A stretch of DNA of 27,835 bases. Origin: a virus. Both the position numbers and the translations under genes were made by a program. Each line of letters begins with the position of its first letter. Within the stretch, counting starts at the first letter, position 1. The notes beneath the pieces were generated by a model. It saw only the letters and a list, made by a program, of their open reading frames with translations. It had not been told where the DNA came from and searched no databases. Of the stretch, positions 1 to 27,835 are shown one piece after another. The stretch lies in the IMG/VR virus record IMGVR_UViG_3300034106_003187, positions 1 to 27,835 of that record. One strand, given 5' to 3'.

Positions 1-3000
1 ATAATCAATTAAAAGAAGAAGAAGGTACTATATTAGATTTAGATGAAAATGGTTTTAAAGTAGAAACTAGTGAACCTTCTAAAGAACCTGTTGATCCATT
101 AGAAGAACTTCTTAATAAAAAAGGTGCGGAAAAAGCTATTGTTTCTACAGATACTAAAGGTGATATAGAAAGAAAAAGGCAAGAAGATTTAGACAACTCT
201 GTTATATTCTTAATAAATGATGGTACTTATGGAGGAAGTAAAGATTTTTCTTTACGAGAATATTTAGATATTTCTGAAAAAGAAAATGGTAAACAATTTG
301 CTATAGCTAACTGGAAATACATTAATGTTAATGGAACAGGTGTTTTTATAAATAGAGATGGAGGACAAATCTATATTGTACCAAACAATACATACAGTAA
401 GAATAAACCTAGAATAGTTAAGTTGTTTTTTAATAAAGGCACAAAAAGAATAGATATTTCTAATCCTAATATAAATATTCCTAATCTTAAACAACAGGCT
501 TCTTCTGATGGTGTAAATTATGATAGCTTATTAAAAGAAGTAGAAAGTGTTATTATATCTGCTGATGAAGAACTAGCTGCTTTAAAAACACCTACTACTA
601 AAGTTGTTACAACTGAACAAAAAGATATTAATGAAGAAGCACCTTTTAAATTAGCTAGAAAAAATGTTAATGATTTAATTAATATTGAAAAAGCTAAAGA
701 ATGGTTAAATAAAAAGTTTCCTAATCTACCTGTTAATGTTGTTGATTCATTAATATATAATAAAGCTTGGGGTATGGCTACAGCTAATGCTGTATACCTA
801 AGTACTTTAGCTGAGAAAGGTACTGAATATCATGAAGGTTTCCACTTAGCTAAATTGTTTACATTAACTGCAAATCAAAAACAATTATTAGATAAAGAAG
901 CTTCTGAAATATATCCTGAATATACTGAAGAAGACCTAGAAGCTTTAAAATTAAATCATCCTTCCTTTACTAGAGAAGAGCTTATTGAGACTTACTATGA
1001 AGAATTAATGGCTGATGATTTTATGGATTATAAGCTTACAGGTAAAATGCCTGAAAGAATTCAAAAGTATATTGATAGTAAAAAAGAAAATAGAACTTTT
1101 ATACAGAAGTTTTTTGATATAATTAAAGACTTTATAAAGTTCTTTTCTAATACAGAAAGTTCAAATACTTTTATTGAGTCTTTCTTTAAAGATGTTGCTA
1201 ATGATAATAAACCTATAAATATCTATAACAAATATGCTGTAGACAATAGGTATAAACAATCAAGAGGTTTATTAAAAGAAGCTGATACTAATGAAATACT
1301 ATTAGGTGAAAACATCTATAATAAGATTGCAAATTATTTTACATATTCTATAAATTTAATACAAGATACAGAAGGTTTTAAATCATCTGAAATATTAGCT
1401 AATAATTATAAAGACTATAATGTTACAAATATATATGATAGATTATTTTCTGCTTTAAAAGTAAACTTAAATAACAAATTAAAAGAATTAAATTCTATTT
1501 CTAATAGAACAGAATTTGATGAAAAAATAATAAAACAGTTAAACTTCTTATTACAGGAAATTGAAAATCCTTCATTTAAAGCAAAAATTATTGATAGACA
1601 TAATACTTCTTTAAAGAAATATGGTATAAGTTTAGATTTAGAAGTAAATGATGAGAATGAAGTTGTTTCTAAAAATGATTTTGCAGATTACAATGATAGT
1701 AAGAATGTAAAGAAATCATTTACAGAATATTTAGATCCTATATTAAGAGTATATCTTTCATCAGTACCTTCATTTAATAAAAATTTAAAACAAGAGTTTG
1801 ATGAATATGGATTACCAGTAATTAAATCATTTGAATCAGTAGCTTCTAAATTAGGAAGATATTTGACAGGTAGTCTTAATAGTGATGACATTTTAAATAA
1901 ATTAGAAAAACTAAGTAATGTTGAACCTGGTTATAAAAATTTATATAGTGAACTACTTAAACTAAATGGATCACTAGAAATTAGAGATATTCTTTTATTA
2001 AATAAGTTTACTCAATCTTTTGCTAAAGGTGAGATAGGTTATAATATGTCTTTAATTCAAGAAAATGGAGTTATAAGAATATTGAATACTTCAGAAGAAA
2101 TATCAGCTGATGCTAGAATTAAATCTTGGAAATCTAATATTAAAGAATTATTTAATGAATCTGGTAGTATAGTAAAAGGTAATAGAAATAACCCTGAGTT
2201 TTCTTTATCTATTTTGAAAAAGGTTCTTGTAGACAATAAAACTATAAATGCTAAAGAAATTTTAAATTTATTTGGAATAACTTTTAGTGAAGATTTAAAT
2301 GTTGATGATATACAAGAAGCTAAAGATTTAGCTGGACAATTAAAAGAATTCTTTACTAAACAAATTTCAAACAATAAAAAAGAAATTACTGTTGAAGATA
2401 TATACAGTAAATTATTTAATAGTAGAATTAAAAAACTTGCTGAAATACTTGTAAACAAAGAAGGTCTTGTTGAAAATAATCATAGAGGTCCTGATGGAGA
2501 AACTAGATATGATTTAGTACAGTATAACTATTTGCTTAAACTTGTTACAGCTTATGATAATTTAAAAAATGATAAAAATGCTTATGATTCTTTTAAAGAA
2601 GAGTATCCATTTTTATTTAATATCTATACTGAGAATTCAGAATTATTGAAAAAAGGAGGATACTTGTTTGATGACTCTGGTTATAAAACAAATAATCCAA
2701 TTAATATTGAAATTGTTGAAGGTTCTAAAATAGATGATTCTGGAGAAACAGGAGATACCTATAACAATATAAAAACACCAGATAGAATAACTACTTTAAT
2801 TAACAATATACTTAATAATAAACTTCCTTTTTTACAATCATCAGATAAATCTTTACAATACAATTTAACTATTGATTTAGGTTATACTGAAAAAGATGAG
2901 AATGCTAATAATGTATTTAAAGATTTTTATAATGATTTAAGTGTAAGACAAAAATATACTAAACATTTTGAAAATGCTTTTAGAGATGAATTTAATAGAG

Positions 3001-6000
3001 TTAGAGAATCTAGGATACAAGAGTCTATTAAAGATTCAAATTATCCAGGTAAGTTTATTAAAAACTATAATACTAATTCTTTAAAATTTAGTATATTTGA
3101 AGGTATGTTCTCTAGTGAGAATGGAAAATCTTTTTTAGATTCTATAACTAATTCAGCAGATTTTTTAAATGCTGATATAGATTCAAATACTTTATTTAAT
3201 AGTTTATTTAATAAAAGAACAATTATAAATAATTTTCAAGTTTTATTAGAAGAATATATAGATTCTAAAAATCAAGAATCAGTTACCTATTTAGTTGAAA
3301 ATGGTCTTTTATTTGAAGATGAAAGTGGTATAAATCAGTTATTTATTACTACAGAACTTTTACCTACTAATGTAAAAGAAAAAGATGAACAAAAATTATA
3401 TAATACTATTAAAGCTATAAATGTTATTAGTACATTAGGTTACATTGAACAATTAAAAATGTTTGCTGGAGACCCTGCTTTCTATAAAAGTTTGAATGAT
3501 ATATTTAAGAGAGTACCTATGTTTACAGGTATGAAGAAAAATATGAATGTATCTCAGGCTCTTAATGAAAAACTTACTAAAGTATTAAAAAGGTCTGATA
3601 ACAAAGTTTCAGATGGTAATATAAATACTATTGTATATGCTGATGTTAATGTAACATTGAAAGATTACAACAAATTGTTTTCTAGATTTAAAAAACAATT
3701 TCCTAAACTTTCAGATGATGATATCAATTCTTTATTAGAACCTTATAATAAAGAAAAAATTACTGAACCTGATGGTCAAGGTTATGTTTCAGTAGATGAG
3801 TTAATGGAGCTTATGTTAAGATCTGGAGAATATGATGTAGAATATTATAGAATTCTTAAGAAGATACAATCAAATCAAACTATTAATGAGCAAGAAATTA
3901 AAAAAGTATATCAACCTTATAAATTAGTATATGGTGGACCTGGATTGTTGTCTAATCAACATTCAGAAAAAGGAACTTTAAATTCTCCTACTTATTTTAA
4001 ATTCTCAGTATTACCTTTAATACCAAGTTTAATAAAAAATACTAACCTAGAGTTATTAGCTAATAATATGAAAGCTAATAAAATTGGTATTTCTTTATTT
4101 GAATCAGCTAATAAAGTAGGTGGGTTACTAGGAAAGAATCAAAAATTCAAACCTTTTTATAATAAATCTGGTAAATTTAATTCTATTGATATTAAAAAAG
4201 ATAATATAAATACTATAGATTACAGATTCTTAGGTATTCAAGTAGATATTGCTGATTACAGTAAAGAAGATGGTATTATGGGTAGTCAAGTAGTAAAACT
4301 GATATCTTCAAATCTTGCATCAAATGGTGTATATCAAAATATTTCTATACCTGTTTATGATTCAAATGGTATTGTTAAAGAATACAAATCTGTAAATTCT
4401 AAAGAGTTACAGGAAGAGTATGATGATCTTACTTATAAAACATTAGTTGATGCTTGGGAAAACTTATTAAATGAATTAGATGCAGTTAATGTTGGTAACA
4501 ATACTTTTAAATTTAATAACTTAGATAGTTTAAAATTTAAATTAAAAGACCAAGCTTTAAAAAGAGGTTCTTCTCAAAATGTTATTAATGCTATTGAATC
4601 TTTAACTAAAGAAGATTCATTTGTATCTGTAGGTATAGATATGTTCCCAAATAAAACTAAACTGGAACAAATATTATATGCTCTTGTAAAAAACAATGTT
4701 ATTAGAAGAAGGTCTTTAGGAGCACCTAAAATTCAAGCAGCTATTACTGGATTTGAAAAACAAGATGTAGCTAGAAGTTTTGATGAAAACAGTACAATGT
4801 TAACATCTGATAGTTTCAATTTTTATAGAGAAGGTAAATTTGGAGAAACATTATTAATTCAAGTTGCTATAGCATTACCAGAATCTATGATTGAATATGT
4901 TATAAATACATATGGTGATGGTAAAATAAGTTCTTTATCAACTGCTTTAGATAAATTTAATGATAAATTAGAAAACTTCTTTAATAAAGATTCTAATAGA
5001 TATAGTAAAAAAGCTTTAAAAGAATTAGGTATTGATTTAAAAATATTACAGTATATAGGTTATAGGATTCCTACTCAAGGTTTGAACTCTATTGAATCTA
5101 TGGAAATAAGAAAGTTCTTACATCCTTCATCTGGTGATACTATAGTAGTACCTTCTGGTATTGTAGCTAAAGCTGGATCTGACTTTGACATTGATAAATT
5201 AAGTATTTTTTCTCCTTATTTTATAAGTTATAAAGATAAACTTATATATATGGATAGTGAAGATAGTATAAATGCTGAATATGAAAGTTTAAAACAAAAC
5301 TTAGATAAAAAAGAATTAAAAACTCTTGACAAAGCTTTTTCTTCTTTTGAAAATCAAAATCCTTTTGAAAAAAATAGATTATATGAAATAAGTAAACAAA
5401 TACTTTTATCTCCAGAAAATTATACTCAGTTACTTACTCCTAACAGTAGTGCTAAGATAAAATCAATGTCTGAAGAAATTAATGATCTTTATGATAAAAA
5501 AGAAGAATTTAATTTATCAAATTTAGTTAACTGGGTTTACAATTCTAAAGTAGCTTCAAATAACTTTGTAGGTAAAATGAATGTTGGTATAACAGCTTTA
5601 CATTTGACTACACATAGACTATTTCAACAAGTAGGTGTAAAAATAAAACCTGATGAATTTAATTCATTGAATTTTAAAGGTATGGAAAATTCATGGTCTA
5701 TATCAGGTAAAATGGATTCTGATAATAAATATGAAGTTTCTGAAATACTTACTCAATTCTTGAATGCTTATGTAGATATAGCCAAAGAACCTTTTGTACT
5801 TGATTTAAATGCTACTACAGAAGTAGCTGGAATTATATTCTATTTATTGAGAAGAGGTGTTCCTGTAGAAAATGTAGTTTATTTTGTAAACCAACCTATC
5901 ATAAGAGAATATATTAAAAGCAGAGAAGCTGAAGAATCTTATGTAAAAGTAGCTTCTAAATTAAAAGATGATACAAAATCAGATACTATACTTAAACTTA

Positions 6001-7697
6001 AACGTAAATATGGTTCTTTTAAAGAAGATGTAAAAATAGAACCATATAGTAAAGAAAATCTTAAAAGTACAATCAAACCTTTTGATAAGCTTTCAAAAGA
6101 AGAAAAACAAATGCAGAGTTATTATCTAGATGAATTTCAAAGATATCAAGAACATTCTAAAGAACTTTCTGATTTAATGAGAGCTATCAATCAAGATACT
6201 AAATTTGGTAAAACTAAAGCTGAATTTATAAGTAAAAATGCAGTTGATGTAGAAAAAGCTAAAAACTTAAATTTGTTTGAAGAAGGTACTTTAGAAAAAC
6301 TTCAACAAAAAACTTTATTAAAAGGATTTGTTTATGTACATAAAAATACTCCTTTCTTATATCAAGAGCTTACAACTTTAACAGAAAATGAAACATTTAA
6401 ACTTATAAGAGATAAAGTAATTGATTTAATTTATGTAACTAATATTAATACTGAAAACAGAGATAAGTTATTAAACTTACTTGAACAAGATTGGATTACA
6501 TATTTACTAGAAACATCTACAATGAAAAATGTTAAAGGTAGTCCTTATACTGTATCTCAGTATTATAAGACTATGTTTGATAAACTACCTAGTATATTAA
6601 ATAAATTACAAAGAAATTATAATATTACAGATGAGTCATTTATGATGAAAAGTAATCCTTTAATTCAAGCACTTGTTCCTATACTGTATAATCCAAAATC
6701 TAAAGTAAATAATATACAATTGTTTAATAGAAAAATGGATTCTATAACTGAAGATATTTTAGTAGATGCTTATAAAGAATTAAAATCTATGGTAGATAAT
6801 GGTTTAATTAATAACAGTGATTATAAAACATTAATAAATTTCTTACCTTTATTTAGTATTGCTCAATCAGGATTAAGTACATCTCCAATTTCATTTACTG
6901 ATAAATTACCTGTAAATGTTTTTACAAAATTATCTGTTCAAATGTTTAATGATTTTGTAAGTAAATTAGGAGATAATCATGAAACATTTTTAGATGAATT
7001 CTTTAGAAATAATTTTAATAATAATAGTTTAGTTCCTAAAATTTCTGAATATAAACAGGGAGAAGAAGGTACATATTACAGTATTATAAATAAAGATGGT
7101 ACAATTAAAATTAACAATCTTAGTCCTAAATCTAATTATCCTTATTTAAAAGTATTTATTAAAGATCCTAAATGGGAAAAAGAAACTTATGATAAAAAAT
7201 CAGGAGAACCTTTAGGTGAATATAAATTGTTTAGAGTTAATTCTAAAAATGATAATGATACAATTTATATTGAAGTACCTAAACAAGGTGATAAAATGTT
7301 CTTTAAAGAGTATTATAAAGTATTGAATTCTTCTTTCTTAGAAAATAATTCAAATTATTCTAAAAATTCTGAATTACCTTTAAACTCTCAATTTTGGAAA
7401 ACATTGAATAGTAAAAAACAAAGTAAATTACCTACTTCTACAGTTCCTGTTTCTACATCAATTGCTGAATATAGAGCTCAAGAAATAGCAGAGTTTAGAA
7501 AGAATGTAGAAAATGCTGAATCATTTATAGTAAATAATAGAATAGATTCTAAAAAAGTAAAGGCTTCTAATAATGCAAAAGCTAAAGAAATTTATAATAA
7601 ATATGATAAACTAATTAGCCCACTATTACAAGCAACTCCTGTTACTACAGAAATTACTAAAGAAGATAAAGATTGTACAACTACACCTACAAATTAA
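1..7697 (+). CDS. Giant virion RNA polymerase-like protein with zincin-like domain (5' end outside window)
   Basis: The frame is open from position 3, well before the first start-like codon at 423, so the gene begins outside the window; 2564 residues are visible. Around visible residue 1687 it reads YRIPTQG, followed by DFDID at 1727-1731 (nt 5181-5195). Their order and spacing mirror the RAPTLHR...DFDGD part of cellular RNAP beta-prime. DFDID is the Mg-binding motif known from the phi14:2 gp66 virion RNAP of crAss-like phages. Near residue 277 (nt 831-845) is HEGFH, an HExxH zinc-protease motif, with a candidate third ligand in EELMADDF about 55 residues later. In the known family the protein is carried in the capsid, injected, and transcribes early genes. 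Inference: the same job here, with the protease domain maturing the giant protein or cutting a host target. RNAP assignment is strong; protease activity is unproven. Two bases separate the stop region from the next gene's leader. Confidence 0.85.
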   Translation, partial: NQLKEEEGTILDLDENGFKVETSEPSKEPVDPLEELLNKKGAEKAIVSTDTKGDIERKRQEDLDNSVIFLINDGTYGGSKDFSLREYLDISEKENGKQFAIANWKYINVNGTGVFINRDGGQIYIVPNNTYSKNKPRIVKLFFNKGTKRIDISNPNINIPNLKQQASSDGVNYDSLLKEVESVIISADEELAALKTPTTKVVTTEQKDINEEAPFKLARKNVNDLINIEKAKEWLNKKFPNLPVNVVDSLIYNKAWGMATANAVYLSTLAEKGTEYHEGFHLAKLFTLTANQKQLLDKEASEIYPEYTEEDLEALKLNHPSFTREELIETYYEELMADDFMDYKLTGKMPERIQKYIDSKKENRTFIQKFFDIIKDFIKFFSNTESSNTFIESFFKDVANDNKPINIYNKYAVDNRYKQSRGLLKEADTNEILLGENIYNKIANYFTYSINLIQDTEGFKSSEILANNYKDYNVTNIYDRLFSALKVNLNNKLKELNSISNRTEFDEKIIKQLNFLLQEIENPSFKAKIIDRHNTSLKKYGISLDLEVNDENEVVSKNDFADYNDSKNVKKSFTEYLDPILRVYLSSVPSFNKNLKQEFDEYGLPVIKSFESVASKLGRYLTGSLNSDDILNKLEKLSNVEPGYKNLYSELLKLNGSLEIRDILLLNKFTQSFAKGEIGYNMSLIQENGVIRILNTSEEISADARIKSWKSNIKELFNESGSIVKGNRNNPEFSLSILKKVLVDNKTINAKEILNLFGITFSEDLNVDDIQEAKDLAGQLKEFFTKQISNNKKEITVEDIYSKLFNSRIKKLAEILVNKEGLVENNHRGPDGETRYDLVQYNYLLKLVTAYDNLKNDKNAYDSFKEEYPFLFNIYTENSELLKKGGYLFDDSGYKTNNPINIEIVEGSKIDDSGETGDTYNNIKTPDRITTLINNILNNKLPFLQSSDKSLQYNLTIDLGYTEKDENANNVFKDFYNDLSVRQKYTKHFENAFRDEFNRVRESRIQESIKDSNYPGKFIKNYNTNSLKFSIFEGMFSSENGKSFLDSITNSADFLNADIDSNTLFNSLFNKRTIINNFQVLLEEYIDSKNQESVTYLVENGLLFEDESGINQLFITTELLPTNVKEKDEQKLYNTIKAINVISTLGYIEQLKMFAGDPAFYKSLNDIFKRVPMFTGMKKNMNVSQALNEKLTKVLKRSDNKVSDGNINTIVYADVNVTLKDYNKLFSRFKKQFPKLSDDDINSLLEPYNKEKITEPDGQGYVSVDELMELMLRSGEYDVEYYRILKKIQSNQTINEQEIKKVYQPYKLVYGGPGLLSNQHSEKGTLNSPTYFKFSVLPLIPSLIKNTNLELLANNMKANKIGISLFESANKVGGLLGKNQKFKPFYNKSGKFNSIDIKKDNINTIDYRFLGIQVDIADYSKEDGIMGSQVVKLISSNLASNGVYQNISIPVYDSNGIVKEYKSVNSKELQEEYDDLTYKTLVDAWENLLNELDAVNVGNNTFKFNNLDSLKFKLKDQALKRGSSQNVINAIESLTKEDSFVSVGIDMFPNKTKLEQILYALVKNNVIRRRSLGAPKIQAAITGFEKQDVARSFDENSTMLTSDSFNFYREGKFGETLLIQVAIALPESMIEYVINTYGDGKISSLSTALDKFNDKLENFFNKDSNRYSKKALKELGIDLKILQYIGYRIPTQGLNSIESMEIRKFLHPSSGDTIVVPSGIVAKAGSDFDIDKLSIFSPYFISYKDKLIYMDSEDSINAEYESLKQNLDKKELKTLDKAFSSFENQNPFEKNRLYEISKQILLSPENYTQLLTPNSSAKIKSMSEEINDLYDKKEEFNLSNLVNWVYNSKVASNNFVGKMNVGITALHLTTHRLFQQVGVKIKPDEFNSLNFKGMENSWSISGKMDSDNKYEVSEILTQFLNAYVDIAKEPFVLDLNATTEVAGIIFYLLRRGVPVENVVYFVNQPIIREYIKSREAEESYVKVASKLKDDTKSDTILKLKRKYGSFKEDVKIEPYSKENLKSTIKPFDKLSKEEKQMQSYYLDEFQRYQEHSKELSDLMRAINQDTKFGKTKAEFISKNAVDVEKAKNLNLFEEGTLEKLQQKTLLKGFVYVHKNTPFLYQELTTLTENETFKLIRDKVIDLIYVTNINTENRDKLLNLLEQDWITYLLETSTMKNVKGSPYTVSQYYKTMFDKLPSILNKLQRNYNITDESFMMKSNPLIQALVPILYNPKSKVNNIQLFNRKMDSITEDILVDAYKELKSMVDNGLINNSDYKTLINFLPLFSIAQSGLSTSPISFTDKLPVNVFTKLSVQMFNDFVSKLGDNHETFLDEFFRNNFNNNSLVPKISEYKQGEEGTYYSIINKDGTIKINNLSPKSNYPYLKVFIKDPKWEKETYDKKSGEPLGEYKLFRVNSKNDNDTIYIEVPKQGDKMFFKEYYKVLNSSFLENNSNYSKNSELPLNSQFWKTLNSKKQSKLPTSTVPVSTSIAEYRAQEIAEFRKNVENAESFIVNNRIDSKKVKASNNAKAKEIYNKYDKLISPLLQATPVTTEITKEDKDCTTTPTN

Positions 7698-7702
7698 TAT
7701 AA

Positions 7703-8275
7703 ATGAGTTGCGTATTTAAACATAAAGAATCTAAAATAAATACCCTGTCTGAATTAAAAGAACAGGGTATTTTAGATGGTCCTTATTTAAAAGATGATAA
7801 GGAAACTGAATTTAATAATTATCATAATGATTTAATAGAATCTGTTCAAGAAAATTATAATTTAGGAATAGATAAATTTTTTAATATTCTAGAACAAAAA
7901 ACATCTGGTGTATTTGGTATTCCTAAAAAGTTTGTACAACCTATAGATAATAGTTTTAAACAATTAGATCAGGCTAGAAAAGATTTAGGTATATATGATA
8001 CTAAAGAATCTTATTTATCATTTAAAGAAGCAGCTGAAGCTAAAAGTATTAAATTAAATGAAGTTACTAATGTTAAACCAGGAGTAGAAGAATTATTTGA
8101 TTCTAATCAAGAGTTTGTTAATAAAGACGAAATAAAAACTACTGAACAATCAAATACAAATATATCTTTGTTGAATGAAGATATAGGTATAAAATTAGAT
8201 ATAAATACACCTGAAGGTGCTGCATTTATAAATGCTATTAATAACGGAGATATAGAATCTACTAATTGTAAATAA
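7703..8275 (+). CDS. Uncharacterised protein between the two giant virion proteins
   Basis: 190-residue protein starting at ATG, 5 nt after the RNAP-like stop and ending 2 nt before the next giant gene, so the three are almost certainly co-transcribed. The sequence is charged and largely helical, with no signal peptide or membrane segment visible. The N-terminus (MSCVFKHKESK) resembles the start of the next gene (MTCN) only in its early Cys. The C-terminal half is acidic and probably flexible. I recognise no domain. Position between the RNAP-like and nuclease-containing giant proteins suggests another packaged protein or an assembly partner for them; this rests on context only. Confidence 0.7.
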   Translation: MSCVFKHKESKINTLSELKEQGILDGPYLKDDKETEFNNYHNDLIESVQENYNLGIDKFFNILEQKTSGVFGIPKKFVQPIDNSFKQLDQARKDLGIYDTKESYLSFKEAAEAKSIKLNEVTNVKPGVEELFDSNQEFVNKDEIKTTEQSNTNISLLNEDIGIKLDINTPEGAAFINAINNGDIESTNCK

Positions 8276-8277
8276 AA

Positions 8278-11200
8278 ATGACTTGTAATATAAATTCCCC
8301 TATTGGTGATATTGCTGAATCAGTAAATAAAGATAGACTTGATTTTATTAAAAAAGCTGAAACATTAGATGATGTTAAAGATACTTTTGATTTTTTTAAT
8401 TCTAATTTAGAAATTAAAGTTATCACCAAAGAACAATTAAAAAATAAAAAATTAGCAGGTATTGAGGATGAAATTAGAGTTTATAATTTTAAAGGTACTG
8501 AAGTTAATTTAGAAGAAACTTTTACAACACAAGGTAAACTTGCTTTTATACAAAAGAAAGGTGCTGAAAAAGCTAAAGAAATCCAAGCTAAAGAAAGTTC
8601 TATATTTAAAAGAGATACTGGTACTAAAATTCACAGAGGTATAGAACTTTTAATACCATATATGATAAAAGAAAAATATGCTGACAAGTTTATTCTTCCA
8701 AAGCATATGTCTGCTAAATCATTAAATGAAATTAAAAATGATACTGATTTATCTGATCAAAGGATTACTGAGTTGTTACAAATGGTAGATGCTTTATTAG
8801 CTCAATCAGTTGCTATTCAAAAAAATATTGATCCAAAAGCTAAGATGCTAATAAGTTCTGAGCAAAAGCTTATGGATAAATTTAAGAGAGGAGGTACAGC
8901 TGACCTTGTAGTAGTTTACAGTAATTTAAATTATAGCCACTATGACTTTAAAACAGTATATCCAAATAACTTTTATTTAGATAGAGCAGGTAATATTAGA
9001 GACCATAGTTATCTACCTTATTATAAATATGATGATTGGAATCTTCAAATACCTAAATCAAATGCTGCTTTAAGTGATGTAGTAGGTTTAAAAAAACAAA
9101 TACATTCAAGGATTATACCTATTCAAGTAACTGAGGTTGTTGAAAACAATAATCCTACAGGTAGAATTAAATCTATTAAAACCTTTGTTAATAATAAAGA
9201 TTATTTGTCTCAAATACCTATTCAAGAAAAAACTCATATAAGAGATTTAGATGATCAAATTATTAAACTAAATAATTTAAAATCAAATGCTCAATTAGAA
9301 TTAGAGAAAAAACCTGAGTATAGTAAACAGATTGAACTAAAAGCAAAGATTGAAACTTTAACTAATGCTATCAATAAAATTATTGTTGATAAAGACGTTA
9401 GTATTCTAATTGAAGATTATACTAAATTAATTAAATCTTTTTCTAAAATTGAAGATGATGTTGTAGTTGGTCTTGATAAAAAGTTGACTGATAAAACTCA
9501 AGAAGATTATATAAATGATATTAATTATCTGAATAATTTATTATCTGAGTTAAATAGTTTTAAAACAGTTTTAACTGTAAGTCAGATGTATTATAAAGAG
9601 ATAGGTCTTTCTGATAAAGAAGTTAAAGATTATCTTAATAAAATTAAAGTTCTATCAAATAATATAGATATTTTAGCTGTTAAATTAAAAGAAGAAGTAT
9701 TTAGTAGAGTAAATTTAGAAGAAGATTCTCTATCTAAAATTACTCCTGTAAGTAATATTAGTCTTATGTTTGACAGGTTTTCACAAATAAACCATCCTAT
9801 ATTCATAGAAGCTAAAAGACTTTTAGATGTAGCCAATGCTAAAAAACAAGTAACTCTTAATAAATTTAAAGAAGAACTTTCTAAAAAAACAAAAGACTTA
9901 GAAAAATGGGGAGTCAAAAATGGTTTAAAAGGATTTGAAATTTTTGATAAACTTATTGATGATAATACAGGGAATTTACATAATAAATATTCTAAAGAAT
10001 TCAATAAACAAAAAGATAAAGCATTAGCAGATAAAGATGCTAAATTTATGTCTAAATATTTTATTAAAAAAGCAGATGCTGATGAAATATTTAAAAGGAA
10101 CAGAAAAAAATATATAGACAATTCTAACTTAGATGAAAAAAATGCTAAGGATAAAAAGAAAATAGATGAATGGACTGAAAAAAATAGTCCTGAAGCTCTT
10201 ATGTTTAATCGTTCTTTATATAGAATTTATTATGAATTAAATCCAAAAGAAGAGGAAAGTATATATTCCAATGAGTATAAGTATATTAAAAGTCAACCAG
10301 AACTTTTAGAATACTATAACTTTTGGACTAATAGTATGAGAAACTTTAGATGGGAACTAGGTTTTGGTAAAGATTATAATGAGTTACCTGATAACTTTGT
10401 ACCTTGGTTAAGAGCTGATACAATTGAACAATTTTTTACAAATGGTTTGTCAGCTTCTTTAGGTAATTTCCAAAGATCTATAAGTAGCATATTTGATATA
10501 CAGGATGATAATACAATTAAAGGTAATGCTTATAATACTATAAATAAAATCAATCCTGAGACTGGAGAAGAGGTATATTCAATTCCAAAATTATTTCTTA
10601 ATCCTTTAAAAAATAAAGATGGTTTAATTGATAAAACTTTAAAGTCTTATGATTTATCTAAGTCTTTATATTTATTTGCTGAAATGGCATATAACTATCA
10701 GTACATGTCTCAAATAGAAGGTAATGTTAATGCTTTATCTCAAATGGTTCAGACACAAGGAGTAGTTTTACAAAATAAAGATGGTAAAATTATTAAGACT
10801 TTAGGTAATGCTTATTCTAAAGTAACTGGTGCTCAACTAGATGAAGCTCAAGCATTTAAAGCTTTGGTAAATTATCAAATGTATGGTTTAAGATATCAAG
10901 ATAGAATCTTAGGTGATAAAGCTAAAAACATAATTCAAACAGCTAAACAATTTCAAGTAGCTCAACAATTAGCTTTCTCTCCTATAACTCAAACATCTGC
11001 TTATTATGCTGCTAAAGCTAATGCTTATTTTGAAGGTGTTAAAGGTTATTATTATAATAAAGAACAGTTTACCAATTCTAATAAAATATGGACTGATTTA
11101 TCTAGTGTAGGTAAATATATTAGGTTTACTGGAGAAGGTTTAGTAAGTTCTATTGTAGGTGATAGTAATGATATTGATGCTGTTAAATATAGAGCTTTAA

Positions 11201-12378
11201 TAAATTTCTTTAATCCAGTAAATAAATCTAAAGAACACCTGTCTTCTGAACTTGGAAGCAATGATATTAAAAATTTATTGGACAAAGATTTAGGTTTTTT
11301 AGGATTTAGAAAAGGTTCTGAAAAATTAGATATGATTATATTTTTATCTTTGATGCAGAATTATGGTATGAGTTCTGATGGTAAATTTATACAATTGGAA
11401 AGTCTAAAAAAAATAGAGCCAGAAGCTAAATCTCTTCTAAACTCTATTAAAGTTGTTAATGAAAAATTAGTAATTCCAGGTATAATTGATGAGAAAGGTG
11501 ATGTTAATTTTGATAACTTTGTTAAAGTTAAAAACTTAATATCAAGTGTTTCTGCTGGTATCAAAGGTGAGATGACTAGTGAAGATATGAATGTTGCTAA
11601 TACTACTCTCATAGGTTCATTATTAATGACTTATAAGAATTGGCTACCTACTCTTATTAAAGAAAGATATGGTAATACCAACTATAATCCTACAACAAAT
11701 ACAATAACTATAGGTAAATCAAATGCTTTATGGTTAAATGATATAGGTAACTTAAGTCCTGAAAGTAGAAATGTACTTGGTATTTTAAAACATACTCTTG
11801 TAATTTCTAGTAAATTATTACTTGATATAAGTACCTTTGGATACTTTAAACAATTCAAGGTTAATGAGGAAAGAGCTGCTCAACTATTACAAGCATTTAA
11901 AAATAAACATCCTGGTAATAAAGAAATACAAAACTATAGTTTAGATGATTATATAAGGTATATGCAAGGACAAATTAGAAGTCAGATTGTAGAACTTAGA
12001 ATGTATTCTATATTTTTAATGGGTCTAATGTTATTAGGTGCTGATTGGGATGATGATGATAAACCTGATTATAAAGAAACATATTTAGGTAGAACAGTAT
12101 TTAGATTAACAAATAGAGTAACAAGAGAACTTGGATTTTTTTATGGTTCTGATGCACTTGAAACTTTCAGTAAAAGTTCTATACCTGTTACAGGTTTACT
12201 ATTTGATTTTGGTAAATTTTTATCAAATACAGTAGATGTAGCTGTAGAAGATATTACTGGTGAAGAAGATAAAAGAGATAAAAGTCCAAGATTTTATTAC
12301 TTTAGTAAATTATTTCCTGGAAATAAACTTCTTAGTGTTATTGAAACATTTGAACAAGATGAGAAAAAAGAAAAATAA
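8278..12378 (+). CDS. 1366-aa putative virion protein with N-terminal PD-(D/E)XK nuclease domain
   Basis: Very large protein in the virion-RNAP gene block. Residues about 110-250 carry the ordered motifs of RecB/Cas4-type PD-(D/E)XK nucleases: H119 in KIHRGIE, E195, D209 in GGTADLVV, D223 and K225 in YDFKT, and a Gln (Q247) in WNLQIPK where the family has its QxxxY motif. The middle (about 330-560) is Lys/Glu-rich and probably coiled coil. Near residue 1242 a short hydrophobic stretch (YSIFLMGLMLLG) is followed by the acidic run DWDDDDKPD, possibly a membrane-contacting or pore segment. Inference: a capsid protein injected with the RNAP-like protein, whose nuclease domain might process phage or host DNA on entry. 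The nuclease fold is well supported by motifs; packaging and injection are inferred from position. Confidence 0.75.
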   Translation: MTCNINSPIGDIAESVNKDRLDFIKKAETLDDVKDTFDFFNSNLEIKVITKEQLKNKKLAGIEDEIRVYNFKGTEVNLEETFTTQGKLAFIQKKGAEKAKEIQAKESSIFKRDTGTKIHRGIELLIPYMIKEKYADKFILPKHMSAKSLNEIKNDTDLSDQRITELLQMVDALLAQSVAIQKNIDPKAKMLISSEQKLMDKFKRGGTADLVVVYSNLNYSHYDFKTVYPNNFYLDRAGNIRDHSYLPYYKYDDWNLQIPKSNAALSDVVGLKKQIHSRIIPIQVTEVVENNNPTGRIKSIKTFVNNKDYLSQIPIQEKTHIRDLDDQIIKLNNLKSNAQLELEKKPEYSKQIELKAKIETLTNAINKIIVDKDVSILIEDYTKLIKSFSKIEDDVVVGLDKKLTDKTQEDYINDINYLNNLLSELNSFKTVLTVSQMYYKEIGLSDKEVKDYLNKIKVLSNNIDILAVKLKEEVFSRVNLEEDSLSKITPVSNISLMFDRFSQINHPIFIEAKRLLDVANAKKQVTLNKFKEELSKKTKDLEKWGVKNGLKGFEIFDKLIDDNTGNLHNKYSKEFNKQKDKALADKDAKFMSKYFIKKADADEIFKRNRKKYIDNSNLDEKNAKDKKKIDEWTEKNSPEALMFNRSLYRIYYELNPKEEESIYSNEYKYIKSQPELLEYYNFWTNSMRNFRWELGFGKDYNELPDNFVPWLRADTIEQFFTNGLSASLGNFQRSISSIFDIQDDNTIKGNAYNTINKINPETGEEVYSIPKLFLNPLKNKDGLIDKTLKSYDLSKSLYLFAEMAYNYQYMSQIEGNVNALSQMVQTQGVVLQNKDGKIIKTLGNAYSKVTGAQLDEAQAFKALVNYQMYGLRYQDRILGDKAKNIIQTAKQFQVAQQLAFSPITQTSAYYAAKANAYFEGVKGYYYNKEQFTNSNKIWTDLSSVGKYIRFTGEGLVSSIVGDSNDIDAVKYRALINFFNPVNKSKEHLSSELGSNDIKNLLDKDLGFLGFRKGSEKLDMIIFLSLMQNYGMSSDGKFIQLESLKKIEPEAKSLLNSIKVVNEKLVIPGIIDEKGDVNFDNFVKVKNLISSVSAGIKGEMTSEDMNVANTTLIGSLLMTYKNWLPTLIKERYGNTNYNPTTNTITIGKSNALWLNDIGNLSPESRNVLGILKHTLVISSKLLLDISTFGYFKQFKVNEERAAQLLQAFKNKHPGNKEIQNYSLDDYIRYMQGQIRSQIVELRMYSIFLMGLMLLGADWDDDDKPDYKETYLGRTVFRLTNRVTRELGFFYGSDALETFSKSSIPVTGLLFDFGKFLSNTVDVAVEDITGEEDKRDKSPRFYYFSKLFPGNKLLSVIETFEQDEKKEK

Positions 12379-12398
12379 ATTTTTAACTAAAATAAACA

Positions 12399-12812
12399 AT
12401 GATTACAAAATCAACAATTAGCAACTTAGGAAAATCCTCTCAACCTATTAAAGCAGAAAAAGGGGTATCAGAATTCATGGGTTATTTACTATCTAGTGTA
12501 TCTTCAGCTCATATTACTCATACTTATCAAAAAGATAGAGCACTGTCTACACACTTAGCATTAAGTGATTATTATACAGGTTTAGATGATCTAGCTGATA
12601 ATTTTATTGAATCCTACCAAGGATTACATGGACAAGTAGATTTTATGGTAGAAGGTAAAAGATTTGATCAACCTGAGTCTTGTATTAAAGAATGCTATGA
12701 TTACATAGAAAAAACTAGAGGTATGTTTAAAGAAAGTTTTTTGCAAAATATAATTGATGAAATTCAAGAACTTCATGCTAAAACTTTATATAAATTGAAG
12801 TTTGTTTGTTAA
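12399..12812 (+). CDS. Small helical protein, possibly ferritin/Dps-like (DUF5856-type)
   Basis: 137 residues, ATG start 20 nt after the preceding stop, last gene of the + strand block. The segment from about residue 35 to 75 (HITHTYQKDRALSTHLALSDYYTGLDDLADNFIESYQG) has spaced His, Asp and Glu residues in a long amphipathic helix pattern seen in Dps/ferritin-like proteins; a final helix spans about 110-135. It resembles small phage proteins grouped as DUF5856. If ferritin-like it could bind DNA or iron, or act as a head protein, but not all canonical metal ligands can be assigned by eye. Family assignment is tentative; that it is a real gene is likely from position and reading frame. Confidence 0.6.
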   Translation: MITKSTISNLGKSSQPIKAEKGVSEFMGYLLSSVSSAHITHTYQKDRALSTHLALSDYYTGLDDLADNFIESYQGLHGQVDFMVEGKRFDQPESCIKECYDYIEKTRGMFKESFLQNIIDEIQELHAKTLYKLKFVC

Positions 12813-12833
12813 ATATAAATGTATATAAAATAA

Positions 12834-12863
12834 AAAACCCCCAGATATTTCACTGGGGGTTTT
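12834..12863. terminator. Bidirectional intrinsic terminator between convergent blocks
   Basis: Perfect hairpin CCCCCAG (12838-12844), 8-nt loop, CTGGGGG (12853-12859), extended by AAAA on the left and TTTT on the right, so each strand has a GC-rich stem followed by a U-tract. It lies between the last + gene (stop 12812) and the last - gene (stop 12871). It is the most G/C-rich short stretch nearby. Confidence 0.9.
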
Positions 12864-12870
12864 ATTTTTT

Positions 12871-13305
12871 TTACCACTTTTTGATTTTAATCAAGCCACC
12901 TAGCAAACTCCAATAATCATTAGTTGGAATTGTTTTAGTCTTTTTAGTATATTTTCTAGTAGAAGTTTTAGCTGTAATTTTAGCTACAGATTCAGTATTT
13001 TTATTTCTAATTTGTTTCAAAGTTTTAACTTTATAATAATTATCATAGCATGTTTTAGCTAATGGATATACAGACAATGGAATAGTTTTATTCCATGTAA
13101 AATAATTACTGTTATTGCGTACAATAATATTATTATTTTTTAAATAAGATATAAAACCTGTATCAATACTAACAGCTTTTCCTATACTATTAATATCAGT
13201 AATAGTTTTATTTTGTTGAATATACTTAGATATTTCAGTTAATCTTTCATGGACTCTATCTATCTTAGCAGATTCACTCATTGATTTTCTTTTTGTTTTT
13301 TCCAT
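12871..13305 (-). CDS. Lys-rich basic protein, possible DNA-binding
   Basis: 144 residues from the ATG at 13305 (MEKTKRK). A longer version from a TTG at 13329 would overlap the upstream gene, so the ATG 4 nt after that gene's stop is preferred. The N-terminal half contains a region (ITDINSIGKAVSIDTGFISYLKNNNIIVRNNSNYFTW) with the spacing of a winged-helix or HTH fold; the C-terminal tail is rich in Lys, Arg and Thr, as in proteins that contact nucleic acid. Function not recognised. It is the promoter-distal gene of the long - strand block, ending just before the shared terminator. Confidence 0.6.
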   Translation of the reverse strand: MEKTKRKSMSESAKIDRVHERLTEISKYIQQNKTITDINSIGKAVSIDTGFISYLKNNNIIVRNNSNYFTWNKTIPLSVYPLAKTCYDNYYKVKTLKQIRNKNTESVAKITAKTSTRKYTKKTKTIPTNDYWSLLGGLIKIKKW

Positions 13306-13309
13306 AATT

Positions 13310-13561
13310 TTATTCGTTAAAATAAACAATTTGATTTTTTGTTTTAGCGTTTATGAATTTTTGTACTTTACTTTCTACAATTTTAGAATCAGTACCTTCT
13401 TTAAAAAATAACATTGTTTTACTGTCTAATCTAACTTTAATTGAATTTTCTAATTTAGGTGAAAATTCTTTAGCTACTTCTTTAGCTTTTAATTGTAAAG
13501 CTCTAGCACTTATGATTTTATTACCGTATAAATCACTATTTAATTCTGTTATTTTACTCAT
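13310..13561 (-). CDS. Small uncharacterised protein
   Basis: 83 residues, ATG at 13561, overlapping the 3' end of the upstream gene by 8 nt and followed 4 nt later by the next start, a coupled arrangement. The protein is Lys-rich and mixed alpha/beta by eye (KLENSIKVRLDSKTMLFFKEG). No domain recognised, no signal peptide or membrane segment. Confidence 0.6.
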   Translation of the reverse strand: MSKITELNSDLYGNKIISARALQLKAKEVAKEFSPKLENSIKVRLDSKTMLFFKEGTDSKIVESKVQKFINAKTKNQIVYFNE

Positions 13562-13802
13562 TATTTTTTAGTATTTGAAAGTGTGTGATTCCATGAGACA
13601 TATAATGTAACAATAATGCTGAAAGCATTAAGTTTTCTTCTTTATTAGAAGGTAACTGGACATTAATAGAGAATATCCAATTACTTTCATTATTGATGCT
13701 ATTTGATGAACTACATATATCATCAAATAAAGAATAATATCTTTTATTAAACTTATTCTGATTTACTTGATAGATTATGTATTTTAAAGAGTTTATGCTC
13801 AT
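13554..13802 (-). CDS. Small uncharacterised protein
   Basis: 82 residues from the ATG at 13802 (MSINSLKY). The frame is open seven codons further to a TTG at 13823, but the ATG reduces overlap with the upstream gene from 71 to 50 nt. The middle (NESNWIFSINVQLPSNKEENLMLSALLLHYMSHGI) looks like a beta-strand followed by a hydrophobic helix. Function not recognised; the start is uncertain because of the long overlap. Confidence 0.5.
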   Translation of the reverse strand: MSINSLKYIIYQVNQNKFNKRYYSLFDDICSSSNSINNESNWIFSINVQLPSNKEENLMLSALLLHYMSHGITHFQILKNNE

Positions 13803-14331
13803 TTTTATAAACTTGTTTATCAAAATTTATTATTGATTCTGCTTCTTGATTTCTAGGAATAACTATATTATAATGTTTTTCAGATAGCTTATAAGCATCT
13901 TCTTTCTTATACAAGATATTATATATAGCTTTCCCATGATCAGCATATGGCAATGAATTAAATTTTACAATTTCTTGTTTATGTTCATCAAATATTTTTG
14001 AATATTTACCTTCCATTAAATATTCAAAAGATTGTTTGTGACTATCAGGTATATTGTATATATACATAGTATGAAGATAATCTGTTTCATAACTATGAAT
14101 TAATCCTTCGTAAGTAGAAAAAAGTTCTTCTAACTCCTGATATCTTTTATCATTGTATCTGAGTAAAACACAGAGTTTATGATTATATTCAGGGTATTCT
14201 TCGATACCTAAAAAACTACTTACTATACTACTATTTCCTAAATAATCATAGGGAAATAAATCTTTTTTATCAATTCCTAACATAGGAAAGACATAAATAT
14301 TTGTCTTGTTATGTTGCATAGGTTTTATCAT
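13753..14331 (-). CDS. Uncharacterised 192-aa protein
   Basis: ATG at 14331 (MIKPMQHNK), overlapping the upstream gene by 23 nt; an internal ATG at 14319 would shorten this to 11 nt. Rich in Tyr, Lys and Glu, with a beta-rich N-terminus (TNIYVFPMLGID...HKLCVLLRY) and a helical C-terminal half. The repeated short beta and loop pattern could be a small alpha/beta domain, but I see no catalytic signature. Part of the run of small genes downstream of the E1-like gene. Confidence 0.6.
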   Translation of the reverse strand: MIKPMQHNKTNIYVFPMLGIDKKDLFPYDYLGNSSIVSSFLGIEEYPEYNHKLCVLLRYNDKRYQELEELFSTYEGLIHSYETDYLHTMYIYNIPDSHKQSFEYLMEGKYSKIFDEHKQEIVKFNSLPYADHGKAIYNILYKKEDAYKLSEKHYNIVIPRNQEAESIINFDKQVYKNEHKLFKIHNLSSKSE

Positions 14332-14503
14332 TATCTAACTTCTCTATAAAATCATTCAGTTCTTTATAATATCCAGGATCATTTGGATTATAATATTTAT
14401 CTATGCTAAGGACTAATCTTTTTTCAATATTGAATATTTGTACTTGTTTTTTAAGATATCTTATCTCATAATCTAAATTAGTTAATTTCAGAAGAGGATT
14501 CAT
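14309..14503 (-). CDS. Small coiled-coil-like protein
   Basis: 64 residues, ATG at 14503, overlapping both neighbours (26 nt with the upstream gene, 23 nt with the downstream one). The N-terminal 30 residues form a heptad-like helix (LLKLTNLDYEIRYLKKQVQIFNIE), followed by a second helix near the C-terminus. No function recognised. Tight overlaps on both sides argue that it is translated as part of this operon. Confidence 0.5.
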   Translation of the reverse strand: MNPLLKLTNLDYEIRYLKKQVQIFNIEKRLVLSIDKYYNPNDPGYYKELNDFIEKLDNDKTYAT

Positions 14504-15074
14504 TTTCAGTAATAGCTTGATTAATTAATTCTTTACAACCTTTATATAAAGTTTCTTCAAAAGATTTCTTTTCTTTTAAAGTTGTAAAATTAGGTAATTT
14601 ATCTAAACCAGTATCTAAAATATAATTATTCTCTGAAAAAATTATTTCTATATTATTGTATATGGCAAGATTTATTATTTCATTAAAACATTTTTCTAAA
14701 AATCTTTCACCTAATGATTTACCTTTTCTCTTTATTTTTAAAGATTCATAATAGTTTTTATCTATTACTATAGGACTAAAATCATCTTTAAAATTTAATC
14801 TATGTATTAAAGATTTAAAATTAATATTTCCGCTATTTAAATATAGACCTATATGACCTTTTCCAAAAGATATAGATATATCATCATATTTTTCTAAAAT
14901 ATATACCATATTAATATATGGATTATTATCAGGTAGTCTAAAATATTCATTTATTTTAGTAGAAGTAACTGTATTTAAAAAAGCATAATTATTAAATTTA
15001 TTCTGATTACTTTTAATAAGACTAGTTTCATTATATCTAAATCTAATATAATAATGTTGTGGTAAATAAAACAT
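14478..15074 (-). CDS. Uncharacterised 198-aa protein downstream of the E1-like gene
   Basis: ATG at 15074, 12 nt after the stop of the E1-like second exon, so it is probably co-transcribed with the ubiquitin-like cassette. The N-terminal half is rich in aromatic and beta-strand-like segments (HYYIRFRYNE, INMVYILEKYDDISISFG, HIGLYLNSGN); the C-terminal half is helical with an acidic Ser-rich tail. No motif recognised. It could be an accessory or substrate protein of the cassette, but only adjacency supports that. Confidence 0.6.
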   Translation of the reverse strand: MFYLPQHYYIRFRYNETSLIKSNQNKFNNYAFLNTVTSTKINEYFRLPDNNPYINMVYILEKYDDISISFGKGHIGLYLNSGNINFKSLIHRLNFKDDFSPIVIDKNYYESLKIKRKGKSLGERFLEKCFNEIINLAIYNNIEIIFSENNYILDTGLDKLPNFTTLKEKKSFEETLYKGCKELINQAITENESSSEIN

Positions 15075-15086
15075 ATTATTTAAATT

Positions 15087-15350
15087 TTAAATTGTATGTG
15101 TCATAAACATTGTAGGTATATTCAGTTCAGTAAAAAATGGAATAAGTCTTCTTTCATTATCATTTATTACACTAACAAAATTACTTAAAATACCAGTAAT
15201 TAATCCACCTATTACAGCAGCTGAATGACTAGTTTGTTTATATCCACAAGGTAATTCTTCTATTTCACTATCATCATATAGATGTTCTCTATAATTATCT
15301 ATATCTTTAGGTAGAACAGCAAATATTTGTAACAATTCTTGACTTAATCT
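15087..15350 (-). CDS. E1/ThiF-like ubiquitin-activating enzyme, exon 2 (catalytic Cys and C-terminus)
   Basis: Second exon of the E1-like gene, joined to 16458-16904 by removal of the intron at 15351-16457. It supplies residues 150-236, starting RLSQELLQIF, which continues the exon 1 end FIDG into FIDGRLSQE, a sensible E1/ThiF sequence. It contains LPCGYKQTSHSAAVIGGL, with C184 in the position of the E1 thioester cysteine (compare the CT.xS.P motif of E1 enzymes), then a hydrophobic helix typical of the ThiF C-terminus. Read alone it opens only with a GTG inside the intron boundary, has no leader of its own and lacks the nucleotide-binding part, so it is not a separate gene. The role of the Cys is inferred by pattern. 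Confidence 0.85.
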   Translation of the reverse strand, partial: RLSQELLQIFAVLPKDIDNYREHLYDDSEIEELPCGYKQTSHSAAVIGGLITGILSNFVSVINDNERRLIPFFTELNIPTMFMTHTI

Positions 15351-16457
15351 CACTTAACCCTTAAATTTCTTTAAGGAGTGGAGTACATTTTCTTCTTTTT
15401 TTTTAAAGAAGGAATTCCCTTCAAAGGATTTATTCTCAATTAAGAGGTTCATCCATACTCTCTACACTACTATAATCATATTACCTATTATAGTTAGCAC
15501 GGTATTACCTTATTAAAAACTTAGGCTTCACCGTTAGCACAATTTGTACCCCCAAAATTATTGGGTTGGAACTCTACTCTATTAATATCACTATTAATAG
15601 GGGCAGTAAAAACTTTTTTACAATTTTTACATAAATATCTTTGAGTTTTAAAATCTTTATATTTTTCAAAACCATTTTTTACAGTATTAAAAGAATTACA
15701 GCAAATACAATTAGGTATATTTTTTTCAGCTATAAAAATTTTATACTTTAAAATTTCATTAAATTTTTCTAGTTTTCTTACTAAAAATAATGAAGGTTCT
15801 TTGTATATAAGATTATAAAAATCTTTATAAGATTTTGTACTAATAGTTAATTTATATATTAAATTACTATTTGATTGACTATTGGATTTTATAGAATTGT
15901 ATATATTTAAAGTTGTTAAACATTCAGATAACTCCTTGATAAATTTTTCAGAATTACTATAAATATATACTCTTTTTTGTATTTTTGGTTTGTTGATAGT
16001 TAAAGTACATCCACCATCACCATCAAATACACCTCTAATAAAATCTCCTATAAATTCATTATTTATTATAGGCATTTTTAAAAATTCCTTATTTACTATA
16101 CTTTTGGAAGGTAAACACCCCAATTTTATTAAATCTTTATTAAAAGCTCTTGACCCAGAATATAATGTAGAATTATTTCTTTTATGAATCATTTTAGCTT
16201 TATAGAATTTAAAATAAGGAAAGTATTTTTGTATATCTTTTAACAAATAATCATCTAAATAATGTAAACTTATTCTAGAATGTATATTATTTTTATCTGT
16301 AAAAGATGTGCATCCATCTGCATAAAATAAACCTAAAACATAGGCTTTTTCTTTTGTGTCAATTTTTTCAAAATCTTTTCTGTACATTTGTTATAACATT
16401 TAACAAATTTACAAAATATTTAAATATAATTATAAATTATTTTTATTTTTTTAATCT
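15351..16457 (-). mobile_element. Group I intron interrupting the E1-like gene
   Basis: 1107 nt. The two flanks share AGATTA, but only one junction leaves U as the last exon base and G as the last intron base, the group I rule: GATGGT|AGATTA after splicing. The 3' part has a T4 td-like core: P4 ACGGU (15530-15534) with ACCGU (15499-15503), J4/5 GAA, P5 GCCU/AGGU, J5/4 AAU, followed by GCUAA as in td. Just before the 3' splice site is a 7-bp hairpin closed by a GAAA tetraloop (15359-15376), a likely P9. A LAGLIDADG endonuclease gene fills 15521-16387 and its last codons run into P4/P5. I could not find the internal guide sequence that would pair with GAUGGU, so P1 is unresolved. Confidence 0.85.
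15521..16387 (-). CDS. LAGLIDADG homing endonuclease with C-terminal zinc ribbon
   Basis: 288 residues, ATG at 16387, 70 nt inside the intron. Two LAGLIDADG motifs, LGLFYADG (residues 18-25) and FIRGVFDGDG (about 116-125), each with an acidic metal ligand, make it a monomeric two-repeat nuclease. Residues about 227-260 form a zinc ribbon (Cys at 227/230 and 253/256, with KNGF and RYLCKNCKKVF), like the DNA-binding ribbons of transposases. The last 25 or so residues (APINSDINR to NGEA) are translated from the intron core and the stop TAA lies in P5, a common arrangement for intron-encoded endonucleases. Expected role: cutting intron-less alleles so that the intron spreads by repair. Nuclease class is secure; target specificity is inferred from the insertion site. 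Confidence 0.9.
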   Translation of the reverse strand: MYRKDFEKIDTKEKAYVLGLFYADGCTSFTDKNNIHSRISLHYLDDYLLKDIQKYFPYFKFYKAKMIHKRNNSTLYSGSRAFNKDLIKLGCLPSKSIVNKEFLKMPIINNEFIGDFIRGVFDGDGGCTLTINKPKIQKRVYIYSNSEKFIKELSECLTTLNIYNSIKSNSQSNSNLIYKLTISTKSYKDFYNLIYKEPSLFLVRKLEKFNEILKYKIFIAEKNIPNCICCNSFNTVKNGFEKYKDFKTQRYLCKNCKKVFTAPINSDINRVEFQPNNFGGTNCANGEA

Positions 16458-16904
16458 ACCATCTATAAATATACAATTATCTTCTGGATTTGTTTTTACA
16501 TAATTTACCCAATTATCAAACATAACTTTTCTAGCTTTCATGTTATCAAAACAAGAAATCATTATAGGACCAGATATAGACTCACTTGTATAAAGTTCAT
16601 ATTGCTCTATATTATCTTGTCCAGATAAATCTCTAATAACATTTGTTACAGCTTGAGTTTTGTTTTCTCCTACATCTGAATGTCTGAATAATTGATTACC
16701 TAAATTTAAATTCTCTACTCTATCATCATCAAATAAATATAGATTATGAGCTTGTCTTGATAACAATAAACTAGTCCATGAACCTATACCACCACATCCA
16801 CCAATAATAATATCTAAAGGTTCTGTTCTAAACCAAGGAGCTTCTTTAAATCTTGAAAATTTATCAGCTACTTCTTCTAATTGTTCTTCTGTTAAATATG
16901 ACAT
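16458..16904 (-). CDS. E1/ThiF-like ubiquitin-activating enzyme, exon 1 (adenylation domain)
   Basis: First exon, residues 1-149, ATG at 16904 one nt after the JAMM gene's stop. It carries the E1/ThiF/MoeB Rossmann ATP-binding motif GGCGGIGSW (35-43), acidic residues after strand 2 (LFDDDRVENLNLGNQ, D59-D61 and N65/N67), the R74 and K82 of the adenylation site, and CFDNMKAR with D120. Without splicing the frame stops five codons past the junction, giving a 153-residue product with ATP-binding parts but no catalytic cysteine. Spliced to 15087-15350 the protein is 236 residues, close to PRTRC-type ThiF proteins. Expected reaction: adenylation of the ubiquitin-like protein's terminal Gly, then thioester formation for transfer to the E2-like partner. 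Strong for family, inferred for substrate. Confidence 0.9.
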
Positions 16905-16905
16905 A

Positions 16906-18078
16906 TTAAAATATTTTTTTTAATTCTGATTCTTCTGGATCTATAATTAAATCTACAGCTTGTACTAAATCTGTAATTAGTTCAGGAAATTCAGTATAAT
17001 AGCTTTCTAATTCAGCTTTTACTTTTTGAGCTAATAGATTATAATTGTCAAATTTAGCACCAAATACATCATCAGCTACTAATTCAAATTCTCCTATCAA
17101 CATATCATATACTTCATCAACTTGTTCACTATTAAGTTCTTTTAAAGTAACTTCTAATGTTGATAAACATTCTTGTAAACTAGGTTCTAAGTTTTGATCT
17201 GAACCATAAATCCAAGTTTTAATAAAATCTACTAATTTTTTATTAATGTTTACTACACTATTTGGATTAGTAAAAGCATTATAAGAATTTTCAATTTTAT
17301 CAATATCAAAATCACTACCGTAATCAGTAAATTTTAATTTAGTTTGCTTAGTTTTATAATCAGTATTAGTTACAAAACTTGATAAAGAACTATAAGTATT
17401 ATTTTTAACTTTCTTAATTTCAGAATCTTTAATTACAGATACTGTTCTTTCTTTAAATTCAGAAGGTATTTCAGGTATTACATTACAATTAGCTGTAAAT
17501 ATACAAGTTTCATCTTCTTGAATATTATCTATAGTAATTTGTTTAACATCACCGTTATCAGAGATATATGTATAATGACCTTTATTCTCAACTTTTCTTT
17601 TACCCCACCAAGCAATTTTACAATCAAATTCACCTTTATTGTTTACTATTAAAGATAAATAGTACATCTCACCTTCTGAATATTCATACAAATCTTCTAA
17701 ATCTGTACCTGAATGAAATACTTTCATACTATTATGAGAATGTAATTTACCAGCTTTATATACAGGTGGTAAATATTTATTCTTCATCTTAAACATTAGT
17801 ACAGAGTCATCTGATTCATATTCAGTATATGCTCCAGTACCTTTATCCATTAAATAAAAATCTGTACAAGTAAATTTCAAATTAGAAATATCTGATAAAT
17901 CACCTTCTGTTTTATAGAATAAAACACCTGACCATTCTACATCATGTATTTGATTACATAGATACCATATTTTAGCTAATAGTTCTTGTGTAATATATAC
18001 ATTAGGTCTTTGAGTAAATTCTATTTTATTTAATTTCTTGTATTTGTTGCTGGTTTGTTCCTCCAGCTGTTTGTCCAT
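16906..18078 (-). CDS. JAMM/MPN+ metallo-isopeptidase (deubiquitinase-like) with long C-terminal region
   Basis: 390 residues from the ATG at 18078; ATGs at 18081 and 18093 are also possible but increase the overlap with the upstream E2-like gene. Residues about 25-150 are an MPN+ domain with the full JAMM signature: E48 (VEWSGVL), H113 and H115 (KLHSHN), S123 and D126 (HSGTD), spacing HxHx7SxxD. These ligate catalytic zinc in deubiquitinases such as Rpn11 and in bacterial BilD/PRTRC A-type proteins. The C-terminal half is acidic and helical (about 250-390, ending EESELKKIF) without a recognised motif. Expected role: maturing the ubiquitin-like precursor or removing it from targets. Family assignment is strong; substrate is inferred from the flanking genes. 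Confidence 0.9.
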   Translation of the reverse strand: MDKQLEEQTSNKYKKLNKIEFTQRPNVYITQELLAKIWYLCNQIHDVEWSGVLFYKTEGDLSDISNLKFTCTDFYLMDKGTGAYTEYESDDSVLMFKMKNKYLPPVYKAGKLHSHNSMKVFHSGTDLEDLYEYSEGEMYYLSLIVNNKGEFDCKIAWWGKRKVENKGHYTYISDNGDVKQITIDNIQEDETCIFTANCNVIPEIPSEFKERTVSVIKDSEIKKVKNNTYSSLSSFVTNTDYKTKQTKLKFTDYGSDFDIDKIENSYNAFTNPNSVVNINKKLVDFIKTWIYGSDQNLEPSLQECLSTLEVTLKELNSEQVDEVYDMLIGEFELVADDVFGAKFDNYNLLAQKVKAELESYYTEFPELITDLVQAVDLIIDPEESELKKIF

Positions 18079-19228
18079 CATTATTGATACCATAGTTTTT
18101 AATTTTTAATTGTGCATTATAATTGAAAATGTATTCTAATTTAAATATTAATTTTTTTAAATATGATTCTCTAGGTAAAATATATATTTTACCTTTTTTT
18201 AAATTAACATATTTATTACTTTTTAAAAGTTTTCTTGTAATTATTTCATGATTTCTTATAAAAATAGGTTTATCTAAAAAAGACTCATCTATTATTTTAT
18301 AATTATCAAATTTATATAACTTATCATTTATAAATTTATACTCACTACTGTAAGAATGAGTTAAATGTTGAAAAAGTTTAGTTTGTAATTCTAATTCATT
18401 TATAAAATCAGTATTTATAACAAGTTTATACAATCTTAAATTATTACTAAAATCAAGTTTAAATTTAAGTTTACTAAAATCTATATTTTCAATTATTGAT
18501 ACAGCAGCATCTAATCCAACAACATTTAATTGCTTTTTAAAATATTGAAAATCAAAATTCATTTCATAAACTGTACTAAGATCTAAATCTTTAATACCTA
18601 AACTACTCATTCTCATATATGGACCACCTGATTCAGATTCCCATTCTAGATAAGGTTTGATATTCATTATAATGTTTTTAACACAATCTAAACGAATAAT
18701 ACTTGAACTATTTATTATAGATTTATAATTAGCTAATACACCTGAACCTAAACAAAAATTTATAAACCAATGAAGTTTATTACAACTTCTTGGTAAATGA
18801 GAGTGAGTATAATCATCTACATAATGTTCTTCACTATAAGTTTCTCTATTACCACATAAGTAAAGTCTTCCATTATAATCAAATCTTATAGAAAAATATA
18901 AATCATTTAATATTTCTTCTTGTTTACCATTAGTTATTTTAATTTCAGGATAATATAATGTTATTGATATTGATTCAACTTTAATACATGAATCTAATTC
19001 ATACATAATATCATAAGAATCCCATATATAATCTACACTATAAGGTATTTCATATTCATCTAAACATTTTTTAAATTCTTTAAAATATGCAATAAATTCA
19101 TTTTCATTACCTGGTTTACATTTTTTAATCTTAAAACTAAATGCTTCTTCAGTATTATCACCTATTCCAGAATAATCCCATCTATCAAAATCTAAATTAG
19201 GATTCTCTTGTTGATTCCAATATATCAT
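18026..19228 (-). CDS. E2-like conjugating enzyme (Prok-E2-type, divergent)
   Basis: 400 residues, ATG at 19228. Residues about 85-165 follow the E2/UBC order of elements: a beta strand with YP (93-94, LYYPEIKI), a strand with SIRFDYNGRLYL, a His-rich HSHLP segment (H142, H144), and FCLGSG with C159, comparable to the HPN...GxxCL block that holds the catalytic Cys of E2s. It lies between a ubiquitin-like gene and JAMM/E1 genes, as E2-like genes do in bacterial Bil and PRTRC cassettes. The C-terminal 200 residues are Lys-rich, beta/alpha, and end in a Gly/Thr/Gln-rich tail overlapping the JAMM start. Similarity to classical E2s is weak by eye, so the call leans partly on context; a structure prediction would settle it. 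Confidence 0.65.
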   Translation of the reverse strand: MIYWNQQENPNLDFDRWDYSGIGDNTEEAFSFKIKKCKPGNENEFIAYFKEFKKCLDEYEIPYSVDYIWDSYDIMYELDSCIKVESISITLYYPEIKITNGKQEEILNDLYFSIRFDYNGRLYLCGNRETYSEEHYVDDYTHSHLPRSCNKLHWFINFCLGSGVLANYKSIINSSSIIRLDCVKNIIMNIKPYLEWESESGGPYMRMSSLGIKDLDLSTVYEMNFDFQYFKKQLNVVGLDAAVSIIENIDFSKLKFKLDFSNNLRLYKLVINTDFINELELQTKLFQHLTHSYSSEYKFINDKLYKFDNYKIIDESFLDKPIFIRNHEIITRKLLKSNKYVNLKKGKIYILPRESYLKKLIFKLEYIFNYNAQLKIKNYGINNDGQTAGGTNQQQIQEIK

Positions 19229-19251
19229 AGTTAATAATTTATTAAATAAAA

Positions 19252-19290
19252 AAGGTACAGGTAGAATAAAGCAAAAACTACCTGCACCTT
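19252..19290 (-). terminator. Intrinsic terminator or attenuator after the ubiquitin-like gene
   Basis: On the - strand, arms 19278-19290 and 19252-19264 pair over 13 bp with a single G-U and a 13-nt loop, followed by TTTTATTT. It sits between the ubiquitin-like stop (19324) and the E2-like start (19228). Read-through past it would be needed to express the E2, JAMM and E1 genes from the same promoter, unless they have their own. Confidence 0.8.
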
Positions 19291-19323
19291 AATTATTGTG
19301 GTTTTACGTTATTTGAATAATAA

Positions 19324-19878
19324 TTATTCAGAATCTAATTGAGAAACTATTGAATTATATTTACTTCTCAAATCTTTTTTATTACCTTCTAGACCTTCTA
19401 GAACTTCAATTGCTTCTTGAATTTTATCTTTAGATGTATTCAAGTCTTCAATAATCTGAGAAATATCAATTGTCTCAGTTTCTTCTTCTACTTCTTCTAA
19501 ACTATCTAGATACTCAAACCAAGAATCTACTGCCTCATTAAGTTCTTCAGTAGTCATACTAGAATATGAAGGAAAATAGTCTATAGCTTCATCATATTCA
19601 GCTCTAGCTTCTTTAGCAATAGTATAGCATGCTTCTCTGCTTCTTAGACCAGATTTATTTTTCTTTGGAGTTAAGAACAAATCAAATTCATCTGAATCTG
19701 GAAGAAGAGCAGAATTTACAGAAAGCTCAGTTTGGTTTTGACCAATAAAAACTCTCATGTTAGATGTTGTAATACCTTGATTAGTAAGTTCATTTTTTAA
19801 ATCTCCCCAGGTAACTGCTGATGAACTAATAACTTTAGAAGTTGTTCCGTTATAAACGGTAATTGTTTTTTGTGACAT
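19324..19878 (-). CDS. Ubiquitin-like protein with C-terminal helical extension
   Basis: 184 residues, ATG at 19878. Residues 1-70 read as a beta-grasp domain: beta hairpin (KTITVYNGTTSKVISSS), helix (TWGDLKNELTNQG), then strands (MRVFIGQNQTELSV, ALLPDSDEFDLFLTP). The domain ends with PKKNKSG (G77), resembling the K/G end of PRTRC protein C-type ubiquitin-like domains. Residues 78-184 are an acidic, helical extension (EELNEAVDSWFEYLDSLEEVEEETE...) probably coiled coil. The protein ends in DSE, not Gly, so conjugation would need cleavage near G77, for which the neighbouring JAMM protein is a candidate. The fold call rests on secondary-structure pattern plus linked E1, E2-like and JAMM genes. 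A strong hairpin follows the gene. Confidence 0.7.
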   Translation of the reverse strand: MSQKTITVYNGTTSKVISSSAVTWGDLKNELTNQGITTSNMRVFIGQNQTELSVNSALLPDSDEFDLFLTPKKNKSGLRSREACYTIAKEARAEYDEAIDYFPSYSSMTTEELNEAVDSWFEYLDSLEEVEEETETIDISQIIEDLNTSKDKIQEAIEVLEGLEGNKKDLRSKYNSIVSQLDSE

Positions 19879-19957
19879 GATTAAAATTTTTTTAGTTTGT
19901 AAATATACAAAATTATTTTGTTTTTTTATGCTTTATTTTTAGTTAATTATTAACTAT

Positions 19958-20716
19958 CTACTTTTTAAATTCATTTGGTAGTAGCAACCTTTCTTTAGGA
20001 TAATCAGCTCTAATATATAAAGCTTTGTAGGTAGAATAGAATAATTCTATACCTGAATGTAATCCATATTTATTTATGTAAGATTTTAATACTACAGGAA
20101 ATAAATCTATTTCCAATATACCACTCAATAATTTTTCTGCTGCTTTATCACCAAGACCTTCAATACCTTTAATACCATCTCCAGATTGACCAGCTATTAA
20201 ATCATAGGCCATAGAGTAATTCTCTTTAAATTCAGATGGATTATTATATTCAAGTTTCTTGTAATCATATACAGGTACATTTAGATTTTTGATATCTTTA
20301 TCTGGACTTGAGATTAAACACTCATATTCATCTTTAAAATGAATATAGTAGCTTAAACATAAATCATCAGCTTCCCAAGATACTTCATCATCAAATGTAG
20401 CCATAGATTTGTATTCAGATTTAAACAATAAGAAATCTTTAACCTCACTTAAAAATGGTATAGGTTCTTTAAATTTTCTATTTTGTTTATATTCTGGATA
20501 AAACTTCAGTCTAAAATTATCTCTGCTTCTTACTGTATAACAACATATATAGTAATCAGCTTCTGTAGCTATTAGAATGTTTTTGATTATTTCTTCAGCA
20601 TGTAGCTTACAATCATCAAATGTTTTTTCTTTCTCAGCATCTTTTTTATTATGAGCTGCTAAAAATGCTATTGAATCTGCATCAATTATTGTTAGTTTCT
20701 TCTTTATTAACATCAT
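19958..20716 (-). CDS. FEN-like 5'-3' exonuclease/flap endonuclease
   Basis: 252 residues; two adjacent ATGs at 20716 and 20713, overlapping the upstream nuclease by 35 nt. It has the PIN/5'-nuclease acidic centre: IIDADSIAF (D12, D14), VSWEADDLCL (E114, D116, D117), SSPDKDI (D138, D140), then AGQSGDGIKGIEGLGDKAAEKLL (173-196), the helix-3-turn-helix DNA clamp with D179. Length and order match phage 5'-nucleases such as T4 RNase H and T5 D15. Expected role: removing RNA primers and flaps during phage replication. Neighbouring primase, SSB-like and helicase genes fit this. Confidence 0.93.
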   Translation of the reverse strand: MMLIKKKLTIIDADSIAFLAAHNKKDAEKEKTFDDCKLHAEEIIKNILIATEADYYICCYTVRSRDNFRLKFYPEYKQNRKFKEPIPFLSEVKDFLLFKSEYKSMATFDDEVSWEADDLCLSYYIHFKDEYECLISSPDKDIKNLNVPVYDYKKLEYNNPSEFKENYSMAYDLIAGQSGDGIKGIEGLGDKAAEKLLSGILEIDLFPVVLKSYINKYGLHSGIELFYSTYKALYIRADYPKERLLLPNEFKK

Positions 20717-21176
20717 CTTCTAAAAGTTGTTTTATTCTTTCAACACTTGCTAAGACACTTTTAATTGTACTTGGCATAAAATAATGTTTAGGATCTTTTT
20801 CAGATAGAAGTTTATATAACAGCATCTTTCTTCTTAATTTAAAATCAGGAGTTTGCCAACCTTTAACCTCAATAATGAATTTATCTTCTACAATAAAATC
20901 AGGTAAATGAGTTATAGGCTGTTCTACATTACTCCTTGTTTTTTTAAATACTCTACTGTTATCATCTTTCCATATTTCAGAAGGATAAACAAATTTGTCT
21001 TGCAATATGTAATTCACAGATTCATATTCAAACTTAAGTCCTGATTGTTGTAATATTTTATAAGTAACAATCTCTAAAGGACTTCTAAAAGTAACACCAT
21101 TATAAGTTAAAGAAGTCTTTTCTTCTCTAGTAAGCGTATATGAAGGTTTTACTTTTTTAACTTTATTATTTTTCAT
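20682..21176 (-). CDS. PD-(D/E)XK endonuclease
   Basis: 164 residues, ATG at 21176 overlapping the primase stop by 4 nt (ATGA). Motifs of a PD-(D/E)XK fold: E35 in FRSPLEIVTYKIL, PDF with D93, and EVKGW with E103 and K105, followed by a helix (PDFKLRRKMLLYKLL). The N-terminus is Lys-rich. Length and composition fit small phage resolvase-like or TnsA-like nucleases. Probable role: cutting branched or recombining DNA alongside the FEN-like nuclease and primase; substrate not identifiable by sequence. Confidence 0.85.
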   Translation of the reverse strand: MKNNKVKKVKPSYTLTREEKTSLTYNGVTFRSPLEIVTYKILQQSGLKFEYESVNYILQDKFVYPSEIWKDDNSRVFKKTRSNVEQPITHLPDFIVEDKFIIEVKGWQTPDFKLRRKMLLYKLLSEKDPKHYFMPSTIKSVLASVERIKQLLEDDVNKEETNNN

Positions 21177-22153
21177 ATAATTCCAAAATTTTCCATTAAC
21201 CTTTTACTATCATCATATCCATATTTCTTATAAAAATCACTAGGGTCTTTAGGTTCATTTATTGGATTGAAAATATAACTACATTCATATAACTTTGAAT
21301 GATCCTCAGCAGCTTTAATACCAGGTTCATCATTGTTATAGTATATATATAATTTATTAAATCTATCTTTTAAGTCTTGTATTATGTCTAAACTTATTCT
21401 TGAATTCTCTGAACTAGGAGCTACAGATGTTATACCTAACTTATGTAAAGTCATGATATCTTTCTTAGAACTGGTTATAAGACAAGTATCCCCTCTATTT
21501 GGAAGCTTGTTATAACCTTGTACTATACCACCTGTATTTGACCAAAATTTCTCACCTTTATTTCTACTTGGAAGGTAAATTTTATATTTATAAGGTTGTT
21601 CATAATAGGCAAATCCTAATTCATTCTTTTTAATTTCAAATGATAAACCATTAATAAAATAATGGGATATTGAATGTACATCAAAATATTCAAGAATCTC
21701 TAAATCTATTCCAAATTGTTTCCAATAAAGTAAATCTTTATCAGAATAATTTTTTTTCTTAATTTGAAATATGGTATCTTTCTTATCTTCTATTTTTATT
21801 TCTTTATTAGGAAGTCCATAAAAACCTAAAGTTGGTTTCTTCTTATCTCCATTTAAACCTAAATTGAAATCATTATTAATTACATTGAAGACTTCTTGTA
21901 TATTTAAAGAATACCTTTCTTTTAGGTAATTCCAGCAAGTATATGACTTGTCACTAGGATCTCCATAATCTTTGTAAAATAATGTTCCATGTACACATCT
22001 AATAATAGATGAGGCTATTCTTTCTCCTCTCCAACTACTACAAAACTTTTTATTTAATTGAGTAAAGTTAGGTTCATAATAACTAAATATATCATACTCA
22101 CTTATTAAATTAAGTATGTTTTCTTTATTCAATAAAAATTTAATACCATACAT
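21173..22153 (-). CDS. DnaG-type TOPRIM primase
   Basis: 326 residues, ATG at 22153. The C-terminal part is a TOPRIM domain: TCLITSSKKDIMTLHKLG (about 223-240) with a K-D pair in place of the usual catalytic Glu region, LYIYYNNDEPGIKAAEDHSKLY (268-289, D275 like the DxD..G motif), and KDPSDF (D303, D306). The N-terminal segment (CSSWRGERIASSIIRCVHGTLFYKDYG...TCWNYL) resembles the primase zinc-binding module in layout but lacks a clear CHC2 zinc set. Expected role: RNA primer synthesis with the nearby DnaB-like helicase. It starts after a hairpin that closes the SSB-like gene. Confidence 0.85.
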   Translation of the reverse strand: MYGIKFLLNKENILNLISEYDIFSYYEPNFTQLNKKFCSSWRGERIASSIIRCVHGTLFYKDYGDPSDKSYTCWNYLKERYSLNIQEVFNVINNDFNLGLNGDKKKPTLGFYGLPNKEIKIEDKKDTIFQIKKKNYSDKDLLYWKQFGIDLEILEYFDVHSISHYFINGLSFEIKKNELGFAYYEQPYKYKIYLPSRNKGEKFWSNTGGIVQGYNKLPNRGDTCLITSSKKDIMTLHKLGITSVAPSSENSRISLDIIQDLKDRFNKLYIYYNNDEPGIKAAEDHSKLYECSYIFNPINEPKDPSDFYKKYGYDDSKRLMENFGII

Positions 22154-22167
22154 CTTAAATAAAATAA

Positions 22168-22203
22168 AATTAGAGCTGACTAAATTAATAATCAGCTCTA
22201 ATT
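22168..22203 (-). terminator. Intrinsic terminator or attenuator after the SSB-like gene
   Basis: Perfect 12-bp inverted repeat, arms 22168-22179 and 22192-22203, 12-nt loop, followed on the - strand by TTATTTTATTT. It lies between the SSB-like stop and the primase ATG, and would cut down transcription entering the primase and nuclease genes. Confidence 0.8.
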
Positions 22204-22228
22204 AAATAACAAAAAAAAAACAAAAAAA

Positions 22229-22840
22229 CTAGAAAGGCAAGTCTAAAGCAGAAGCTGGAATATCTCTACCAGCAGCAATAGGTTCAGCATCAGCTAATGT
22301 CAATGGCTTAAAGTCATAAGGACTAGTTTTATCAAATGGTTTCAAATGAGTTAATCCTTCAGCTATAGATGCTGCAAATCCATATCTTCTTTTACCTAGA
22401 ACAACACCAGGTTGTTTACCTTCCCTAGCATATTCCTCACCAGTAATAGACATATAGAATGGTTTACCACCAAGCAAAGATACTACTTTTTCTACATATT
22501 CTTCTAAACTATTTGCTGTAATAGTTACAATTTTATCTTTCAAACCTAATTTATCAGCAATTACTTGAATATCTTTTTGAAAATCTTGAGCACCTTGACT
22601 TCCATCTTTAAAATAAGAAGAAAATCTTACTTTACCAATTCTACCATTAAATTGTGCATCTTGATGAGGAGTAAATCCAGGTTCAGTACATGGACCTTCC
22701 AGTTTAAAAGTTACTTGTTTACTACCAGTAGTACTAGCAGTTTTAATTTCAAAACCAGTAATCATAACTTCTTGATTACCGTAAGTAAGATATTGAGATA
22801 CCTTTTTATCTTCTGTGTTATAAGTTACACCTCCGTACAT
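22229..22840 (-). CDS. Single-stranded DNA-binding protein (SSB-like)
   Basis: 203 residues, ATG at 22840. Beta-rich with OB-fold-like strand spacing (EVMITGFEIKTASTTGSKQVTFKLEGP, RIGKVRFSSYFK, KPFYMSITGEEYAREGKQPGVVLGKRRYGF), a helical insert (QDFQKDIQVIADKLGL), and a disordered tail ending IPASALDLPF. A terminal D-L-P-F matches the acidic/hydrophobic tip by which SSB proteins recruit partners. Its place between replication genes fits. It is one of the few genes here with its own hairpin terminator, consistent with high-level expression. The tail and composition support SSB well; the exact OB fold is inferred. Confidence 0.8.
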   Translation of the reverse strand: MYGGVTYNTEDKKVSQYLTYGNQEVMITGFEIKTASTTGSKQVTFKLEGPCTEPGFTPHQDAQFNGRIGKVRFSSYFKDGSQGAQDFQKDIQVIADKLGLKDKIVTITANSLEEYVEKVVSLLGGKPFYMSITGEEYAREGKQPGVVLGKRRYGFAASIAEGLTHLKPFDKTSPYDFKPLTLADAEPIAAGRDIPASALDLPF

Positions 22841-22870
22841 ATTATTTAAATTTAAATGTTAGTTAATAGA

Positions 22871-23338
22871 TTATGACCAAGAAGGAGTTGATGTTGTTTC
22901 ATTAAAAACAGCAGTTTCTACTGTAGGAGCTACATAAGGAGTTCCATCAGAATTCATATAAGAATTATCAATTCTGTTTACAATAAGTCTAAGATTGTTT
23001 TCAGTAGTTTCAACTTCTCCTCTTCTAACAATTACTCCAATATTTTTAAGAGCATTTCTAATTTGTTTAACATCTACACCTAGTTTATCAGCAATTTGAT
23101 AAGTAGATAACATATCTACATTATACATAATTCTTAAATCACGTTCATTTACAAATACTGAGTTACTGTTGTTGTTTGATTGTGTGTTCATTGTTTTGTG
23201 TGTTTTTTTGTTTTTTAATAAAAATTTATAATAATCGTATTCTTCCCAGGTTTCAACCCCTGCTTTAAACATAACTTCTAATTGAAGTTCTTTTTCTTTA
23301 AGATGTACATGTTCATCTTGTGAAATTACAACATTCAT
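22871..23338 (-). CDS. Helix-turn-helix protein
   Basis: 155 residues, ATG at 23338, 30 nt upstream of the SSB-like start. A helix-turn-helix lies at about 79-108 (MLSTYQIADKLGVDVKQIRNALKNIGVIVRR), as in small phage regulators and homeodomain-like proteins. The first 50 residues are charged and helical and could form a second module; an internal ATG (MNTQSNNNS) marks a Gln/Asn/Ser linker. The C-terminus is Thr/Val-rich and probably disordered. Likely a DNA-binding regulator or replication accessory; the target is unknown. Confidence 0.7.
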   Translation of the reverse strand: MNVVISQDEHVHLKEKELQLEVMFKAGVETWEEYDYYKFLLKNKKTHKTMNTQSNNNSNSVFVNERDLRIMYNVDMLSTYQIADKLGVDVKQIRNALKNIGVIVRRGEVETTENNLRLIVNRIDNSYMNSDGTPYVAPTVETAVFNETTSTPSWS

Positions 23339-23449
23339 ATTTATTGTTGTTTTATTTTTATCATCTATTTTTAAATCTATAATAAATCTACACCATCATT
23401 TGTGTTTTAAAGATTTTATTTTTTTATCTATAAATAGACTACATATTAT

Positions 23450-23663
23450 TTACTCACCTTCATTATATAAATCAATAGCTTCAGATACTAAACCTAAATC
23501 ATTTGATATTGATAATTCTTTAAACATACCTACAGGAGATTTAGCTGGATATTGACCATCATTATTAGTAATAAACTTATAAGACATTTTATTATCAGGA
23601 CCTTTCTCAACTTTAGTATATAGAACTACTGAAAATAAACCTTCTAAAGTCAAATAATCATCT
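23450..23663 (-). CDS. AAA/RecA-like phage ATPase, exon 2
   Basis: Second exon, joined to 24583-25061. Codon 160 (Val) is split GT|A across the junction, and the product continues GKMVDDYLTLEGLFSVVLYTKVE, a smooth family-like sequence. This part supplies 70 further residues, including beta strands (FSVVLYTKVE) and an acidic C-terminus (AIDLYNEGE). Read alone it opens only at a TTG next to an in-frame stop and has no Walker motifs, so it is an exon and not a separate gene. Confidence 0.85.
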
Positions 23664-24582
23664 CAATTATTGATAGTACCTTTTTTAGTAAGGTAATTAT
23701 TCTTACAATACTATCCTTAATGTTTCCATTAAGTTTCGACTATATTTTCATAAAAATATATTTTGATTTCACAATCTTATTATTGTTTAAATTTCTTCTA
23801 ACAGTCATTTCACCTACATTTAAAGCTAAATGAACTTCATTTACAGTATTAAATATAGTTTCACTGTTGTTTATAATATCTTTAACTAAAATTTTAAATT
23901 TTGTATAGATTTTTCCTTTATTAGCCTGCCCTATTTTTAATTTATGTTCTTCAGAAATAATTCTTCCTTTTAAAGCTAAACTTCTTTTTTTTAAAGTTTC
24001 TTTAGTAGGTTTTACTCCCTTTTTTCCCATTTTCTTCTTACTTTCTTCAGAATGTTTTAGTCCAAAAGTACCTTCTCCACCCAAAGTAAAATTTAATAAT
24101 CTAGGAAATTTAGAAATATAAAATTTTTCTTTTTCTTGCCAAACATTAAAATCAACTTCTTCAAGAAGTTCAATTATAGGTTTTTTATCTAATTTTAGAA
24201 TGCTTAAAATCCAATTACATAAATGTTTATTATGTTTTGTGTATTTAGCATTATCTATATGTTTATTTAATCTTTTTTCTAAAGATTTAGAAGTCATACC
24301 GACATACCTTATCTCTAAGGTATTTGGATGTTTTAAACAATATATTTTTATGTCTGCTCTTTCCATTAAAATCAATTACTTTTCAATGTACTCTCCCACA
24401 ACAGGAGATAGTCTGTGAACCTTACTCATATTACAATAATTATAACTTAGAGTCTTGGCTGCTGATTGTCCACGAATATACAATAAATTTTCAAACATTC
24501 AAACCTATCTTTTCAGATTATTTTGTAGTTTTATTGTCTTTAGGATATCCCAGCAATTAAACAGATAATGGCAGATTAAGCT
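23664..24582 (-). mobile_element. Group I intron interrupting the ATPase gene
   Basis: 919 nt. The junction with U before and G at the end is AATGGT|AGATGA. P1 is visible: exon AAUGGU (24583-24588) pairs with the internal guide GCCAUU (24567-24572), ending in the expected U-G at the splice site. P7 is visible too: GACUAU (24408-24413, inside the typical GUUCACAGACUA block) with AUAGUC (23738-23743). A 7-bp stem (23709-23715 with 23672-23678) near the 3' end is a likely P9-type helix. The GIY-YIG endonuclease gene lies between the two P7 strands, and its stop overlaps P7 3'. These independent pairings make this a confident group I call. Confidence 0.92.
23740..24366 (-). CDS. GIY-YIG homing endonuclease with NUMOD-type DNA-binding repeats
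   Basis: 208 residues from the ATG at 24366 (MERADIKIYC); a TTG three codons earlier is less likely. GIY-YIG nuclease domain at the N-terminus: KIYC (7-10) and RYVG (20-23), with R32, H36 and a Glu in WQEKEKFYISKF. Next are repeated short Lys-rich motifs (GLKHSEESKKKMG, GVKPTKETLKKRS, GRIISEEHKLKIGQANKGK), as in NUMOD3 DNA-binding stretches of I-TevI and related enzymes, then a C-terminal NUMOD1/HTH-like region (NVGEMTVRRNLNNNKIVKSKYIF). It is encoded in the P8 region of the group I intron. The class differs from the LAGLIDADG enzyme of the other intron. Confidence 0.92.
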   Translation of the reverse strand: MERADIKIYCLKHPNTLEIRYVGMTSKSLEKRLNKHIDNAKYTKHNKHLCNWILSILKLDKKPIIELLEEVDFNVWQEKEKFYISKFPRLLNFTLGGEGTFGLKHSEESKKKMGKKGVKPTKETLKKRSLALKGRIISEEHKLKIGQANKGKIYTKFKILVKDIINNSETIFNTVNEVHLALNVGEMTVRRNLNNNKIVKSKYIFMKI

Positions 24583-25061
24583 ACCATTTTACCTACAGTC
24601 TTCATCTTAAGATTACCTAGATTATCTTTTTCTGGATGCCATAAGAAATATACTTTCAAATCTCTTCTAGAAATCCTAGATGCCTCAATAACTTTACCTA
24701 AGTTTACACCTATATCAGCAAATTTACCATAACCATTCTCCTTAGCCCTCTTCATAAATTCAAAACTCATAATATATTGAGCATCATCAATAACTATGTT
24801 CTTAATATCTATTCTATTATCTGAAATATATTTAATACCAGTAGATATTTGAGCAGCATCTGAACTCTCAAAATAATTACCTCCTTCAGATAATTTACCA
24901 GAATACATTTTTTTCCAACCTCTAAAAGGTAAGTCTTTACCAGCTACATTAACTACTACAGTTTCTTTAGGATTTAAACCTTTAACACCTATCTCAGGTA
25001 TTTGACCATAAGAACTGGATTTACCTGTACCAGATTCACCTACAATTGCAATTGAACTCAT
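24583..25061 (-). CDS. AAA/RecA-like phage ATPase, exon 1 (Walker A and B)
   Basis: First exon, residues 1-159, ATG at 25061 overlapping the stop of the 48-aa HTH gene (ATGA). Walker A is GESGTGKSS (8-16, K14 S15), Walker B KNIVIDDAQY (88-96, D92 D93), and residues FLWHPEK (139-145) match the sensor-like strand of phage AAA_24/Sak4-type ATPases. Spliced with 23450-23663 the protein is 230 residues, a usual length for that family. Such ATPases are linked to single-strand annealing and recombination in phage replication; the exact role here is inferred. Unspliced translation stops two codons past the junction, giving a product with both Walker motifs but no C-terminal strands. Confidence 0.88.
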
Positions 25062-25204
25062 TTATTTTTTGTTTTAATTCTCCATGCTAAGCTTCTAACA
25101 TAGTTTATAGATAAACCTAGTGATGAAGCTATTTGCTCAATAGATTTATCTTTGTTGTTTTCTAAAAAATCAACTAGTTGTTCTTCTTTAGTTTTATTGC
25201 TCAT
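25058..25204 (-). CDS. 48-aa helix-turn-helix protein (small gene)
   Basis: ATG at 25204, stop TGA at 25058-25060; both ends overlap neighbours by 4 nt as ATGA, the pattern of translationally coupled genes. Residues 17-44 are a classic helix-turn-helix (NKDKSIEQIASSLGLSINYVRSLAWRIK), preceded by a charged helix (MSNKTKEEQLVDFLEN). Probably a small DNA-binding regulator. It is easily missed for its length but is the only reading frame that explains the gap between the flanking genes. Confidence 0.85.
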   Translation of the reverse strand: MSNKTKEEQLVDFLENNKDKSIEQIASSLGLSINYVRSLAWRIKTKNK

Positions 25205-25515
25205 GCTATTAATTTAATATCATCTAATAATTCTATAGATTCATTTCCATCATATTCATCAATAATAAAAGCTGTTCCTTGTGGTATCCATTGAATGTGT
25301 AAACTTTTAGCACCTCCACAATATACATTGTCAATACCAAGATTTTCTTTTACCCAATCTTCATTTATTTGGTTAACTTTACCTTGCTCAACCATTTCAA
25401 CTACTTTAGGATTGAATAATAATTCTTCATTATATTGATTCCAAGTATACCATCCAGCACCATATTCAGGAGAATATAGTACAGCTACTTTACCATCTCT
25501 AATTACTTTTTCCAT
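25201..25515 (-). CDS. Conserved-looking 104-aa protein, function unknown
   Basis: ATG at 25515. Aromatic-rich alpha/beta protein (VAVLYSPEYGAGWYTWN; IQWIPQGTAFIIDEYDGNESIELL). Well-formed compact sequence without membrane or signal segments, resembling small hypothetical proteins recurrent in large phages of Bacteroidota. No catalytic motif recognised. Its stop overlaps the start of the next small gene. Confidence 0.7.
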   Translation of the reverse strand: MEKVIRDGKVAVLYSPEYGAGWYTWNQYNEELLFNPKVVEMVEQGKVNQINEDWVKENLGIDNVYCGGAKSLHIQWIPQGTAFIIDEYDGNESIELLDDIKLIA

Positions 25516-25520
25516 TTTTT

Positions 25521-25820
25521 TTAATTTTCATCTTTAATAAAAGTTCCACCTACAGTTTTACCTGTTCTGTTTTTAATTACATCATAAGCTGTATCTAAAG
25601 CTCCATCATAATCTATTTTTAATTGTCTAGCTAATATAATCAATGTTACTTGAATATCTCCAATAGCATCAATTTGTTCACTAACATTGTTTTTAAGAAT
25701 AGCTCTACAAAGCTCACCTACTTCCTCAACAACTTTTAACATTTGTTTAGGAGCATTATCTACAACAAGTAGATTTCTTTGTTCAGCCCATTGAAGGACT
25801 TCTTTTTGTTTATTTCCCAT
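25521..25820 (-). CDS. MazG-like nucleoside triphosphate pyrophosphohydrolase
   Basis: 99 residues, ATG at 25820. The all-alpha MazG signature is present: EEVGELCRAI (E32, E33, E36) and EQIDAIGDIQVTL (E48, D51, D55), the four-helix metal-binding layout of dNTP/NTP pyrophosphatases. Single-domain length matches phage MazG-like proteins. Likely adjusts nucleotide pools or hydrolyses noncanonical or signalling nucleotides; the substrate cannot be told from sequence. Overlaps its upstream neighbour by 11 nt. Confidence 0.88.
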   Translation of the reverse strand: MGNKQKEVLQWAEQRNLLVVDNAPKQMLKVVEEVGELCRAILKNNVSEQIDAIGDIQVTLIILARQLKIDYDGALDTAYDVIKNRTGKTVGGTFIKDEN

Positions 25821-26115
25821 TATTATTTAATTGATAATACATAATCATAACATTATTAGCTACTTTTGCTAAATGAGATATACCATCTTCAGGATCAAGA
25901 TATATACCTTTCCAAACTTCTAACATATGTCTTTGAGTAGCAGCTTTTAAAGTTTCTATATCAATAGGTTTCTGCCAATTCTTAGGTGGATATTTATTTT
26001 TAGCTAAAGTCATACCTTTAGCCATTTCTTCAATAAAAGTCCAATCTAATTCATCCACCATTAACTTACCATCTGAATGTTTAAGTCCTATTTCTTCTTT
26101 AGTTTCTACTTTCAT
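25810..26115 (-). CDS. DUF5664/MazZ-type dATP/dGTP diphosphohydrolase-like protein
   Basis: 101 residues, ATG at 26115, 2 nt after the helicase stop. The sequence order fits the DUF5664-type family: KHSDGKLMVDELDW, NKYPPKNWQKP, LKAATQRHMLEVWKGIYLDPEDGISHLAKVANNVMIMYY, including the R-H...W.G...D.E.G..HL motif. MazZ-type members remove dATP/dGTP in diaminopurine-using phages, but no PurZ-like gene is in this window, so that link is not claimed. It lies next to another NTP pyrophosphohydrolase-like gene. Confidence 0.8.
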   Translation of the reverse strand: MKVETKEEIGLKHSDGKLMVDELDWTFIEEMAKGMTLAKNKYPPKNWQKPIDIETLKAATQRHMLEVWKGIYLDPEDGISHLAKVANNVMIMYYQLNNNGK

Positions 26116-26117
26116 AT

Positions 26118-27164
26118 TTATAGTTTTTCTATTTTTTGATAAATTTCTTCAGTCATATCATCAGATTTAGGTAATTCTTTAAAACTACCTGATTTAGGAT
26201 TAACTAATAAACCAATAGCAATACCATCTCTAGATAATCTATTCTTAATTATCTTAAGCATAACCATTTTATTCTTTAGTTTTCTAATATCATAACCAAG
26301 ACAGTTTTCCATATCCATTTTAAATGGACTCATCAAACCTAAACAGATATCTGAATCAGTATATGGATTTGTACTATCTCTAAAATCTGATTGTTGAGGA
26401 GATAGGTCAGCACCTTTAAATTTCATCCTCTCAACAGAGCTTAAACTTTGATTAAACTGTTGTAAATTTACAAAAGAAAATCCAAATAACCTAGCTAAAT
26501 CTACTTGATATTCAGAAAATTTGTCAATATTTCTTTTGGTATCAAAATCTCTTTCTTTCTTTAATAAATATAAATGGTCAGTAACCATAATATTATATTC
26601 TTCAGGATTATTGTTTTTATAGCCTACAATTTTCTGTTTTAATTGACCTAAATCATCAACATAGTTTTCTTTAATAAATTGTCCTCTGTTTTCCATAAAC
26701 TTCCAACAAGTATTATATAATCCAGTTGGATTCTCTGGTTTAAAATTCCAATTTACTTTAGAAAACAATTTCTCTACTTCAGGTATTTCAGAATTAACTA
26801 ATTGCAATTGATCAGCAGTAAGTCTATTTTTACCAAAACCTTTAATAATCTCAGGAGGAATTACTATATCATATTTATTATAGATTTGACTTGATAACCA
26901 ATTACACATTTTAGTAAGTTTATCAATCTCAAATGAATTATAAAATATATTTATAGTAATTCCTTGACTTTCAGCATCCTGTAAAGCACTTTGAACAATA
27001 AAATCTAGTAAAGTAGTTTTATATACACCTGATTGACCACCTATTAAAGTAATTACACCTCTTTGAATACCAAAGATATAATCATTTAATCTGTCAAAGC
27101 CATTACTCAAGCCCTTATACTTACCATCTAAACCAGATTGAATTCTAGTTTTTAATTCACTCAT
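26118..27164 (-). CDS. DnaB-like replicative helicase (SF4)
   Basis: 348 residues, ATG at 27164, one nt after the previous stop. RecA-like ATPase core: Walker A GGQSGVYKTTLL (42-53, K49), with Tyr at the usual Gly, Walker B-like IMVTDHLYLL, a Gln motif FVNLQQFNQSLS and a C-terminal MLKIIKNRLSRDG strand/loop matching DnaB arginine-finger regions. Shorter than cellular DnaB (about 470), lacking most of the N-terminal primase-binding domain, as in several phage helicases. Expected role: unwinding the fork with the primase and SSB-like proteins. Confidence 0.9.
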   Translation of the reverse strand: MSELKTRIQSGLDGKYKGLSNGFDRLNDYIFGIQRGVITLIGGQSGVYKTTLLDFIVQSALQDAESQGITINIFYNSFEIDKLTKMCNWLSSQIYNKYDIVIPPEIIKGFGKNRLTADQLQLVNSEIPEVEKLFSKVNWNFKPENPTGLYNTCWKFMENRGQFIKENYVDDLGQLKQKIVGYKNNNPEEYNIMVTDHLYLLKKERDFDTKRNIDKFSEYQVDLARLFGFSFVNLQQFNQSLSSVERMKFKGADLSPQQSDFRDSTNPYTDSDICLGLMSPFKMDMENCLGYDIRKLKNKMVMLKIIKNRLSRDGIAIGLLVNPKSGSFKELPKSDDMTEEIYQKIEKL

Positions 27165-27165
27165 A

Positions 27166-27702
27166 TTAAATTCCTTCTACTTTTTGTATAGGTTCTTCTT
27201 CTTCCATATCATAGTATTTTTCCCAAGTCCTTTGATTAACATAGGTTATAATCATTTGCATATATACTAAAGAATTATCTTTCTTTCTTAGTATAAGCTC
27301 ATTCCTCAAACCTTTCATAAGTTTATCATAGTTACCAGGTACTTTCAAATAATTACCTAATTTTCTTTTAACTTCAGTAGCTTCTTTACTATTAATATCT
27401 TTACTTCTTAGTACTCTAGTTCCTACTCTTATTGGATAATTTTCCCAAAAAGATTTAAACATTGCATCTATGGAACTATCTTCCTTTAATTCAAATAAGT
27501 TTATTGCTTTTGTTTTAACAATAACTTCTGAACATTGATCATCCAATATTTTAACATAACCTTTAGATTCCAAATCTCTTACTTCACCTAAATGAATAGT
27601 ATTTGGAAAACATTCTCCTATAACTATATTAGAAATATAAATCCATTGATTATAGCTAAGACCTGAATTTAAAAATTTTGTTTCATCTATCTCTATAATC
27701 AT
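27166..27702 (-). CDS. Phage replication initiator/helicase loader-like protein
   Basis: 178 residues, ATG at 27702 overlapping the previous stop by one nt (TAATG). N-terminal half resembles a small winged-helix region (YNQWIYISNIVIG...LESKGYVKIL). The C-terminal half has the pattern FxxFWxxYP...A..K...Y...R....Y...TW.....Y (FKSFWENYPIRVG, VNQRTWEKYYD), seen in phage DnaC/O-type replication proteins that recruit helicase. Adjacent to the DnaB-like gene, which fits. Assignment is by pattern and position. Confidence 0.7.
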   Translation of the reverse strand: MIIEIDETKFLNSGLSYNQWIYISNIVIGECFPNTIHLGEVRDLESKGYVKILDDQCSEVIVKTKAINLFELKEDSSIDAMFKSFWENYPIRVGTRVLRSKDINSKEATEVKRKLGNYLKVPGNYDKLMKGLRNELILRKKDNSLVYMQMIITYVNQRTWEKYYDMEEEEPIQKVEGI

Positions 27703-27835
27703 TAATCTAAAGATATATTATAGTTTATTAATAAATCTCTCAACTCTTGTCTAGTTTTTTCTAAAATATCAATTTGAGGCCCAGATAATTTTTCATGATT
27801 ATATTTTACATGATTTCTAAGCCATTGGTCTAAAT
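27702..27835 (-). CDS. Partial uncharacterised protein (5' end outside window)
   Basis: The - strand frame is open from the window edge to a TAA at 27702-27704, giving 43 residues ending NYNISLD; visible part includes WLRNHVKYNHEKLSGPQIDILEKTRQELRDLL, an amphipathic helix. Too short to identify. Stop/start overlap with the next gene shows it is part of the same transcription unit. Confidence 0.6.
   Translation of the reverse strand, partial: LDQWLRNHVKYNHEKLSGPQIDILEKTRQELRDLLINYNISLD

Follow-up and report, generated by a model that had tools for sequence, protein, structure and literature searches.

We found that a viral genome fragment carries a cassette of four genes which probably constitutes a phage-specific operon for ubiquitin-like (Ubl) protein conjugation and deconjugation at the replication stage. 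The window, i.e. the whole stretch of DNA analysed, is the viral DNA of the IMG/VR virus record IMGVR_UViG_3300034106_003187, positions 1 to 27,835 (27,835 nt). Genes for a Ubl protein, an E2-like protein, a JAMM metallopeptidase and an E1 enzyme lie contiguous and co-oriented on its minus strand (15087-19878), and the JAMM gene begins before the E2-like gene ends (Table 1). Given that E1 exon 1 alone matches ThiF at 2.7e-13, that the gene order is kept in relatives and that the catalytic residues of the cassette enzymes are invariant in 70-87 non-redundant sequences, the four-gene set is not a chance assembly, and it was confirmed as real. The preliminary description of this DNA had given the coordinates and strand of the four linked genes correctly. 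It had also placed them in one operon with a primase and a FEN-like nuclease, and Pfam matches were obtained for both. Gene 5, whose product has no known domain, gave profile matches in about 25 loci, crAss001 gp75 among them.

Table 1. Positions of the cassette genes and neighbouring features in the window.
Feature	Coordinates	Strand	Size or support
Gene 5, weakly conserved, immediately following E1 in some lineages	14478..15074	-	profile match
E1 exon 2 (residue 150 to end)	15087..15350	-	phrog_15670 3.8e-17
Intron-like insertion in E1	15351..16457	-	1107 nt; splicing restores continuous E1 frame
LAGLIDADG homing endonuclease gene inside insertion	15521..16387	-	Pfam, NCBIfam and PHROGs matches
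E1 exon 1 (residues 1-149)	16458..16904	-	Pfam ThiF 2.7e-13; family alignment
JAMM/MPN+ metallopeptidase	16906..18093	-	395 aa
E2-like candidate	18026..19228	-	400 aa
Ubl precursor	19324..19878	-	184 aa
5'-3' exonuclease/FEN-like nuclease upstream of Ubl	19958..20716	-	Pfam 5_3_exonuc_N 2e-10
Primase with Toprim domain	21173..22153	-	Pfam Toprim_2 1.9e-4

A scan of viral contigs with a single protein recovered only 3 loci; with an alignment as the query, 296 viral stretches were recovered, as against 2 matches in 84,980 cellular genomes. The E2-like alignment was too divergent to serve as a scan query. The cassette is a core virus-borne family, essentially confined to viruses, and not a borrowed bacterial defence system. 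The phages that carry it form a large group, come from the gut and the environment and include the cultured crAss001, in which gp79-gp76 represent the cassette in the order Ubl-E2-JAMM-E1. This order was kept in nearly all of the approximately 120 loci examined, and 102 of 106 loci had a primase profile on the upstream side. JAMM and E1 genes unlinked to the other two had been named beforehand as evidence against the cassette; in relatives, their linkage to the Ubl and E2-like genes proved near-universal. In crAss001, transcripts of the middle genes, largely genes for replication, are made from 10-30 min (PMC8375218), and the cassette is located among these genes.

The AF2 model of the Ubl protein had a mean pLDDT of 91.4 (>90 over residues 1-70) and an order of strands and helix of b-b-a-b-b. 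The beta-grasp comprises residues 1-77 (19648-19878), which end in K-K-N-K-S-G77, and a helical C-terminal extension follows. When the model was compared with the PDB by Foldseek, the top matches were mostly ubiquitin-like folds (ubiquitin with a TMt of up to 0.70), at modest E-values of which none was below 0.001. The model supports a confidently predicted beta-grasp, ubiquitin-like protein, in agreement with the earlier assignment of a Ubl to 19324-19878. Matches of the helical tail to APG6_N and Aurora-A_bind had low scores and were rejected as coiled-coil noise. Gly77 (K-x-K-S-G), at the position of the ubiquitin tail, is the sole invariant column of the Ubl alignment (69 of 69 sequences). 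Since four of these Ubls stop 1-3 residues past Gly77 and the others have longer extensions (median, 125 aa), Gly77 is a candidate processing site, implying that the Ubl is a precursor to be trimmed.

The JAMM ligands E53, H118, H120, S128 and D131, numbered with the first ATG codon of the ORF as residue 1, were all invariant in 86-87 non-redundant sequences; the E48, H113, H115, S123 and D126 reported previously are the same residues in a numbering that starts with the Met in position 6. The JAMM profile matched Pyrococcus JAMM1 (E=0.006) and, by hhalign, PRTRC_A (E=1.7e-6).

The E1 gene is interrupted between Gly149 and Arg150 (GGT/AGATTA...AAGTG/AGATTA; slashes mark the boundaries) by an insertion with boundaries U/...G/ and exact exon joining. 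The joined exons give one open frame of 236 residues, and phrog_15670 is continuous over the joint, with exon 1 aligned to profile positions 4-143 and exon 2 to 141-225. At the same E1 site, a relative (L103) carries an insertion that Rfam recognises as a group I intron (RF00028, 64.6 bits); the Rfam scan of the window gave no intron match for the window's own insertion. The LAGLIDADG gene matched Pfam LAGLIDADG_3 (4.7e-16) and phrog_4645 (3.4e-32), and its product has a C-terminal zinc-ribbon-like region (NCBIfam zinc-binding domain). Exon 1 supplies the GGCGGIGS nucleotide loop, Q71, R74, K82 and D120, and exon 2 supplies Cys184 (CGYKQT, spliced numbering), which was invariant in 76 of 76 sequences. 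The R74, K82, D120 and C184 of the preliminary description thus exist together in the spliced protein only, the insertion with its LAGLIDADG gene having been overlooked. The E1 family consensus matched Pfam ThiF (PF00899) at 4e-27, which supports the assignment of E1 to the ThiF family, with Cys184 as the candidate catalytic Cys.

The best scores for E1 were those of ThiF models, and the GenBank name is 'thiamine biosynthesis protein', which would suit a sulfur-carrier (ThiS/ThiF-like) pathway for cofactor or tRNA modification. We consider such a pathway very improbable, given that every ThiF score was far under the curated cut-offs (57 vs 159 bits), that the JAMM and the Cys/His partner are constant, that the internal Gly77 requires a peptidase, and that no rhodanese or sulfurtransferase genes were seen in the inspected neighbourhoods.

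In the 70-sequence alignment of the E2-like protein, H144 and C159 were invariant (70/70). The AF2 model had the element order helix-4 strands-(HSH...C)-2 helices, which is compatible with a UBC domain, and the invariant His, then Cys, lie between strand 4 and the following helix. Foldseek of the model against the PDB and BFVD gave no significant UBC match, and nothing convincing was found in Pfam, NCBIfam, PADLOC or PHROGs. The hhalign E-values were 0.06-0.09 against PRTRC_B and 0.14-0.22 against UBC, with no or only slight gain over the negative controls. The method did detect the relation of PRTRC_B to UBC (E=1.4e-4); the UBC set of four sequences and the ubiquitin sequence in these hhalign comparisons serve as a rough yardstick only. 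The UBC fold proposed earlier for 18026-19228 is a candidate compatible with the predicted topology; the PDB, BFVD, Pfam and hhalign comparisons did not confirm it. The Ubl, JAMM and E1 are supported, and the earlier term 'complete' hinges on the E2-like protein. In one highly divergent pair, the window versus L002, dN/dS was 0.34 for the Ubl, 0.45 for the JAMM and 0.87 for the E2-like gene, which is suggestive of fast evolution of the last.

The missing Foldseek and profile matches, together with the long and variable His-Cys spacing (11-28 residues), would also fit a Ubl-E1-JAMM system, as archaeal SAMP, in which the 'E2' is an unrelated Cys/His protein acting as adaptor or target. This appears unlikely, because the predicted element order fits UBC, the invariant His and then Cys precede the helix after strand 4, the gene always lies between the Ubl and JAMM genes, HSHPN...NGLC occurs in a relative (L034), and the alignment with PRTRC_B, non-significant as it is, is collinear at C-x-G.

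We propose a pathway of four steps, whose conjugation and deconjugation chemistry we regard as reasonably probable. The JAMM would cut the Ubl precursor after Gly77 with loss of the extension, as suggested by the strict conservation of the Gly and the variability of the tails. The E1, which has the required motifs, would adenylate Gly77 and load it onto Cys184. Cys159 of the E2-like protein may then accept the Ubl and hand it on to lysine residues in a target of phage or host origin, which is the weakest step, and the tag would be removable by the JAMM. As the most likely role, we tentatively favour the reversible modification of a protein met during phage replication and cell takeover. Host tagging, action against Bil and protection of phage particles had been put forward in the preliminary description as candidate roles.

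The plasmid-borne PRTRC system (row 6d of Iyer et al. 2006, PMC1779556) was compared with the cassette. PRTRC plasmids show the gene order C(Ubl)-F-B(E2)-A(JAB)-ThiF, and the phage cassette has the same Ubl, E2-like, JAB, ThiF order; the likeness to the PRTRC and Bil component set drawn in the preliminary description was a fair one. The phage E1 and JAMM are significantly profile-related to their PRTRC counterparts, whereas the phage E2 and Ubl are not detectably related to theirs. The E1 scored 44.6 bits against TIGR03736 (PRTRC_ThiF), below the cut-off of 144.75, the JAMM scored 12.6 against the PRTRC_A model (cut-off, 101.8), and the PRTRC_B model had no match in the 70 E2-like members. The Ubl ends in Lys-Gly in PRTRC and in Lys-Ser-Gly in the phage cassette, which differs further in being phage-borne and adjoining a primase. 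By analogy, the Ubl might modify the element's own replication proteins and serve its replication or maintenance. The shared gene order, the related E1 and JAMM, the primase adjacent almost everywhere and a Priestia plasmid on which E2-JAMM-ThiF follow dnaN and a Rad52 gene all favour such a function. However, no relationship could be detected between the E2s or between the Ubls, the PRTRC E, F and ParB partners are absent from the annotated crAss001, DAC15, cr128_1, cr111_1 and FpV4 neighbourhoods, and replication proceeds without the cassette in some crAss-like relatives. We give this function a minor share of the probability.

Most of what is known of prokaryotic Ubl conjugation comes from host immunity (Bil, CBASS) or mobile-element cassettes (PRTRC). 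The Bil (BilABCD) antiphage system consists of a Ubl, an E2, a JAMM and an E1, and the phage cassette has the same component set. It differs in that the phage cassette is carried by the virus and Bil by the host, and in that the phage E2-like protein is of a different family. The PADLOC BilD model matched the E1 weakly (2.5e-5), and the BilA, BilB and BilC models had no match in the phage cassette. The PADLOC E1-E2 and JAB models of type II CBASS recognised the phage E1 domain (weakly) and JAB; unlike in type II CBASS, the phage E1 is not fused to E2, a separate Ubl is present and there is no CD-NTase. In its components and their order the phage cassette resembles PRTRC and Bil, but by profile it belongs to neither.

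In sister Steigviridae, the primase-UDG slot is filled instead by an ATP-grasp/amidoligase cassette or by rII-like genes. Such replacement was seen in three sister genomes (cr108_1, phi14:2 and cr116_1), the rII-like genes of cr116_1 being assigned by record annotation and short partial matches. The exchange in these three genomes suggests that the cassette is an exchangeable host-interaction or protein-tagging function and not an indispensable replication enzyme. T4 rII is classically tied to escape from prophage exclusion, and through this tie the rII-like exchange, like the Bil component set and the weak E1 matches to the PADLOC E1-E2 and BilD models, speaks for counter-defence, in which the cassette would disturb a Ubl-based (Bil- or CBASS-type) host defence, either through competition for its components or through stripping of its conjugates by the JAMM. 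Stripping needs the JAMM only, yet the E1, E2-like protein and Ubl are kept with invariant active sites. In addition, the very wide occurrence next to the primase is unlike patchy anti-defence islands, and BilA, BilB and BilC were unmatched. Counter-defence is accordingly rated as decidedly unlikely.

The phage amidoligase cassettes (phiEco32, LUZ24-like, phi14:2) comprise an ATP-grasp protein, a COOH-NH2 ligase and a glutamine amidotransferase. They share with the Ubl cassette the slot in sister Steigviridae and a predicted covalent ligation of proteins or peptides, but their enzymes and chemistry are unrelated. The lambda/T1 tail-assembly Ubl (TAPI) and JAB-NlpC protein (TAPK) also pair a phage Ubl with a JAB peptidase (PMC1779556); these are tail-assembly genes without an E1 or E2.

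The main texts of the crAss001 paper (PMC6235969), Yutin 2021 (PMC7886860) and two Bacteroides phage papers (PMC10569736 and PMC12118408) contain neither ubiquitin nor ThiF. In the literature searched, Ubl tagging machinery was not previously known in phages of the crAss-like kind, and subscription journals may differ. The broadest reading, which we put slightly short of an even prospect, is that crAss-like phages bring a full, self-sufficient Ubl pathway (precursor, E1, new E2 family and JAMM) with which proteins of the phage or of its Bacteroidota host are covalently tagged during infection. Interchangeable in its slot with unrelated peptide-amidoligase tagging and rII-type genes, it would be one of several viral protein-tagging systems that converged on the same host problem. 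Given that crAss001, DAC15 and Fpv1 grow with their hosts in the laboratory, the Ubl reading is directly testable, with a diagnostic mass tag expected from the invariant K-S-G tail. If it is true, genes that carry the labels 'thiamine biosynthesis' or 'hypothetical' in these cultured phages would gain a function, and a conserved, virus-restricted Ubl pathway would exist outside eukaryotes, in the crAss-like replication arm.

Genes for a ubiquitin-like protein (Ubl), an E2-like protein, a JAMM metallopeptidase and a ThiF-like E1 enzyme are co-oriented on the minus strand of this 27.8-kb viral fragment. The identities that the preliminary description had assigned to the JAMM and E1 proteins were upheld. 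The JAMM ligands E, H, H, S and D are invariant among 86-87 non-redundant sequences, and Pyrococcus JAMM1 was matched by the JAMM profile (E=0.006). The E1 belongs to the ThiF family (family consensus match, 4e-27), and its nucleotide loop, K82, D120 and Cys184 are conserved. The earlier residue numbers are correct, those of the JAMM protein counting from an internal Met (residue 6) and those of the E1 applying to the spliced protein.

Features of the cassette and of the interrupted genes (window coordinates)
Feature	Position	Strand	Remark
Ubl ORF	19324-19878	minus	
E2-like ORF	18026-19228	minus	
JAMM ORF	16906-18093	minus	
E1 gene, two pieces	16458-16904 and 15087-15350	minus	
Insertion in E1 gene	15351-16457		excision rejoins the E1 frame
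Sak4 N-terminal half	about 24582-25058		
Sak4 C-terminal end	about 23465-23683		
Homing endonuclease ORF between the Sak4 pieces	23740-24375		phrog_314

The proposed beta-grasp fold of the Ubl was likewise supported. An AlphaFold model built from a 69-sequence alignment has a pLDDT of 94-97 across the first 70 residues, with predicted strands 4-10 and 13-19, helix 24-33, and strands 41-45 and 64-71. Ubiquitin-like domains dominate its best PDB matches, among them ubiquitin (TM up to 0.70 on target) and Caldiarchaeum ubiquitin, at E-values that are modest, as expected for so small a domain. The sole invariant alignment column is Gly77, inside the motif K-x-K-S-G. The protein ends one residue past this Gly in the related loci L114 and L115, two in L106 and three in L034, and across the family the extension has a median length of 125 residues. 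An invariant Gly followed by variable tails is the pattern that a Ubl precursor requiring cleavage after Gly would show. Asinivirinae extensions (L005:9128-9805, L007:9297-10037 and L009:4703-5308) carry an acidic-hydrophobic C-terminal motif, SEIDDMFxFV, that recalls the interaction tails of SSB-type proteins.

For the E2-like protein, the UBC fold expected from the preliminary description is compatible with the prediction but was not confirmed. His144 and Cys159 are invariant (70/70 sequences), and the predicted order of elements (helix 42-58; strands 63-69, 84-99, 104-117 and 122-132; active-site loop; helices 164-174 and 180-195) is that of UBC domains. However, Foldseek searches of the model against PDB and BFVD gave no significant UBC match, and profile comparison with UBC did not recognise the protein (0.22), although the same method recognised PRTRC_B as UBC-related (1.4e-4). 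Its position and active-site residues therefore suggest, rather than establish, an E2 role. In L034:4995-7068, two E2-like genes lie in tandem: the first has a classical HPN triplet (YLHSHPN...NGLCTGNG), and the second, which lacks HSH and keeps the Cys, might be an inactive or variant partner.

Between the E1 halves lies an insertion of 1107 nt, which holds a LAGLIDADG endonuclease gene. Excision gives a single continuous frame (...FIDG/RLSQELLQ..., slash at the joint), and PHROG 15670 spans both halves, gapless at the joint. Endonuclease-bearing insertions occupy the same codon in the related phages L002/L003 and L083, and a shorter one does so in L103/L104; Rfam identifies that of L103 as a group I intron (64.6 bits, E=3e-14). 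The window insertion is not recognised by Rfam and is therefore termed a putative group I intron. Several distinct phages have insertions at this codon, some with an endonuclease gene and some lacking one, which makes the conserved DG/R motif a recurrent homing site. The Sak4 gene is likewise interrupted (window 23465-25058), and in Flavobacterium phage Fpv1 (L006:5487-7608) an opposite-strand endonuclease gene splits the JAMM gene, which is intact in FpV4 (L010).

JAMM relatives are encoded in 296 IMG/VR stretches. In nearly all of the ~120 loci inspected, the detected genes run Ubl-E2-JAMM-E1 on one strand, incomplete sets lying mainly at locus ends; the linkage seen by the preliminary description is thus conserved in crAss-like relatives. 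Primase is upstream in 102/106 loci. Annotated carriers include crAss001 (gp79-gp78-gp77-gp76), DAC15, the Flavobacterium phages Fpv1 and FpV4, cr128_1, cr111_1 and bajarodcaudo virus 1. Their records usually name the E1 a thiamine biosynthesis protein and list the other two, Ubl and E2-like, as hypothetical. Two matches came from a scan of 84,980 bacterial and archaeal genomes: a whole cassette on a 6.8-kb Spirochaetia MAG contig, probably a phage fragment, and a weak match, to JAMM alone, in a Heimdallarchaeota MAG. The family is essentially viral. No description of the cassette was found in the open-access literature, to which the search was confined.

The likeness to Bil and PRTRC drawn earlier holds for the component set, which both share; membership of either does not follow. 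PRTRC plasmid cassettes, of the class in row 6d of Iyer et al. 2006 (PMC1779556), have the same composition and order, and significant relationships link the phage E1 to PRTRC ThiF (2.5e-16) and the phage JAMM to PRTRC_A (1.7e-6). In contrast, the Ubl and E2-like proteins are not detectably related to their PRTRC counterparts. Because the phage proteins fall below curated PRTRC cut-offs, no PRTRC E, F or ParB is present and only a weak BilD match was found, the cassette works like these systems on paper and belongs to neither. A Priestia koreensis plasmid (L143:471-6145), on which bacterial E2 (family D), JAMM and ThiF genes follow those for Rad52 and dnaN, offers a parallel to the replication-linked phage arrangement.

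In the proposed pathway, the Ubl would be matured after Gly77 in a JAMM-dependent step, adenylated by the E1 and held as a thioester at Cys184, then passed to Cys159 of the E2-like protein and conjugated; the JAMM protein would reverse conjugation. The components, with their invariant residues and linkage, are observed, and each chemical step is inferred. The conserved K-S-G tail predicts a +144.053 Da Ser-Gly remnant on target lysines after trypsin. The middle genes of crAss001 function mainly in DNA replication and nucleotide metabolism. Their transcription, from 10-30 min, coincides with the shutdown of host transcription (PMC8375218); since the crAss001 cassette is located among these genes, it is likely expressed at that time. 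Elsewhere in the window, 12399-12812, adjoining the giant plus-strand ORFs, encodes a DUF5856 protein (Pfam, 4.2e-15) whose PHROG match, 858, is a starvation-inducible regulator.

In Steigviridae, the cassette lies between primase and uracil-DNA glycosylase. In sister Steigviridae (L126, L129 and L130) it is replaced at this slot. Cellulophaga phage phi14:2 has gamma-glutamyl cyclotransferase, ATP-grasp, COOH-NH2 ligase, aminotransferase-type amidotransferase and amidoligase genes (domains checked); cr108_1 has ATP-grasp, amidotransferases, COOH-NH2 ligase and amidoligase; and cr116_1 has genes annotated as rIIA/rIIB-like, whose matches to rIIA proteins are short and partial. None of the three is among the E1 or JAMM matches listed, and the Intestiviridae/Suoliviridae inspected (crAss002, cr11_1, cr113_1 and cr130_1) lack such a cassette at the position following primase. 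The exchange of one predicted protein-ligation system for another at one locus, though seen in small numbers of phages, favours protein tagging or interaction with the host as the role of the cassette over that of a fixed replication enzyme.
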